From contig NZ_CP036525.1 of the NCBI RefSeq assembly GCF_007741535.1, forward strand, positions 7,564,001-7,628,000: a stretch of DNA of 64,000 nt, written 5' to 3'. Shown here in pieces: positions 1-64,000 of this stretch. The DNA comes from Rubripirellula lacrimiformis. GTDB lineage: Bacteria; Planctomycetota; Planctomycetia; Pirellulales; Pirellulaceae. The notes below the pieces were generated by a model that was given only the letters and a program-made list of their open reading frames with translations, did no database searches and was not told the origin of the DNA. The position numbers were made by a program, and so were the translations under genes. How positions within the stretch are numbered: the stretch's first letter is position 1; every line of letters starts with the position of its first letter.

Positions 1-1
1 C

Positions 2-1564
2 CCGCAAGACACGCAACTGGAACCATGGCCAACCAAAGTGCTGAAGCCATGGGCCGAGTGCACCGCGAACGAGAAGAAGTTGTTCATCAAACAGGTAGAG
101 ATTTTCGCCGCCTACGCTGCTTACAACGACCACGAAATTGGCCGCGTCATCCAGTCGATCGAAGACATGGGCAAACTGGACAACACGCTGATCATCTACA
201 TCAACGGCGACAACGGCACCAGCGCCGAAGGTGGACCGCTTGGCACGCCGAACGAAGTCGCGTTTTTCAACGGCGTCAACATGATGCCCGCGGAAACGCA
301 ATTGAAGTGGTATGACGTCTGGGGCACCGAAGAGACCTACAACCACATGTCGGCCGGTTGGGCATGGGCATTTGACACCCCGTTCACCTGGTTCAAACAG
401 AACGCATCCAAGCTTGGCGGGATCCGCCAAAACATGGCGATCTCGTGGCCAAATCGCATTCAAGATAAGGGCGGTTTGCGTGAACAATTCTGTCACGTGA
501 TCGACATTGCTCCCACCATCTTGGAGGCTGCCGGGATCCAGCAACCCGAAACCGTCGACGGCATCAAGCAAGCGCCGATCGAAGGCACCAGCCTGGTCTA
601 TACGTTCGACAAAGATGCCGCCAAAACACCTTCGCAGCACACCACGCAGTACTTCGAAATGATGGGCCAATGGTCGCTCTATCACGAAGGATGGTTGTTG
701 AGCACGAAAGTGAACCGCGCCCCGTGGGAGGCCTTTGGCGTTGCCAATCCGGACCCATTGAACAACCAAGTGCTTGAACTGTACGACCTGAATACAGACT
801 TTAGCCAATCCCAAAATGTCGCGGACCAGCATCCTGAAAAGCTGATTCAGATGAAGCAAATGTTCATCGACGAAGCGAAGAAGTATCAGGTGTTCCCCAT
901 GGACGCGTCGGTCGCAGGACGGATCGTGGCGGATCGTCCGAACATCACGTCCGGTCGTTCGCAGTTCGTCTACACGCGACCAATGGTCGGTCTGCCGCAA
1001 GGCGATTCGCCGGCGCTGTTGAACAGTTCCTACACGATCACAGCCGAAATCACGGTCCCCGAAGGCGGTGCCGAGGGGATGATGCTGACCTCGGGAGGCC
1101 GGTTCGCCGGTTACGGTTTCTATCTGCTGAAGGGCAAACCGGTGTTCCTTTGGAACCTTTTGGACCTGGATCGCATCAAGTGGGAAGGACCTGATGCGTT
1201 GGCTCCAGGCAAGCACAAAATCGAGTTCGACTTTCGGTATGACGGACTTGGTACCGGCACACTCGCCTACAACAACATGAGCGGCCTTGGTCGTCCCGGC
1301 ACCGGTACATTGACCGTCGATGGCAAAGTGGTCGACACGAAGACGATGCCCAAGTCGTTGCCCATGATTTTACAATGGGACGAAAGCTTTGACATTGGCT
1401 CGGACACTCTGACCGGTGTCAACGATGCAGACTACCAGCCGCCGTTCACCTTCACCGGCAAACTGGACAAGCTAACGGTTGATATCGACCGGCCGAAATT
1501 GTCCGCCGAGGATATCAAGACCTTGGAAGAGGGAATGAAGAAGATCGAAGCGGGCAAGGAATAG
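2..1564 (+). CDS. Arylsulfatase, C-terminal part (5' end outside window)
   Basis: The reading frame is open from base 2, so the gene enters from outside the window; the GTG at 38 is not its start. The visible ~520 residues match the C-terminal half of arylsulfatases of the large AtsA type: a LIIYINGDNG segment (the metal-binding D-N of the sulfatase fold), then a GGIRQNMAISWP stretch, then a beta-rich C-terminal domain. The catalytic C/S-x-P-x-R motif that becomes formylglycine must lie upstream and cannot be checked. The family hydrolyses sulfate esters, and planctomycete members often act on sulfated algal polysaccharides; the substrate here is unknown. The gene ends just before a strong hairpin and looks monocistronic at its 3' end. 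Confidence 0.9.
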   Translation, partial: PQDTQLEPWPTKVLKPWAECTANEKKLFIKQVEIFAAYAAYNDHEIGRVIQSIEDMGKLDNTLIIYINGDNGTSAEGGPLGTPNEVAFFNGVNMMPAETQLKWYDVWGTEETYNHMSAGWAWAFDTPFTWFKQNASKLGGIRQNMAISWPNRIQDKGGLREQFCHVIDIAPTILEAAGIQQPETVDGIKQAPIEGTSLVYTFDKDAAKTPSQHTTQYFEMMGQWSLYHEGWLLSTKVNRAPWEAFGVANPDPLNNQVLELYDLNTDFSQSQNVADQHPEKLIQMKQMFIDEAKKYQVFPMDASVAGRIVADRPNITSGRSQFVYTRPMVGLPQGDSPALLNSSYTITAEITVPEGGAEGMMLTSGGRFAGYGFYLLKGKPVFLWNLLDLDRIKWEGPDALAPGKHKIEFDFRYDGLGTGTLAYNNMSGLGRPGTGTLTVDGKVVDTKTMPKSLPMILQWDESFDIGSDTLTGVNDADYQPPFTFTGKLDKLTVDIDRPKLSAEDIKTLEEGMKKIEAGKE

Positions 1565-1583
1565 GAACCGTTCGCTTTGCCAA

Positions 1584-1620
1584 CACGCGGGTCACGCCTG
1601 AAAGAGCGTGACCCTGCGTG
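1584..1620 (+). terminator. Hairpin downstream of the partial arylsulfatase
   Basis: Twenty bases after the sulfatase stop, a 14-base arm at 1584-1597 is complementary to 1606-1620 (one bulged T) around the loop CTGAAAGA. No T-run follows, so this is a terminator-like hairpin rather than a textbook rho-independent terminator. Confidence 0.5.
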
Positions 1621-1726
1621 CCGGTCATCGGAAACCCGCTGCCTGGCAACCTGAACGGTGATTCATCGGTGGGGATCTGCACCGGCGCGTCCCCGTTTTG
1701 AATTGACGGCTCGCTTGCAGACGCGT

Positions 1727-1748
1727 CGGCCTAGTTGCCACTAGGCCG
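1727..1748. repeat. Perfect 8-bp inverted repeat, CGGCCTAG/CTAGGCCG
   Basis: The arms at 1727-1734 and 1741-1748 match exactly around a 6-base loop. The repeat lies 70 bp upstream of the FkbM methyltransferase start, where it could be an operator or a second terminator hairpin. The rest of 1565-1817 shows nothing recognisable. Confidence 0.35.
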
Positions 1749-1817
1749 GGTTGCGTCTAAAAACCGGTGCATCGTTTTCCCAGCACTAACGCCTTCACCT
1801 CAGCGAATTGAATCCGG

Positions 1818-2543
1818 ATGAAAAGCATGAAGTTCCGCGGTTTCAATTTGTTCCACAACAATCGCGAAGCCGCCGAATCGATGGTTCGTCAGATCGACGA
1901 ATTCCCGTCTTTCTTCACTCCCCAAGGCGATCGGCCGCTAATCGTCGATTGCGGAGCCAACATTGGTGTGTCCGTGCTGGAGTGGAAAACGCGTTGGCCA
2001 CAGGCGGAGATCATCTGCTTCGAACCTGACCCGTTCGCCAGCGAAATTCTACAGATGAACATCGACAAGAATCACACCGTAGGGATCCGGTGCGTTCATG
2101 CGGCAGTGTCTGATTTCGACGGCACGGTTGATTTCTATGGTGACCTTTCACCAACCGCAGACGCGCGAGGAAACTCGCTGGAAGCCACCTGGGCGGATCG
2201 GGAGGGCAGTTCACAAACACAGGTCCAGTGCACGCGGCTTTCGCCCTATATCGCCGGTCGAGATGTCAGCTTTTTGAAATTGGACATCGAAGGTGCCGAG
2301 CAACGCGTGCTGACCGAGATTGCCGACTGCCTGGGCCGCGTTGAAGCGATGTATGTGGAAGTGCATGAAACGGACGAAAGCCGCGACGTCAATTCGCTCG
2401 CAGCCATCGAAAAGATCCTAGCCGCTGCCGGATTCACGATCGAAATGGAACAGCGATACAGCGAACACGCGTTCCCCGAGTCCCTGGATCAATGGCAAGA
2501 AGAAACCAACGCTGCCCTGACACAGATACTCTGCTGGCGCTAG
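1818..2543 (+). CDS. FkbM family methyltransferase
   Basis: A 241-residue soluble protein with the SAM-binding motif I VDCGANIG (residues 43-50), the acidic motif II CFEPDP (about 67-72) and the FkbM signature LKLDIEGAE (153-161). FkbM-type enzymes O-methylate sugars or polyketides, commonly in polysaccharide or secondary-metabolite loci. Length fits the family. The start at 1818 precedes the domain by a normal distance; an ATG at 1827 is possible and neither has a strong ribosome site. It stands alone between a sulfatase and a convergent gene. The substrate cannot be inferred. Confidence 0.85.
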   Translation: MKSMKFRGFNLFHNNREAAESMVRQIDEFPSFFTPQGDRPLIVDCGANIGVSVLEWKTRWPQAEIICFEPDPFASEILQMNIDKNHTVGIRCVHAAVSDFDGTVDFYGDLSPTADARGNSLEATWADREGSSQTQVQCTRLSPYIAGRDVSFLKLDIEGAEQRVLTEIADCLGRVEAMYVEVHETDESRDVNSLAAIEKILAAAGFTIEMEQRYSEHAFPESLDQWQEETNAALTQILCWR

Positions 2544-2547
2544 TCAG

Positions 2548-3498
2548 CTATTTGAATCGAATCACGTACTCGATCCCCAGCCCGAGACTGGATTCGTCGC
2601 CGACACGGAATCCGTTGTAACGTTGCTCGGCGACCAGATACCACTCGTCGACCACGCGCACGCCCAACTGCGTTTCTTCGACCCATGTGCTGCTGGTCGC
2701 GCCGTGATGGTTGATGTTGTGGTCGGCGAACCCGCTAATGTAGACGCGGTCATCTAGCAGTTCGGGAAAGACCTTCCAAAGGAACACGTGTTCGATCTGC
2801 CACTGTGCACCTTCGGCATGATCGAACTGTGCGGCATAAAATGCGACCCAATACTTGATGCCAAAATTCTGCAGCGGTGAATCAAGTAGCGGCGTTTGAT
2901 GAGCCGCCCAGCGAGGTCCGAAACGCAGGACATCATTGTCATCAGAGGTGCGAAGCAACACCTGAGCGGCAGCCGCCAGCGGCAGATTCCAATCGGGTGT
3001 CCAACGTAGATTCTGTTCGGTCAGAAGGCTGACCGTCTCCTCCAGTTCGCCTCGGGTACGATCGCGACCAAAGTTCGAAAGGCTGAAGTATTGCAATCCA
3101 TGCGGTAGATTGGCGAGCGCGTTGATCGTCAACGAATTGTCGGAATCAACCAACGTGTAGGGATACAGATTGAAATCGAGGAAGCCCGTATTCGACGCGG
3201 ACTTCTTGCTTGCACTTGGCGGGGACTTCAGAGCATCTTTCAAAAGGGCTTCGCTGCTGACCTGTTGGACAGACGCATGCGGCGTGGCGTACTGCTGCAG
3301 GGCGTACCAGTCAATCTGCTGTTCGAAGGATCGTGACCGGGGTTGATCCAACGCCAAATCCACATGCGGCGAACCACCAGACTGATCCGGCGGGGCGGCG
3401 TCGCCGATTGGGGAGAAAGACACCACCATCCATAGCAGCAGGCATCGTATCACTGCGATTCGAAAGGTGCCTTCGTTCGGCTTGCAAGCATCGCCCAT
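2548..3498 (-). CDS. Predicted outer-membrane beta-barrel protein (unknown function)
   Basis: The ATG at 3498 is preferred over the longer frame from 3609 because it is followed by a hydrophobic leader (FRIAVIRCLLLWMVVSF, ending near DAAPP). After a low-complexity linker (residues ~35-100) the remainder is rich in alternating hydrophobic/polar strands with aromatic girdles (for example GLQYFSLSNFGRD, IKYWVAFYAAQFDH, GLGIEYVIRFK) and ends near an aromatic residue, as barrel proteins do. It resembles Tsx/OmpK-like narrow channels in texture, but I cannot assign a family. It is convergent with the FkbM gene with only 4 bp between stops. Confidence 0.6.
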   Translation of the reverse strand: MGDACKPNEGTFRIAVIRCLLLWMVVSFSPIGDAAPPDQSGGSPHVDLALDQPRSRSFEQQIDWYALQQYATPHASVQQVSSEALLKDALKSPPSASKKSASNTGFLDFNLYPYTLVDSDNSLTINALANLPHGLQYFSLSNFGRDRTRGELEETVSLLTEQNLRWTPDWNLPLAAAAQVLLRTSDDNDVLRFGPRWAAHQTPLLDSPLQNFGIKYWVAFYAAQFDHAEGAQWQIEHVFLWKVFPELLDDRVYISGFADHNINHHGATSSTWVEETQLGVRVVDEWYLVAEQRYNGFRVGDESSLGLGIEYVIRFK

Positions 3499-3795
3499 TG
3501 GTTCCCTCGTCGATAGACTCGCACGATCAGAGGCGACGAACCCAGACGTTTCACGCAGCCCCAGGCATCCAAGTGCAGGCAACAGCCATTTTGACCATGC
3601 ACACACCACCTATTGCGGTCTCTGGTTTCCGAACCACCGGTTGCAACCTTCGCACAGGATTGCGTGCCACGCACAAAGCACTGGTCCATCCACTGATATC
3701 AGCTCTAGCACCCGACTGCGCCATCGATAGATTGCCAAACGCGGTAACCCGCACCGGCATCCTCCCCCCGATCGCTGCCATCGGCCTGTCTTTCG

Positions 3796-3822
3796 CGCCC
3801 GTGAAACGATCCGTCACGGGCG
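3796..3822 (-). terminator. Perfect 9-bp stem hairpin after the small unknown gene
   Basis: CGCCCGTGA at 3796-3804 is exactly complementary to TCACGGGCG at 3814-3822 around a 9-base loop. It begins 9 bases past the stop of the minus-strand 152-aa gene, the position of a terminator, but no T-run follows on the minus strand. The rest of 3499-3831 holds no credible gene. Confidence 0.5.
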
Positions 3823-3831
3823 GTAACGCAC

Positions 3832-4290
3832 CTACAGTTTCGAGATCTGTTGGTTGAAATCGAATTGCAGATCCGGATGAACTTTGTCGATTGCCTTATC
3901 GATCTTTTTCAGTTGGGTAGCGTACATATTGACGCTGACACGGCAGTTGCCGAAGCTGATCTTCTTGTCCTTGATCCGTCGACAAAAGTGAATCCGCACC
4001 TGCAACTCGGTTTCCTTGTCGCCAGAGAACCTCAGTGACTTGTCCATCCAGCGGACCACCTTGCGGAGCGTTTTTTTGTGGATCCGTCCGGGCGTGTCCA
4101 GTTGCTGGTCGATTTCGCTGCACAAGTCGTTGGCGTAGCCAATTTCGTCATCTGCCTTCATCAACAGATACGTCAGCAGTTCTTTGCTCTCGACTTTGAA
4201 CTTGGCCATTCGAAGACAGACGTCCAACAAATCGTCTTGATCTAATTTGACAAGCTCCTTCTTCAACTGGCTGATCGTGGCGGCTTTCAT
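3832..4290 (-). CDS. Conserved-looking hypothetical protein, 152 aa
   Basis: A lysine-rich, mostly helical cytosolic protein without leader or membrane segment. It opens with a KAATISQLKKELVKLDQDDL-type helix and has a basic middle (residues ~70-110). The composition resembles small uncharacterised helical proteins found in Bacteroidetes and planctomycetes, but I do not recognise a domain. It lies 63 bp downstream of the inositol oxygenase gene on the same strand and may be co-transcribed with it. Coding status is supported by its codon pattern, the terminator-like hairpin after the stop and its fit between neighbours. Confidence 0.6.
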   Translation of the reverse strand: MKAATISQLKKELVKLDQDDLLDVCLRMAKFKVESKELLTYLLMKADDEIGYANDLCSEIDQQLDTPGRIHKKTLRKVVRWMDKSLRFSGDKETELQVRIHFCRRIKDKKISFGNCRVSVNMYATQLKKIDKAIDKVHPDLQFDFNQQISKL

Positions 4291-4353
4291 GAACGTCTCG
4301 TGATCGGATGAATCGTCTGTATCGGTCCAGGCTGTTGACAGCCCGACGCCGAA

Positions 4354-5235
4354 CTACCATCGCAGTCGTTCGGGAAAGAACTCGTTGATCAGGTCTTCGT
4401 AGTAAGGCCGAAGCGCCGCGACATCAGGCCGAGCTTTGTTCTTTGTGTACAAATCATACGGATTGAATTTCCGTACCCATTCCATCCGTTCGTGGTCATC
4501 CTTGTCCATCAAATGGTCATAGGCGTTCTCGCGATGGCCGGGATAGAAGGAGTGATATCGGACCATCGCCAAAGCAGGTTCTGGCAGATATTCCTTGACG
4601 ACGTGATACAGGTATTCGTCGTGCCCCCAGGACAAAAACACGTTATCCAGCCCCACGTTCGGGGAATAGACCCCGTTCGGCGTGCTGTACAGCGGGTCCT
4701 GGCTGTCCGGATTTGCGTCAAAGAACTGACTGAACACGATTTTGTCCGAGAACGCACAACCGACCGGGAACGTGTCGCCGACCACGGCCCACTGCGGTTC
4801 GTCGAACAGGCAAAGGACCTTGCCCAAATCGTGAATCAGACCGGTCAAGATGAACCATCGGGGATGCCCGTCGGCCCGAATCGCTTCGGCGGTCTGCATC
4901 AGGTGTTCGATCTGATTCAGATCGGTGTCCGGATCGCTATCGTCGACCAGCGTGTTCAGAAACTCCATCGCTTCCCAGACACCCATCTGTTGGCGATCCA
5001 ACCCCAAGTACTGTTTGCGTTTGTGTTGCACGAAGTCAAACGTTTGATGCTGATGATTCAATCGATAGAATTCACGCACACTTGGTCGCGAGTCGGACTC
5101 GTAATCGCGAAACTGCTCGGGCGTCTTTTCCGAATCCGATGCGATTGCATGCGGTTCGGGGTAACGCTGCAGCAGATCGTCTTCCCATTCATCCAGGCTG
5201 GCAAGCGGTTGGTCATCACCGGGCGGTTTCATCAT
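4354..5235 (-). CDS. MIOX: myo-Inositol oxygenase
   Basis: This 293-residue protein aligns by eye along its whole length with animal MIOX, which cleaves myo-inositol to D-glucuronate with O2 at a mixed-valent di-iron site. All six iron ligands can be placed: His111, His135-Asp136 (in LIHDLGKV), His205 (WGHDEY), His228 (RYHSFYP) and Asp261 (NPYDLYTK). The family blocks [15 protein letters not shown] and LRPYYEDLI are nearly unchanged from the eukaryotic enzyme. The ATG at 5235 (MMKPPGDD) is chosen over 5322 because the longer frame adds a non-homologous tail. No inositol transporter or glucuronate genes adjoin it, so the pathway context is missing. The enzyme is uncommon in bacteria. Confidence 0.95.
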
Positions 5236-5609
5236 GACGGTTCCAAGAGACGCGTGGGAGAGAAAGTTGACACCAGCCGGCGGCCATCGTGTCGGTGCCG
5301 GCAATGCTAAGTTGGCAGGCAAGTCGGGGAAGGTCCCATCGGCCGATTGTCATTGTTTCGTCTCTGGCGATCGGTGGGAACCGGCCCAAATTCGATAGCC
5401 CCCCATTCAAGACAGCAACCGAGCCAATCATCGACCAAGTTCATCGTCCGTCATTCAGGCCGGACCATTGACGATCATCCGATCGTGGGTTGCTAGCTGC
5501 ATCTTTTGGACAACATTCCACTTTTTTCGCTTCACGGGCTGTCACCGGATGGCTGGTTTCGCGGTTATCAAAGAGATTCAATCCTCAACATCCCAACGCG
5601 GAAAATCCA
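5236..5609. other. Divergent intergenic region between MIOX and the TIGR01777 gene
   Basis: About 370 bp separate the two divergent starts and should contain both promoters. I see no convincing -35/-10 pair, operator palindrome or small gene. If the TIGR01777 gene starts at 5490 instead of 5610, the last 120 bp would be coding. Confidence 0.4.
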
Positions 5610-6575
5610 GTGGACCAGAAACTGAGTGACAAACGGATCGTGATCGCGGGTGGGAGCGGATTTCTAGGGCTGTCGATGGCAAGTGCGTTGGCCCAGGATG
5701 GTGCCGATGTGACTCTATTGTCGCGGTCAGCACCGAAGGCAGCTGGGCGGTGGACGCATCTGGCTTGGGATGGCCGCACGTTGGGCAGTTGGGCGGACGC
5801 GATGGATGGGTGCGACGCGGTCATCAACCTGGCCGGGCGGTCGGTGAACTGCATCAAGACGCCAGATCATAAAGACGAAATTCTGCGGTCGCGGGTCGAG
5901 TCGACTCGGGCGCTGGGTCAGGCGATGCGGGCGGTTGGTTCGCCACCGCCGGTCTGGGTGCAAATGAGTACGGCTCATCTGTACGGCGACCCGCCATCGG
6001 CTGTATGCACCGAAGAATCGGCCGCAGGAATTGGATTTGCACCGACCGTTGCCAGGGCTTGGGAAACCGCGCTGGCGGAGAGCAAGTTGCCGGGGCAACG
6101 CGGCGTCGTGATGCGGACCAGCTTTGTCGTCGGCCACGATCGTGGGGCCGGCGGAGGAGCACTGGGCACGCTTCGACGGATTGCGAAGTGGGGCATCGGC
6201 GGCAGGGTGGCCAGCGGTACGCAGGGTATGTCGTGGATTCACGAAGACGACGTCAACGCCGTTTTCACCCGTGCAATCATCGACGAAACGATGTCCGGCG
6301 TTTACATCGTTTCAGCCCCCAATCCAGAGTCGCAAGCGAACTTCATGCGAACGCTTCGCCGGGTCACTGGGATGCCCATCGGTCTGCCCGCATTTGAATG
6401 GATGGTTCGCATAGGGGCGCCCCTCGTGATGCGGACCGATCCGGAATTGGTGCTGTACGGTCGCTACGTGATTCCCAAGCGTTTGATGGCCGAAGGTTTC
6501 AATTTCCGGTTTGCCGAGCTCGAACCAGCACTGCGGGATCTGCAAACCAGACAAATCGAATCGGTTGGCCACTAG
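5610..6575 (+). CDS. TIGR01777 family epimerase-like SDR protein
   Basis: An extended short-chain dehydrogenase fold. It begins with the Rossmann motif [11 protein letters not shown], directly after the GTG at 5610, which I take as the start; the frame can extend to 5490 but adds only non-homologous residues. The mid-protein segment MSTAHLYGD carries the Ser-x(n)-Tyr region, and the [13 protein letters not shown] and SWIHEDDV blocks are typical of the TIGR01777/YfcH group of sugar-nucleotide epimerase-like proteins. The substrate is unknown for the family. It is monocistronic by spacing, with about 200 bp before the next gene. Confidence 0.85.
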
Positions 6576-6772
6576 ACGATTCACACGGCCACCGAAAATC
6601 GTTTCGATGAAATGGAACTTCGATCAGTCGCTTTAGGTATCATGGGTCTGGCTTGTTTCCAGTCGCCACCACTGCGTTGATTGGGTGACGGTGGTCCCCC
6701 CAAGGACGACAGGCCCATCAACGCACAATCCTGCCAACCTCATTCACTCCCTCCGCCCTAGTAAGTCCATCG

Positions 6773-7594
6773 ATGAACTCTTTGAATCGTCGCCGATTTT
6801 TGGCTACCACTTCCGCCACCATCGTCGCTAGCTCGATTGCACGAAGCGCCTTCGCTGCACCATCCGACAAGTTCCAACTGGGAATCCAGTTGTATTCGCT
6901 GCGTGGGTTCGATACCGACACGGCGCTCAAGCACGCAGCCGAGCTTGGTTTTTCGCAGGTGGAGTTTTACGGGGGCATGCTCGGCACGGACGCCAGCGAC
7001 GAAGTCATTACGGCGACTCGCGAAAAGGTCGCGAACCTGGGCATGACCATTTCGGCTCACGGAGTGAACAAGTTCACGAAGAACGCAGAGGAGAACCGCA
7101 AAATCTTCGAGTTCGCAAAGAAGCTTGGCGTGAAGGCGCTGACGGCGGATCCAGACCCCGATTCGCTGGACAGCTTGGATGATCTGGTCAAAGAGTTCGA
7201 CATTCGAATTGCGATCCACAATCACGGACCTCGCCATCGCTACAACAAGGCCATGGACGTCCTGCAAGTGATCGATGGGCGTGACGAACGAATCGGCGCA
7301 TGTGCAGACCTGGGGCACTACATTCGTTCGGGCCAACAGGCGACCGAGGTCATTCGATTGTTCAAGGGACGCCTGTATGGGATCCACTTGAAAGACTTTG
7401 CGGAGATGAAGGACAAGACCGAAGGCGTGATCCTTGGAAAGGGACACCTGGATGTGAAGGGTGTTTTTGACGCATTGCGAATGGTCGACTTCCCATCCGA
7501 CGGTGCGATCTCGCTGGAGTACGAAGAGAACCCGAAAGATCCGATCGAAGAAATTCGACAATGCGTCCGCGTGTCCAAGGCAGCGATGGGCTAG
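6773..7594 (+). CDS. Exported sugar phosphate isomerase/epimerase-like TIM barrel
   Basis: The protein has a twin-arginine leader (NRRRFLATTSA, cleavage expected near AFA-AP, about residue 28), then a xylose-isomerase-like TIM barrel: GIQLYSLR, FSQVEFYGG, IAIHNHG, GACADLGHY and GIHLKDF mark successive strands, and the H, D, H and E residues there (final E in ISLEYEEN) form the usual metal site. Length is 273 aa. Such Tat-exported isomerase-like proteins are abundant in planctomycetes and act on unknown sugars outside the cytoplasm. It meets the sulfatase gene tail to tail with the two stop codons overlapping in a CTAG tetranucleotide (7591-7594). Confidence 0.85.
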   Translation: MNSLNRRRFLATTSATIVASSIARSAFAAPSDKFQLGIQLYSLRGFDTDTALKHAAELGFSQVEFYGGMLGTDASDEVITATREKVANLGMTISAHGVNKFTKNAEENRKIFEFAKKLGVKALTADPDPDSLDSLDDLVKEFDIRIAIHNHGPRHRYNKAMDVLQVIDGRDERIGACADLGHYIRSGQQATEVIRLFKGRLYGIHLKDFAEMKDKTEGVILGKGHLDVKGVFDALRMVDFPSDGAISLEYEENPKDPIEEIRQCVRVSKAAMG

Positions 7595-9402
7595 GGCAGC
7601 AGCGTCAATGTGATGCGCCGCACGTCCATGACGGAGTCCCCAGGAATATCGGTCGCTCGCAGCGTCAGTGGTCCCACGCCGGCGGGCAAGTCCATCTGAC
7701 CGAGTGCCAGCGTGCGGAATTCCTTCATCTGACTTTCCGCAGGCGGACGCGGCAGCGTGTCTTGGTGGGTGTACAACGGCGGGTCCCAACCGGGTGTGAC
7801 CTTGCCGGACAAACGAGCGTCTTGAAAACTCAATTCGATCGTGGCCCCGACATCGGCCAGTTTGCAGGTGTAGTCCATGGCGACTTCATAGCGCCCGGCG
7901 GTGTGGACATCTAGCAACCACACCATCGCATCCTGTTCGCTGGTCCAATCGACAAAGTACGAACAATTCGGTGCACGACTGCTGCGTTGCACTGATCCGC
8001 TGGGGTCACCGTCGCGGGCTGGCAACATCGTGATCGGAAACTCGCGATAGCCGACCGGTATTGGACGCTGGTCAACGGCATTCCTGTCATTCTTTGCACC
8101 TCGGACGACTGCCGGTTTGCCAAACATCTCGTGACGCCATGACTTCACCGATTCAGCCAGTTCCGTGGCCAGTGTCGGTCGTTGATCGTTGATGGGCTTG
8201 GTTTGCCCGGGGTCGGCGACCATGTCAAAAAGTTTGCCTTGGTGGTCTAGCCGATGGGTTTGCGTCCGCACGCTGACCTTGCCGCCCCAAGTCGAGAATT
8301 GCTGATGCGTCAAAAACGCCTCTCGCTGAGCCGAATCGAGGTTCCGCTGCATCAGCAACGATGTCAGGTCGCGTCCGTCCAGTGGCTTTTCACCGACGCG
8401 ATCCACACCAGCCAGCGCGGTCAGTGTTGGCAGCAGATCGATCGCGCCGCTGATTTGCGTGACCGTGTGTTCGCGGGGCAGTTTCCCTGGCCAACGGATG
8501 TAGCAAACCGATCGCACGCCGCCTTCGTCGGTGCTGCCCTTGCGGCCCTTCATTCCGCCGGTCCAGCGATGGCTGTTGGGGCCATTGTCCGAAAAGTACA
8601 CGACGATCGTATTGTCATCGATGCCATGGTCGCGGAGCTTTTCTAGCACGCGGCCAACATTCATGTCCTGATTTTCGACCATCGCAAGTGCACAGCGAGT
8701 GTGGTCATCGAGTTCGGCTTTTGCGTCCGTCGCGGTTTGCTGGATCGACAGGTCTTTGAATCGCTTCCAGTATTCTTCTGGTACCGTCCATGGCGAGTGC
8801 GGAGTGCTAAACGGTACGTAACAAAGAAACGGCTGGTCCTTGTTTCGATCGATGAAGTCGATGGCACGATCGGTGCAAACGTCCACGATGTACCCCTCTG
8901 TCCGAATCATGCGGCCGTTGTGCTCCAGTGGCGCATCGAAATACTCGCCCCAGTGTCCAGACGTGTGCCCAAAATATTCGTCGAAGCCACGTGCCATGGG
9001 ATGGTACGGCCACTGGCTACCGTTGTGCCACTTTCCAAACGCACCGGTGGCGTAGCCGGCGGCCTGGAAGGCGTCCGAAATGGTGTTCTCATCGATGTCC
9101 AGCCGTTCCTGTCCCGTCGAAACGCCACGCACGCCGCCCCGCGGGTGATAGCGTCCGGTCAAGAATTCCGCGCGAGTGGGTGCACAGACCGGGCACACGT
9201 AAAAACGATCCATGGAAACACCCTGCTGGGCGATCGAATCAATGTTGGGCGTCGAAATTTGAAGGTTGCCCGACTGGCTGTAGTCTCCCCAACCAGCGTC
9301 ATCGGCCAGGAAGATGACCAAGTTCGGCTGCTGAGAACATGCCGGACGGCACACCGCCAAGCAGAAGATGGACAACAACAAGCTGCATGCGTAACGTTTC
9401 AT
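7591..9402 (-). CDS. Secreted sulfatase with C-terminal beta domain
   Basis: The 603-residue type I sulfatase starts at ATG 9402 with a clear signal peptide (KRYACSLLLSIFCLAV, ending near CSQQ). Asp34-Asp35 of FLADDAGWGD bind calcium, and Cys73 in CAPTR (73-77) is the residue converted to formylglycine, followed by AEFLTGR. The VVYFSDNGPN block (about 260-270) supplies the other metal ligands. After the catalytic domain, residues ~440-600 form an extra beta-rich region resembling the carbohydrate-binding-like tails of planctomycete sulfatases. A 42-residue upstream extension to 9528 lacks a leader and was dropped. The substrate is probably a sulfated glycan, but this is inferred. Confidence 0.93.
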   Translation of the reverse strand: MKRYACSLLLSIFCLAVCRPACSQQPNLVIFLADDAGWGDYSQSGNLQISTPNIDSIAQQGVSMDRFYVCPVCAPTRAEFLTGRYHPRGGVRGVSTGQERLDIDENTISDAFQAAGYATGAFGKWHNGSQWPYHPMARGFDEYFGHTSGHWGEYFDAPLEHNGRMIRTEGYIVDVCTDRAIDFIDRNKDQPFLCYVPFSTPHSPWTVPEEYWKRFKDLSIQQTATDAKAELDDHTRCALAMVENQDMNVGRVLEKLRDHGIDDNTIVVYFSDNGPNSHRWTGGMKGRKGSTDEGGVRSVCYIRWPGKLPREHTVTQISGAIDLLPTLTALAGVDRVGEKPLDGRDLTSLLMQRNLDSAQREAFLTHQQFSTWGGKVSVRTQTHRLDHQGKLFDMVADPGQTKPINDQRPTLATELAESVKSWRHEMFGKPAVVRGAKNDRNAVDQRPIPVGYREFPITMLPARDGDPSGSVQRSSRAPNCSYFVDWTSEQDAMVWLLDVHTAGRYEVAMDYTCKLADVGATIELSFQDARLSGKVTPGWDPPLYTHQDTLPRPPAESQMKEFRTLALGQMDLPAGVGPLTLRATDIPGDSVMDVRRITLTLLP

Positions 9403-9936
9403 CGGAAGCATTCTTTTCAATCGATAGGTTTCACAGATCAGTCCGCAGAATCGCCAAGGACAGAGCGGCAAACGAGGTGTCCGATCCCGAGCAGGTCCTG
9501 CAGGTATCCCATTGGGGCCAAGTCCCAATGCGATCTGATCAGTCTACTATTTCGAATCGGATCCATTGAACATCAGCACCAATTCACCGCTGAATTCAGA
9601 GGCACGAAGGGCATCTACCATACCTGTTATCTCGCCGTTCGGTCGCCCTGGGCCGGTGTCCCCTCCGATCTGCAGTGCTGCCACGACGGACCTGAGCGGC
9701 CACAGCAACCGGAAACCACCTCAATGCATGGGAAAGAAAGCTACATCCGCCTGGGCTTCCCCATTGGTTGCACTCCGGCAAAATCGTGGACGATACCGAT
9801 TCGACAACCGTGCTAAGCTGTGCCGCGACTGTCCGATGATGCACCGACGACGGCGCGATACCGTTGTCGACGAATCGATGCCGGCGCTGGTCCACCGCTC
9901 CTTTCAAACACCAGCCCCTTCAAGGAATATTCCAGC
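9403..9936. other. Intergenic region, no gene recognised
   Basis: About 530 bp lie between the divergent sulfatase and GT2 genes. ORFs exist on both strands but have no leader, motif or ribosome site and read as high-GC chance frames. The region must hold two promoters; I cannot place them. An AAGGA ribosome site at 9922-9926 serves the GT2 gene. Confidence 0.4.
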
Positions 9937-11169
9937 GTGACGATCGCCATCGCTTTTTCTTGGGCTGTCGTTTTGATCGTAGCGATCCAGACTGTCTTTT
10001 CGCTGTTCTTTGTGTGGATGATGTCGCGTCGATCGCGACGGACGAATTCGTCATTCACTCCGCACGCCGCGATCATCCTTTGTCTTCGCGGGGTTGATCC
10101 GTTTTTAGGGCAAACCGTCCGCTGCTTGCTGGACCAAGATTATCCGGACTACCAGTTGCAAGTTGTCGTTGACCATGCCGAGGACCCGTCTGCGGCGGTT
10201 CTGCGTGATTTTGAATCGGACGATCGAATGCGGGTCAGTGTTTTGAAGGATCCGCCCGATACCTGCAGCCTGAAATGCAGTGCCATCGTCCAGGCCATCG
10301 GAGACCTTGATTCGTCCATCGAGATCATCGCGTTGTGCGACGCCGACTCGGTTCCCGCGCCCACTTGGTTGGCCGATCTTGCGGCGCCACTTCAGAACCC
10401 GGACGTGGCCGTCACGACCGGCAATCGCTGGTACCACCCCCAGGATCCTACCGCCGCTTCGCTGGTCCGCTACCTATGGAATATCCCGGCCGCGATCAAC
10501 ATGATCGTGTTCCGGATCGCTTGGGGCGGAAGCCTAGCCATTCGTCGCTGCGTGATCGACGAGGCTGGTTTGTTGGACAAGTGGTCGCACGCATTTTGCG
10601 AAGACACGATGCTGGACCGAGTGGTCCGTCGACACGGGTACCGACAGGTCTTTGTCCCCAACGTCATGGTCGTCAATCGCGAAACATGCACCTTCGGTGA
10701 CCTGATGAACTGGGTGCCGCGACAACTGTTGACGGCGAAGCTGTATCATCCCAGTTGGCCGGCAACCGTCGGCTACGGAATCCTATCGTCGGCCATTCCG
10801 TTCGTGGCGGCCGTCGTGGCCGTGGTGGGTTGGTTCCGATCGGACTTCGATTCGGTGGCCGCCGCCGGCATTGCATTGGTTGCGTTTGAAATTGCCAACA
10901 CCGTTTTGGTGTTGATGTGCGAACGCAGCTTTCAAAGAAATGCATTGAACGACGATTGCGAATCGGATGGGCTATCGCTGGGGACGTGCGTGAAACTGCC
11001 GATCTGGATCGTGGTCAGCCAAATCATCTCGCCCATTTGGTTCTGCAAGTGCTTCTTCACGACGAAAGTGAAGTGGCGTGGCATCGCCTACCAAATTCGT
11101 GGCGGCAAGATCCAACGGGGGCCACATGCCCCCTACTGCGATCCGGGCACGCAATCTCGCTCTCTTTGA
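9937..11169 (+). CDS. Membrane GT2 glycosyltransferase (ceramide-glucosyltransferase-like), copy 1
   Basis: The GTG at 9937 follows AAGGA by 10 bases and opens directly into a membrane helix (residues 3-28); the longer frame from 9820 is not homologous to its paralogue and was rejected. The GT-A domain contains ILCLRGVDP, VVVDHAEDP, a TCSLKC motif (109-114), the metal-binding CDADS, and the acceptor block AWGGSLAIR. Further hydrophobic helices lie at about 280-330 and near 370-400. Topology and motifs fit GT21/HpnI-like enzymes that glycosylate lipids at the inner membrane. It is clearly paralogous to the gene at 15013. It lies upstream of the TolC gene with a 166-bp gap. Confidence 0.85.
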   Translation: MTIAIAFSWAVVLIVAIQTVFSLFFVWMMSRRSRRTNSSFTPHAAIILCLRGVDPFLGQTVRCLLDQDYPDYQLQVVVDHAEDPSAAVLRDFESDDRMRVSVLKDPPDTCSLKCSAIVQAIGDLDSSIEIIALCDADSVPAPTWLADLAAPLQNPDVAVTTGNRWYHPQDPTAASLVRYLWNIPAAINMIVFRIAWGGSLAIRRCVIDEAGLLDKWSHAFCEDTMLDRVVRRHGYRQVFVPNVMVVNRETCTFGDLMNWVPRQLLTAKLYHPSWPATVGYGILSSAIPFVAAVVAVVGWFRSDFDSVAAAGIALVAFEIANTVLVLMCERSFQRNALNDDCESDGLSLGTCVKLPIWIVVSQIISPIWFCKCFFTTKVKWRGIAYQIRGGKIQRGPHAPYCDPGTQSRSL

Positions 11170-11335
11170 TCGTCTGCGTCTCGTTATCGCCGAAGCCCAT
11201 CCAACCGGCAACTTTGCCGATTAGGCAGTTGAATCGGCAGACAACGATGCTGCTGGCATATCCGAGGTGTAACTCCGATAAACGTTAAGGTCCGACATCC
11301 TTAGAGCATGCATCCAACGGCACCGCGAACCACGA

Positions 11336-13234
11336 ATGCGTACTTTCAGATCCGGCAAATCGAATCACCTGGCGACCACGTTGACGTTGGTCGTGATGGC
11401 GATTGCCGGTACGCCAGGGTGCCAAATCCCCCGTCCAAGCCGACTGTGGCAACCGAAAAATCAGTCGTCGGATTGGGTGGACCATTCGCCCGCCGATGGT
11501 CGTGACGATCCCGCCCAGTTCGCGGCGGACCAGGCATCATCCATCGCCACGGTTTCGCATCAAGAAACGTCGGTTCAGCGATCGCCGCCCACGGCAGATG
11601 AATTCGACCAATTGGCGGCGTGGCATTTGTCGCTGGACGAAGCGATCCAATTGGCTCTTTCGGGCAGCTCGGTCATCCGCGACCATGGCGGTCGCGTGCT
11701 GGCGTATCCCGATATGGTGCGTACCACGCTGGACCCCGCCTTGCTGCGGAGCGATCCGAACCTTGGCATCGACGCGTCATTGTCGGCCTTCGATTCGCAG
11801 ATCCAATCCGGGTTTGTATGGAACGGGGATGGCAACTCCGTCAATTCGGCGTTTTCGACAGGTCAATTCGGCGTCTTTTCACAGCCCGAGACGCTGGCGA
11901 ATTTAGGGATTGGCCGCATCTTGCATTCCGGCACCGAAGTATCGGTCGGGGCCATCGGCGGATACGACCAAACGCTTGCCGGCGGACTCTACGCTGCCTA
12001 CGGGGCAGAGGTGCGGCATCCGTTGATGCGAGGATCGGGCCGAGAGATCAATGACATCGCGGGCCCGATGGCGAAACCAGGTCTCTACCGAGGTGTCCGC
12101 ATCGCCCAGATCGATCACCAGCAGGCCAGACTGGAAGTGGAACTGGCGGTATCCGAATTGGTCCGGGATGTATCGGTCGTCTACTGGGAACTGTTTTTCG
12201 CCTATCAGAATTTGGCTGCCAAGAAAGCGGCCTATGAAAACGCGCGTCAGGCTTGGCAACTGGAAAAGCAACGCGTCGATGAAATGGTCAGCCCTCCCGA
12301 CGCAGAAGCTTTGGCGAGGCAACAGTTCTTTTCCGCCGAGGCCGCTGTCCGCAACGCGATCTGCGGTACCGCTGCGGGACAAACCGGCGTCTACAACGTC
12401 GAACTAAAACTGCGAACGTTGATGGCGCTGCCCGCTTGCGACGACCGGCTGATCCAACCCATCGGACCGCCGCTGCGAGCACCGCTGCGTTTCAATTGGC
12501 AGGAAAGCGACTCGCTAGCCCAAGGAAACCGCATCGAGGTTCGCAAACAACAGGCGGTCATCAACAAGCGAATCCTTGAAATCAAGGCGGCCAAAAACTT
12601 CCAACGCCCCCAGCTAGATTTCATTGGTCAATACCGACGATTGGCCGACGACCCGACCAACGACACCGAACTGTTCGGCAGTGCGTTGCAAGGTTGGCAG
12701 GTAGGGGTCGACTATAGCCGCCCCGTGATGAACCGACGCGAAAACGCAGCGGTCCGACATGCCCAACTGCAACTGCAGCGAGAGCGGGCGATCGCCGCAG
12801 AACAACGTCGACAGATTTCAGCCCAGCTTCGAACCACATTCATCGATCTGGATCGCGCCTACGGAACGATGCATTCGATGCAGCAGAGTCGTGATGCATC
12901 GCTGATTCGATTGACAGCCCAATCGCAACGCCATGCCGAGGGCGAAGTTCCAGTGGAAGATGTGCTGGAGGCTCAGATCCGAGCCACCAAAGCCGAAACG
13001 GAATCCCAACGCAGCTTGGTCGATTACAACTTGGCGTTCATCAAAGTGCATCACGCGCGAGGCACCTTGCTGCAAGCGATGGGCGTCGGTTTCAGCGAGC
13101 CAACGATCGACGAATGTCGTTTCTCGCTAAACTCCGCATCGGTGTTCTCCCAGCGGGAGAACCTGGACAACAACGTGACGGGGACTCGAATCGCCAGCCC
13201 GTCGGCGACTCAGAAATCGAGCACGCTGCGATAA
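11336..13234 (+). CDS. TolC family outer-membrane factor (lipoprotein)
   Basis: 632 residues with a lipoprotein leader: hydrophobic run then AGTPGC with Cys29 as the likely lipidated residue. After a polar linker come the two repeats of the OEP fold: long amphipathic helices (for example around 245-320 and 500-590) with the AELELAVSELVRDVSVVYW-like helix and the VDLDRAYGTM helix, separated by strands that form the barrel. It would provide the trans-periplasmic exit duct for a tripartite pump. The MacA-like adaptor gene faces it tail to tail 46 bp away, and a MacB-type transporter is at 32049, so the three may function together. Confidence 0.88.
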   Translation: MRTFRSGKSNHLATTLTLVVMAIAGTPGCQIPRPSRLWQPKNQSSDWVDHSPADGRDDPAQFAADQASSIATVSHQETSVQRSPPTADEFDQLAAWHLSLDEAIQLALSGSSVIRDHGGRVLAYPDMVRTTLDPALLRSDPNLGIDASLSAFDSQIQSGFVWNGDGNSVNSAFSTGQFGVFSQPETLANLGIGRILHSGTEVSVGAIGGYDQTLAGGLYAAYGAEVRHPLMRGSGREINDIAGPMAKPGLYRGVRIAQIDHQQARLEVELAVSELVRDVSVVYWELFFAYQNLAAKKAAYENARQAWQLEKQRVDEMVSPPDAEALARQQFFSAEAAVRNAICGTAAGQTGVYNVELKLRTLMALPACDDRLIQPIGPPLRAPLRFNWQESDSLAQGNRIEVRKQQAVINKRILEIKAAKNFQRPQLDFIGQYRRLADDPTNDTELFGSALQGWQVGVDYSRPVMNRRENAAVRHAQLQLQRERAIAAEQRRQISAQLRTTFIDLDRAYGTMHSMQQSRDASLIRLTAQSQRHAEGEVPVEDVLEAQIRATKAETESQRSLVDYNLAFIKVHHARGTLLQAMGVGFSEPTIDECRFSLNSASVFSQRENLDNNVTGTRIASPSATQKSSTLR

Positions 13235-13280
13235 CGATGCGCCGATCCCCGGAGAAAGAGATCTATCCCGCTTTTTGCGT

Positions 13281-14543
13281 TTAGCGGAGCGTTTTGACGG
13301 TCGGGATGATCCGGGCCAACGTCGTGCGTTTGACTTCGCCGACGACCACTGGGGATTCGGATTCGAATTCGGCACCGATCACTTCGGTCTGCACCCCATC
13401 GTCGATGCCGACACGAACCGGGACAGCACGCACCTTGCCGTTTTCGGAGGGCACCCAAACGTAGGCATTGTCGCCTTGAGTTGGCGGGTTGGATTCGTCG
13501 CTCGATGAGGCCGCATCGCGGGCGACGGAATGTTCCATTTGCTCGGACCCGGGCCACCACTGCAATGCGCCGGTCGGCACCACCCACGCTTTTTCGTGCT
13601 TGATGATTTCGAACTCGACGTCCGTCGTCATGTGCGGCAACAGATTCAGCTGCGTTGGGTTGATCGCCACGATCACGTCGTAGGTCACGAAGTTGCCGTG
13701 CATTCGGGCGTTCAGCAGTATTTCTTTCACACGTCCTGTCATCACCTGGTCGCGATGGGCATCGACCGTAAACGTGACGCTTTGGCCTAGTTTGACTTTC
13801 CCGATGTCGCTCTCGCTGACCGACGCCCGGATTCGCATCTGGTCCAAGTCTTCGGCCAACAGGAACAGTCCGGGATGCCCGACGCTGACGTATTGCCCCA
13901 AGTTGGCTCGTCGATCGATGACGATGCCGTCGATTGGCGAGCGGATGTTTGTATTTTCCAGACTGACCTTGGCATGATGAACTTCCGCGTCGGCTTGATC
14001 CAGTTTGGCCTTTCCAACGGCCAGCAGTGCCGTCGCCATTTCGTTGGCGGTGACGATTTCGTCGTAGACGCTTTGCGAGTTCGTCGATCGCAGACGGTTT
14101 GCACGATCAAGATTTCGCTGGGCCTGCAAAGATTGAGCTTCCAGGCGAACCAAGTCGGCCGCGGCCAATCGGTGGGCGGCAACGGCCCGCTGTAGCCCGA
14201 TCTCGTATTGCTGGGTATCCAGTTGGAATAGCACGGTGCCTTTGGCGACTCGTGAACCGACACCAATCGATTTGTCGGGATCGCGGGTATCGACGCCGAA
14301 GCTGACGATCTTTCCGGCGACATCGGGACCAACTTGAACGATCTCGTTGGGTTCGATGGTCCCGGTGGTGCCCACGGTGATGACCAGGTCACGACGCTCG
14401 ACGTTGACCGTACGCAGTTCGGGCAATTCGTTGCGTTGACTGAACAACCGGACGGCAATCACCGCTGAGAGCAGGCAGCCGGCAGCGACCAGACCAATCA
14501 TCAGCCGCGAAAATGTCGATCGTGTTTTGACGGGGCGACTCAA
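13281..14543 (-). CDS. HlyD/MacA family periplasmic adaptor subunit
   Basis: 420 residues with an N-terminal membrane anchor (residues ~14-33). The lipoyl half-motifs (GTTGTIEPNEIVQVGPDVAG and SPIDGIVIDRRANLGQYV) flank a helical hairpin (about 115-200). The beta-barrel domain (VSESDIGKVKLGQSVTFTVDA) and membrane-proximal domain follow. This is the standard membrane-fusion-protein layout linking an inner-membrane MacB-type or RND transporter to a TolC duct. The MacA type is favoured because the only partner transporter in the window is a MacB protein. No regulatory site was seen. Confidence 0.9.
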   Translation of the reverse strand: MSRPVKTRSTFSRLMIGLVAAGCLLSAVIAVRLFSQRNELPELRTVNVERRDLVITVGTTGTIEPNEIVQVGPDVAGKIVSFGVDTRDPDKSIGVGSRVAKGTVLFQLDTQQYEIGLQRAVAAHRLAAADLVRLEAQSLQAQRNLDRANRLRSTNSQSVYDEIVTANEMATALLAVGKAKLDQADAEVHHAKVSLENTNIRSPIDGIVIDRRANLGQYVSVGHPGLFLLAEDLDQMRIRASVSESDIGKVKLGQSVTFTVDAHRDQVMTGRVKEILLNARMHGNFVTYDVIVAINPTQLNLLPHMTTDVEFEIIKHEKAWVVPTGALQWWPGSEQMEHSVARDAASSSDESNPPTQGDNAYVWVPSENGKVRAVPVRVGIDDGVQTEVIGAEFESESPVVVGEVKRTTLARIIPTVKTLR

Positions 14544-14810
14544 GCGGCCAATCCTTGCCTAGGTGCGGTAATCATTCGTCTATCAACGATTTTCACCACG
14601 CAATCGGCGGCAAAGAAGTATCGATCATCATGGGCAAAGGTTGCCACATGAAGACAGGAAGAGCCACTGAACCTTTGCCCGTCATTCGTATGCGTGACCG
14701 ACGTGCAGTGCCTATTCCTGGTCGCATTCGACCGCAGGTACGGCGAAACACCAGCGTCCCACGGTTTAGCAAAGCACGCCTAACAGTCCAATAGCATTCC
14801 CGATTTTGGC

Positions 14811-14870
14811 GATTCTCGATTCTCGATTCTCGGTTCTCGGTTCTCGGGTTCTGGGTTCGGGGGGGGGGGG
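14811..14870. repeat. Degenerate heptamer tandem repeat ending in a G12 tract
   Basis: GATTCTC occurs three times (14811-14831), then GGTTCTC twice (14832-14845), then drifting copies to 14858, followed by twelve consecutive G (14859-14870). It sits within the 470-bp gap (14544-15012) upstream of the second membrane GT2 gene, about 140 bp from its start. The 13 bases at 14803-14815 also occur in the palindrome at 62549-62570. Nothing else is recognisable in the gap. Confidence 0.8.
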
Positions 14871-15012
14871 AGGCGAATCGAGTCAGTGGAGGCAACTGGC
14901 GCAGGGATGGGACGGCTGCGGGGAAGGGGGCAAAGTTGACCTTGGCCCGGTGTTCGCGTAGGTTGCTGCCGGTCTTCCCGAATCGAATCGCCACACTCGG
15001 CTTTGCTTCCCA

Positions 15013-16302
15013 ATGCTTCTTCTAATGGCGACGATTGCTTTCTGGGCCCTGTTCGGATTCGCAGCGGTCAACGCACTGTCCACCGCGTTCACGCTGGCCG
15101 CCCTGATTTGGCATCGGTCCGAAGAATCGGACGACGGCATGCTGCCCAAGGTGGCCGTGCTGATGTGTCTGCGAGGAGCCGATCCCAACTTGGCCGGTGG
15201 ATTGCGGAGGCTGATGCATCAGCGATATCCCAACTACGAAATATTCATCGCGGTCGATTCCGAAACCGATCCCGCCTGGGATATCGTCAAGCAAACCATC
15301 AGCCCCGAATCGGTTCTCGACGCCACGATTGACCAGCCCGCCGCATGCACAGTCCACGCTTCGACACTTCGCAACCGATTGACGACATGCAGTTTGAAGT
15401 GCAGTTCGCTGGTCCAATTGCTGGATGAAATCGACGATTCGTTCGAAGTGGTCGTGCTTGCCGATTCCGATCTGGAAAGCCACTCGTCCTGGCTTCGCGA
15501 ACTGGTCGCACCGCTGGCCGATCCGACCGTTGGCGCCACCTTTGGGAACCGTTGGTTTCTGCCCACCATCGGATCGATGGGATCTCTGGTACGACAGGTT
15601 TGTAACGGGATTGGCGTCGTGACCATGCACTTGGGACAGATCCCGTGGGGCGGGTCCCTGGCCATTCGCGCGTCGGTGGTGAACCAGAGCGGACTTCGTC
15701 AAACGTTGGCACGATCGATTGTGGACGATGGCCCCGTCCGGGTCGCGATGAAAAAACAGGGACTGAAACTTCGATTTGTCCCGTCGCTGATGATGGCGAA
15801 TCGCGAGGACTGTGATCTACGGTTTGCACACAGCTTTCTGACACGGCAGTTGAAGTGGACTAAAACCTACATGGCCGATTGGTGGCCAGCGATGCTGATG
15901 TACACGCTTGGGGTGCTAGGCACCTACATCGCGGCGATTGTGCTATCACTGGCGTGCCTCCAGCAGGGGCTGCGCAGCGAAGCCTTTTGGTTTGCGGCTG
16001 GGGCGGCGGTTTACAGCGTGACCGTGATGACGTTGTGGCTGCTACTGGACCTGGCCGCACGCAGAATCATTCGCGCCCAAGGCGAATCGACGCCCAACAT
16101 GCTGGGCCCCCAGTTGTTGAAAGTCCCGGTCGCCATGCTGCTATCGGTCTTCGTCCATATCTCGGCGATGATTCGTGCCACCTTTCTAAGAAGCGTGGTC
16201 TGGCGTGGCGTGACCTACGAAGTGCATGGGCCCAGTGACGTCCAGTTGTTGGATGACCGGATGCCCGAGGTGTCATTGGAAACGCCCAATGTGTCTCTGT
16301 GA
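15013..16302 (+). CDS. Membrane GT2 glycosyltransferase (ceramide-glucosyltransferase-like), copy 2
   Basis: 429 residues paralogous to the gene at 9937: both share an N-terminal membrane helix, the LMCLRGADP/ILCLRGVDP strand, TCSLKCS (125-131 here), a GNRW block, WGGSLAIR, and an (M/V)NRE(D/T)C motif before two or more C-terminal membrane helices. The metal-binding DxD is represented by ADSD. It is expected to transfer a sugar to a lipid-like acceptor on the inner membrane. A second ATG at 15025 is possible. Divergence between the copies (roughly one third identical by eye) suggests distinct acceptors or donors, not redundancy. Confidence 0.85.
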   Translation: MLLLMATIAFWALFGFAAVNALSTAFTLAALIWHRSEESDDGMLPKVAVLMCLRGADPNLAGGLRRLMHQRYPNYEIFIAVDSETDPAWDIVKQTISPESVLDATIDQPAACTVHASTLRNRLTTCSLKCSSLVQLLDEIDDSFEVVVLADSDLESHSSWLRELVAPLADPTVGATFGNRWFLPTIGSMGSLVRQVCNGIGVVTMHLGQIPWGGSLAIRASVVNQSGLRQTLARSIVDDGPVRVAMKKQGLKLRFVPSLMMANREDCDLRFAHSFLTRQLKWTKTYMADWWPAMLMYTLGVLGTYIAAIVLSLACLQQGLRSEAFWFAAGAAVYSVTVMTLWLLLDLAARRIIRAQGESTPNMLGPQLLKVPVAMLLSVFVHISAMIRATFLRSVVWRGVTYEVHGPSDVQLLDDRMPEVSLETPNVSL

Positions 16303-16323
16303 ATTTGGGCACGCGGCAAATCG

Positions 16324-17742
16324 TTAGGCCGTTCGCAGCTCGGCGAGAAGCGACCGGACCGCGTGAATGGCCGGCCGCCATCCGCGAGGACGCCAACCAA
16401 ATTGCACCGCTCGCAGTAACCCCTGACGGGCAATCCGCCAATCGCCGCCATACAGTGCGCGACCACACAGTGTCACGTACAGTTCCGTCACCAGGTGTTG
16501 ATCGCAAGGCTGGACCAAGCCGGACGTCAAGGCATCCTGCCAGAACCGATCGACCGCTTCGACGTGTGCGGAATCCGATCCGGTTCTTAGATAGAAGCTG
16601 ACCTGTTCCACCAACTGCTGCGACGTTCGCGGGGGAACGGTTTCTAGCTGCCGTGCCGCTTCCGCATCATGCTGTTCAATGTAGTGCCACCAAACGGCCA
16701 GCCACCAGTTCAGCGTGGCAGCCAGATCGTCGGATTCAGACGTTTCGACTTCGCCAAGGGAAACCCATTCCGGAATCATCGACTGCAAGTCTTCCACGAC
16801 CAAACCCGCATCCGACGTCCAGTTCGCGAATTGATACAACCAATCATGAACGGTGTGGCGAAAATCCGATTTGGAATACCGAAGGGTTTGCTGTAGTTGG
16901 TTGGCGACGGCAGCCACGTTCCCGGTTTGGAACAGATGCCAGCCCAGCCAGATCCCCGAATAGTAACGAACCGACCGCTCGCGGCGTTTCATCGCCCTGG
17001 GGACCATTGGATTGGCATAGAACTTATCCAGCACCATCGTGGCATATTTCACCTGGCCCAGACTGTTGCTGCGAATCGTGCTGGCATCGTGGTGCCGATA
17101 GCAAAGCGTCGGTTCTCTCTGCCACCGGAACGGACATCCGGCCAGCGACAAACGCAGCATCAAGTCGACGTCTTGCGATTGCCGTAGTTCGGGATCGAAC
17201 CCGCTGACTTGCTGCAGCCAATGGCGACGAAACAACATGGCCCCCAGCTTGACTGGCTTGAACACCAACCACGTGTTCAGATCCAGTTTGGGGGCGACCT
17301 TCCAGGGCTGCACGTCCTGGGCGATCGTGCCGGCCGCGTCGGCAATCTTCCACCCACTGTGGACGGCACCCAACCGTGGATCCGAGTTCAGGATCGCCGC
17401 CTGTTGGCAGAACTTACCAGGCAGAAACCAATCATCGGCATCGAGGAAAGCCACATAGTCGCCCGTCGCTTCACTCAACCCGACGTTCCGGGCAACGGCG
17501 GATCCAGCATTGGACTGTCGGATGACTTTGATCTGGTCCGAAAACTTCGCAAGCATCGAGGCCGTCCCGTCTGTCGACCCATCATCCACCACGATGATCT
17601 CTGTGTTCCGATAGCCCTGATCGAACACACTGGCCAGCGCTCGCTGAATGAATGCGGCATTGTTGAAGGCCGGGATGACGACACTGATCCTGGGCGGCGA
17701 TGCGCCGGCTAATCTGGAATCGTCCTCGCCGTCGTTAGCCAT
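16324..17742 (-). CDS. GT2 family glycosyltransferase with C-terminal helical extension
   Basis: The GT-A domain occupies residues ~18-250: SVVIPAFNN, VVDDGSTDGTASM, the nucleotide-sugar/metal motif FLDADDW (about 98-104) and a QDVDLMLRL acceptor segment. The remaining ~210 residues are helical and may form TPR-like pairs. There is no membrane segment. Length (472) exceeds the usual 250-330 because of this tail. It is convergent with the membrane GT2 gene (21 bp between stops) and divergent from the ATP-grasp gene. Likely role: surface polysaccharide or glycoconjugate assembly; donor and acceptor unknown. Confidence 0.88.
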   Translation of the reverse strand: MANDGEDDSRLAGASPPRISVVIPAFNNAAFIQRALASVFDQGYRNTEIIVVDDGSTDGTASMLAKFSDQIKVIRQSNAGSAVARNVGLSEATGDYVAFLDADDWFLPGKFCQQAAILNSDPRLGAVHSGWKIADAAGTIAQDVQPWKVAPKLDLNTWLVFKPVKLGAMLFRRHWLQQVSGFDPELRQSQDVDLMLRLSLAGCPFRWQREPTLCYRHHDASTIRSNSLGQVKYATMVLDKFYANPMVPRAMKRRERSVRYYSGIWLGWHLFQTGNVAAVANQLQQTLRYSKSDFRHTVHDWLYQFANWTSDAGLVVEDLQSMIPEWVSLGEVETSESDDLAATLNWWLAVWWHYIEQHDAEAARQLETVPPRTSQQLVEQVSFYLRTGSDSAHVEAVDRFWQDALTSGLVQPCDQHLVTELYVTLCGRALYGGDWRIARQGLLRAVQFGWRPRGWRPAIHAVRSLLAELRTA

Positions 17743-18152
17743 ACTGCAGGAAGTCGCAAAGGAGCGGTCGAAAGTTTTGGTTCAGCAGAAGACACCGAAT
17801 CGGCGCCGTGGTTCGCCATGCGGTCCGCCAAAGATCACGAACCACTGCCGATGCAGCACCGACGACGATTCACGATACCAGCTGTGACGGGGAAGGCACA
17901 GCAGATGAAACAGAAAGCCGATCGGACGATCGCAGCCTGCCCCCATTTCGCAAACGCACCGGTCGGCATGTCAGGCAACTTGCTTGGACACCATCGAAAC
18001 GCAGACTCCGCGCCACCACGACGCTGGCCGATGGATGGGTGGAAGCCTGCCAGACGGAGTGCTACAAAGACGCGCCCACGACGATCACTGCGGTTCTGGA
18101 CACATGGGTCAGGGACGCGACAACCTGAGTCGATATTTTCGAAGGCATTGGA
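17743..18152. other. Divergent intergenic region, no gene recognised
   Basis: The 410 bp between the minus-strand GT2 and the ATP-grasp gene contain ORFs of up to about 110 codons on the plus strand, but these are arginine/proline-rich chance frames with no leader or motif. Promoters of both neighbours must lie here; none could be placed with confidence. Confidence 0.4.
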
Positions 18153-19052
18153 ATGAACAGAGGTCGGCTGGCGGTGTATGAGTGGAACGCGTGGGAACTG
18201 TACGCCATTCGTGAGTGGCGTCCCAATGCGTACCGAATCGGTGCCCTGCCGCACGACGAAGTGGCGGACGTGCTGGATCGCGTCACTCCCGACACGACGG
18301 ATTTCTTAGTACACCTGAACCTCAGCCGCCAAGCGATGTTCCCGAAACAACGCAGCGAACTATTCGCGGCACTTCGTGAACGAGGAATTCGCATCCTGAA
18401 TGCCGATGTCTGTGACATCACCAAAAAGCACGTCCAGGCCGAGTGTCAGCGGCTGGGACTTCCATCGACTGCGGCCACCCGCGGCGGAGATCCCGACGAA
18501 AAGCTGATCCTGAAATCCGAATGCAACCACGGCGGACTGAAGGAACGGCTGCTGGATTCCGATACGCGTATCCGACTGGGACTGCCGCCCGAATCGGCCG
18601 TGCTAGACGGAAACCTGGACTATCCGGTCATGACGCGGTCGGAATTGACGGACCACTGGGACGATGACGGACTTGCCATCGAACGATTGATCGAAAACCG
18701 GAAAGGCTTGTACTACCGGGCGTATCTATTGCAGGACCGAATCGTCATCTCTCGATTCGTTCAATCGGACTCTGCCAATCCAGTCCAGCGAATCAAAGGG
18801 GCGCGGTCGCGAGACAATTTCCACTATCTCGAATGCTCGCGTCTGGTCCAATCGCCGGATACAGACGACGATCTTTCGCCTCGCCTGAAATCCATCGTTG
18901 CATCCTTCGTGGACGGGATTCAACTCGACTTTGGGGCCATGGATGTGGTCGAGGACGACGATGACAACTTTTATGTGATCGACCTCAACATCACGCCTTA
19001 TTGGGGCAGCCCTGGGCAACCCGAGATGACAGCGTTTCTTCGCGGCGAGTGA
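18153..19052 (+). CDS. ATP-grasp-like protein
   Basis: 299 residues. The N-terminal part (1-95) is an alpha/beta pre-ATP-grasp-like domain. A KKHVQAECQRLGLPS helix follows, then a lysine-bearing strand (KLILKSECNHGG, about 128-139) typical of the ATP-binding loop, a GLAIERLI linker strand (the hinge), and the C-terminal acidic strand FYVIDLNITPYWG, where D and N would coordinate Mg-ATP. Such ligases join a carboxylate to an amine or thiol through an acylphosphate. It is followed by a condensation-type acyltransferase on the same strand, suggesting that the two handle one acyl or peptide intermediate. Substrate unknown. Confidence 0.7.
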   Translation: MNRGRLAVYEWNAWELYAIREWRPNAYRIGALPHDEVADVLDRVTPDTTDFLVHLNLSRQAMFPKQRSELFAALRERGIRILNADVCDITKKHVQAECQRLGLPSTAATRGGDPDEKLILKSECNHGGLKERLLDSDTRIRLGLPPESAVLDGNLDYPVMTRSELTDHWDDDGLAIERLIENRKGLYYRAYLLQDRIVISRFVQSDSANPVQRIKGARSRDNFHYLECSRLVQSPDTDDDLSPRLKSIVASFVDGIQLDFGAMDVVEDDDDNFYVIDLNITPYWGSPGQPEMTAFLRGE

Positions 19053-19183
19053 TATGGTGGAGCGGATCCTTTGCGTCGAAGACGGATCTTTCGATGGACG
19101 GTGGGGTGCTATTTCGCGGTCCGGCGAAACGCCCATTCATGTTGCTGATTCAGTTCATCCACTTGAAAATTGACAACTCGCTG

Positions 19184-20545
19184 ATGCCGTCCACCTATCC
19201 GCTGACCCACTTCGAAGAGCTGATGCTGCATCAGGACAGCACTTCGCTGCCCACCACCTGCTTTGTCCGCATGCGGTTCCATGGGCGACTTGACGAAGCC
19301 GCATTCCGATCGGCAGCACGGGCAACGATCGCACGACACCCGCTGTTGCGTTCGACGGTCCAACAGCAGCGGGGAAGATACCGATGGCAGGTGGAACAAC
19401 CGACACCTCAAATCACTTGGTGCGAGACGTCCGATTCGGAACGCCCCCAATTCGACCGCCTAGACCTGAAGGTCCAGCATGGACTGAAGTTTGCCGTTCG
19501 TTTGAACCAGAGTGATTCCGAATTGATGGTCCAGTTCCATCACGCTTGCTGCGACGGGCTGGCGATCTTTCAGGTCATTCACGAACTGCTGGTGGCCTAC
19601 ACGATGCAGATAGACCAAGACGCCGACTATTCGATTCCGGACGTCGACCAGAGCCTGATGGCAGATCGCGGATCGCTAGGACTGACGACAAGAAGCTTTC
19701 TGCGAATCGCATCTCGCCAAACAGTCGGACTGCGTGGGGTATGGCAATTCCTGACTCGAAAACCAGAACACTTGGTGTCCCATCGCGTAGCCGATCCAAC
19801 GGATCCAACACCACCGACTTTCCCGGCCGTCGTCGCCCACCACTTTGACCAACAAGATTCCACGAAGCTGCGACACGCCGCCAAACGGCAACGGGTAACA
19901 CAAAACGACCTGTTGATCAGCAACCTATTTCTTGCTCTTTCAGAGTTCCGGCGATCACAGAACGTCACCAACACCAACGGTTGGCTGCGATTGATGATCC
20001 CGGTCAGCATGCGGCGGAAACAGCAGTACCAGGCGCCGGCTGCCAACATCGTCAGTTCCGTGTTCCTGGATCGACGAAGCGGCGACATGGATGAACCTGA
20101 TCAACTGCTGAAAGGCCTCAGCGAGGAAATGAGCCTGATCAAACGACGGCAGTTGAACTACCTGTTCATCTATTCGTTGTGGGCACAAAGATGGGTCCCA
20201 CGTGGGCTAAAACGAACCGCCAGACCCAAGCGTTGCCAAACGACAGTGGTTTTCACGAACCTGAGTCGCCTGTTTGCACGCAGCCCGTTGCCACGCAGGG
20301 AAGGGCGGTTGCAGTGCGGGAACGTCGTGCTTGACGAAGTCGAAGCGATCCCGCCCATCGCCAGACATCTGAATGCGGCGTTCGGAGTCAGTTGGTATGC
20401 AAAACGAATGACGATCACCCTGCATCACGACCCCCGAGCGGTTTCGACGCAGGCGGCCGAGGATCTGCTAGACATGGTCGTTCGGCGGATTCGGGAATCG
20501 TCCGACCGCGAATCGATGGGCGAAGAAATCCCCGAACGTGGTTAA
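19184..20545 (+). CDS. Condensation-domain / WS-DGAT-like acyltransferase
   Basis: The family core begins at PLTHFEELMLHQD, right after the ATG at 19184; an ATG at 19139 is an alternative, while the frame back to 19001 would overlap the previous gene. The catalytic HHxxxDG motif is intact as HHACCDG (His119-His120...Asp124). The second half has the NDLLISNLFLALSEFR helix and VVFTNLSRLF strand that match the floor/latch region of condensation, PapA-type and wax-ester-synthase-like acyltransferases. At ~453 aa it is a single stand-alone domain without carrier or adenylation domain. It may transfer an acyl group from CoA or carrier to an alcohol or amine. It pairs with the ATP-grasp gene upstream. 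Confidence 0.75.
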   Translation: MPSTYPLTHFEELMLHQDSTSLPTTCFVRMRFHGRLDEAAFRSAARATIARHPLLRSTVQQQRGRYRWQVEQPTPQITWCETSDSERPQFDRLDLKVQHGLKFAVRLNQSDSELMVQFHHACCDGLAIFQVIHELLVAYTMQIDQDADYSIPDVDQSLMADRGSLGLTTRSFLRIASRQTVGLRGVWQFLTRKPEHLVSHRVADPTDPTPPTFPAVVAHHFDQQDSTKLRHAAKRQRVTQNDLLISNLFLALSEFRRSQNVTNTNGWLRLMIPVSMRRKQQYQAPAANIVSSVFLDRRSGDMDEPDQLLKGLSEEMSLIKRRQLNYLFIYSLWAQRWVPRGLKRTARPKRCQTTVVFTNLSRLFARSPLPRREGRLQCGNVVLDEVEAIPPIARHLNAAFGVSWYAKRMTITLHHDPRAVSTQAAEDLLDMVVRRIRESSDRESMGEEIPERG

Positions 20546-20575
20546 GAGCCACCTCGGGAAGCAGGCCGGAACCAA

Positions 20576-21530
20576 TCGTTTAACCACGTGGGCAACGCCC
20601 CGTGCGTCCCCACAAAACGCGCGGCCCGATAGGCACGCGGTGAAACGACAGCGGCCCCCCCAAGCCCAGATCGTTTAACCACGTGGGCAACGCCCCGTGC
20701 GTCCCCACAACAAAACGCGCGGCCCGATGGGCACGCGGTGAAACGAAAAGCAGCCCCCCAAGCCCAATCGTTTAACCGCGTGGGCAACGCCCCGTGCGTC
20801 CCCGCAACAAAACGCGCGACCCGACGGGCACGCGGTGAAACGACAAGCAGCCCCCCAAGCCCAGATCGTTTAACCACGTGGGCAACGCCCCGTGCGTCCC
20901 CACAGCAAAACGCGCGGACCGATGGGCACACGGTGAACCGACAAGCAGCCCCCCCAAGACCAATCGTTTAACCGCGTGGGCAACGCCCCGTGCGTACCCA
21001 CAAAACGCGCGGCCCGATGGGCACACGGTGAAACGAAAAGCAGCCCCCCAAGCCCAATCGTTTAACCGCGTGGGCAACGCCCCGTGCGTCCCCACAACAA
21101 AACGCGCGGCCCGACGGGCACGCGGCTAAACGACAGCAGCCCCCCCAAGACCAATCGTTTAACCGCGTGGGCAACGCCCCGTGCGTACACGCAACAAAAA
21201 CGCGCGGCCCGATGGGCACGCGGTGAAACGACAAGCAGCCCCCAAGCCCAATCGTTTAACCGCGTGGGCAACGCCCCGTGCGTCCCCACAACAAAAACGC
21301 GCGGCCCGACGAGCACGCGGTGAAACGACAAGCAGACCCCCCAAGCCCAATCGTTTAACCACGTGGGCAACGCCCCGTGCGTACCCACAGCAAAACGCGC
21401 GGCCCGATGGGCACGCGGTTAAACGACAAGCAGACCGCGCACCCCAAGCCCAATCGTTTAACCGCGTGGGCAACGCCCCGTGCGTACACGCAACAAAACG
21501 CGCGGACCGATGGGCACGCGATGAAACGAT
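20576..21530. repeat. Tandem array of ten ~97-bp palindromic units
   Basis: TCGTTTAACC begins units at 20576, 20671, 20768, 20866, 20964, 21058, 21155, 21252, 21351 and 21454; the spacing is 94-103 bp, and the last unit ends near 21530. Within each unit an opening arm TCGTTTAACCGCGTG (with C/A variation) is complementary to a closing arm CACGCGGTGAAACGA about 45 bases later (14 of 15 in most units). Two inner hairpins, GGGCAACGCCC and GCCCGATGGGC, lie inside. A C-rich spacer of about 20 bases joins the units. All ORFs across the array, on either strand, are repeats of the same few residues and are treated as non-coding. The array fills the gap between the acyltransferase and desaturase genes. 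Confidence 0.95.
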
Positions 21531-21676
21531 AGTCGCCCTATCCCGGTCACTATCAAGCCCCTACAATCCAGCGCTCGCCGGTTCGCGGGCACGCTTGGTG
21601 ATCCCAGCTGGTGTGTCGCGATGATATTGCTGCGATTGCTGGCATCTTGAAAGCACGGACCCGATGGGCTTGTCAG

Positions 21677-22657
21677 ATGACCGCTACAGATCAGTCGCCA
21701 CCGCAGGTTGCTGAACACCAATCGCCTGATCCGCCATGCGATCACGAATCGTATCAGCTGACCGAGATTGCGATTCCGATCATCGGGATGCACGTGCTGG
21801 CGCTGTTGGCGTTTATCCCTGATTTCATCACGTGGACCAACGTTTCGCTGTTGGCGATCACGTTGTTGATCTTCAGCAACGGAATCACTCTTGGGTACCA
21901 TCGCCTGTTGACGCACAGAAGCCTTCGCGTTCCCAAATGGGTCGAGTACTTCTATGTCGGGCTAGCGCTATGCTGTCTGCAGGAATCACCCGCCAAGTGG
22001 GTTTCAACGCATCGCCGCCACCACAACCATTCGGACGAACCCGACGATCCGCATTCGCCCACCGCCAGCTTTCTGTGGTCGCATGTCGGTTGGTTGCTTT
22101 GGAAGCGAAAAGGGCAGCACGAATTTCGCACCGACAATCGCTACTGTGCGGATATCGTTTCGGATCCGTTTTATGCGTTGATGGAAAAGTATCCGGACCT
22201 GCCAGCAGGCATCTACTTGATTCACGCGTTTGCGTTTTGGTTGGCAGCGACCGCGATCTTTTGGATCGACATCAGTTTCGGTGCGGCCGCTTGGCAGGGT
22301 CTTGGCGTGATGCTTTGGTGCGTTGTGCTGCGAACGGTCATGGTCTGGCACTTTTCGTGGTCGGTAAACTCGCTGACCCATTGCTTCGGCTACCAGAACT
22401 ATCAAACATCCGATCACAGCCGAAACAATTGGCTGGTAGCGCTGCTGTCCAATGGCGAAGGCTGGCACAACAACCACCACCATGACCCGGCCAGTGCGTC
22501 GGTGCAGCACAAGTGGTGGGAATTCGATCCCACGTATCTTCAAATCCGAATCCTGAAACGCCTCGGTTTGGCGACGCACGTCATCGCGCCTCGGCAGGTC
22601 CGACATCACGCCGGCGAACAACGCAAACCGGCCTGCCAAGACGGGGTGGTTCGCTAG
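21677..22657 (+). CDS. Acyl-CoA (delta-9 type) fatty acid desaturase
   Basis: The ATG at 21677 is preferred over the frame from 21611. The 326-residue integral membrane protein has all three histidine boxes of the di-iron desaturases: HRLLTH (75-80), HRRHH (112-116) and HNNHH (264-268). Hydrophobic helices at about 30-75 and 175-225 bracket them. The GYHRLLTHRS and GEGWHNNHH contexts are those of stearoyl-CoA desaturases. The enzyme would introduce a double bond into a membrane or product acyl chain, using electrons from a donor not encoded nearby. It precedes the PqqD-HprK operon by 131 bp and could be co-transcribed with it. Confidence 0.92.
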   Translation: MTATDQSPPQVAEHQSPDPPCDHESYQLTEIAIPIIGMHVLALLAFIPDFITWTNVSLLAITLLIFSNGITLGYHRLLTHRSLRVPKWVEYFYVGLALCCLQESPAKWVSTHRRHHNHSDEPDDPHSPTASFLWSHVGWLLWKRKGQHEFRTDNRYCADIVSDPFYALMEKYPDLPAGIYLIHAFAFWLAATAIFWIDISFGAAAWQGLGVMLWCVVLRTVMVWHFSWSVNSLTHCFGYQNYQTSDHSRNNWLVALLSNGEGWHNNHHHDPASASVQHKWWEFDPTYLQIRILKRLGLATHVIAPRQVRHHAGEQRKPACQDGVVR

Positions 22658-22788
22658 ACGATCCCTGCACGGGCCGTGCGGTTGCCGCTGTGGCCAGCTA
22701 CGGTAGCCCTTCTCAGACAAACTTCGCTTCGTTAGAATTCCAGGGTCTGTCAGCGTGCGCCAAATCCCCTGAACCTTCTCGCCCGACA

Positions 22789-23214
22789 ATGGATGGAGCC
22801 ATGCTCTTTACGATCAATGCGTCACAGATTTCGCACAATGCATTTGATGATGAAACGATCGTCATTCACTTTGCATCGGGCAATTATTTCAGTCTTCGTG
22901 ATGCCGCATCAGCGATCTGGAAGCGTCTAGAGAAGCAACCCCTGACCGCCTCTGCGATTGCGGCCGCGTTCGACGAAGCCCCTGCCGAAGCAGTCACGGA
23001 AGTTGACCATTTCTTGGGTCAGTTGTTGAAGAACCAGCTGATTTGCGAAACGCAGGATGGTGGCGAGCCTGAATCAGTGGATGGTCTCGGATGCTGGCGT
23101 GCACCGAAGATCGAGATCTACGACGACATGCGAAACACACTGCTGGGCGACGTGATTCACGACACGGACGAATCCGGCTGGCCTCAAATGGCCCCCGATG
23201 GGCTGCGGCAGTAA
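22789..23214 (+). CDS. PqqD family protein with leader-like C-terminal tail
   Basis: The long frame from 22513 is trimmed to ATG 22789 (22801 also possible), giving about 141 residues. Residues 5-88 form the PqqD/RRE-type winged helix: the strands of ETIVIHFASGNYFSLRDAAS, then helices with IWKRLE and VDHFLGQLL. PqqD proteins bind leader peptides of ribosomally made products. The tail (about 101-134) reads GCWRAPKIEIYDDM then LLGDVIHDTDESGWP; its W-x-x-P-x-I spacing resembles lasso-type leader peptides. Related planctomycete proteins carry similar tails as far as I recall. It opens the operon with the HprK-like kinase. Confidence 0.82.
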   Translation: MDGAMLFTINASQISHNAFDDETIVIHFASGNYFSLRDAASAIWKRLEKQPLTASAIAAAFDEAPAEAVTEVDHFLGQLLKNQLICETQDGGEPESVDGLGCWRAPKIEIYDDMRNTLLGDVIHDTDESGWPQMAPDGLRQ

Positions 23215-23229
23215 TGGACTTCATCGGTT

Positions 23230-23391
23230 GTGGAGATCGGTAGTTTTGGAATCCAGCAATCGCGGCCTCACGAGCAACGCAAGCGTAAAATCAAGCTTCC
23301 AAGGCCACAACCGCGCCCAAGGTTTCGGGCCAGCATCGACCGCTGTGTCAGAGACCGCACGTTCAGCGTCATCCGCGATGACGCGACTTAA
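23230..23391 (+). CDS. Possible small basic ORF, 53 aa (weak)
   Basis: This frame continues directly in phase after the PqqD stop codon (23212-23214), with a GTG at 23230 and a stop at 23389-23391, 17 bases before the HprK-like start. The product would begin VEIGSFGIQQS and continue very basic (RKRKIKLPRP) to a C-terminal DDAT. There is no good ribosome site. It might be a precursor peptide, a read-through extension or chance; the arginine/proline-rich text favours chance. Confidence 0.15.
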   Translation: MEIGSFGIQQSRPHEQRKRKIKLPRPQPRPRFRASIDRCVRDRTFSVIRDDAT

Positions 23392-23408
23392 TCATCACGG
23401 AAAACGGC

Positions 23409-24440
23409 ATGTCGACAACCACAACGCCCCAGTCGTCGCAGGCCGCGCTGAAACCGCAGTTCGATCTTGCCGCCCAGCGCGACGGACTGACCGAGAAACG
23501 GTTGTCGATCGCTGGCCGCACGGTGTGTTTCAAATTTGCAGGTCAGCCGCTGCTGCGTCGATTCATGCCTGCCCTGGCACATCACCCCAACAGCGATGCG
23601 GCGGCTGAACTGACGATTCATTTGTGGGACAGCGTTACTCCCCCGGTCCAGCAATCGCTGCAGGAATGGATCGGGTTGCAGCCTGTCATCCTTGCCGATC
23701 AGCAGTCGGGCTGGAGTCTGGTCGAACCGGGCATTGGCCTGTTCAGCCAACTGACGACGGACGGCAACGCATTCGTCTGTTGCCGAGATGGAAACCAGTT
23801 GCCGGTCTGGGAATCTGCTGTTCCGCTGCGTTCATTGTTGAACGCATGGGCCGCACCGCAGGGAGGCGTCGTGCACGGCGCAGCAGTGGGCAATGATCGT
23901 GGCGCGGTCCTACTGGCCGGCGTGGGTGGATCCGGAAAGTCCAGCACCGCGTTGACGTGTCTTGCCGAACCTGATTTGCGCCACCTCGGTGACGACCTGG
24001 TGTTGATCACCAATGAAACGCAGCCGATGGTCAACAGCCTGTACAACTCTGCAAAGCTGCTGCCAGAGAACACGAACCGTTTCAGCGACCTGTCGCTTTC
24101 AGTCAATCCGGAACTGCCTCGTAATCCGGAAAAGGAAACCTACTTTTTGTTTCCACCGTACGCTGACAAGCTTGCAGCACAGCGTCCGCTAACGGCCATC
24201 TTACTGCCGCGCGTTGGAGGCGACACGCAGACCCGTCTGTCGCCGGCTTCCCAGGCGGAAGCGTGGCACGCGATCGTGCCTGTCACGTTGACCTTGCTAG
24301 GCGGCAGCCGCCCAGAGAACCTATCGGCGATCGTTGATATCATCCGACGTGTTCCCATCCATCACCTAATACTGGGCAGCGATCGTAAGGGAATTGCTCC
24401 TGTGATTCGCCGCGTGCTTGACGAAGGCTTGGACGCATGA
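23409..24440 (+). CDS. HPr kinase-like P-loop protein
   Basis: 343 residues. The C-terminal half is an HprK-like nucleotide-binding core with a Walker A loop GVGGSGKSS (171-179), preceded by the GGVVHGAAV strand and followed by a LGDDLVLI strand whose acidic pair fits the Walker B/catalytic position. Residues 1-140 are a divergent N-terminal domain. Relatives include the kinases of paeninodin-type lasso clusters, which phosphorylate a peptide serine, and HprK-related kinase A of HPr-rel-A loci. No HPr gene is nearby, so sugar-PTS control is unlikely. It overlaps the next gene by 4 bp (ATGA), indicating an operon. Confidence 0.82.
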   Translation: MSTTTTPQSSQAALKPQFDLAAQRDGLTEKRLSIAGRTVCFKFAGQPLLRRFMPALAHHPNSDAAAELTIHLWDSVTPPVQQSLQEWIGLQPVILADQQSGWSLVEPGIGLFSQLTTDGNAFVCCRDGNQLPVWESAVPLRSLLNAWAAPQGGVVHGAAVGNDRGAVLLAGVGGSGKSSTALTCLAEPDLRHLGDDLVLITNETQPMVNSLYNSAKLLPENTNRFSDLSLSVNPELPRNPEKETYFLFPPYADKLAAQRPLTAILLPRVGGDTQTRLSPASQAEAWHAIVPVTLTLLGGSRPENLSAIVDIIRRVPIHHLILGSDRKGIAPVIRRVLDEGLDA

Positions 24441-25102
24441 CCGGGACCGTCACTGTTTTGATCCCCGCCTACAACGCCGAATCGTTTTTGGCAGAGGCGA
24501 TCCGCAGCTGCCTGGAACAGACGCGGCAACCGAATCAGATCATCGTCGTCGACGACGGATCCACGGACCGTACCGCCGAGGTCGCGGAATCGTTTGCGGA
24601 CAGCGTCACGTTGATACGCCAGCCCAACAACGGTGCTGCGGCTGCTCGAAATGCCGGAATCGCCATTGCCACGGGAGATTACATCGCGTTACTGGACGCG
24701 GATGATCTGATGACACCGGATCGAATCGAGCTACAGATTCGCTTGATTGGGGCCCGCCCGGAACTTGACCTTGTGTTCGGCCAACAGCTGGTCTTTCAAG
24801 ATGGCGAGAATCCGGTTCAGCTGCATCGCGACGGAACGGGTCAGGTAAAGCCCGACTGTGTGGCATCATCGGTGTTCTGTCGCCGGGACGTCTTCCGGAA
24901 CGTCGGACTTTTCTGCACCGAACATTCGGTAGGCGAAATGATCGAATGGTTTGCCCGTGCGCAAGACCTCGGAATTCGCTCGGACAGCGTTGATCAGACG
25001 GTTCTGTATCGACGACAGCATGCCAACAATTCATCTACCCAGAATCGCAGCGATTACGTTCATGTCCTAAAATCCATCCTGGACCGAAGGCGTGCCAAGT
25101 GA
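24437..25102 (+). CDS. Short GT2 family glycosyltransferase
   Basis: 221 residues, about the minimum for a GT-A fold: VTVLIPAYNAE, VVDDGSTDRTAEV, NNGAAAARNAGI and the metal-binding LLDADDLMTPDR are present, and the C-terminal acceptor region is short (ending VLKSILDRRRAK). No membrane segment. It starts within the stop of the kinase gene and its own stop overlaps the next start (GTGA at 25099-25102), so the three genes are translationally coupled. The position between a kinase and a nucleotidyltransferase is the usual one in related clusters; the acceptor is unknown. Confidence 0.85.
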   Translation: MTGTVTVLIPAYNAESFLAEAIRSCLEQTRQPNQIIVVDDGSTDRTAEVAESFADSVTLIRQPNNGAAAARNAGIAIATGDYIALLDADDLMTPDRIELQIRLIGARPELDLVFGQQLVFQDGENPVQLHRDGTGQVKPDCVASSVFCRRDVFRNVGLFCTEHSVGEMIEWFARAQDLGIRSDSVDQTVLYRRQHANNSSTQNRSDYVHVLKSILDRRRAK

Positions 25103-26778
25103 CGTTTCTGACCCGCTGGATTGACCGGGACCGGTCGTGGCCTCACGGTTGCTGGCCGAACGAGGCGCAGCAACTTCTGTTACAGGCTTGCCTGCTAGAA
25201 GACGACGCCGCTGCCACGGATGCTTGGCGACAATGGGAAGAACTTGTCCCCTGGGACTTCATCGACAGCGGATCCCATCGACTATTACTGCTTCTGAACG
25301 ATCGTCTGCAGCGCATGGGGCAGACGTCCAAGAACCAAGGCCGACTGACCGGTGTGGCCCGGTACTACTGGGTGCAAACCGAAGTCAAGCAACGGCAAGC
25401 AGTCCCCATTTTGCAGCAATTTGAAGCCGCGCAGATTCCGACGCTACTGTTGAAGGGTGCATCGCTGAATGCGACGGTGTACCAAACCGGATTTCGGGCG
25501 ATGAACGATTTGGATTTGGTGGTCCGCCGCGAAGACGCTCAGCAAGCGGTGCAGCTGCTGAACCAAGCCGGCGCCGATCCTCCGATGCAAGTGTCTGACG
25601 AAACGATTCACGTCGGTCATGGCACCAATTTCAGTTTCCCAAATGGCGCACAAGTTGATCTCCACTGGGACTTTTTCCATAGCCGTTCGCTGACGGCGGC
25701 ACAGCAACAATCGCTATGGGATGCCAGTGTGCCGGTTCAAATCGGGCCCGCCAACAGTCGAGTGTTGTGCGCGGCCGATCAACTACTGCATACTTGCGAA
25801 CATGGTGTTCGGTACAACGAAAGTCCGCCGTTCCGCTGGCTGGCCGACGCTCATCAGATCATCCGGGCCGCAGGTTCTAGCATGGACTGGCAGCGGCTGG
25901 CGGATCAGGCCCGGCAGATCGATGCCGTGCTGCCGGTGCAGAGGACTCTGCAGTGGCTGCGCAGCCATCTTGCGTTGCCGATTCCCGACGAAGCGATCGC
26001 GGCGCTAGAGTCCAGCGAAGTCTCGCTTTCCAGCCGCCTGGAATATCGCGTGACCGGACACCGAGGGGTTGCAGGGAAACACACGTTTTGGCAAACGTTC
26101 CCGGAACATGTCTTCGCTTGGCGTCGCCAGGGGCGTCAACCTTCCCTGATCCAGTATCACTGCTTGCAACATAACATCAGCCAGGATTTCGGGGCGACCT
26201 TCGCCGAACTCGCGAAGATCGGTCTGCTGCAAACGGCATCTCGCGTGCGATCGGCGGCACCCACGATTCGCAACGTGTACCGCTATGCGGTCGCCACGAT
26301 GCCCGATGACCAGATCGCCGGGTTCTATGGCGTCGAAAGATACCGTCATCAAATCTTCCGCTGGACCGGTCGTGAATCCACACTGACCGTTTCACTTCCA
26401 CGCGGCGATTACGACGTCCAGGTTCGGCTGCTGCCATGGCGCAAGTGGACAAACGATTTGGACGCCGACCTGCGTGTTGATTTCAGCCGCGCGGTTCGAC
26501 CGGTAACATCCGATGGTCGCGACAATCGATTTTTGCGGTTTTCTATTCAGCGTGACATGTTTGGCCCCACGCTGCACCAGAGACTGACGTTTCGCTGCAC
26601 ACGTTTTCGTGACGTGCCAGAATCCGAACAGCGACATCTTGGGTTTCCGCTGCAGATGGTTCAGTTTCGACCGACCAAACCGATGACGCAGCGACACCGA
26701 GACGAGGCGGCTGGATCGCGACCAGCCTCGCAAAGCCAGCTCGCCGATGTAGCGACACGATCCGGCACTTCACACTGA
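25099..26778 (+). CDS. Nucleotidyltransferase family protein (NTP_transf_5-like)
   Basis: 559 residues starting at GTG 25099, overlapping the previous stop by 4 bp. The diagnostic segment is LLKGASLNATVY followed by AMNDLDLVV (about 114-140), where the D-x-D supplies metal ligands of a minimal nucleotidyltransferase fold; HLDWHWDF-like residues (VDLHWDFFH) follow. Residues ~380-530 form a beta-rich extension. Members of this uncharacterised family travel with PqqD and HprK-like genes in lasso-peptide and exopolysaccharide-like loci; no activity is established for most. The gap to the next gene is 62 bp. Confidence 0.8.
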   Translation: MTFLTRWIDRDRSWPHGCWPNEAQQLLLQACLLEDDAAATDAWRQWEELVPWDFIDSGSHRLLLLLNDRLQRMGQTSKNQGRLTGVARYYWVQTEVKQRQAVPILQQFEAAQIPTLLLKGASLNATVYQTGFRAMNDLDLVVRREDAQQAVQLLNQAGADPPMQVSDETIHVGHGTNFSFPNGAQVDLHWDFFHSRSLTAAQQQSLWDASVPVQIGPANSRVLCAADQLLHTCEHGVRYNESPPFRWLADAHQIIRAAGSSMDWQRLADQARQIDAVLPVQRTLQWLRSHLALPIPDEAIAALESSEVSLSSRLEYRVTGHRGVAGKHTFWQTFPEHVFAWRRQGRQPSLIQYHCLQHNISQDFGATFAELAKIGLLQTASRVRSAAPTIRNVYRYAVATMPDDQIAGFYGVERYRHQIFRWTGRESTLTVSLPRGDYDVQVRLLPWRKWTNDLDADLRVDFSRAVRPVTSDGRDNRFLRFSIQRDMFGPTLHQRLTFRCTRFRDVPESEQRHLGFPLQMVQFRPTKPMTQRHRDEAAGSRPASQSQLADVATRSGTSH

Positions 26779-26840
26779 CCACCCGATCGGCTGACGATCG
26801 AACGATCCAGCCAGATGACCATAGAATCGAAAGAGAATGA

Positions 26841-27944
26841 ATGTCCGACCAACGCGGCGTTGGGGTAGTCCCTGGGCCTGCTGCCCCAGCAGGATTCCAG
26901 ACCGATTGCTACGAGATCCCCTCCAACCCTGATGGACGGATCTGCCTTGCTCCCCAAACGACGTTCGGCCTCCATCGCAGCGGATGGACCGGTGCGATGG
27001 ACGCGTTGATCCCCGAGCACAGCGCAAAGGGAGTCATCTTCGAGGGATTCCTGGATCGCCTGTTCGACCCTCACTGGCCTCACCCCATGGGGCCAACGCT
27101 GCCGCTGACCAAGCCGTGGACAGGCGTTTTTCATAATCCGCCGGGAACCGATGGTTGGCACAGTTCATCTGGAAGCCCACAAACCCTGATCGCATCGGAT
27201 CCGTTTCGTGCCAGCCTGCCTGCATGCCGTGGTCTGTTCACACTGTCGGATTACTTGTCCGAGTTTCTGCGAAAGGAAACCGGGCTCCCCACATCCACAC
27301 TGCGGCTGCCGACCGAGATTCCTGAACGTCTTTTCAGCATGGATGACTTTGCAAACGCCACCGAGAAGAAGATTGTGATGGTGGGGTGGTGGTTGCGCAA
27401 ACTTGCCTCGATCTATTTCCTGCCCCTTGATCGTGCAAGCGGCTTTCAAAAGTTTCGACTGATCAACAACCCATCTTTTGAAACGGAACAGGAGAGCTTG
27501 CTGAAACAGGAATTTGTGAAGCAATCGATGGCGCTGCGACAACCTTTGATGCCAGCGTATCGGGACAATACCCATTCGCTGCAGCGACAGAACGATGCGG
27601 ATTACGACCAACTGCTGTCCACCAGCATTGTGTTTCTGGACCTGTACGATTCATCCGCCAACAACGCGGTGGTTGAATGCATCGCCCGCGGGACGCCGGT
27701 GTTGATCAACCGGATTCCGCCGGTCGAAGAATACCTTGGTGCAGACTATCCATTCTATTTCCAATCTCTCGATGAAGCCGCGGCGAAGACACAGGACCTG
27801 TCTCTTGTCGCCGCGACCCATGAATATTTGCTGCAATGCCCCATGCGGAAAAAGCTCGCGACGTCTGTGTTCTTGGACGACTTGCGAAACAGCGAAGTCT
27901 ATCAACATCTGCTTGTTTCTAGCGACGAATTGCACCGTGGCTAA
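26841..27944 (+). CDS. Probable GT-B fold glycosyltransferase
   Basis: 367 residues, without leader or membrane helix. The first half has alternating strands and helices (WTGVFHNPP, GLFTLSDYLSEFL). The second half opens with KIVMVGWWLRK and contains STSIVFLDLYDSSANNAVVECIARGTPVLINRIPPVEEYLG, the arrangement of the nucleotide-sugar binding C-terminal domain of GT-B enzymes (an acidic residue and a small-residue turn near NAVVECI). I do not recognise a CAZy family. It sits among clear glycosyltransferase genes, and its stop overlaps the next start (GTGGCTAA), supporting the call. The start at ATG 26841 looks sound. Confidence 0.65.
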   Translation: MSDQRGVGVVPGPAAPAGFQTDCYEIPSNPDGRICLAPQTTFGLHRSGWTGAMDALIPEHSAKGVIFEGFLDRLFDPHWPHPMGPTLPLTKPWTGVFHNPPGTDGWHSSSGSPQTLIASDPFRASLPACRGLFTLSDYLSEFLRKETGLPTSTLRLPTEIPERLFSMDDFANATEKKIVMVGWWLRKLASIYFLPLDRASGFQKFRLINNPSFETEQESLLKQEFVKQSMALRQPLMPAYRDNTHSLQRQNDADYDQLLSTSIVFLDLYDSSANNAVVECIARGTPVLINRIPPVEEYLGADYPFYFQSLDEAAAKTQDLSLVAATHEYLLQCPMRKKLATSVFLDDLRNSEVYQHLLVSSDELHRG

Positions 27945-29133
27945 ACCATCCACCCCTAGCGTCAATCGCCGTGTCCTGATCGACGGCACGAAGCTGGCCG
28001 ATTCGCGGCCCGATGGCATTCGCCGGTATGTGTCCGGGTTGTTGGGCGCGATGGTTCCGGTCGCCGCCCAGCATGAAGACTGGGCGGTGGATGTCCACCT
28101 TGGTTCGCGGATCATTCCGATCTCTGAAATTGGCCCTTGGCTGGACGTTCGAAAAAAGGCTCCAGAAACCGTCTTGCAGTTCTTTCGGCAACGGGTCGAC
28201 GGGCTTCGCGTGCAGGTGCAAAGGATGACGACTCATTACGACGTTGTGCATTTGACCATGCCCAATACGTTTTGCGCGTTCCGCGGATTCAAGGGACGGC
28301 GACTGGTGACGGTTCATGACCTTTCGCATTTGGCATGCCCCCAGTGGCAGACAACCACCAATAGCGAAAGCCTGGAACGGGGACTGCAAGACGCTGTCCA
28401 AAGAGACGCTCGCTTCACCACCGTTTCCGATTTTGTGCGAAAGGAACTGGCCACACGTTGTGGGATTTCCAGCGCCCACGAAACCGGCGCGGGTTGCGAT
28501 CGTTCGCGGTTTCACTCGCGACATTCCGTGGATGCCAAACGCGCGGTCCGAACCAAGTATTCGTTGCCTGATGCTCCCTTCCTGCTTTCGGTCGGCACGC
28601 TGGAGCCCCGGAAAAACCTGCTGGGTACGGTGCGGGCCTATCGCCAACTGTTGGAATCCAACCCGCAAACGACTATCGATCTGGTCATTGTCGGGCATTA
28701 CGGATGGGGCGACCTCAGCGACGTGCACGATGCCGCCAAAGGTTGCGATCGGATCCACTGGATCGGTGGTGTTCCCGACGATGACCTGCCGCTGATCTAC
28801 GCACAGGCCGAAGCGCTTTCGTATGTATCGCACTACGAAGGATTCGGATTGCCAGCGCTCGAATCGATGAACTGTGGCGTGCCGGTGGTCTACGGTTCGG
28901 GCACAGCGGTTGCTGAGGTCGTCGCCGATGCGGGTTGGGCGGCAGACCCCAACAGCACCGAACAGATCTTCCATTGCTTTCGCGAAGTTGCAACGCGGCC
29001 GGACATTCGCCAAGAACGATCCGACAGGGCGATTCGGAGGTCCGAGCAGTTTGGATGGTCGCGCGTTGCCGAAGCAATGTGGGATCAGTACACTGCCGTC
29101 GCGGAGTGCCGAGTCGCTCGGCTAGCAGGTTAA
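27937..29133 (+). CDS. GT4 family (GT-B) glycosyltransferase
   Basis: The true start is the GTG at 27937, overlapping the previous stop by 8 bp; the longer frame from 27736 reads through the upstream gene and is not homologous. The ~398 residues show RRVLIDGTKLADSRPDGIRRYV at the N-terminus (acceptor domain) and, in the C-terminal domain, LLSVGTLEPRKN, HWIGGVPDDDLPLIYAQAEALSYVSHYEGFGLPALESMNCGVPVV: the E-x7-E motif and phosphate-binding lysine of GT4 enzymes. It likely extends a surface glycan. Part of the operon from the PqqD gene onward. Confidence 0.9.
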   Translation: MAKPSTPSVNRRVLIDGTKLADSRPDGIRRYVSGLLGAMVPVAAQHEDWAVDVHLGSRIIPISEIGPWLDVRKKAPETVLQFFRQRVDGLRVQVQRMTTHYDVVHLTMPNTFCAFRGFKGRRLVTVHDLSHLACPQWQTTTNSESLERGLQDAVQRDARFTTVSDFVRKELATRCGISSAHETGAGCDRSRFHSRHSVDAKRAVRTKYSLPDAPFLLSVGTLEPRKNLLGTVRAYRQLLESNPQTTIDLVIVGHYGWGDLSDVHDAAKGCDRIHWIGGVPDDDLPLIYAQAEALSYVSHYEGFGLPALESMNCGVPVVYGSGTAVAEVVADAGWAADPNSTEQIFHCFREVATRPDIRQERSDRAIRRSEQFGWSRVAEAMWDQYTAVAECRVARLAG

Positions 29134-29172
29134 CGGCTTAGCGGCTTAACGGGGGGCTACGAATCAGACGCC

Positions 29173-29937
29173 ATGAGCATCCCGAAAATCCTGCATCAAA
29201 CGTGGAAAGACGACAACGTTCCCGAACACTTTGCCGAATGTGTCCAGTCGTGGAAGACCCACCATCCCGATTGGCAGTATCGACTGTGGACGGACCAAGA
29301 CAATCGCCAGTTGATCGCTGACCGGTACCACTGGTTTTTGGAAACGTACGATCGCTATCCCAAGGCGATCCAGCGGGCGGACGCAATTCGCTATTTCATT
29401 CTTCACCGGTTCGGAGGAATGTACGTCGACCTGGATTTCATGTGCTGCAAACCACTGACCCCGCTGCTGGAAGGGCAAGCCTGCGTTGTCGGGCGGGAAC
29501 CGGTCCAGCATTGTCGCCACCACCGGGTCACCAACTTGCTATGCAACGCGTTGATGTCCGCCGTGCCGGGCCATGCGTTTTTTGAAGATGTGATCCAGCG
29601 GTTGCCGGAGTTCATCGGTCACGTCGAAAACAAAGAACCGATCCTTAGCAGCACCGGCCCGATCATGATGTCGCGAGTCTTCGAGGACTTTGCTGCACCC
29701 GATTCGGTGACCGTGGTTCCCTCGCGATACCTGTATCCGCTGACCCTGCATCAGGCGGCCCAATATCGGTTGGCCGGATGCACCGGCGTTGACCTTTCCA
29801 GTGCGTTTGCGATCCACCTTTTCTATGGCACCTGGTGGAAGACCGATGCATGGGACCGCAAGTGGCGCGGCTACTACAAGGCGAAGTCTCTGCTGCAGCA
29901 GTGCGGGCGCAGCCTCTGGCGACGCAGCTCGGCTTAG
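29173..29937 (+). CDS. GT32 family glycosyltransferase (DXD sugar-binding type)
   Basis: 254 residues. The family signature is plain: IPKILHQTWKD at residues 3-13, SWKTHHPDWQYRLWTD, then ADAIRYFILHRFGGMYVDLDF, where D-L-D is the metal/nucleotide-sugar DxD. A C-terminal HLFYGTWW block is also typical. Such enzymes add mannose, galactose or related sugars to glycans, including capsule and glycolipid acceptors. It closes the operon 39 bp after the GT4 gene; about 390 bp without genes follow. Confidence 0.9.
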   Translation: MSIPKILHQTWKDDNVPEHFAECVQSWKTHHPDWQYRLWTDQDNRQLIADRYHWFLETYDRYPKAIQRADAIRYFILHRFGGMYVDLDFMCCKPLTPLLEGQACVVGREPVQHCRHHRVTNLLCNALMSAVPGHAFFEDVIQRLPEFIGHVENKEPILSSTGPIMMSRVFEDFAAPDSVTVVPSRYLYPLTLHQAAQYRLAGCTGVDLSSAFAIHLFYGTWWKTDAWDRKWRGYYKAKSLLQQCGRSLWRRSSA

Positions 29938-30325
29938 CCGGAACAGCCCATGCCGCCGGCAATCCCACGCAGCACGCTATTCACCGTCACGCGATCGACG
30001 TGACCCGCCGACAAGCCCTGCGCCACGCCACCACCAACGCCCGATCACGCTGCGGCAGATTTCGACCGGATCGGCAGTGCTAGCAAATCAAAGAATGCTA
30101 GCTATCACTCCACACCTGGAATGGGCGATCAAATCGCCAGGAATCTGGCTCCGGCGCCGCAAATCCTGGAGCCTGGGCGGACTGCGAGTCGATTAGTTCT
30201 CAATTGCGACAGCAAAAACACCTCGCTATCTCGAGTGGCGGCGCTCACGCCCACTTAGCCGGCGATTTGCTCCTCGCGATTCGTGTTTCCCGCATCATGA
30301 CTGAGCCACCCATCACGTCACATCG
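29938..30325 (+). other. Intergenic region, no gene recognised
   Basis: About 390 bp between the glycosyltransferase operon and the ABC exporter. Frames here are short, basic and without motifs. No clear terminator hairpin with a T-run and no promoter pair could be placed. Confidence 0.4.
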
Positions 30326-31954
30326 ATGAAACTGTTCCTGATCCTGATTCGATCATCCTGGGTATCCGGCCTTGTGTCTGGATTACTGGGTGCGCTAAGC
30401 GGCATGGCGAATCTCGGATTGATCATGTTGATTCATCGTGCGTTGACGGACGATCCATCCGATTCGCAGTGGCTGCCCTATTTATTCGCGGGCGCCTGCG
30501 TGTTGGTGCTGATCACTCAAGTGACGGCCAAGCATCTGCTAGTTCAGCTGTCACAGGCCACGGCCGCTCGGCTGCGATATGAACTGTGCACCAAGATCAT
30601 CGCCGCTCCGTTGCCAACATTGGAATCAGTGGGGTCGCACCGATTGTTGGCAGCTTTGATCGACGACGTGAACTCGATCACATCCGCCCTGTCTGCGTTC
30701 CCGGCCGCATGTGCCAATGCGATGGTGTTGGTTTGTGGACTGGTGTATTTGGCGACCCTGTCGGTTCCGCTTGCAGGCGGGACGATCTTGATGGCCAGCA
30801 TCGGCGTGTTCAGTTTTATGACCGGGCTTCGGTTCGCCAATCGCCACTTGCGACAAGCTCGCGAAGACCAAGACGAAGTGGTCAAGCAGTTGCGAGCGAT
30901 GATCGACGGCATCAAGGAACTGAAAGGCAACAACATGCGATGCCTAGACTTTGTCTATGACGTGTTGCTGCCGGCCGATACCAAAATGCGTCACAGCCTG
31001 ATCATCGGATCGAATATTCAGGGCTTTGCCCACAGTTGGGGACGTCTGTTCCTGTTTATCGGCATCGGGTTGTTGCTGTTTGCCTGGCCACAGATCGCGA
31101 CCGTTTCGACGGCCACGCTGACCGGATACGTCCTGACGATCCTGTACCTAACGTACCCATTGGACGGGATCCTGGGTTGGTTACCAGCGATGAATTCGGC
31201 GTCGATCGCCGTGGCCAAGATCGAGACCCTGGGCCTGATGATCGACCAGCCCGAACACCAGACATCGCTGTCGGCCCCCGCCCGATTCCGTTCGCTTGAA
31301 ATGCACGGCGTCACCTACCAATACGATTCCAAGGATGACAATTGCTTCGCGCTGGGGCCAGTCGATTTGACGCTATCGCCAGGTGAGACCCTCTTCATCG
31401 CCGGCGGCAACGGCAGCGGAAAAACGACGCTCGCAAAACTATTGACCGGGCTGTACGTTCCCGATGCTGGCCGCGTTCAGTGGAACGGCAACGACGTGAC
31501 CGACAAAGAACGTGCAGACTACCGCCAACTCTTTTCGACGGTTTTCGTGGAAGGGCATCTTTTTGACCGGTTGCTTGGGATCGACGCAACACCTGGCAAA
31601 CTGCAACACTGGCTTTCCATCTTGGGCATGGAAGACAAGGTCAACGTTCAAACCGGCCGACTGTTGACCGGCGAGCTTTCACGGGGCCAGCACAAACGCT
31701 TGGCACTTCTGGTAGCGGCCCTGGACGACCGTCCCATCTTTGTGTTCGACGAATGGGCTGCCGAACAGGATCCGGGATTCAAAGACATTTTCTATCAGCA
31801 GATTCTTCCCGAGCTTCACCGCAGTGGCAAAACCGTTGTCGCGATCACGCACGACGATCGTTACTTTTCGGTGGCCAGCCGTGTGCTGAAGGTAGCCGAT
31901 GGTCGACTGAACTTGGTCGCCGATCTGCAATCCACACCGCGGCGCGCAGCATGA
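30326..31954 (+). CDS. ABC exporter of the cyclic-peptide/siderophore type (PvdE/SyrD-like)
   Basis: 542 residues: a six-helix exporter domain (helices near 10-35, 50-70, 125-150, 150-170, 240-258 and 264-290) fused to an ATPase. Walker A is GGNGSGKTT (360-368), the signature is LSRGQHKR (451-458) and the Walker B region reads FVFDEWAAEQDP (472-483). The D-E-W-A-A-x-Q-D-P block is the hallmark of the SyrD/PvdE group, which moves peptide siderophores and lipopeptides across the inner membrane, and is unlike ordinary lipid exporters. No NRPS is in the window. The MacB gene follows after 94 bp on the same strand. Confidence 0.87.
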   Translation: MKLFLILIRSSWVSGLVSGLLGALSGMANLGLIMLIHRALTDDPSDSQWLPYLFAGACVLVLITQVTAKHLLVQLSQATAARLRYELCTKIIAAPLPTLESVGSHRLLAALIDDVNSITSALSAFPAACANAMVLVCGLVYLATLSVPLAGGTILMASIGVFSFMTGLRFANRHLRQAREDQDEVVKQLRAMIDGIKELKGNNMRCLDFVYDVLLPADTKMRHSLIIGSNIQGFAHSWGRLFLFIGIGLLLFAWPQIATVSTATLTGYVLTILYLTYPLDGILGWLPAMNSASIAVAKIETLGLMIDQPEHQTSLSAPARFRSLEMHGVTYQYDSKDDNCFALGPVDLTLSPGETLFIAGGNGSGKTTLAKLLTGLYVPDAGRVQWNGNDVTDKERADYRQLFSTVFVEGHLFDRLLGIDATPGKLQHWLSILGMEDKVNVQTGRLLTGELSRGQHKRLALLVAALDDRPIFVFDEWAAEQDPGFKDIFYQQILPELHRSGKTVVAITHDDRYFSVASRVLKVADGRLNLVADLQSTPRRAA

Positions 31955-32048
31955 TCCGTCATGACGCAGCAATGCGGGCAATGGCAGGGCGTGGATCGCG
32001 CGATCCATCCCCAACGTCCATCCACTCCGCTAAACCAGGGCTGCAACA

Positions 32049-34103
32049 TTGATCGAACTCAATGGGCTGCGCAAAAACTATCGAGTCGGCGACCACGACT
32101 TGGCGGTGCTGAAGGGCATCACGCTGAACATCGAATCGGGCGAATACGTGGCGTTGATGGGTTCGTCGGGCTCCGGCAAGACGACCTTGATGAACCTGTT
32201 GGGCAGCCTGGACCATCCGACGGACGGGGTCTATCGCTTGGCAGGGATCGATGTTTCGAGTCTGACGCCGATGGAACTTGCGGCGTTTCGGAGCCAGCAT
32301 ATCGGGTTCGTCTTTCAGAACTTCAACCTGCTGCCACGCGCGACCGCGCTCGACAACGTGCTGTTGCCGACCATTTATGCATCGGACGGTCGGTCCCGGC
32401 GTGAATGCGTCGAAGACGCGACGCGATTGCTAGAGTCCGTTGGTTTGGCCGGGCGACTGGACCATATGCCCAATCAATTGTCGGGCGGCGAACGACAGCG
32501 AATTGCGATCGCACGTGCGTTGATGAACCGCCCCAAACTATTGCTCGCTGACGAGCCGACGGGAAACCTGGACACTGTCACCGAGCAGGAAATCTTGGCG
32601 TTGTTTCGGCAGCTGAATCAAGAACACGGCATCACGCTGGTCGTGGTGACCCATGACGCGGAAGTCGCTCACGAAGCAGACCGTGTCGTGCGGATGAAGG
32701 ATGGTTTGGTTTCCGAAGACGTGCGACAACGCGAATCGATCGTCGATCGACCTAGCCATGCAAACGCCCAAACAGCGACCTTTCGCGAACAGACTCCCGT
32801 ATGGCCGCTGGCCGCCAGCTGGAACGCGGTGATGGTTGCCGTCATGGCACTGCGCCGCAACAAGCTGCGCACGTTCCTTACGATGCTGGGCGTCATTATC
32901 GGCGTCGCATCGGTGATCTCGACGATGGAACTGAGCGCGGGCGCGGCGACCGCAATCGAAGAAACAGTCGCCAGCATGGGCGCCAGCATGCTGACGATCA
33001 GCCCGGGCAAAGCATCTAGCACCAGCGGACGCCAACGTTCCATCGAAATCATCCCCGATGATGTGGTGGCGGTTTCCAGACAATGTTCGGCGGTCAAGGT
33101 CGCGGCTCCGCTGATCTATTCGCAGGTCCAACTGGTACGTCGAAATCGACGCTGGAGCCCCAACCTTGCCCTGGGCACAACCCCGCAATACTTAGAAGCC
33201 AGGAACTGGGACCAGCTGGAAATGGGGACACCGTTCACCGAGGCGCAGGTCCTGGATGCTTCCAAGGTCTGCATCCTGGGCAAGACCGTCGCTCGCGAAT
33301 TGTTCGACAGCGAGTACCCGATTGGCGAGGAAGTTCGTGTCAACGGAGTTCCGCTGCGCGTCGTGGGGGTGCTGACTGAAAAGGGCGGTGACGTGATCGG
33401 AAACGACCAAGACGACATCATCATCGGGCCCTGGACGACGTTCAAACTTCGCGTCAACAGCAGCCCGGGCGGCGCGGCCAAGCTAAGCACCTTTGCAGAC
33501 CTGATGCCGCCGATGCAACTCGCATCGATGAAGCGGTCAACGCAGCGCGAAGAGATCCATCAGATCTATGTCGAAGCGATATCCCCCGACCATGTCGAAC
33601 TGGCACGCCAACAGATCACTCGGGTGCTCTCTCGCCGACACAATGTCGATCCCGCCGGTGCCTACCGCATCAATGACATCACCGAAGTGTCACGGGTGGT
33701 CGGGCAAGTCGTTGGTGGTGTGTCCGCCCTAGGGCTGGTGATCGCCGGTGTTTCGTTGATGGTCGGTGGCGTCGGGATCATGAACATCATGCTGGTCTCG
33801 GTCACCGAACGAACCCGAGAAATCGGTCTGCGGATGGCGGTCGGCGCCGATCGCAGCGCGATCCTCCGTCAATTTCTGATCGAGGCGACAGTGCTGTGCA
33901 TGGTCGGCGGATTCGTGGGTATTTTCGCAGGCCACATGTGGTCGTCGCTGGTTGCCCAGGTGATTGGCTGGCCGACCACGATGTCGATCTGGGCACCGAT
34001 CATTGCCGTTTCCGTTGCCGCGACCGTGGGGATCGTTTTCGGATACTACCCGGCCCGAACCGCATCGCGGTTGAACCCGATCGATGCCCTGCGTTACGAG
34101 TAA
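32049..34103 (+). CDS. MacB-like ABC transporter (ATPase-permease fusion)
   Basis: A TTG start at 32049 with AGGG ten bases upstream gives 684 residues. The N-terminal ATPase has Walker A GSSGSGKTT (38-46), signature LSGGERQ (145-151) and Walker B LLLADEP. After a linker comes helix 1 (LRTFLTMLGVIIGVASVIS, about 275-295), a large periplasmic domain (~300-555), and three helices in the FtsX-type permease end (LGLVIAGVSLMVGGVGIMNIML, TVLCMVGGFVGIFAG, and a last one before YYPARTASRLNPIDALRYE). MacB works with a MacA adaptor and a TolC duct; candidates for both are at 13281 and 11336. Confidence 0.92.
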   Translation: MIELNGLRKNYRVGDHDLAVLKGITLNIESGEYVALMGSSGSGKTTLMNLLGSLDHPTDGVYRLAGIDVSSLTPMELAAFRSQHIGFVFQNFNLLPRATALDNVLLPTIYASDGRSRRECVEDATRLLESVGLAGRLDHMPNQLSGGERQRIAIARALMNRPKLLLADEPTGNLDTVTEQEILALFRQLNQEHGITLVVVTHDAEVAHEADRVVRMKDGLVSEDVRQRESIVDRPSHANAQTATFREQTPVWPLAASWNAVMVAVMALRRNKLRTFLTMLGVIIGVASVISTMELSAGAATAIEETVASMGASMLTISPGKASSTSGRQRSIEIIPDDVVAVSRQCSAVKVAAPLIYSQVQLVRRNRRWSPNLALGTTPQYLEARNWDQLEMGTPFTEAQVLDASKVCILGKTVARELFDSEYPIGEEVRVNGVPLRVVGVLTEKGGDVIGNDQDDIIIGPWTTFKLRVNSSPGGAAKLSTFADLMPPMQLASMKRSTQREEIHQIYVEAISPDHVELARQQITRVLSRRHNVDPAGAYRINDITEVSRVVGQVVGGVSALGLVIAGVSLMVGGVGIMNIMLVSVTERTREIGLRMAVGADRSAILRQFLIEATVLCMVGGFVGIFAGHMWSSLVAQVIGWPTTMSIWAPIIAVSVAATVGIVFGYYPARTASRLNPIDALRYE

Positions 34104-34155
34104 CCACCGGCGGCGAACTGAAGAGCATAGCGACCCCAACACCCGCGAGTGGCCG

Positions 34156-34216
34156 CTCGCTGGTTGGCTGTTCGCTGGTAGGACGATTCGCTAGTAGGAC
34201 GTTCGCTGGCTAGCCG
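34156..34216. repeat. Four degenerate 15-16-bp direct repeats
   Basis: Copies start at 34156, 34171, 34187 and 34202, with a core of TTCGCTGGTAGGACG and point changes. They fill half of the 130-bp space between the convergent MacB and reductase genes. They could be slippage products or act in termination. Confidence 0.6.
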
Positions 34217-34233
34217 CATCCGGGGCGATCCAG

Positions 34234-35739
34234 CTACGCGAACGCGACTTCCGAAAACAGCGTTCGGCACATGTCCACCGCGTCGCGAAACACTGTCGCA
34301 GTGCACGCGTTGCCGCTGAGATATCGGCGGATCTCGGTCGGGCAAAGGTCCTGCTCGGTCGTCAGCTTTGCAAGAACGTTGGCGTTGGCGCGAATCGTGG
34401 GCGTGTGAGGGCAGGGCAGTCCATGAGCAACTTCGAATCGAGCGGACCCATGTCGCCGGGCCACTCGCCACTGACCGCCACCCGGGCCAAGAATATCCAG
34501 GCCCAGATGAGCATGCGTCTGCACTTGGCAGGCCTCGTCGGGTTCCTGACGCATCGATGCAACGGTCGCATCTCGCAAGAAATCAACCAGTGGGCTAGGT
34601 GAATTGACACCTCGATCGCGTCGTTTGCCCCACCGGTCTGCCAAGCCAAATGCCATGTATCGGTGAATGACGGTTTCGTCAATTTCTGGACAAGGGAGAT
34701 CCGAAGTGAACTTCAGCAGGTTCGAATTGTCGAACTTCGGGTCTGTCGAATTGTACGATTCGTAAAGCGAGACTCCCGAAAAATAGTTCCGTTCGAAACC
34801 ATTCAGTTCGTCGCCCGGTACGTTGTCATCCCCGCGAAATTCGACCCCATCGGAGTTGAAATAAGAGCAGCAGCAATCAATGATCTTTCGCGGCGTCAGG
34901 TGGATTCGCGGCGTCAGATGGTAGGTCTGCCCGTGAGCCTCGGGCGTGTCCAGCAACCTGGAAACCACGTTGGCAACCCAATCGATGGGCACAACGTTGC
35001 GACGTTCCTGGCCCGTCATCGGAAGGCGAATGGGAGTGTGACGAACACCGTTTTCGTCAGGCTCGACCATCGGCACCAACAGCGACATCAATCGCAGATA
35101 AGTATGCAGCCCGTGGTAACTGGTGGTGTATCCGGTCTGGCAGTCGCCCGAAATGACCGCTGGCCGATAAACCGTCAGCTGATCCAAATGGGGTGCTGCC
35201 CGAACGGCATGCTCGGCTTCAAACTTGCTTCGCTCATAGTCATTGCGAAAGTCCTGCCCAACATCCAAATCCGATTCGCGGACCAAGTCGGTTCGGTTGC
35301 CGCAGACGTACGCGGTCGAGAAGTAATGGAAGTCGCGGATACCGGTCGTGCGACAGAACGCGAGAACGTTTTTCGTACCACCCAGGTTGGTTTTCCAAGG
35401 ATCCTCGGCTCGATCGGCCCCCTGAAACTTCAGCACCGCCGCACCGTGAACCATTCGTGCGCAATTGTTGCGGACCCAATCGGTCGCACCAGCGCTAAGC
35501 CCAAGATTGGGCTGGACGATATCGCCTTCTAGACAGACAGGACGAGGCAGTTCGCGCCCAAGTTCCGCTTCGAATCGCTGCAGAATCGCTTCGACCCGCT
35601 CATACGCCGTCTGCTTTTTGCTGCGTCTGACAATCACTGCAATGCGTTTGCCAGCTGCCATCGCATTGCGAATCATGTACTGCCCGACAAGACCAGTCCC
35701 ACTGGTCATCAGAGTGTATTGTTGGTTTCCATTCACCAT
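34234..35739 (-). CDS. Stand-alone thioester-reductase-like SDR protein
   Basis: The ATG at 35739 (MVNGNQQY) is preferred because the 55 residues added by the frame from 35904 precede the Rossmann strand without homology. The 501-residue protein has TGTGLVGQYM for NADP(H), YFSTAYVCG with the catalytic Ser/Thr, and NDYERSKFEAE, the Tyr-x-x-x-Lys dyad, as in Lys2-type and myxobacterial reductase domains that release carrier-bound acyl chains as aldehydes or alcohols. FAR-like fatty acyl reductases share the layout and are an alternative. About 130 C-terminal residues are an extension of unknown role. No carrier protein is visible. It is convergent with MacB. Confidence 0.78.
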   Translation of the reverse strand: MVNGNQQYTLMTSGTGLVGQYMIRNAMAAGKRIAVIVRRSKKQTAYERVEAILQRFEAELGRELPRPVCLEGDIVQPNLGLSAGATDWVRNNCARMVHGAAVLKFQGADRAEDPWKTNLGGTKNVLAFCRTTGIRDFHYFSTAYVCGNRTDLVRESDLDVGQDFRNDYERSKFEAEHAVRAAPHLDQLTVYRPAVISGDCQTGYTTSYHGLHTYLRLMSLLVPMVEPDENGVRHTPIRLPMTGQERRNVVPIDWVANVVSRLLDTPEAHGQTYHLTPRIHLTPRKIIDCCCSYFNSDGVEFRGDDNVPGDELNGFERNYFSGVSLYESYNSTDPKFDNSNLLKFTSDLPCPEIDETVIHRYMAFGLADRWGKRRDRGVNSPSPLVDFLRDATVASMRQEPDEACQVQTHAHLGLDILGPGGGQWRVARRHGSARFEVAHGLPCPHTPTIRANANVLAKLTTEQDLCPTEIRRYLSGNACTATVFRDAVDMCRTLFSEVAFA

Positions 35740-36112
35740 GAAGAACAAACGAGTCGGGTAGCCACAAGGGCCGAAAAAGAACAGACAGACGGGGGGCAGC
35801 GGTCGCGGATCATTGTAATATTCGCGATGAACAAGGTGCAAGCCACGCTGTCCTAATTCACGGCGATCCGTCACCACATTCGTGCATGCCGAGTGAGCGA
35901 TCACCGGTTTCGAACCGACAATCCTTGATTCGATCGGGGGTCAGTCGATCGTTGATGACGGCAAGCTGCTAGGCAGACGGTTGACTCTGGGCAAGATAGA
36001 AGCTCGTAGCGGCGACTTGCCACGCCGTAGGTCCAACGGGGGAACCGGCACTTCGGGCCGCATCTGACTTGATAAGATCAGAAAAACGAAAACTTCTTGG
36101 GGGAGTGTCTCG
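35740..36112. other. Divergent intergenic region with the sulfatase ribosome site
   Basis: About 370 bp between the divergent reductase and sulfatase genes. A GGGGGAG run at 36099-36105, seven bases before ATG 36113, is a good ribosome site for the sulfatase. No gene or operator palindrome was seen. Confidence 0.45.
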
Positions 36113-37465
36113 ATGCGATCCAGTTTGGCCTTACTGATCCTCGGCTGCCTGTGCAGTTGGCTCGATTTCGCCGCCGCGGCCGATCCACCGCATGTCCTGT
36201 GCATCATGACGGATGACCTGGGGTGGCAAGACCTGCACTGCCAGGGAAACCCAGTGCTGCAAACGCCTCACATTGATGGCTTGGCCAAGGACGGAGTTCG
36301 GTTCACCAACGCCTATGCCGCATCGCCGGTCTGTTCCCCGACGCGGGCAGCGATGATGACGGGTCTTGCCCCCGCGCGGTTGCACATCACCCAGCACGGC
36401 CCCGACGGGCAGCAGTTCTGGCCCAAGGATCGACGGGTCCAACCTCCGCCAAGCAAACATGAACTTTGGCACGAAACCACCACGTTGGCAGAGCGTCTGA
36501 AGACGGCGGGATACGCCACCGGATTTTTCGGCAAGTGGCACTTGGGCGGAGACGAAAAGTACTGGCCGATGCAACACGGCTTTGACGTGAACGTGGGCGG
36601 TTGTGGATTCGGTGGGCCGCCAACCTATTTTGATCCCTATCGAATCCCCACACTGCCACCACGCGAAACAGGCGAGTACCTGACCGATCGCTTGGCGGAT
36701 GAAACCATTGCGTTTTTGCACAGCGCCAAAGACCAACCGATGTTCATCTGCCTTTGGACTTACAACCCACACTATCCGTTCGAGGCACCGGACGAACTGA
36801 CCGCTCACTACCAGGGCAAGCAAGGCCCGGGTTTGAAAAACCCGATCTACGGCGGCCAGATCGAAGCCACCGACCGCGCCATCGGACGCGTGCTGCAGGA
36901 ACTGGAATCGCTGGGGATCGCCGAACAAACGCTGGTGATTTTCACCAGCGATAACGGTGGTTGGTCCGGCGCCACTGACAATCGGCCACTGCGTGAAGGA
37001 AAAGGCTATCTGTACGAAGGTGGCCTGCGTGTGCCATTGATCGTTCGCTGGCCCGGGGTGACCAAGGCGGGAACCGTGAACCCAACGCCTGTGGTCAGCA
37101 TGGACCTGACCGCGACGATGCTGGACGCCGCCGCAGTGAGGCTCGCCGAGAACGAATCGCTGGATGGCGAATCATTGCGGCCTCTGTTCGCCGGCGGCAA
37201 GCTGAAGCGGGACGCGTTGTATTTTCACTATCCGCACTTCGCTTTCCACAAGGCGAATCGCCCCGGCTCTGCCATTCGCAGTGGCCAGCACAAACTGATC
37301 TATCGGTACGACGATGATTCGGTGCAACTGTTTGATCTGGACCACGATCTGGGCGAGACCACGGATCTCGCAGATATCCATCCAGACGTCGCCGGGAACT
37401 TGAAAGACCGCCTGACAGACTGGCTTCAAACTACCGATGCCGGATTGCCAGTCCAACGAAAATAA
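36113..37465 (+). CDS. Secreted type I sulfatase
   Basis: 450 residues from ATG 36113, with a strong ribosome site and a signal peptide (SSLALLILGCLCSWLDFAAA, cleavage near residue 22). Asp34-Asp35 (TDDLGWQD) are calcium ligands, and Cys74 in CSPTR (74-78) is the formylglycine precursor, followed by AAMMTG. TGFFGKWHLGG and FTSDNGGW complete the S1 signature. Length is that of the compact, single-domain sulfatases; the C-terminal tail beyond the catalytic domain is short. The substrate is likely a sulfated carbohydrate, by analogy only. It stands alone, 258 bp before the lactonase. Confidence 0.94.
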   Translation: MRSSLALLILGCLCSWLDFAAAADPPHVLCIMTDDLGWQDLHCQGNPVLQTPHIDGLAKDGVRFTNAYAASPVCSPTRAAMMTGLAPARLHITQHGPDGQQFWPKDRRVQPPPSKHELWHETTTLAERLKTAGYATGFFGKWHLGGDEKYWPMQHGFDVNVGGCGFGGPPTYFDPYRIPTLPPRETGEYLTDRLADETIAFLHSAKDQPMFICLWTYNPHYPFEAPDELTAHYQGKQGPGLKNPIYGGQIEATDRAIGRVLQELESLGIAEQTLVIFTSDNGGWSGATDNRPLREGKGYLYEGGLRVPLIVRWPGVTKAGTVNPTPVVSMDLTATMLDAAAVRLAENESLDGESLRPLFAGGKLKRDALYFHYPHFAFHKANRPGSAIRSGQHKLIYRYDDDSVQLFDLDHDLGETTDLADIHPDVAGNLKDRLTDWLQTTDAGLPVQRK

Positions 37466-37723
37466 CGCAGCGAGTTTCCGTCGCCGATGATAGCCACCGG
37501 GTGCATCGCATTTGCGGACTCCGGAGGCAACTTGGTCAGCTGCCCTGTTCGATGTCCGAAAGTTCGATTTTCTAGATGGGCTTCGAAAAGTCCAGCTATG
37601 GCGTCGAATCCGAAAGCGAGAGTCGCAATGGACAACGATGCACGAGGCGTACCGCTTTGCTACGCTTGTTCGACTCTTCCTTGCATCCGAATTGCCCCCA
37701 TACTTTCACGAATAGCCAACAAC

Positions 37724-39001
37724 ATGCGACACATCGATGATCTGAAACGCTTCATCTTTCGGGCGATCGTTTCTGCGACTTCCGTCCTAGCGGCGTGCGT
37801 GATCACTCATGCACAATCGTCGTCTCAGCAGCCATCCGACGACTCCGATCCGCTAATGGCTTACGTCGGCACATTCAGTTCACCGCTGGGCGATGTGCTG
37901 CCCACGCAGGTCGATCTTCCACCTGGCAACGGGAAGGGGATTCATATTTTCCAGGTTGATCGCACCACCGGCGGCATGACCGCGACGGGCGTTTACCCCA
38001 TGGGCACCAGCCCCAGCTGCGTCGTTCTCAATGCAGCCGGCACGCGATTGTATTCCAGCAACGAAACCGATCGTGTTGGCGGTCGCAAGGAAGGTTCCGT
38101 CAGCTCGTTTGCGATCGACCCCAACGATGGCCAACTGCGTTTGCTCAATACCGTTTCCTCCGGCGGCGACGGCCCGACTTATGTCAGCGTCCATCCCTCT
38201 GGCAAGTTCCTGTTGGTGGCAAACTACTTTGGTGGTTCGGTCGCTGTTCTTCCCATTGCGGCTGATGGCCGACTCGAAGATGCGTCGGATGTCAAAAACG
38301 ATGCGGGCACGATCGGACCGACGACATCTGCCAACGCTCCCGAAGGCAGTTTCGCCTTCAGCGGTCATGACCGCACTCACGCCCATATGATCCAGTCCGA
38401 TCCATCGGGGCGTCACGTTTTACACGTCGACTTGGGATTGGACAAAATTTACGTTTGGAAATTTGACGAAAGCAACGGAACGTTGACGGCGAATGACCCA
38501 CCCAGCGTATCGTTGCCTCCCGGTGATGGACCGCGTCATTTTCACTTTCATCCCAACGGTCACTGGCTGTACAGCATCCAAGAAGAAGGATCTACGATCG
38601 CGCGGTTTCAGTACGATCCCGAGACTGGGCGTTTAACGCATCAAGAAACCGTTTCCTCACTGCCGCCCGGATTCGCAGGCAGTAATTTCTGTTCCGAGAT
38701 ATTGGTTTCCGATGACGGACGTTTTGTCTATGGCGGCAACCGCTTGCACGACAGCATTGGGATTTTCGCTGTCAGCGAATCTGGCAAACTGACGCAGGTC
38801 GGCAACCAGTGGACTCGCGGCAATTACCCGCGCAGTTTCAACTTCGACCCCAGCGGGCGGTTTCTATACAGCTGCAACCAGCGTGCTGATAACATCGCCG
38901 TATTCCAAGTCAACAAGGAAACCGGCGGGCTGACCTTCACGGGCCAATACACCCCGGTTGGAAATCCATCCAGCATCGTGTTCTTGGATCTGCAGAAGTA
39001 A
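37724..39001 (+). CDS. Exported 6-phosphogluconolactonase-like beta-propeller
   Basis: ATG 37724 places a leader (KRFIFRAIVSATSVLAACVITHAQ) at the N-terminus; the frame from 37487 would bury it. The ~425-residue remainder is a seven-bladed lactonase propeller: repeating blocks such as LMAYVGTFSS, GPTYVSVHPSGKFLLVANY, GPRHFHFHPNGHWLYSIQE and NYPRSFNFDPSGRFLYSCNQ mark blade starts. The cytosolic Pgl enzymes of this fold hydrolyse 6-phosphogluconolactone; an exported version more probably acts on another lactone or is structural. The next gene is convergent, with 15 bp between stops. Confidence 0.88.
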   Translation: MRHIDDLKRFIFRAIVSATSVLAACVITHAQSSSQQPSDDSDPLMAYVGTFSSPLGDVLPTQVDLPPGNGKGIHIFQVDRTTGGMTATGVYPMGTSPSCVVLNAAGTRLYSSNETDRVGGRKEGSVSSFAIDPNDGQLRLLNTVSSGGDGPTYVSVHPSGKFLLVANYFGGSVAVLPIAADGRLEDASDVKNDAGTIGPTTSANAPEGSFAFSGHDRTHAHMIQSDPSGRHVLHVDLGLDKIYVWKFDESNGTLTANDPPSVSLPPGDGPRHFHFHPNGHWLYSIQEEGSTIARFQYDPETGRLTHQETVSSLPPGFAGSNFCSEILVSDDGRFVYGGNRLHDSIGIFAVSESGKLTQVGNQWTRGNYPRSFNFDPSGRFLYSCNQRADNIAVFQVNKETGGLTFTGQYTPVGNPSSIVFLDLQK

Positions 39002-39016
39002 GTAGGAATTCATTCC

Positions 39017-40354
39017 TTACATCGACTCTGTGATGACTCGCATCACGTTGCCACCGATGACTTTGCGAATCACTTCATCGCTATGCCCTCGCTGCACCAA
39101 ACCAACCGTGTAGAGGGGCCAATTGGTCCAAGCGATGCTTTCGTTCATTTCACGAGTCGTCTTAAAGTTGTCCGATGGCCAAAGCATACGAAATTCTTCT
39201 CGTTGCTTTGGCTGTTTGGGAACCTTGGCGTTTTGAGTCCCCGACGACTGCGATTGATAGGAAACATCCGTGCCGATCGCGACCGCATCCGGCCCAAACT
39301 TTTCGATGGCATAGTCGACGTGATCAAGCAACGCCTGGATGTCCCCACTGCCGCCCAGGTATCTGGGGATACAGCACATCCCGACGTAGCCGCCCGAGTC
39401 GACGATGGCCTTGATCACGTTGTCGGGCTTGCTACGAAAATGACGATAAACGCCTGCGCAGGTCGAATGGCTGGCCACGACAGGCCGCGACGAAGCCTTG
39501 GCTGCTTCTAGACTTGTTTTCCAACCGCTGTGCGCACAATCCGGGATGACACCGACGCGGTTCATCTCTGCGATCGCCTTGTTACCAAAATCGCTTAACC
39601 CCGCATCGGTCTTCTCGCCACATCCGTCACCGATCATGTTGCGGCGCTGATACGTCAAATGCATCATCCGAATCCCCAACTGATAGAACACACGGACAAA
39701 CTGCAGTTCGTCCGCAACGGACACCCACTGCTGCGTTAATGGGACCCCGTTGCCGGTCAAGTAATAGCAGTGACGGTTTTCGCGTTTCGCAGTCACGATG
39801 TCATTGGGCGCAGCGGCTTTGAACACAAACCCACGCATCAGGTCCGTCGTGTAGGTATGCCGCGCCAATCGTTTGATCAACCGCAGCGGGTCCTGGCCTT
39901 CTTCGCCTGCGTTATTGAAAACACACGTCACGCCGGAGGCACGCCATGCGTCGCGAAACTCCTGCTGTTCGACCTGATCGGTCACAAAACGCGTCATCGT
40001 CATTTCTTCTCGCAGATCTTTCAGTTCCGCGCCAGACGCGCCCGCTTGAACCGCAGCGGCCAGTGCGTCTCCGTCGACCGAAGCACGCGGACCAAACCCA
40101 TAGGCGTCAAAGACAATCGATTCAGCATGCAACTTCAGCCCGCGATCCAGTTCGGCCTTCGAAGGTTTCAAAATACTGAGCGCCGTATCGCGTGACTTCT
40201 GGATCTTGGGATTCGAACGGGACGTCAACGCCTGTACCGGACCGTTGCTGTTGTCATCCTGTGCAAATGCACGACGCGCCCCCGGTGATACGGCAGACAG
40301 CGACAAGGCAGAGACAGCCCCCAACGAGTGAGCGAATTGGCGGCGACTAAGCAT
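39017..40354 (-). CDS. Peptidase M19 (membrane dipeptidase) homologue with altered metal site
   Basis: ATG 40354 starts a 445-residue protein with a twin-arginine leader (SRRQFAHSLGAVSA). The M19 barrel is recognisable from GLSDFGNKAIAEMNRVGVIPDCAHS and PVVASHSTCAGVYRHFRSKPDN, which keep the two histidines of the second metal position (His275, His296). The H-x-D motif that normally opens the family is absent: the equivalent strand reads VFDAYGF (81-87). The bridging glutamate region is also unlike the family. It may bind one metal, use another chemistry or be non-catalytic. Renal-dipeptidase-like function should not be assumed. Confidence 0.82.
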   Translation of the reverse strand: MLSRRQFAHSLGAVSALSLSAVSPGARRAFAQDDNSNGPVQALTSRSNPKIQKSRDTALSILKPSKAELDRGLKLHAESIVFDAYGFGPRASVDGDALAAAVQAGASGAELKDLREEMTMTRFVTDQVEQQEFRDAWRASGVTCVFNNAGEEGQDPLRLIKRLARHTYTTDLMRGFVFKAAAPNDIVTAKRENRHCYYLTGNGVPLTQQWVSVADELQFVRVFYQLGIRMMHLTYQRRNMIGDGCGEKTDAGLSDFGNKAIAEMNRVGVIPDCAHSGWKTSLEAAKASSRPVVASHSTCAGVYRHFRSKPDNVIKAIVDSGGYVGMCCIPRYLGGSGDIQALLDHVDYAIEKFGPDAVAIGTDVSYQSQSSGTQNAKVPKQPKQREEFRMLWPSDNFKTTREMNESIAWTNWPLYTVGLVQRGHSDEVIRKVIGGNVMRVITESM

Positions 40355-40597
40355 AGAAATGGATCCTGAATGGGCGCGTCGATTGATCGTGATTTCGATC
40401 CACGGTGATCGCGGTGTACGGTGGTCCACGGCAGACACCATGGTTCCGCGATGATTGCGAGCATACTCGCCCCCCAAGCCCAGGAAAACACATAGCGGGG
40501 TATTCACCCCCATCTCGGGCGTGCAGTTCGTGTAGAATATCGATCCCGCCTACGACTGCCTGCCCACCCTAAAACCTGCCGCACAGGGTCATCGCCC

Positions 40598-41986
40598 ATG
40601 CTTAAGCCACTCTACGGATTGGATCGCCGAGGATTACTGCGTGCCGCTGCGGCGGGCGTCGTCGGAGCCTCACTGCCCAAAGCGGTCTCCTTGGGCGGTC
40701 AGCCGATGGGCGACAGACCGGTGGGATTCGGGAAAGCCAAGTCGGTGCTAATCGTGATGCTTAGCGGTGGCCCCAGCCAGTTGGACATGCTTGATCCCAA
40801 GCCAGACGCGCCGGCGGAAGTCCGCGGTGAGTTCACGCCGATCTCGACCACCATCCCGGGCGTAAAGGTTTGCGAGCACCTGCCGAAACTTGCCAAACAA
40901 ACCGATCGTTGGGCCATCGTTCGGACACTGGCGCATCGCGAACACAACCATTTGCTGGCGACCCATGTGGCGTTGACCGGCCGCCCGACACCCTTGCCAC
41001 GCGGTGGATCGGATTTAGATCGCGTCGAAACTCGCAACGATTTCCCCAACTATGCGTCCGCGCTCGACTTCGTCCGACCGCGCAACGACGGCATGCCGTC
41101 GGGCGTCTCGTTGCCGAATTATATGATCGAAGGCCCGCTCACTTGGCCCGGCCAGCATTCAGGTTTCTTGGGTGCGAAACACGATCCATGGCAAATCAAC
41201 GGCGATCCGAACGATCCAAATTTTCGGATGCAAGCGCTCACGATGCGAGACGGCGTGTCGACCGGACGCCTGCAATCGCGCCGGCAACTGTTGGACCAAA
41301 TGAATCATGGCCGCGGCAGCTTGACCGGTGACGAGACAGAATCGCTTCGCGATCAGCAAAAACTGGCTTTCGGGTTGCTTACATCCGGAAAACTGACGCA
41401 GGCATTCGAAATCAATCGCGAGTCGGACGAAACCCGAGATCGCTACGGTCGCAATAAGTTCGGTCAATCGTTGCTGCTGTCCAAACGCATGATCGAAGCT
41501 GGCGTGCCCGTCGTCCAAGCAACCATGGGGATCGTGCAAACCTGGGACACACACTTTGACAATTGGGGCAGGCTGAAGAACAAACTGCTTCCCCAGCTGG
41601 ATCAAGGTCTCGAAGCGTTGACCGATGATCTTGCGGCCAGCGGTCTTTTGGATGACACATTGTTGATCGTCATGGGTGAATTCGGACGCACTCCGAAGGT
41701 GACCACACTGCCGGGACAAACCATTCCCGGCCGCGATCATTGGGCTCACGCGTATTCCGGTTTATTCGCTGGGGCGGGGATCCAGGGCGGCCAAGTGATC
41801 GGCCAAACCGATGCCCAAGCCGCCTATCCGGTGACAAATTCGTGGTCACCGGCGGACATCTGCAGCACGATCTTCAATGCCCTTGGCGTTGACGCCGGCG
41901 CCACCATCGATGATCCGCTGGATCGACCACACCATCTTCTGAACGGGAAGGTCATCTCGAATCTGTATACGGGAGCGACCGCATGA
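40598..41986 (+). CDS. DUF1501 protein, cassette A first copy
   Basis: 462 residues with a twin-arginine leader (DRRGLLRAAAAGVVGASLP). The DUF1501 core is a sulfatase/phosphatase-like fold: VLIVMLSGGPSQLDMLDPKPDAP at the start, a DRYGRNKFGQSLLLSKRMIEAGVPVV mid-block, and LLIVMGEFGRTP then GRDHWAHAYSG near the end, with H and D/E residues placed like alkaline-phosphatase metal ligands. Function is unproven; genes of this type pair with DUF1549/DUF1553 cytochromes in planctomycetes. Its stop overlaps the next start (ATGA at 41983-41986), so the first two copies are coupled. Confidence 0.92.
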   Translation: MLKPLYGLDRRGLLRAAAAGVVGASLPKAVSLGGQPMGDRPVGFGKAKSVLIVMLSGGPSQLDMLDPKPDAPAEVRGEFTPISTTIPGVKVCEHLPKLAKQTDRWAIVRTLAHREHNHLLATHVALTGRPTPLPRGGSDLDRVETRNDFPNYASALDFVRPRNDGMPSGVSLPNYMIEGPLTWPGQHSGFLGAKHDPWQINGDPNDPNFRMQALTMRDGVSTGRLQSRRQLLDQMNHGRGSLTGDETESLRDQQKLAFGLLTSGKLTQAFEINRESDETRDRYGRNKFGQSLLLSKRMIEAGVPVVQATMGIVQTWDTHFDNWGRLKNKLLPQLDQGLEALTDDLAASGLLDDTLLIVMGEFGRTPKVTTLPGQTIPGRDHWAHAYSGLFAGAGIQGGQVIGQTDAQAAYPVTNSWSPADICSTIFNALGVDAGATIDDPLDRPHHLLNGKVISNLYTGATA

Positions 41987-43458
41987 TCCCCAAGTCGCGA
42001 CTCCCCACGTCATGTGCACAGCAACACACAGGACATTCACGTCGCAGTGCATTGCAAGCCGGTGCGATTGGGATCCTTGGACTCGGCATGAACCATCTGG
42101 CTGGGCTGCGTCAGGCGACTGCATCGGAGGGCAGTCGGCCCAGTGGAAAAGCCAAATCGTGCATCTTCATATTTTTGTCGGGCGGACTGTCCCAGCACGA
42201 TAGTTTTGACATGAAGCCCAACGCGCCGGACAACATTCGCGGTGAATTCAAGCCGATCGCAACCAAGACGCCAGGCCTGCAAATTTGCGAACACCTGCCC
42301 AAACTCGCTCAACGAAGCCACTTGTGGTCGCTATGCCGTTCGCTCACACACGGGTCCAACGAGCATTCTGCGGCCCATCACATCATGTTGACGGGACATT
42401 CCGATTTGCCCACGGGGTTCAGCCCGAACAACCCTAGCCGATCCGATCATGCGTCGATTGCAGCCATCGCTGGCTACGCGATGCGGTCGAAACAGCAAAA
42501 CAATTTGCCTCCATCGGTCGTGTTGCCCGAACGACTGGTACACAGCAGCGGACGCGTGATCCCCGGTCAACACGCCGGTGCGATGGGTCCGCAACACGAT
42601 CCATGGATGATCGAAGCGTCTCCGTTTCACAACACATCGTACGGCGCGTTCCCAGAATACGGATTCGACCACCAGGATCGTGGCAAGCCGGACAGTCGGC
42701 TGTTCCAAGCACCACAGCTTTCGCTGCCCGACGGACTCGGCATGCAAAGCGTTCACGGTCGATTGGCATTGCTTGATTCCCTGAACCGTCAACGAGAAAA
42801 CCTGGCATCGTACGCCCAAGTAGAAAACTTCGACCGACTGCGGCAAGGCGCCGTTTCTCTGCTGACCGAATCCGCGGTCCACCAAGCGTTGGACGTTACT
42901 CATGCAGACGACAAACATCTTGATCGCTACGGGCGCAACTCCTTTGGCTGGTCGCTGCTGATGGCGCGGCGACTTGTCGGCGCTGGGGTCAGCCTGGTGC
43001 AAGTGAATCTTGGCAATGACGAAACATGGGATACGCACGGCAATGCGTTCCCGCATCTGAAGAACAATCTATTTCCGCCCACGGACCAAGCCCTATCGGC
43101 TTTGCTGGACGATTTGAATTCGACCGGCGAATTGGACGAGACGCTGGTCGTGGTAGCGGGCGAGTTTGGTCGCGCCCCCCAGATCACATGGTTGGAAAAA
43201 CACTACAAGTTGCCAGGCCGTGACCACTGGGGCGCCGTGCAATCGGTGTTATTCGCCGGCGGAGGAATTCGCGGCGGCAACGTGATCGGCAAGTCCGACG
43301 CCCAAGGCGCGTATCCGGCCCAGCAACCGGTGAAGCCCGAAAACTTCGCAGCGACCCTCTACGACGCGATGGGAATCCCCGCCACCGCAGCATGGCATGA
43401 CGCCGAAAATCGTCCTCACCACATTTACAGCGGCGAGCCCATCGCCGGTCTGTTCTAG
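41983..43458 (+). CDS. DUF1501 protein, cassette A second copy
   Basis: 491 residues, the longest of the three tandem copies. The leader contains SRRSALQAGAIGILGLG. The family blocks are CIFIFLSGGLSQHDSFDMKPNAP, DRYGRNSFGWSLLMARRLVGAGVSLV, VVVAGEFGRAP and GRDHWGAVQSV. The extra length lies mainly in residues ~200-250 (a MIEASPFHNTSYG insert). It is translationally coupled to the first copy and separated from the third by 113 bp that include a 21-bp tandem repeat. The sequence differs enough from copy 1 to be an old duplication. Confidence 0.92.
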   Translation: MIPKSRLPTSCAQQHTGHSRRSALQAGAIGILGLGMNHLAGLRQATASEGSRPSGKAKSCIFIFLSGGLSQHDSFDMKPNAPDNIRGEFKPIATKTPGLQICEHLPKLAQRSHLWSLCRSLTHGSNEHSAAHHIMLTGHSDLPTGFSPNNPSRSDHASIAAIAGYAMRSKQQNNLPPSVVLPERLVHSSGRVIPGQHAGAMGPQHDPWMIEASPFHNTSYGAFPEYGFDHQDRGKPDSRLFQAPQLSLPDGLGMQSVHGRLALLDSLNRQRENLASYAQVENFDRLRQGAVSLLTESAVHQALDVTHADDKHLDRYGRNSFGWSLLMARRLVGAGVSLVQVNLGNDETWDTHGNAFPHLKNNLFPPTDQALSALLDDLNSTGELDETLVVVAGEFGRAPQITWLEKHYKLPGRDHWGAVQSVLFAGGGIRGGNVIGKSDAQGAYPAQQPVKPENFAATLYDAMGIPATAAWHDAENRPHHIYSGEPIAGLF

Positions 43459-43491
43459 CAACCGACCGTCGACGGTTTCACCGGTGCCCAA

Positions 43492-43560
43492 TCCCGCCTC
43501 CCCGCCGATCTCTCCCGCCTCCCCGCCGATCTCTCCCGCCCCTCCCGCCAACCTCTCCCA
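43492..43560. repeat. 21-bp tandem repeat between DUF1501 copies
   Basis: Two identical 21-bp units (43492-43512 and 43513-43533; a TCCCGCCTCCCCGCC core followed by GATCTC) are followed by degenerate pyrimidine-rich copies to about 43560. The strand is C/T-rich throughout. It ends 12 bp before the third DUF1501 start and could affect its translation or simply be slippage. Confidence 0.85.
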
Positions 43561-43571
43561 CCAAGCCAACC

Positions 43572-44987
43572 ATGTCATTTCGTGCCCCCAGCAGACCATC
43601 GGGCTGCCGCGATTTCCGACGATCCAATCGCATCAGCCGCCGTCAGGTGCTGCAGGCGGGATCTCTGTCGGCGCTCGGTCTCGGTTTGGGGGACCTGGAA
43701 TCGCGGCTAGCCCTTGCGCAACAAAGCGGTGACATCTTGCCGACTCGGCGTGCGAAGGCATGCATCTTTCTGTTCATGTGGGGCGGCCCATCTCAGCTGG
43801 ATACGTTTGACCTGAAGCCCGATGCACCGTCGGAAGTTCGCGGCAGCTTTCGTCCCATATCGACCAAGGTGCCCGGAACTCAAATCTGCGAGCACTTTAC
43901 CGGTTTGGCATCGATGACCGACAAGGTTGCGATCATTCGCTCGCTGACGCACGACGATCCTGCTCACCTATCCAGCGGTCATGCGACTTTGACGGGCCAA
44001 CCGGCACCGGTGTTGAAGAGCGATGCGGATCCGCCGAGCGCCAAGGACTCGCCCCACTTGGGCGCGCTGGTATCGAAACTTCGGCCCACGACGAATGGTC
44101 TGCCGCCCTTCGTTGCCATGCCCTGGAAAGCCTATCATCCGGCCGCGCCCGGTGGCGAAGCCCCGGGGCAACACGGCGGTTGGCTGGGATCGGCGTACGA
44201 CGGCATGCTGCTCCATGGCGATCTGAATGATCCGAATTGGCACCCGCAAGGCCTGTCCCTGCCGGCGGACATCGGCATCGGCCGCTTGGAATCACGACTG
44301 GAACTGCTGAAGACGATGGATGCCCAACGCGCGATGTTGCATCGTTCGTTAGGCGCATCATCCTACGGCAACCACCAATCTCGCGCGATGGAGATGATCG
44401 GGTCCAGCAGCGTGCGATCGGCGTTTGACTTGACTCGGGAAAGCGACGCGACTCGTAAACGCTATGGCCGAAACGTGCACGGCCAGTGCGTGTTGATGGC
44501 CCGACGACTGGTCGAACACGGTGTTCCGCTAGTGTCTGTGAATTGGCACAACGACGGAAAGAATTTCTGGGACACGCACGGCGACAATTTCAATCGCTTG
44601 AAGAACGACCTGATTCCGCCAGCCGACCAAGCGCTTTCGGCACTTTTGACGGACTTGGAAGATCGCGGATTGCTGGATGAAACCATCGTTGCCTGGGTAG
44701 GCGAATTTGGCCGCAAGCCGCAGATCACTGCTGCGAATGCCGGGCGTGAACACTGGCCATTCTGTTACAGCGGGCTCTTAGCGGGCGGCGGAATTCGCCC
44801 CGGGATGGTCTACGGATCCAGCGATCAACACGGTGCCTACCCTGCATCCGATCCTGTCACGCCACAGGATTTCGCTACCACCATCCTGCATGCGATGGGA
44901 CTGCCCACACAAACCGCTTTGCTCGACCGACAACAGCGACCCCACCGAATCACTTCAGGGAGAGTTTTACATGATTTACTTGTATGA
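43572..44987 (+). CDS. DUF1501 protein, cassette A third copy
   Basis: 471 residues. The leader has SNRISRRQVLQAGSLSALGLGLG (twin arginine). The family blocks are CIFLFMWGGPSQLDTFDLKPDAP, KRYGRNVHGQCVLMARRLVEHGVPLV, IVAWVGEFGRKP and GREHWPFCYSG. It ends HDLLV, and the last 17 bases overlap the start of the giant fusion gene, whose ribosome site lies inside this coding sequence. It is probably co-transcribed and coupled with that gene. As for the other copies, the biochemical role is unknown. Confidence 0.92.
   Translation: MSFRAPSRPSGCRDFRRSNRISRRQVLQAGSLSALGLGLGDLESRLALAQQSGDILPTRRAKACIFLFMWGGPSQLDTFDLKPDAPSEVRGSFRPISTKVPGTQICEHFTGLASMTDKVAIIRSLTHDDPAHLSSGHATLTGQPAPVLKSDADPPSAKDSPHLGALVSKLRPTTNGLPPFVAMPWKAYHPAAPGGEAPGQHGGWLGSAYDGMLLHGDLNDPNWHPQGLSLPADIGIGRLESRLELLKTMDAQRAMLHRSLGASSYGNHQSRAMEMIGSSSVRSAFDLTRESDATRKRYGRNVHGQCVLMARRLVEHGVPLVSVNWHNDGKNFWDTHGDNFNRLKNDLIPPADQALSALLTDLEDRGLLDETIVAWVGEFGRKPQITAANAGREHWPFCYSGLLAGGGIRPGMVYGSSDQHGAYPASDPVTPQDFATTILHAMGLPTQTALLDRQQRPHRITSGRVLHDLLV
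44957..44964 (+). promoter_or_regulatory. Ribosome binding site AGGGAGAG deciding the giant-gene start
   Basis: AGGGAGAG lies six bases before ATG 44971, inside the end of the third DUF1501 gene. It is one of the best ribosome sites in the window and argues against starts at 45028 or 45037. Confidence 0.7.
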
Positions 44988-47900
44988 CATTATCCGGAAT
45001 GGCACCGGCACCCCTGAATCCAATCGAATGAATCTTATGCGAAATCGCACACTCACCATCTGCTTTGCCGGCCTCGGATGGCTGTGCTTGTCGCTTCCCG
45101 TCACCGCCCAGACGATCACTTCGGTGCAACCGCGAACCGCCGGGCCGGGACAGACGATCCCGCTGCGGATTCAAGGCACCGATCTGAATGAATCGCTGCG
45201 TTTGGTTTCCAGTGATCCATCGGTGGACTGGAAAATCGAGAAAGTTGAACCCACCGCAGCCACGGTTCAACTGACGCTTTCCGAAACGGTGCCGCTTGGT
45301 CCCACCCGTCTTTGGCTGACGACAGCAACAGGCAAGATTCATTCACACACATTGTTTGTCGATGATTTGGATGCGGTCACGGACAACGGCAACAATCATT
45401 CCAAGGAAACAGCACAGCCGATTGCCAATCGATCAACCATCGCCGGGGTTTGCGATGCATCGAAAAGCGATTTCTATCGCGTTCATGCCACCGCGGGGGA
45501 GCGGATTGCGATCGAAGTTCACACGCAAGCTCTGCGATCTACGATGGACCCGGTGCTGCGACTGTTCAATGCGGATGGCGAAACGCTGATCCAAGCGGAC
45601 GATACTTCCGTCGGTCCAGATTGCCGGTTCAGCTACGAAGTGGCCGCCGAGGGTGACTACTGGATCGAAATTCACGACAGTCGCAACTCCGCCGGTGGCG
45701 CACCCTACCAATTACGGGTCGGCGACTTCCCGATCATTCATCAGTCTTTCCCACTGGTTGTACGCAGTGGCGAAAAATCCGAGGTCGGGTTCACGGGCCC
45801 CGATGGACAACGTTTGGGTTCGCGTCAAATCGAGTTCCCCGCCACAGATCGGGGGCCGATTCAGATGGGGGTCCAATTCGACGATGGGCAATCATCCAGC
45901 TGGGTACCAATCGATCGCAGTCCACACCCGCAATTCATGGAAGCCGAATCGACCGATGCCCTGACGCTACCGATCGGCATCAACGGTCGACTGGAACAAC
46001 CCCGCGAAGTCGATCGCTATCTGGTACGCGGTACGAAAGGGCAAGTCGTCCGATTTGCGGCTAAAACGCGCAGTCTGGGCAGTCCCACGCTACTGCAGAT
46101 GCAGCTATTCAGTGCCGCGGATTCGAAGATCGCTGAAACGAAAGTCACCGATGCGGATGAATGGAGCTTCGATGCGACTTTTCCCGAAGACGGCGACTAT
46201 CGACTGGAAGTGACGGATCTGCTCAAACGCGGGGGAGAATCATTCGCGTACTTCGTTGATTGCACACCGGCCGGAACGTTTACCGTTGCGATGAAGCCCG
46301 ATGCCAAGACGCGAGAGGAATTCATGCTGGAACCTGGGCACGGCGCGTGTGCACTGGACCTGCAGGTTTCGCGGTTTGGATTCGATGGCGAGATCGACCT
46401 GACGTTGACGAACCCCGAACTTGGGTTGCGAATTCTAAACCCTCGTATCCCCGCCAAAGCCACCACAGCAAAGATCTACATCACGGCAGATGACCACTGG
46501 AACGCCGCCAGCCTAGGTGTGCTGCGAATCATCGCGACCGCCGTCGGCAATCCCAACCAAAGCTGTCTGGTGAATAGCCACGCCCTACGACGCGTCAAAG
46601 AACCATTCGTGCTGGCACCCGCCACGCAGGCCGACGGCGCGATTGTTTTGGCCGCGACCGCGACAACGGATGCACCGTTCACGATGGAACCAACATCCCC
46701 CGTGCAGTTTGCCCGCCCCGTCCGTTCGCACTCCGCAGCGCTGAAGCCCAAGCGAATCAATGACAAGTTCAAATCAGCCGTCGACCTGCTGCCAAGTGCC
46801 TTGCCGTCTGGCTGGAACGCGACGACCAAGGTCGATAAAGAAGCGTACTCGGTCACCCTGACCCGAAACGACCAAGCCACCGACGAACCTGAACGGTTGC
46901 CGCTGCTGGTCTATGGTGAATTGGATGGACATGGCCGCGTCGAAACGTACAACCTGCCCATCCAGTGGATTGATCCGGTTCGCGTCACCGCCCAGTTCGC
47001 GGAACCTTTTGTCCGGGGTGGCCGCGTCCGTGCCGAAATCCGTCTGCGCCGTGAAGGTGGCGATCCGCAGCCCGTCACTCTCACGCTGACAAACTTGCCA
47101 TGTGGCATCACCGGTCCCGAGTCGATCGCGATCGCGGCCGACCAGACGCAGGCGACATTCGAACTACAAATCGCCGGCGACGCGGACCTGGCTGCCGATC
47201 GTGAGCTAACGCTGAACGCAAACAGCAAATTCACAGGGCAGGACTTCACCGTCACATCGACGCATCCGCTGCCTGTGATCCTGGACAGTCCTGCAAACCT
47301 GACGGTCTACCCAAGTGAAATTGCGTTAGCGGATTCACGGGCCAGACAACAACTGGCGATCACCGGGACCAACCAGCAAGACATGCCACGGGATTGGTCT
47401 CGTCATGCACGCCTGACCTCGTCGGACCCCAAAATCGCGGAAGTAAGGGACGGAGTCGTGTATCCGATCGCCGATGGACAGACCGAGGTGATGGTCCAAG
47501 TCGGCAGCATTCAACAAGCGATCCCCGTGCGAGTTTCCAACATGGCGACGCCGCGTCAGATCGAATTCGAATCCGAGGTCTTGGTCGCGTTGTCCAAACA
47601 GGGCTGCAATTCGGGAGCATGCCATGGTTCGCCAAGCGGCAAGGGAGGCTTCCGGTTGTCGCTGCGAGCCTTCGATAAAAAGCTTGATCAATTGACTTTG
47701 ATTCGCGAAGACTTCGGCCGCCGCACCAACGTCCTTGATCCCGATCAAAGCCTGCTGTTGCTGAAACCACTGATGAACCTCGCACATGGCGGCGGCAAAC
47801 AGTTGCACCAAGACAACGCGGCCTATCCGATCTTGCGTGACTGGATTGCCGGTGGTGCCAAGGCCGATCCCGAAGGCATCGCACGCATCACCAAACTGGA

Positions 47901-49650
47901 AGTCTATCCCAGTCAGAAACAGATCTTGGCCATCAAAGATGGTGGCCAACAATTGGCCGTTACGGCGAAGTTTTCCGACGGACGCGAACGTGACGTGACT
48001 CATTTGGTCGCCTATGAAACATCCGACACATCGGTTGCGACCGTGGACGCCAACGGATTTGTGACGCCACATGATCGCGGTGAAGTTGCGATCTTGGTGC
48101 GGTTACTGGAATACATCGAATCCGTACCGCTGATGTTCGTCGACGACTTACCCAATTTCCAGTGGGAATCCCCCACGCCGAACAACTACGTTGACCAGTT
48201 GGTCAATGCGAAGCTGCAGCAACTGCAATACTTACCCGCAGACACATGCAGCGACGATGAATTCCTGCGTCGGGTCAGTTTGGACCTGATCGGAATCCTA
48301 CCGACCATCGACGAAACGACCGCATTCCTAGCCGACACCGCCCCGAACAAACGCCAACGTCTCGTCGACACGCTGCTTCAGCGAGAAGAGTACGCCAAGT
48401 TTTGGGCGTTGAAGTGGGGCGACCTGCTGAAGATGACCAGCAAGTTGGTCGGCGACGAAGGGGTCTACAAATACCATCGATGGGTCGAACAGTCGCTGCA
48501 CGAGAACATGCCGTATGACGAATTTGCACAGCAGTTGCTGACCGGAGCCGGCAGCACGTTGGCCAATCCGCCGGCGAACTTCTATCGCACATCGACCGAC
48601 ATGAACGAGTGCGTCGAAACGATCTCGCAAGTCTTCCTGGGTGCCCGACTGCAGTGTGCGAAGTGCCACAACCATCCGTTCGAACGTTGGACCCAGGACA
48701 ACTACTACGGCCTTGGCGCCTTTTTCAATCGTGTCCAACGACGGAAGACCGATCGTCCAGGTGAGATGTTCGTCTATACCAGCTTTGCCGGCGACGTGAC
48801 CCAACCGCGAACCGGTCAAGTGATGGATCCTTGGTTGCCGCAGGTGGGCAGCATCCAATCGCCGAACGACACCGACCGACGCACCGCGTTCGCGGAATGG
48901 TTGGTGAATCCCGACAACCCGTATTTTGCCAGGATCGAAGCCAATCGCATCTGGAGCCAACTATTTGCGCGAGGCATCGTCGACCCGATCGATGATTTCC
49001 GAGACTCGAACCCTCCATCCAACGCAACGCTGCTGGACGCGTTGGCGAAAGATTTTGTGGGAAGCGGTTATGACCGGAAACACCTGTTGCGAGTCATCCT
49101 GAACAGCCGCACCTACCAGGCAAGCTACCGAACGACGGAGTTCAATCAAGAAGATTCGAAGTACTTCTCGCATCAAGAACCGCGCTTATTGGGTGCCGAA
49201 CAATTGCTGGATGCGATCAACCGCACCTTAGCAATCGACCAGACCTTCGGCAGCTTGCCTGCGGGAACGCTGGCTACGCACCTGCCGGCCCCGGACGTCG
49301 TGAAAGTCGACTTTTTGAAAGTGTTTGGGCAACCCGAGCGAAGTACCGTCTGTGCATGCGAACGAGCCGATGATTCCACACTGGGGATGGCCATCGAACT
49401 GTTCAACGGTCCCATGATTCATAAAAAGTTGCAACTCGCCAACAATCGATTCCGCAAATCATTAGCGGCAGGGAAGTCGGTCGAAGAAGTTGTGAAGGAA
49501 GTCTACTTGGCCGCCGTTTGTCGCCCACCATCCGAAATCGAATTGAAGTCTGCATTGGATCATTGCAAAAAGAATTCAGATCCAGTCGTCGGAGTCGAAG
49601 ACGTGTGCTGGGCACTGTTCAACACCGACGAATTCCTATTCCAACACTAG
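44971..49650 (+). CDS. Giant PPC/Ig-PSCyt1-DUF1549-DUF1553 fusion protein
   Basis: 1559 residues. A leader (NRTLTICFAGLGWLCLSLP, ending VTAQ near 50) follows a 20-residue preamble. Next come a TIG-like strand set, two pre-peptidase C-terminal (PPC) domains (about 90-210 and 295-400), further Ig-like regions to ~790 and a BIG2-like domain (~800-860). PSCyt1 has a CNSGACH heme-type motif (Cys879, spacing CX4CH), a second BIG2-like segment follows, then DUF1549 with CAKCHNHPFERW (Cys1228, CXXCH) and DUF1553 to the end. It is predicted to be an exported multi-heme surface protein. In cassette B the PPC part is a separate gene, so this is a fusion of two partners. Confidence 0.9.
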   Translation: MIYLYDIIRNGTGTPESNRMNLMRNRTLTICFAGLGWLCLSLPVTAQTITSVQPRTAGPGQTIPLRIQGTDLNESLRLVSSDPSVDWKIEKVEPTAATVQLTLSETVPLGPTRLWLTTATGKIHSHTLFVDDLDAVTDNGNNHSKETAQPIANRSTIAGVCDASKSDFYRVHATAGERIAIEVHTQALRSTMDPVLRLFNADGETLIQADDTSVGPDCRFSYEVAAEGDYWIEIHDSRNSAGGAPYQLRVGDFPIIHQSFPLVVRSGEKSEVGFTGPDGQRLGSRQIEFPATDRGPIQMGVQFDDGQSSSWVPIDRSPHPQFMEAESTDALTLPIGINGRLEQPREVDRYLVRGTKGQVVRFAAKTRSLGSPTLLQMQLFSAADSKIAETKVTDADEWSFDATFPEDGDYRLEVTDLLKRGGESFAYFVDCTPAGTFTVAMKPDAKTREEFMLEPGHGACALDLQVSRFGFDGEIDLTLTNPELGLRILNPRIPAKATTAKIYITADDHWNAASLGVLRIIATAVGNPNQSCLVNSHALRRVKEPFVLAPATQADGAIVLAATATTDAPFTMEPTSPVQFARPVRSHSAALKPKRINDKFKSAVDLLPSALPSGWNATTKVDKEAYSVTLTRNDQATDEPERLPLLVYGELDGHGRVETYNLPIQWIDPVRVTAQFAEPFVRGGRVRAEIRLRREGGDPQPVTLTLTNLPCGITGPESIAIAADQTQATFELQIAGDADLAADRELTLNANSKFTGQDFTVTSTHPLPVILDSPANLTVYPSEIALADSRARQQLAITGTNQQDMPRDWSRHARLTSSDPKIAEVRDGVVYPIADGQTEVMVQVGSIQQAIPVRVSNMATPRQIEFESEVLVALSKQGCNSGACHGSPSGKGGFRLSLRAFDKKLDQLTLIREDFGRRTNVLDPDQSLLLLKPLMNLAHGGGKQLHQDNAAYPILRDWIAGGAKADPEGIARITKLEVYPSQKQILAIKDGGQQLAVTAKFSDGRERDVTHLVAYETSDTSVATVDANGFVTPHDRGEVAILVRLLEYIESVPLMFVDDLPNFQWESPTPNNYVDQLVNAKLQQLQYLPADTCSDDEFLRRVSLDLIGILPTIDETTAFLADTAPNKRQRLVDTLLQREEYAKFWALKWGDLLKMTSKLVGDEGVYKYHRWVEQSLHENMPYDEFAQQLLTGAGSTLANPPANFYRTSTDMNECVETISQVFLGARLQCAKCHNHPFERWTQDNYYGLGAFFNRVQRRKTDRPGEMFVYTSFAGDVTQPRTGQVMDPWLPQVGSIQSPNDTDRRTAFAEWLVNPDNPYFARIEANRIWSQLFARGIVDPIDDFRDSNPPSNATLLDALAKDFVGSGYDRKHLLRVILNSRTYQASYRTTEFNQEDSKYFSHQEPRLLGAEQLLDAINRTLAIDQTFGSLPAGTLATHLPAPDVVKVDFLKVFGQPERSTVCACERADDSTLGMAIELFNGPMIHKKLQLANNRFRKSLAAGKSVEEVVKEVYLAAVCRPPSEIELKSALDHCKKNSDPVVGVEDVCWALFNTDEFLFQH

Positions 49651-49823
49651 CTTCAACCGTCGCGAAGCGACGACAAGAGCGCTACCAATGTCGAGCCACT
49701 ACGGAATCCTGCTGCATGTCATTTTCCCGCCCAAATTTGAAAGCCTTAGCAACGAGCAGCGAAAATTACAGGGGAAGTTTCAATGGCAACGTGGGCACGG
49801 CGCATTTTCAGCAATTTTCCAAA

Positions 49824-49830
49824 AAGGAGA
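49824..49830 (+). promoter_or_regulatory. Ribosome binding site AAGGAGA for a TTG start
   Basis: AAGGAGA lies seven bases before TTG 49838, an ideal spacing, and fixes a non-ATG start. The TTG is followed by a typical leader peptide, whereas the upstream ATG at 49688 is not. Confidence 0.8.
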
Positions 49831-49837
49831 TCGTTCA

Positions 49838-51235
49838 TTGAAAGATTTATCATTCCTGGGACTTGCGTCCCGAGCTATCGGATGTCGTCGCTTCGCGACT
49901 GGTTCGCTGCTTGGGTTGGCGGTACTTTGCGCACCCGCATCAGGGGACGATGCAGCGACGGTCAGCTTTCGCAGCGACATCGCTCCGATCCTACTAGAGA
50001 GTTGCCTTGCTTGTCACGGACCGAAGAAGGCCGAGGGAGGCTATCGCGTCGATACTTACGACGAGTTGCTGAAAGCGGGCGATTCGGGTGAACTGCCGAT
50101 TGCTGCTTCGCTCGATCATGTCAGCGAGTTGGTTCGCCGCATCATCAGCGATGACGAATCGGAACGAATGCCAGCTGAAAACGATGCTCTGCCCCCGGCG
50201 CAGGTTCAGTTGATCAAAACGTGGGTTGCCGCGGGCGGCAAGTTCGATGGCAAGGACTCTGGTCTGTCGCTGTCACTTGTCATGCCACCGGTTCGATACG
50301 CTGACCCACCAGAAGTCTACAGCCAAGCGGTTCCGATCACAGCAACAACGTTCTCGCCCGACGGCAAGCAGATCGTCACCAGCGGCTATCACGAGCTTGC
50401 GATCTGGAATACCGAGGACGCGACGCTGGTTCGACGGATCCAGAACATCGGTCAACGGGTGTTCGCCTTGGCGTTTTCATCGGACGGGCAAACACTGGCC
50501 GTCGGTTGCGGCCAACCCGGGCGAAGCGGCGAGGTGCGATTGGTGGATTTCAACTCGGGTGACGTCAAAGAAGTCATCGCACGAACAAACGATGTCGTCC
50601 TGGATCTGGCTTATCGGCCCGGAACGAATGATTTAGCCATCGCGTCGGCCGATAGTACGATCCGCATCATCAATACCGAAACGCTGAAAGAGATCCGTGC
50701 CTTTGCCAGTCATGCGGATTGGGTGACGGCCGTTGCCTGGAGCGATGACGGCACGCGTCTGGCTTCTGCCAGCCGGGACAAATCCGTCAAGGTGTACGAC
50801 GGAACAACAGGCGACCTACTGTCAAGCTACTTGGGGCACGGAGCGGCTGTGCGAGGCGTTTCGATCCTCGCGGACAGCAAGCAGGTCGTTTCAGTCGGCG
50901 CGGACAACAAACTGCATCGCTGGAACATCGAAGGCGCCAAGAAGGTGGCAGAGGTCGGCACCGGTGGCGAAGGTTCCAAAATCGTCCGCAGCGGAACCAA
51001 TCTTTGGGTACCCTGTTCCGACAAACGTCTGCTGCAAATTGACTTGACCAGCAACAAGATCTCGCAACAGTACAGCGGTCACAGCGATTGGGTGCTAACC
51101 GCATGCTTCCAGCCATCAACGACGACGGACGGCGAAGAAAGTCATTCGATCGCCAGCGGTTCCTTCGATGGGGAAGTCCGACTGTGGAACATTGCCGACG
51201 CCGCGGTCATTCGCCAGTGGGTCGCCAAACCCTAG
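49838..51235 (+). CDS. PSCyt1-WD40 protein, cassette A
   Basis: 465 residues from TTG 49838. The leader GCRRFATGSLLGLAVLCAPASG ends near residue 33. PSCyt1 follows with CLACHG (c-type heme CXXCH) and a typical VDTYDELLKAGDSG, RMPAENDALPPAQVQLIKTWVAAGG block to about residue 145. The remainder is a WD40 propeller with repeats such as ITATTFSPDGKQIVTSGYHELAIWN, WVTAVAWSDDGTRLASASRDKSVKVYDG and HSDWVLTACFQPS. It is the shorter counterpart of the 987-aa protein of cassette B and lacks its coiled coil. Probably exported with the upstream fusion protein. Confidence 0.9.
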   Translation: MKDLSFLGLASRAIGCRRFATGSLLGLAVLCAPASGDDAATVSFRSDIAPILLESCLACHGPKKAEGGYRVDTYDELLKAGDSGELPIAASLDHVSELVRRIISDDESERMPAENDALPPAQVQLIKTWVAAGGKFDGKDSGLSLSLVMPPVRYADPPEVYSQAVPITATTFSPDGKQIVTSGYHELAIWNTEDATLVRRIQNIGQRVFALAFSSDGQTLAVGCGQPGRSGEVRLVDFNSGDVKEVIARTNDVVLDLAYRPGTNDLAIASADSTIRIINTETLKEIRAFASHADWVTAVAWSDDGTRLASASRDKSVKVYDGTTGDLLSSYLGHGAAVRGVSILADSKQVVSVGADNKLHRWNIEGAKKVAEVGTGGEGSKIVRSGTNLWVPCSDKRLLQIDLTSNKISQQYSGHSDWVLTACFQPSTTTDGEESHSIASGSFDGEVRLWNIADAAVIRQWVAKP

Positions 51236-51253
51236 CGGACTGCGGATGCCGAT

Positions 51254-52684
51254 TTAGCTGAACAGCTCGCGGATTGGCCGGCCCTCATCCAGCAGATTGT
51301 AAGGACGCCCTTGATCGTCCTCGGCCCGCAGATCGTCAATGCCAGCGGCGTGGTAAACCGTCTTGGCAATGTCGGCGGGGGTCAGCGGATGATCCGACGG
51401 AAACTCCCCCAATCGATCGCTCTTTCCGTAGGTCTGGCCGCCTTGGATGCCACCGCCAGCCATCAGCACGCTTTGGCAATGTGTCCAGTGATCTCGACCA
51501 GCACCCGCGACCCCGCCAGATCGCGGATCGCCAATCTTGGGAGTCCGCCCCATTTCACTGTTCACGACCAACAAGGTTTGGTCCAACAGACCACGTTGGT
51601 CCAGGTCTTCGATCAGCGCAGAGAACGCTCGATCGAATTCCGGCAACAGATGATTCTTCAAACAATCAAAGTTGTTGCCGTGCGTGTCCCAGCCTCCCGC
51701 ACTTTTGCACTGGCCCTTGATCGCTTCATTCTCTTTCCAAAACACGGTCACAAACGGCGTTTCAGCCTCGACAAGCCGGCGGGCCAGCAACAAGCTCATC
51801 GCATTGACGCCCGTCCCGTATCGCGTGCGAGTGGCTTCACTTTCGCTCTCGAGATCAAACACCTTGGTGGCGTTGGACGACAGCAATAGATCCAGCGTTC
51901 GCTGCTGGTGTTTCTTCCAAGTTTGCTCGACCGCCGAGTTTTCGAAATGACTACGAGCAACATCCAATTGTTTCAGCAATTGCTGTCGGGATCGCAAATG
52001 ATCAGCCGTCACGTCCCCTGAAAGCACCAGCGACGGCACTTGAAATTTCAGTGGTTCGTCGACCGTGCCTTGGACGTACAGCGGATCAAACTCGACACCT
52101 AACCGAGCGGCAAATTGCCCAGGGCGCGTATACGGCAATTTGCTTGGCTTGTGGGGCAGTGTGATCGCACTGGGCAACCCCTGCTGGCTCGGTCGTCGGG
52201 CTCCAACAACCGATCCCATGAACGGCCAATCGTCGGCATAGGGACGCCGATCGTTGCCTTGCGTTTTGAAGGTGGTGTCCGGGACATGACCGGTCAAATT
52301 GTAGTAGTACCCGGCGTGATGATCATTCGTATTGACCGTTCCACAAACCGACCGAATCACCGCCAAATGATGCGTTTGCTTTGCAAGTAGCGGCATATGC
52401 TCGCAGCAATGAATCCCGGGTGCTGAAGTCGAGATCGGCTGAAAGGGTCCGCGATACTCCGCCGGTGCGTCGGGTTTCATGTCCCAGGTGTCGACGTGCG
52501 AAGCACCACCACACAGGAAGAACAGAATCACCGACTTGGCCCGTCCGCCACTGCCCGCCTTGGCCGCGTCTGGCGCCGCTGCGAACCCATTCGACAGGAC
52601 CTTCGATGGCGTGCCAAAATGAAGCCCAGCGAACCCGCTTGCCGACGCAACCATGAACGCGCGACGATTTTTAGCATTGGTCAT
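51254..52684 (-). CDS. DUF1501 protein, cassette B distal copy
   Basis: 476 residues. The leader (NAKNRRAFMVASASGFAGL) is twin-arginine. The family blocks are VILFFLCGGASHVDTWDMKPDAP, TRYGTGVNAMSLLLARRLVEAETPFV, LLVVNSEMGRTP and GRDHWTHCQSV. GRTP is preceded by SEM where the other copies have GEF. It is the last gene of the minus-strand cassette, 85 bp after the WD40 gene, and its stop is only 18 bp from that of the convergent cassette A. Confidence 0.92.
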   Translation of the reverse strand: MTNAKNRRAFMVASASGFAGLHFGTPSKVLSNGFAAAPDAAKAGSGGRAKSVILFFLCGGASHVDTWDMKPDAPAEYRGPFQPISTSAPGIHCCEHMPLLAKQTHHLAVIRSVCGTVNTNDHHAGYYYNLTGHVPDTTFKTQGNDRRPYADDWPFMGSVVGARRPSQQGLPSAITLPHKPSKLPYTRPGQFAARLGVEFDPLYVQGTVDEPLKFQVPSLVLSGDVTADHLRSRQQLLKQLDVARSHFENSAVEQTWKKHQQRTLDLLLSSNATKVFDLESESEATRTRYGTGVNAMSLLLARRLVEAETPFVTVFWKENEAIKGQCKSAGGWDTHGNNFDCLKNHLLPEFDRAFSALIEDLDQRGLLDQTLLVVNSEMGRTPKIGDPRSGGVAGAGRDHWTHCQSVLMAGGGIQGGQTYGKSDRLGEFPSDHPLTPADIAKTVYHAAGIDDLRAEDDQGRPYNLLDEGRPIRELFS

Positions 52685-52769
52685 AGAGCGACTACCTACA
52701 AAAGCGAAACTCTTTTCATCTCATTCAACAGCAATTGCCGCACGCCCAACGGGACATACGACATCGCGA

Positions 52770-55733
52770 CTACTCGTTGCTGGGCGAGTACTGCACCTGC
52801 TGTTTCCCCGACTTGTCGATCAGGGATGCGACACCGCCAGCGCCGCCGACGACAAACCGGCTGCCGTCCCGGTTGGAATCGATTGCGTACAGGTATCCGC
52901 CAACGACCTGGGCGTTGGTTTCTCTGGATCCGTTGTCCGTTCGATAGATCCGGAAGTGGCTATCACCACAGGCCACACCGATGCGATCATCACGCCCGAC
53001 AAAAACCAGTCCAGTGACGTCCGTTTTGAATCCACTGATTGTTCGCGTGGCCTGCCCTGAATCGACACTCCAAATCTTGACCGACGCATCGGCTGATCCT
53101 GTTGCCAATTGTCGGCGATTGATATTCCAGGCGATGGAAGTGACGTGATGGGTGTGCCCTTCCAAGGTCTTGATCAGCTTTCCGGATTCAACATCCCACA
53201 GCTTGACCATCTGGTCGGCGGCTCCGGTAGCCAGCGTCTTTCCATCAGGTGAAAAGCGAACACATAGAACCGTGTCGGCATGCGGTTTCGAAATCTTTCG
53301 CACCAATGATCCATCGTTTGCGTTCCAGATCATCAATTCACCGCTTCGCGATGGCTCGCCGCCGCCGCTGGCCAGCAAGTTGCCCGATGGATCAACGTCA
53401 ACACAAAGCACACGATCAGCAAACGGACTGGGGCCATTCGACGAACCAATCGTCTTGCGAAGTTGCATCAAGCGGGGCGAACTTGCCAACGCGTGTGTCT
53501 TTCCGCTGGCATCACGAACCAGGACACAACGATCGCCGCTGGCGACCAACTGCCCACCGGAGGGCATGTCCGGCAACTCTGCCAACCAGTCTCCGGCGCC
53601 CGACCAAAGACTCCATGGACCGTGCGTCTGGCCATCCGAGCTGGCCGCTTGTGTCAAAATCCGAGTTCCCGCTGCCATCACGGCGAACGTTTGGCCGGTG
53701 GCTCGCGATTGATCCAGCAAAGTTTTCGAAGCAGCCTCATCCGAATTTCGTTTTTCTTGTTCCGCTTTGGCTCCAGCCAGGGCTTCCTGCTGCCGCTGTC
53801 GCAGGGCGGTCAAATCTTTCAAACGCTTTTCGCCACGGCTCTTGATTCCTTCGGCCGACTGCAGCGCCGCGGCGGCATTGGAAAGTTCGCTGTCCTTGGT
53901 CGTCTTGGCTTGATCGGCTTTGGTAACCGCATCTGCTGCGGCTTTGACCGCAGCTTCCAACGTTTTTGCATCAGCAATGCCAGCCAATTGCTTCACGGCA
54001 TCCGCGTGCTCTTGTTTCGCTTTCGCTAGCTGAGTTTCCAGATCCGAGACTTTCGCGGCCAGTTGTTTGACCGACTCGGCGATTTCGTCTCGTTTCTGAT
54101 TTCCGGTTTGCTGTGCAGATTTCGCTTCGGCAAGTTTGGCAGCCGCCGCCTGGGCCGCCTTTTGGGCTTCGACAGCACCAGCCGTTTTCTCGTCTCGCAG
54201 TTTTGTTTTGGTTTCGATTTCTTTGGCCGACGTTTCTAAATTCTTCTCTTCCGCCGCCACGTCTTTCTCGACCTGTTTGACCTCTTTGTCGTGGGTGGCG
54301 ACCAAAGTTTCCGATACCAGCGTCTGCCAGTTGTCGCTTGCCCATCGGGCTTCTGCGACCGGATCCAATTCGGCCACTTCAACCATGCTTTTATCAGCGA
54401 TGCTGTATTGCCCCAAAGATCCCGAGGCAGTTGTGATCCACAATTTATCGCCGGTCGGTGTGAGCGAAGCGGACAGGGCGGGTGCGGGCAATTTCCCGGC
54501 ATCGTCAAAGACGCTGCTGGTTTCATTCCAAATGGCAACCTTGCCTGAGACATCGATCGCGACCACAGGACCGGTCTGTGGCGTGGCGGCATAGATCCCC
54601 AGCACCGATTGATCAGAAACCTTGTGCGCCGTTTTCGTCCAAGCGGATCCATCACGTTTCCAGAAATCGACATTCCCAACGGCGTCCGCAGTCATCAACT
54701 GATCCGGGCCACGCCAGAGCATGGACGTGATCCGATCGGTCGCATCGGCGACTGCGGAATTCTCGCTATCGATGCGAACGATACGGATCGTGTTGCCCCA
54801 CCCGATCGCGGCCTGATGACCATCCGCCCCCACAGCAACGTGAACCTGGGGTGGATCGTCGCTACCAAATTCGTCGGGAACGCCGAAGCTTTTCATCCAT
54901 AGCCATCGATCCTTGCCGACTTCCGCCACACTCAATTTGCCTCGCCGCGACAGCACCGCAAGATGACTGCCGCTGGTATTCATCGCTGTCGCCAGAACAT
55001 CGTCCGCATCGATCGCGGGAATCGAGGTAGATTCGAACGGCGACATTTCCCAAAACTTGACGTTTCGATATCCGGCCGAAACAAGATGGCGACCCGAGGG
55101 GTCCAGAAACAGATCCTGGACAAAATCGTCGTGAGCAGGTTTCCGTTGATCGTCGGCGCCCGTTCCCAACGTCTCGATGGACTGGCCAGACTTCGCACCG
55201 AACAACCGAATCTGGTTTCCGAAACCAACCGCCGACAACCTTCCGTCCGCTGTCATTGCCGAACCGTAGACGGTCTGCAGCATCGATGGCAGCGGTTGCC
55301 ACGATCGCTTGATCGGATCACTGGCCCCCTGATCGACGACGGCACCGGATTGGATCCAACGGCGCAGCAGCGCCAGTTCGACCGGGTTCATTGCGGAAGC
55401 AGAAACATCGTTGTCCTGCGGCGGCATCACCGGATCGTCGGTGTGAGACGCCAGCAAGAACAGCAGACTGGCCTCTGGTTTCCCCGGGACCAAAACATCA
55501 TCAACGTCCGATGACTTCATCTTGGCCACCGATTCAAGATTCACGCCGCCTTCTTCGTTGCTGGCGTTATGACAGGCCACACAATTCTTTTTCAGGACCG
55601 GCGCAACGTCCCGGCTGAAAATCACCTCGTGATCTTGCGGCAGTTCATCGATCGGCAGACCGTCTGCTTTCGCCAACGATTGAAAGCCGAAGGCCAGCAT
55701 GACAACCAACGTCTTTGTTGTCGGACGGATCAT
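52770..55733 (-). CDS. PSCyt1-WD40 protein with internal coiled coil, cassette B
   Basis: 987 residues. A leader (TLVVMLAFGFQSLAKA) is followed by PSCyt1 with CVACHN (51-56). Residues ~150-460 form a first set of WD40-like blades. Residues ~480-675 are an Ala/Lys/Glu-rich coiled coil (KEVKQVEKDVAAEEKNLE and similar heptads, with Q and K runs). A second set of blades (about 690-980) contains clear WD repeats such as HADTVLCVRFSPDGKTLATGAADQMVKLWD. An elongated, rod-like insert in a propeller protein suggests a spacer or an oligomerisation arm. Its start overlaps the PPC gene stop by 4 bp (ATGA). Confidence 0.9.
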   Translation of the reverse strand: MIRPTTKTLVVMLAFGFQSLAKADGLPIDELPQDHEVIFSRDVAPVLKKNCVACHNASNEEGGVNLESVAKMKSSDVDDVLVPGKPEASLLFLLASHTDDPVMPPQDNDVSASAMNPVELALLRRWIQSGAVVDQGASDPIKRSWQPLPSMLQTVYGSAMTADGRLSAVGFGNQIRLFGAKSGQSIETLGTGADDQRKPAHDDFVQDLFLDPSGRHLVSAGYRNVKFWEMSPFESTSIPAIDADDVLATAMNTSGSHLAVLSRRGKLSVAEVGKDRWLWMKSFGVPDEFGSDDPPQVHVAVGADGHQAAIGWGNTIRIVRIDSENSAVADATDRITSMLWRGPDQLMTADAVGNVDFWKRDGSAWTKTAHKVSDQSVLGIYAATPQTGPVVAIDVSGKVAIWNETSSVFDDAGKLPAPALSASLTPTGDKLWITTASGSLGQYSIADKSMVEVAELDPVAEARWASDNWQTLVSETLVATHDKEVKQVEKDVAAEEKNLETSAKEIETKTKLRDEKTAGAVEAQKAAQAAAAKLAEAKSAQQTGNQKRDEIAESVKQLAAKVSDLETQLAKAKQEHADAVKQLAGIADAKTLEAAVKAAADAVTKADQAKTTKDSELSNAAAALQSAEGIKSRGEKRLKDLTALRQRQQEALAGAKAEQEKRNSDEAASKTLLDQSRATGQTFAVMAAGTRILTQAASSDGQTHGPWSLWSGAGDWLAELPDMPSGGQLVASGDRCVLVRDASGKTHALASSPRLMQLRKTIGSSNGPSPFADRVLCVDVDPSGNLLASGGGEPSRSGELMIWNANDGSLVRKISKPHADTVLCVRFSPDGKTLATGAADQMVKLWDVESGKLIKTLEGHTHHVTSIAWNINRRQLATGSADASVKIWSVDSGQATRTISGFKTDVTGLVFVGRDDRIGVACGDSHFRIYRTDNGSRETNAQVVGGYLYAIDSNRDGSRFVVGGAGGVASLIDKSGKQQVQYSPSNE

Positions 55734-57466
55734 GATTTTGCTTTTTCAGTCGGAACGGGCGGGACAGTGATCCAGAACTCGGTGACGGGAATGGATGGTC
55801 GCAATGGGAAGGTTGCGTCCACGGTACGTTTGGACGGTTTGTCTTCGGCATCCAAGACGGTTCCGACGATCCGAAACCTGCTGTGACCGATCGCGTTGTC
55901 GGTTCCCCCGTCCGCATCAGCTTCCGCGGCGACCAATTTCAATGTCACCGACTTGGACGTGCCACCCTTGGGTTCCGAAATCACCGCTTCGGATTCGATT
56001 CCCGCGGGAAGGTCCAACGCGATGACCTGTACTTTTTCATTGAAACCGGCGATGCGATTCACCGAGACCGCGATTTCGAGCGGCTTGTCTCGCGTCACCG
56101 CAAAATGGTCATCCGCGATTGAAAGGTGACATTGCGGATCCGCCGGATGAATGGACAGCTGATAAAAGTGCCGTGGACCAAAGCCGCTTAACATTTCCGA
56201 GATAGCAACATCGACCATCCCATCTTCAGCGACGGTAAAGTCGACTCCCGCGTCATAGCGGCCGGAGGAAACGTCATCGTTGCTGGCCAGAAGTTTCCCC
56301 GACTTTTGGTCGCTGATCGTCAGCTTTGAATCGAGTAGGAACCCGTCGGTCTTTGACCGCACTTCCGCACGGTACTTGGTGCCTTTGTTGGCGGCAAAGG
56401 CGTAGTGGTGCGTTTCGTCGGGTTCGCGAAGGTGCCCGAACAGCAGTGCCGGCAGCGTTCCATCAAAATCGCCACCGGGCAAAACACGATGGACACCATC
56501 GTCGGCCGGCGAAAGCCACGACCATCCCAGCGCCCCTGGAACGATCGCGATCGGCGGTCCGACCGCTTTCGTTTCGGTTGACTCCGACTGGACCAATGTG
56601 GCAGTGGCAGGATCGTCCAGGTTGTATCCAAACGCGACGATCTTTTCACCGTCGCTGGCCACATGATCCACAAACGGGCCAGTGGTCACGTCTAGCGAGT
56701 AAACGAAGGCAGCCGAACCTCCGTACCCAATCGTGCTGTTGGGTGTCTCGGGAAACGCAAAGATGCGAATCAAGCAGTCTTGATCGGCGTCCGCGGCGAA
56801 GACGATTTGCGGATCCAATCCTCGAACGTCATCGGACTGGGCCAGCACGTTTCCGCGAAGATCGGTCAATTGCAGAACCGAATCCATGGGAGACTTCAGC
56901 ACCTGATTGGCCGTTGCCGAAACCACCAACGTTTGGCCGGACTTGATCGACACACGATAGGCATCGCTATCACCTCCCTTGGCCAGCCGCCCTGCGACGA
57001 TGGTCGGAACCGCGATTACGTTCGCTTGCGATCGCTGATCGTTGGGTTCGGCCTCTATAAAAACCGTGTCTGCCGAAACGACAAGAGGGACCAATGCTGT
57101 TGCCGACTGATCATCGAAGAACCGAATCCAAGCAACGCTAGGCGTCGCGTCGCCGGCGACCTTGACCGTCATCTTCCCAGACTCTTTTTCCGTCGTGACG
57201 GAAACGTGCGGGGAGTCGCAATCAATGCGGGGTGGCCATTTCGGAAAGGTCCCCTCGGCGGTGACAGGCGTCTGTGCGCCCGCCGCAACCACCGGCGGAA
57301 ACAGACGATCTAGCTTGATCTGCGAATGAGCCAGATGTGGTAAGCCACACCACAGAACCAGTCCCCAGGACAGACGATGGCCCAGGATTCGGAACACCGC
57401 ACAGCGACACGTATCGATAGAACGATCCGCTGTATCGCGGTAGATGGCTTTCGATACGATGGTCAC
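55730..57466 (-). CDS. PPC domain protein, cassette B
   Basis: 578 residues with a leader near 25-48 (LSWGLVLWCGLPHLAHS). Two pre-peptidase C-terminal domains are visible (about 140-240, starting FIEAEPNDQRSQAN and including SDAYRVSIKSGQTLVVSA; and about 340-440, including HHYAFAANKGTKYRAEV). An Ig-like strand region lies at the end. It corresponds in order and texture to the N-terminal half of the giant cassette A protein but is a separate gene here. No enzyme motif is present; PPC domains commonly aid surface attachment or secretion. Overlaps the downstream WD40 gene. Confidence 0.85.
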   Translation of the reverse strand: MTIVSKAIYRDTADRSIDTCRCAVFRILGHRLSWGLVLWCGLPHLAHSQIKLDRLFPPVVAAGAQTPVTAEGTFPKWPPRIDCDSPHVSVTTEKESGKMTVKVAGDATPSVAWIRFFDDQSATALVPLVVSADTVFIEAEPNDQRSQANVIAVPTIVAGRLAKGGDSDAYRVSIKSGQTLVVSATANQVLKSPMDSVLQLTDLRGNVLAQSDDVRGLDPQIVFAADADQDCLIRIFAFPETPNSTIGYGGSAAFVYSLDVTTGPFVDHVASDGEKIVAFGYNLDDPATATLVQSESTETKAVGPPIAIVPGALGWSWLSPADDGVHRVLPGGDFDGTLPALLFGHLREPDETHHYAFAANKGTKYRAEVRSKTDGFLLDSKLTISDQKSGKLLASNDDVSSGRYDAGVDFTVAEDGMVDVAISEMLSGFGPRHFYQLSIHPADPQCHLSIADDHFAVTRDKPLEIAVSVNRIAGFNEKVQVIALDLPAGIESEAVISEPKGGTSKSVTLKLVAAEADADGGTDNAIGHSRFRIVGTVLDAEDKPSKRTVDATFPLRPSIPVTEFWITVPPVPTEKAKS

Positions 57467-57601
57467 TAGTATTCCGTCGCTGCTTGGTTCAGAAGTGGGG
57501 GGGGATTAGACAAGTCCACGCGTCCCTGGGGGTGGGCGAATCGAGACGACTCGTTGCTTTATCCACGCCAGGCGATATGAAAGTTCAGTCGACGCGCAGG
57601 A

Positions 57602-58942
57602 CTAGCTCATCAGCTCGTCAATCGGGGTCGCGTCACTGACCAAGTGAGTCGGGCGTCCCTGTCCGGTGTACATCATCTGGTCAGGATCGATCCCTAGTTT
57701 CCGGTAGATCGTCGACACGAAGTTCTCTGGTGATAGAACTCGTTCGACCGCTGCATACCCTTGGCGGTCAGTAGCCCCGATGACTTGCCCACCACGCGTT
57801 TGCCCACCGGCAAACACGACGCTCATTGCGTTGGACCAATGGTCACGTCCACCGCGTTCGTTGATCTTTGGCGTCCGGCCGAATTCCCCCAGAACAACGA
57901 CCAAGGTGCGTTCCAACATTCCCTGCTGTTTCAAGTCAGCGATCAGTGCAGCGACGGTCGCTTCGAACGGCGGCAACTTCGTATCCAGCGACTTAAAAAT
58001 ATCGACGTGATGGTCCCAACCACCGCTGTAAAGCGTGACGAAGGGGACTCCGGCGCCGACCAATCGCCTTGCCAATAGAGCCTGCTGGCCAAACGAATTC
58101 CGCCCATAGGCATCGCGAACAGCATCGGATTCTTTGTGGATATCGAACGCAGCCTGTGCTTCTTTGCTGCTGATGATCTGCAGACTTTGCTGATAAAATT
58201 CGTCGACCGCCAACGTGGGGTCAGCGACTGCCGCGTTGTTGAACCGCAGCATCGTATCGATGCGACTGCGGATCTCTTGCCGCGAACTGAACCGCCCATC
58301 GGTCAGGCCGCTGGGAATCGTGACATCACGGACGCGAAATCCAGAGTTGTTCGGATTGTCGGGAACCACAAAGGGTGCATACTTGCTGCCCAAGAAATTG
58401 GGCCCGCCGGAACGCGACATGCGAGGCAACGAGAAGTAGGCAGGGATCCCGTGTGGAGCACCGATTTCTTTCGAAACAACGCTTCCCAGGCTGGGGTGGA
58501 AACTGACGAACGCACCACAGCCAACCGGAATCCGCGGCGGGGCACCGGTCATCATGTAGTGATTTCCAGCGCCATGGTTTCCCTGGTCATGTCGAATCGA
58601 CCGGACGACTGCCAAGTCATCGCTGATCGCCGCCATCTTTTCCATTGGCTGGGCGAATTGGATTCCCGGCGTCTGGGTCGCGATCGGTTGATAGATGCCA
58701 CGAATTTCCACGGGAGCGTCGGGTTTCGGATCAAACGTTTCGTAGTGACTCGGCCCCCCATCCATCCAGACCAAGATACAAGCATCGGCCTGAGCATGAC
58801 GCTTGGGGGAAGCCGAGCTTTCCGATGCTCTTGCCTTCGCCCCCAATGCGCCAGAGAGCCCTCCGGCGACCAGTCCACCAAGGCCCAATTTCAGACCGTC
58901 GCGGCGCGTCAGTCCTTCGCAGTTTGTCCAGTGTTTAGCCAT
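57602..58942 (-). CDS. DUF1501 protein, cassette B proximal copy
   Basis: 446 residues. A twin-arginine leader (GLTRRDGLKLGLGGLVAGG) is followed by CILVWMDGGPSHYETFDPKPDAP, DAYGRNSFGQQALLARRLVGAGVPFV, LVVVLGEFGRTP and GRDHWSNAMSV. The YETFDPKPDAP variant distinguishes this copy from the others. It starts 6 bp after the stop of the DUF1549/DUF1553 gene, so the two are co-transcribed, the pairing usual in planctomycetes. A 135-bp gap with an eight-G run (57497-57504) separates it from the PPC gene. Confidence 0.93.
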   Translation of the reverse strand: MAKHWTNCEGLTRRDGLKLGLGGLVAGGLSGALGAKARASESSASPKRHAQADACILVWMDGGPSHYETFDPKPDAPVEIRGIYQPIATQTPGIQFAQPMEKMAAISDDLAVVRSIRHDQGNHGAGNHYMMTGAPPRIPVGCGAFVSFHPSLGSVVSKEIGAPHGIPAYFSLPRMSRSGGPNFLGSKYAPFVVPDNPNNSGFRVRDVTIPSGLTDGRFSSRQEIRSRIDTMLRFNNAAVADPTLAVDEFYQQSLQIISSKEAQAAFDIHKESDAVRDAYGRNSFGQQALLARRLVGAGVPFVTLYSGGWDHHVDIFKSLDTKLPPFEATVAALIADLKQQGMLERTLVVVLGEFGRTPKINERGGRDHWSNAMSVVFAGGQTRGGQVIGATDRQGYAAVERVLSPENFVSTIYRKLGIDPDQMMYTGQGRPTHLVSDATPIDELMS

Positions 58943-58948
58943 GGCTCA

Positions 58949-61204
58949 TCAGTTTTGAATAATAAACTCAGGCGAATTCATCATCGCCCACATCAAGTCT
59001 TCAACAGCAGTTCGCCGATTCTCACCAGCATCCGTAATCAGAGATTCGCAGTAACGTTGCTCGTCGGCATTTGGCGTTCTGGAAAAGATCGCCAAGTACA
59101 ACTCGGATACGAGATCCGCCGCAGACTGGTCGCTTTTCGCCAACCGTGCCGCACGGCTTGAATCGCTGCGAATGCGTCCATCGATCTGGGTCGAGTTCAT
59201 CAGGTGCAACGTTTGCGTGACCGACGAATCCGGAATCCGCTCGCATGGCGGATCCTGGTTTTCGTCCGGTCTGCCAAACGTATCCAGGAACACCGATTCG
59301 ATCCGGTGGGTCCATACCTGGTTGGATCGCGACTGCGGTGCCAGCGCCGAAAACGATTCAGACGTTTCCGTAACGTCCGCCACAGCATCGGCGAGCACTT
59401 CGGCACGCAACCGATGCCGGTAGTGACGCGAATAGTTCAGCCGATCACTCGCATTGGTTTCGTTGGGCACCGAACTGAGCGAGTAGACGTTGGATAGGAC
59501 GATCGACTTGATCAGATCTTTCTGGTTGTAGCCGGATTCTTGGAAGTGCACTGCCAACGCATCCAGCAATGCCGGATTGCTGGGCGGATTCGTGCTGCGC
59601 AGATCGTCTACCGGGTCGACGATGCCCCGGCCCATCAGGTGCGCCCACAAACGGTTGACGTGGACTTTGGCGAAATAGTCGTTCTGGGGGGACGTCATCC
59701 AGGTGGCTAGCGCGTCACGCGGATCTGTCCCCTCGGGCACGTCAGCCTTTCCAAACAGAGGCGACGGGGCCAGCACTTCGTCGGTCACCGGATGTTTGAC
59801 GTCGCCCTTGGTCGAAACGAAAACGATTTCCTCGCCACCGGAGATTGGCGGTGACAATCCTGTTCCTTTGCGGCCAACTTTTCCGAAGTAGGCGGCGAAG
59901 GAGTAAAAGTCGTGCTGACTCCACTTTTCAAAAGGATGGTGGTGGCACTTGGCACATTCCAATCGGACGCCCAGAAACAGTTGGCTGACCAACGTGGCGA
60001 CTTCGTCCGGACTGCGTCGATCGCGAAACAACGTCGACGCACCGTTTTGCCATGTACTGCCCTTCGCCGTGATCAGCCGACGTGCAAATTCGTCATAGGA
60101 AACGTCTTCACGAAACTGTTGGCGAATCCAATTGTCATAGTTCAAAACCGCCTTGATTCCGACCCGATATGGATTGGGACGCAACAGGTCGGCCCATTGA
60201 TTGGCCCAGTGATCGATGTACTCGGGTTGATTCAGCAGGTGATCGACCAACTGTTCACGCTTCGCTGGATCCGAGGACCGCAGAAACTGGTCGGCCTCTT
60301 CGACGGTCGGGACCCGCCCGATGACGTCGGTGTAAACACGGCGCAGAAATATCGACTCGCTGGCCGGATCCGATAATTGGATTTGAAGCTGGTTCAGTTT
60401 GTCGTAGACCAAGTCATCGATGAAGTTCGCACGTGGCTGTTGGTCGTAATATCCGTCGGGCAGCGACGCCGTGCGTGGGATACTGACGTTTGCCACACGA
60501 ATGTGATTCATGTAGCGAGCCATCACCGCCGTTTCGCCTGGAATCGGACCAGCCACAAGTTTCCCCGAATCGTCGACCGATACGACCGCCGAATCGTTGG
60601 CCAGGTAACCCGTTAACGAAGTGACGTCACGGGTGCTGCCGTCGCTGTAGTGGGCGACGACTGAAAGTTGATCGACTTCTGCGGGCTTCAACAGGAACTC
60701 TGTCTTGGCGATTTCAACGGAAGTCACCGACGGCTCGTCATCCACACGTCGCGGTGCCCCTTGGCGGATCCAGGCCACCAAGGTCGCATAGGAATCCGAG
60801 CCGACCTCGATCTTCCGGCCGCCACCATGCGGTAGTTGGGCGGTTGCCTTTTGGATCAAAAGACTGGATTCGGGCGACCGGATCGTCAGCCGACGGCCGC
60901 GAGCCTGTCGAACAATCGACGCGTAATCAAAGTCCGAATCAAAACCTAGTAGCGACAGCTGGAACCCGTTCTGACCACGTTGTTTGCCGTGGCAGGCACC
61001 GGCGTTGCACCCTTGGGCAGCCAGGATCGGCTGGACGTCCAATTCAAAACTGACAGGCAGTTCGGAATCGGTTGGCCGATCCACTGCTGTCTGATCGGCC
61101 AGAACACTGCCTGGCAAGACAGCGGTTTGACAAACGATCCCTAGCAACACCAACGCGACAGCGATGGGAACGGACGACAACCTAGCAAACAGGCGATCAG
61201 ACAT
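58949..61204 (-). CDS. PSCyt1-BIG2-DUF1549-DUF1553 cytochrome-like protein
   Basis: 751 residues. The leader (SSVPIAVALVLLGIVCQTAVLPG) ends near residue 36. The first heme-type motif is GCNAGACHGK (Cys66...Cys71-His72, CX4CH). A BIG2-like segment follows (about 165-240), then DUF1549 (FIDDLVYDKLNQLQI, to ~450) with CAKCHHHPFEKW near residue 416, and DUF1553 (about 480-745). This is the non-fused form of the C-terminal half of the giant cassette A protein. Predicted exported; the two cysteine-histidine motifs suggest covalent heme but need not both be occupied. Precedes the proximal DUF1501 gene. Confidence 0.93.
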   Translation of the reverse strand: MSDRLFARLSSVPIAVALVLLGIVCQTAVLPGSVLADQTAVDRPTDSELPVSFELDVQPILAAQGCNAGACHGKQRGQNGFQLSLLGFDSDFDYASIVRQARGRRLTIRSPESSLLIQKATAQLPHGGGRKIEVGSDSYATLVAWIRQGAPRRVDDEPSVTSVEIAKTEFLLKPAEVDQLSVVAHYSDGSTRDVTSLTGYLANDSAVVSVDDSGKLVAGPIPGETAVMARYMNHIRVANVSIPRTASLPDGYYDQQPRANFIDDLVYDKLNQLQIQLSDPASESIFLRRVYTDVIGRVPTVEEADQFLRSSDPAKREQLVDHLLNQPEYIDHWANQWADLLRPNPYRVGIKAVLNYDNWIRQQFREDVSYDEFARRLITAKGSTWQNGASTLFRDRRSPDEVATLVSQLFLGVRLECAKCHHHPFEKWSQHDFYSFAAYFGKVGRKGTGLSPPISGGEEIVFVSTKGDVKHPVTDEVLAPSPLFGKADVPEGTDPRDALATWMTSPQNDYFAKVHVNRLWAHLMGRGIVDPVDDLRSTNPPSNPALLDALAVHFQESGYNQKDLIKSIVLSNVYSLSSVPNETNASDRLNYSRHYRHRLRAEVLADAVADVTETSESFSALAPQSRSNQVWTHRIESVFLDTFGRPDENQDPPCERIPDSSVTQTLHLMNSTQIDGRIRSDSSRAARLAKSDQSAADLVSELYLAIFSRTPNADEQRYCESLITDAGENRRTAVEDLMWAMMNSPEFIIQN

Positions 61205-61377
61205 GGCGGGCAGGGAGGTGGGGTGGGATCTGGGGAGGGACCCTCAGTATAAACCATCGCAGTACCCCGTTGGCCAACAACTTTGACCGGTTTTCAGACC
61301 CCCCACTCTCACCATACCCGCTGCGGAAACGATCACTTTGCCCGCGAATTGGCGGCATTCGGTGCCCCGCTGATCGA

Positions 61378-62139
61378 CTACTTCTGGTCGGCAGCCTGAT
61401 CGGCGGTCTGAGCAGGTTGGAAGTCACGAACCCAGATATTGCGAAACCGAACCGGCGATCCATGGTCCTGAATCGTGATCGGTCCTCGGGCCGGATGCGC
61501 GTTATATTCCGGTGGACGGGTGAAGGGAGTATCGCCCTGGACTTCGAAGTGGTTCAGGATCAACACCCCGTTGTGCATCGCTGTGATGTACGCCGGCGAC
61601 AGCAACTTTCCGTCATCATCGAATCGCGGTGCAGTCCAGAAGATGTCATAAGTGTTCCATTGTCCCGGTGGACGCATCGCGTTGACCGCGGGCGGAGTTT
61701 GCTTGTAGATCGCACCGGCCTGACCGTCAAAATAGGTTTCGCTTTGATAGGAATCGAGCACTTGAATCTCGTAGATCCCCATCAGGAAGATGCCGCTATT
61801 GCCGCGTGATTGACCCTTTCGGTCACCAGGCTCCGGCGCTGACCATTCGATATGAACTTGGCAATCACCGAACGTTTCTTTGCTGATGACAAAGCCTTTC
61901 CCGACAACCAACGCGCCGTCTTCGACTTTCCAATTCTCGCCGTTCTTCCAGTTTTGGATATCTTCGGGTTCGCGAAACAGAACGACCGCGTCGGATGGCG
62001 GATCACTCGCTGTGTCGCCAGGGGTGACCACCTTGGGCTCTTGCCAATCAATGCCCGACAGGTATTCATCGGCGACTGCGAATGAAAGTGGTGTCATCGC
62101 TACGGTGGCGAGCAAGACCGATTGAAGAAGATGTTTCAT
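61378..62139 (-). CDS. DUF1080 / 3-keto-disaccharide hydrolase domain protein
   Basis: 253 residues with a signal peptide (LLQSVLLATVAMTPLSFAVA) and a good AAGGA ribosome site on the minus strand. The single domain is a concanavalin-like beta sandwich: WKVEDGALVVGKG, FGDCQVHIEW, GNSGIFLMGIYEIQVLDSY, PPGQWNTYDIFWTAPRF, MHNGVLILNH and GPITIQDHGSPVRFRNIWVRD are the conserved blocks of DUF1080. Members include hydrolases of 3-keto-glycosides. It is upstream of cassette B on the same strand but 173 bp away, so co-expression is possible and not shown. Confidence 0.93.
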   Translation of the reverse strand: MKHLLQSVLLATVAMTPLSFAVADEYLSGIDWQEPKVVTPGDTASDPPSDAVVLFREPEDIQNWKNGENWKVEDGALVVGKGFVISKETFGDCQVHIEWSAPEPGDRKGQSRGNSGIFLMGIYEIQVLDSYQSETYFDGQAGAIYKQTPPAVNAMRPPGQWNTYDIFWTAPRFDDDGKLLSPAYITAMHNGVLILNHFEVQGDTPFTRPPEYNAHPARGPITIQDHGSPVRFRNIWVRDFQPAQTADQAADQK

Positions 62140-62504
62140 AGCTTTCCTTTTCGTGATGGATAAATTGGGAACGGCTGCCCGCCTGTCAAATTCGTCAAGA
62201 CAAGCTGGAAGCCCACCGATTGCGGCGTCACTACTGTATCAAAGTGCCCCAGCCAAATTCGAATCCGCAAAACACGAACCGCAGGCCGGAGGCGCGTCGC
62301 TGGTGTGATTCGTCTTGGAACGCTGTCTTGGACGCTTCGTGGGGGAACCCTCTATCGAGTGTCCGCGTCCACCAATCCTAGATCACCCGAATGCTTGTTC
62401 AAGGCGCGTTCCTGACCTCGGTTTCATCGAGCGACGGATGGGAAATATATGCCGTGGAGGACGAGGCCACGAGTCCGTCCAGACAACGATCGAACCTGCG
62501 TCGC

Positions 62505-62570
62505 AGTGGGATTCGCCAGAATTCCCGACCGTCGGGTTGGCGGGGGAGGGGAATTTTGGCGATTCCCACT
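62505..62570. repeat. REP-like imperfect palindrome
   Basis: A 22-base arm at 62505-62526 is complementary to 62549-62570 at 20 of 22 positions, around a G-rich 22-base loop. It lies in the 500-bp gap 62140-62639 downstream of the unknown secreted-protein gene. A 13-base piece recurs at 14803-14815. The rest of the gap shows no gene. Confidence 0.8.
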
Positions 62571-62639
62571 ACTGGATTCCCAACACATATCGATCATGCG
62601 TTGCATACCGGGCATGGAAGGGAGGCGTACCGGCCACAG

Positions 62640-63602
62640 CTAGGTCGGATCGTCTTCGGTGACCATGACCTTTTCCAAAATGATTCGTGACGGCTTCAGC
62701 ATCGCGAATTTCGATCCGGGGATCGGCTGGATGCCGGATTTCGTCGCTCCCTGCTGCATGTCTCTGTCCCAGAACAGATGCGTGTACCCAAGTTCTTGAC
62801 CGGCTTCGTCATAGAACGTCACAATCACTTTGCCTGAGATTGGACCGTAACCGGTCCCCTGGCACAGGAACGAATATCGAGATTCATCATCAACGGGAAA
62901 GAATGAACTTCGAGAATCGCTGCCACACTTCATGACCGTGCGATTGTCCGGACGCTTGAACAGACGTCCCTCCGAATTCGGACGCCAACCACCGGCATTG
63001 AATTGGCCATACCGAAAGTCCGGGTTGCAGTTGACGGTGCCTTCGGTGGTTTCCGGTTCCAGTTTCAGACTCTGGACATACAGCGTTCGCTTTCGCGGCG
63101 TCAGACTCAGTCGCAGCGTGTCTGCGTTCGGCGGTGCGTAGAACACGAAAACGCAATCGCGAAATTCGCCAGACACGATCGCGATCCCCGACGTATCGAC
63201 CGCAGTGGACCCGTACAACAGGAAGGTGGTTTTGTTTCCCGAACTGTCGAAGAAATCCAACTCGCATTCGGCAAAGCTGCGGCCTCCGTTCTTCGACATA
63301 ATCTCTGCGATGCGATCGTTGGTTTCGATCGTATCGCTGTCATCTACCGCCGCACGGAGGGTCAGCTTGTATTTCGTTGGCGATTCCACCGCGATCGGCT
63401 TCAGGGCCTGGGTTGCCACACCGGCATCGACGATCAGGCAGCTTTGATCTCGCGCCGTCCCCCACGTGACCCCATCGGTCAGCGGTTCAAACTGCGTGAC
63501 ATCGCGACTCTGGTTGAACGTGATGTCCAGCAGACTTTGGGCGTTGGCCGATGTCACCGCCAACAGCAACCACAATCCGGCGAGAACGTTGACAGGGGTC
63601 AT
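62640..63602 (-). CDS. Secreted protein of unknown function
   Basis: 320 residues with a clear leader (NVLAGLWLLLAVTSANAQ). The rest is beta-rich and reads as two carbohydrate-binding-like sandwiches: residues ~20-180 (YKLTLRAAVDD, TFLLYGSTAVDTSG, FVFYAPPNADTLRLSLTP) and ~185-320 (RYSFLCQGTGYGPISGKVIVTFYD). I do not recognise a catalytic motif. It is the last gene of a minus-strand pair with the CBM9-like gene, 70 bp downstream, suggesting a role in handling an extracellular glycan. Confidence 0.7.
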   Translation of the reverse strand: MTPVNVLAGLWLLLAVTSANAQSLLDITFNQSRDVTQFEPLTDGVTWGTARDQSCLIVDAGVATQALKPIAVESPTKYKLTLRAAVDDSDTIETNDRIAEIMSKNGGRSFAECELDFFDSSGNKTTFLLYGSTAVDTSGIAIVSGEFRDCVFVFYAPPNADTLRLSLTPRKRTLYVQSLKLEPETTEGTVNCNPDFRYGQFNAGGWRPNSEGRLFKRPDNRTVMKCGSDSRSSFFPVDDESRYSFLCQGTGYGPISGKVIVTFYDEAGQELGYTHLFWDRDMQQGATKSGIQPIPGSKFAMLKPSRIILEKVMVTEDDPT

Positions 63603-63672
63603 CTAATAATGGTCTCGAGTGGTTCAGTGGATTGGGACTGACGCTGTCGATCCGAGCGACTCCGAAGGGCGC

Positions 63673-64000
63673 TCACTGATCTAGGTTCATTGGGCTGCGC
63701 AGCAGAGTGTGATCATGGAAGATGCTTCGCCCATTCAAGGTGCTCTCTTCGCGCTGCGGAGTATGCGGGCTGAACACACGGCAAAACTTGCCGTCCAAAT
63801 CGACGGATTCCGAATCCACACCAATGTCAGCAAGCGGCACGGCAAGCAGAGCGGACCATCGGCCATTGCCGGCAACGTAGCGAACCCGAGTCTTGTTGGA
63901 CCAGTCACGATTCGTGTCCCAGTTCTTCAGCGAATAGGTGCCACCGTCTGCTCCCAACGCAAAGTAATAAGTGTCGGAACCAGAACGCAAAACGATCTCC
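63673..64000 (-). CDS. CBM9-like domain protein, C-terminal end (5' end outside window)
   Basis: The frame is open through the window edge (EIVLRSG at the boundary); the TTG at 63990 is not its start. About 108 residues are visible: YYFALGADGGTYS, NWSNKTRV-like DWSNKTRVRYV, and GRWSALLAVPLADIG, which fit the closing strands of family-9-type carbohydrate-binding domains found in large planctomycete exported proteins. Full length and upstream domains cannot be known from here. It precedes the unknown secreted-protein gene on the same strand. Confidence 0.7.
   Translation of the reverse strand, partial: EIVLRSGSDTYYFALGADGGTYSLKNWDTNRDWSNKTRVRYVAGNGRWSALLAVPLADIGVDSESVDLDGKFCRVFSPHTPQREESTLNGRSIFHDHTLLRSPMNLDQ

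Follow-up and report, generated by a model that had tools for sequence, protein, structure and literature searches.

A tandem array of REP-like doublets in Rubripirellula lacrimiformis, probably mobilised in trans by a RAYT-like transposase

The window described here, a 64,000-nucleotide stretch covering positions 7564001-7628000 of an 8.54-Mb, single-contig source genome (G000), contains an array of ten head-to-tail copies of a palindromic unit. We interpret this array, with a probability of about 0.8, as a modular BIME composed of REP doublets that are mobilised in trans by a RAYT-like enzyme; its spread was probably helped by a single-copy transposase gene that lies inside one array of the family. 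A preliminary description of the window had offered a REP/BIME-like family as the first of several readings, and this reading is now supported by the family's high copy number and extragenic position, by a RAYT-like gene in one array, and by insertion sequences lodged in the hairpins.

All ten units of the window array share one orientation and recur with a period of 94-103 bp (successive start-to-start spacings of 95, 97, 98, 98, 94, 97, 97, 99 and 103). Individual units measure 73-77 bp and the spacers between them 20-27 bp. Tandem Repeats Finder reports a 97-bp unit in 9.8 copies at 20572-21529 (score 1447), with the double period of 195 bp scoring slightly higher (1485); together with the ten mapped starts, this confirms that the ten tandem ~97-bp units noted earlier are real. 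A gap of 30 bp separates the array from the stop codon of the condensation-domain gene that precedes it. The features of the region are:

19184..20545, + strand: upstream gene, condensation-domain protein (Pfam Condensation E 6.9e-10; start codon chosen by reading)
20576..21529, + strand: array of ten REP doublets (BIME-like), from repeat finding and unit reading
20576..20648, + strand: unit 1, a type-a REP (GGGC-AAC-GCCC) on the left and, across a short loop, an inverted type-b REP (here GCCC-GAT-AGGC) on the right
20671..20746, + strand: unit 2
20768..20843, + strand: unit 3
20866..20941, + strand: unit 4, the most degenerate (outer arms pair at 11/15)
20964..21036, + strand: unit 5, short loop, 73 bp
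21058..21133, + strand: unit 6
21155..21231, + strand: unit 7
21252..21328, + strand: unit 8
21351..21426, + strand: unit 9
21454..21529, + strand: unit 10
21677..22657, + strand: downstream gene, fatty-acid desaturase (Pfam FA_desaturase E 1.2e-19; start codon chosen by reading)

The preliminary description had given every unit outer arms complementary at 14 of 15 positions and two inner mini-hairpins. Arms of that quality are found in five of the ten units, with 13/15 in four and 11/15 in one. All ten units preserve an intact left mini-hairpin (GGGCAACGCCC), and five of them an intact right one (GCCC-NNN-GGGC). Several reading frames are open through the array (20542-21916), with ORFs of 83-152 aa that carry repeats (THGALPTRLND, for example), and automatic annotation may therefore report false proteins here.

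The window array is one member of a family found throughout the source genome. Exact left-half patterns occur 338 times (89 + 101 + 148), and the reversed control gives zero. We analysed 63 merged stretches totalling 0.99 Mb, the window included, which contain 334 of these 338 matches; in them, an oriented HMM identified 466 units (396 of them full length), which form 48 clusters with between 1 and 21 units each. Each array has a single orientation, and since the cluster at 6.853 Mb comprises two arrays back to back, array counts below use 49 rather than 48. Further copies lie outside the analysed 0.99 Mb, where several insertion sequences sit in doublets. None of the 49 arrays falls inside a gene according to a simple ORF caller; the family thus has the form of a REP/BIME (REPIN), a short palindromic sequence with more than 100 extragenic copies.

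The 76-bp unit comprises a REP of type a, a loop and an inverted REP of type b, which is the inverted pairing of a REP/BIME (REPIN). Both 32-bp ends are strongly conserved across 363 end-to-end units from 44 arrays, and each consists of a TCGTTTMAC tag followed by a bulged hairpin with a 3-nt loop: GGGC-AWC-GCCC at the left end (type a) and, on the other strand, GCCC-ANC-GGGC at the right end (type b). Between and around these conserved ends, the loops and spacers are specific to each array.

A Pfam Y1_Tnp search of the source genome returned five stretches, the weakest of which is a gene inside the array at 5.222 Mb, with units on both of its sides:

G000:C1:5222195-5222809 (= L041:7196-7810): RAYT-like HUH-Y1 gene, intact, 204 aa, inside the 5.222-Mb array

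The four other Y1 matches have no unit within 1.5 kb on either side. This gene is the sole match at E<=1e-8, and thus single-copy, in the source genome; a transposase flanked by its own REPs, with one copy per REP type, is the arrangement of a RAYT / TnpA-REP. The preliminary description had named REP-associated transposases as something to look for, and one is indeed found within an array. Residues H102 and H104 (HxH) and Y172 are invariant in 24/24 aligned homologues (24 of 30 were taken into the alignment), which provides the HUH motif and catalytic tyrosine of this enzyme type; the motif around the tyrosine is YVIENP. The protein falls below both curated family cut-offs, at 46.1 bits versus a cut-off of 80 for NCBIfam REP_Tyr_transpos (E 4.4e-12) and a weak 21.6 bits versus 23 for Pfam.

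We compared the protein with known structures by sequence and by predicted fold. Its single sequence (P0001) matched nothing below E 0.35, and a profile of the 24 homologues found the Y1 transposases 2ec2 (1.8e-5) and 4er8 (0.0014). An AlphaFold model (mean pLDDT 83.8, with residues 27-43 mostly poor) has the predicted fold of a Y1 transposase, and its best structural match in VIA-align is 4ER8 (Z 11.5, rmsd 2.7 over 122 residues); this likeness is that of a predicted RAYT model, with 15% identity over the aligned part, and the IS608 and ISDra2 transposases match it about equally well. The 204-aa protein looks like a RAYT and probably works like one, while lying outside formal membership of the family models.

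Homologues of this RAYT occur in 58 of the 396 genomes of the order, with 1-4 matches per genome. The nearest, 72% identical, belongs to another genus (G224), where REPs lie on both sides of the gene with 32-bp ends nearly identical to those of the source genome and a much longer loop. Repeats of at least 14 bp common to both flanks were found at 26 of 30 homologue loci versus 4 of 51 desaturase-gene control loci. Such repeats also flank 14 of 15 other Y1 genes in G000 and G021, so it is not the flank repeats but the tag that is special to the RAYT clade: GTTTARC reaches 1.76/kb in homologue flanks (1.46/kb without G000 and G224), versus 0.11/kb in controls and 0.20/kb around the 15 other Y1 genes. 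The flanks of four of the 30 homologue loci (L168, L169, L172 and L178) contain no GTTTARC.

The hairpins 3' of the tag vary from genome to genome, and we used this variation to examine their pairing. From the 115 tag sites in L151-L178, the covariation analysis took 39 distinct sites at 17 loci that have the inner 3-bp stem at a fixed register. The outer stem is paired in 88 of 117 cells, compared with a shuffled mean of 53.7 and maximum of 76 (0/2000 shuffles as high, relatedness of sites being ignored); at L157, L160, L161 and L163 it hardly pairs at the tested register. The half-unit hairpin therefore covaries between genomes, and the compensatory changes of a REP/BIME (REPIN) appear between genomes, with scattered cases within one.

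In an initial search of 40 genomes, the 99-bp unit turned up in two, G000 and G021. Of 396 genomes, 11 carry the left-half 25-mer when a single mismatch is tolerated, five of them being rich in it, and none carries its reversed control; searching relatives had been proposed at the outset. Copies number 465 in G021, 406 in G000, 101 in G224, 82 in G186, 17 in G315, 2 in G264 and 1 in each of five others. Two of the five REP-rich genomes, G000 and G224, carry this RAYT at E<=1e-8. At the same threshold no homologue of it was found in G021 (a 310-contig draft), G186 or G315, and its absence from three of the five speaks more strongly than any other result against a strict coupling of RAYT and REP. 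The gene could have been lost once the family had spread, or could fall into a gap of the G021 draft. Loci in G021, which belongs to the same genus (L021-L025, L231, L243 and L248), are mostly single a/a doublets and not a/b arrays, and isolated exact REP 25-mers occur in genomes otherwise nearly free of them at L223 (G365), L226 (G264) and L232 (G204).

The neighbourhood of the RAYT array also provides an empty site. The lipoprotein-like gene that adjoins this array is found in 20 of 22 genus genomes, including the source genome. Its acyltransferase-like partner (named by look) lies 56 bp away in G011 and 59 bp away in G018, measured between match ends, and the gap between the two genes holds neither a RAYT nor a tag. 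This comparison was informative in 2 of 19 relatives; in the others, the partner is not found within the compared flank.

Two unrelated insertion-sequence families use the hairpins of the doublet as landing sites, one hairpin each (insertion-sequence loci L252-L263 and L265-L271 in G000). Elements of the IS1182 family (NCBIfam E 1.6e-89) are present in 12 copies of at least 73% identity, a count that leaves out a thirteenth match, 26% identical. All 12 lie in the type-b (right-half) hairpin, and in 11 the 3-bp hairpin loop is present at both ends of the element. Elements of the IS4 family (NCBIfam E 2.3e-87) are present in seven copies with identical proteins; six lie in the type-a (left-half) hairpin, where 10 bp (GGGCAWCGCC or the complement) are duplicated, and the seventh lies elsewhere without a duplication. 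Targeting of REPs by insertion sequences is known: the accessible passages of Tobes and Pareja (2006; PMC1525189) describe ISPsy8, with 3-bp repeats at the hairpin axis, and ISRm22, an IS4-family element of which nine copies lie in REPs. Our elements resemble these cases in the 3-bp duplication at the hairpin axis and in the presence of an IS4-family element in a REP palindrome, and differ from those described in these passages in that one doublet is split between two families, IS1182 in type b and IS4 in type a with a 10-bp duplication.

In the mechanism that we propose, the element would be a non-autonomous mobile sequence whose ends are the two 32-bp REPs, forming a REPIN-like 76-bp doublet of which head-to-tail copies would have accumulated at a single intergenic site. 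The HUH-Y1 transposase of RAYT/TnpA-REP type encoded in the 5.222-Mb array would mobilise this doublet in trans. The enzyme would be expected to recognise tag and hairpin on single-stranded DNA, to nick beside the tag and to paste the doublet elsewhere; after insertion, the doublet and adjoining DNA, more often that on its 5' side, would be multiplied in situ. The system probably works like the REP/RAYT systems described in Gammaproteobacteria.

Multiplication in place of the doublet together with neighbouring DNA would yield spacers and loops specific to each array. Within arrays, divergence is 0.061 for the REP, 0.166 for the loop and 0.164 for the spacer; between arrays, it is 0.518 for the loop and 0.531 for the spacer. 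REP divergence is below spacer divergence in 25 of the 26 arrays tested, arrays whose longest run had fewer than six usable units having been dropped. Spacers within one array are thus alike and not unique, in agreement with the earlier statement that the array is not a CRISPR. Across 26 loci, the gaps from unit to unit measure 1-90 bp, apart from gaps of ~1.6 kb that contain an insertion sequence, the 721-bp gap that contains the RAYT and a gap of ~6 kb separating two clusters. The GTTTAAC box resembles the R' of attC, but the absence of gene cassettes between units at these 26 loci speaks against an integron attC array.

The DNA around the arrays points to a local origin of the spacers. The 45 bases 5' of the first unit resemble the array's own spacer above the spacers of other arrays in 20 of 37 arrays, the 3' flank does so in 8, and both flanks do so in 3. 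One-sided matches number 17 at the 5' side versus 5 at the 3' side (sign test p 0.017, on a per-array rank test uncorrected for 37 arrays), which is suggestive of a 5' polarity in flank copying. In the window array, the resemblance of flank to spacer is significant on neither side.

Local multiplication of this kind, clear from the array-specific spacers and loops, would also be produced by a tandem satellite that arose by replication slippage or unequal recombination of a palindrome, with no transposase and with the RAYT in one array by coincidence. Adjacent units are more alike than distant ones at p<0.05 in 4 of the 26 arrays, as such a satellite would predict, and the three REP-rich genomes without a cognate RAYT at E<=1e-8 also speak for it. 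We nevertheless consider a satellite improbable. The 48 clusters share their 32-bp ends while their spacers are unrelated; the ends have therefore moved, which slippage cannot achieve. Moreover, RAYT and REP are paired again in G224, where the ends are almost unchanged, and in further genomes, where the hairpins differ. The REP arms are better conserved than the spacers in all but one of the arrays tested.

We next consider where the arrays lie relative to genes. They fall between convergent genes in 27 of 49 cases, compared with 135 of 564 gene gaps in the same stretches (p 1.1e-5), and between divergent genes in 5 of 49, compared with 115 of 564 (p 0.09). The preference for convergent sites and the conservation of REP arms within arrays would fit a binding site for a host protein, such as gyrase or a nucleoid protein, or a role at transcript ends, for which the sequence would be retained, mobility being a thing of the past; the binding of gyrase by E. 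coli BIME-2, mentioned in the accessible passages of Nunvar et al. (2010; PMC2817692), counts in the same direction. We judge this to be quite improbable, since most relatives searched lack the element, which argues that it is not an essential site, and a preference for 3' ends is equally expected from selection against insertions in genes and promoters.

The arrays show no transcription bias: of the 17 that lie in tandem gene pairs, 8 share the direction of the genes and 9 oppose it. A replication strand bias, strong in the first arrays, was lost once all 49 were counted (16:6 versus 12:15, p 0.08; 17:8 versus 11:13, p 0.15, with the arm drawn to the contig end). The position of the origin is uncertain because there are two DnaA-like genes, with strong DnaA-domain matches at G000:C1:112-576 (the contig start) and at 4392821-4393279, near a GC-skew switch at ~4.35 Mb; GC skew was sampled from the 63 analysed stretches only.

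The preliminary description had also suggested that each unit could fold into a branched, cloverleaf-like shape and that the array might encode structured RNAs. As DNA, the Tandem Repeats Finder consensus unit folds better than shuffled sequences (z -3.35), and folding each of the ten real units, as had been proposed, gave z values of -0.51 to -3.28. The four-way cloverleaf is the predicted DNA minimum in two of the ten (units 3 and 6). As RNA, the consensus gives z -2.68 and its complement z -2.12, with the cloverleaf as minimum for the complement only. At position 7, the most variable stem position, A or C occurs at either end independently (A/A 166, A/C 77, C/A 76, C/C 30; Fisher p 0.61; 14 units with G left out), and compensated pairs within the source genome are few and scattered in both half-hairpins and in the long stem. 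These two results indicate that the sequence of each end is kept, and not a 76-nt cloverleaf, so the branched fold is not supported as a selected structure.

Lack of covariation together with absence of the unit elsewhere had been put forward as the sign of a meaningless, slipped sequence. The first part holds for the whole unit, which shows no arm-to-arm covariation; the second does not, since copies of the unit abound elsewhere in the genome and some relatives have it too. Covariation between genomes is seen in the half-unit hairpin. The cloverleaf or small-RNA reading is highly improbable: the consensus RNA beats its shuffles on both strands, but its arms do not covary at the most variable pair, few real units have the cloverleaf as their DNA minimum, and searches found no tRNA, no Rfam match at gathering thresholds and no sigma-70-like promoter in the array region (the scan covered this type only). 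A miRNA-family Rfam match at a lax threshold (21 bits versus a gathering score of 93) was discarded as chance. A terminator scan gave one weak site, fewer than in shuffles.

We return to the RAYT-mobilised BIME and compare it with published systems, as described in the accessible passages of each source. Like the modular BIMEs and REPs with RAYTs of Nunvar et al. (2010; PMC2817692), E. coli BIME-2 among them, the family has inverted REP pairs head to tail, array-specific inter-REP DNA, a RAYT directly beside a BIME, two REP subtypes per doublet and an extragenic position; it differs from the systems in those passages in its TCGTTTMAC in place of GTAG, its arrays of up to 21 units, its host phylum (Planctomycetota) and a RAYT below the NCBIfam and Pfam cut-offs. 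It shares with the REPtrons and TnpA-Y1 subclasses of Quentin et al. (2018; PMC6006769) an HUH-Y1 gene flanked by its own repeat family in hundreds of copies. Their Class 3, in the passages available, likewise occurs in Planctomycetes and carries a W[TA] motif, both likenesses to the RAYT of the source genome; Class 3 is defined there by Y----Q and a CnGA foot, versus YVIENP and a GTTTARC foot here.

Short tagged stem-loops in dimers and clusters are likewise features of the GTAG and CGTC superfamilies of Rocco et al. (2013; PMC3733652), the accessible text of which lists R. baltica as one of the genomes that combine several REP families with many Y1 genes; the foot there is GTAG (or GTGG) or CGTC, and here TCGTTTMAC in the 363-unit consensus. 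The succession of foot motif and bulged stem also recalls TnpA-REP on single-stranded REP hairpins (Corneloup et al., 2021; PMC8266576; PDB 4ER8), within the accessible part of that paper. Judged by sequence, the family is a BIME/REPtron of a known sort with an unusual tag, outside GTAG, CGTC and Class 3 as published. In the titles, abstracts and passages searched, with supplements and most subscription papers beyond that search, we recognised none that deals with this repeat or with a REP tagged GTTTARC.

A broader proposal, which we make tentatively and rate at slightly under even odds, is that GTTTARC REPs form a third superfamily of REPs, with a RAYT clade of their own across Pirellulales, with directional copying that takes in 5' DNA, and with two hairpins that serve as separate docking sites for two unrelated insertion sequences. 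The family described here would carry REP/RAYT biology beyond the GTAG and CGTC tags. With 48 clusters whose spacers are local and a single candidate enzyme, it would offer a clean system for distinguishing rolling-circle from slippage routes of BIME amplification, and the two DDE insertion-sequence families that split one doublet make it directly testable whether such hairpins extrude in the cell.

Other repeats were seen alongside this family. In the window, two further short tandem repeats lie at 43492-43559 (21 bp, 3.2 copies) and 14813-14858 (7 bp, 6.4 copies). At five Y1 genes in G000 and G021 (L134, L136, L137, L139 and L144), the flanking repeats are built around GGKGTCAG, seemingly another REP-like family with a different tag.
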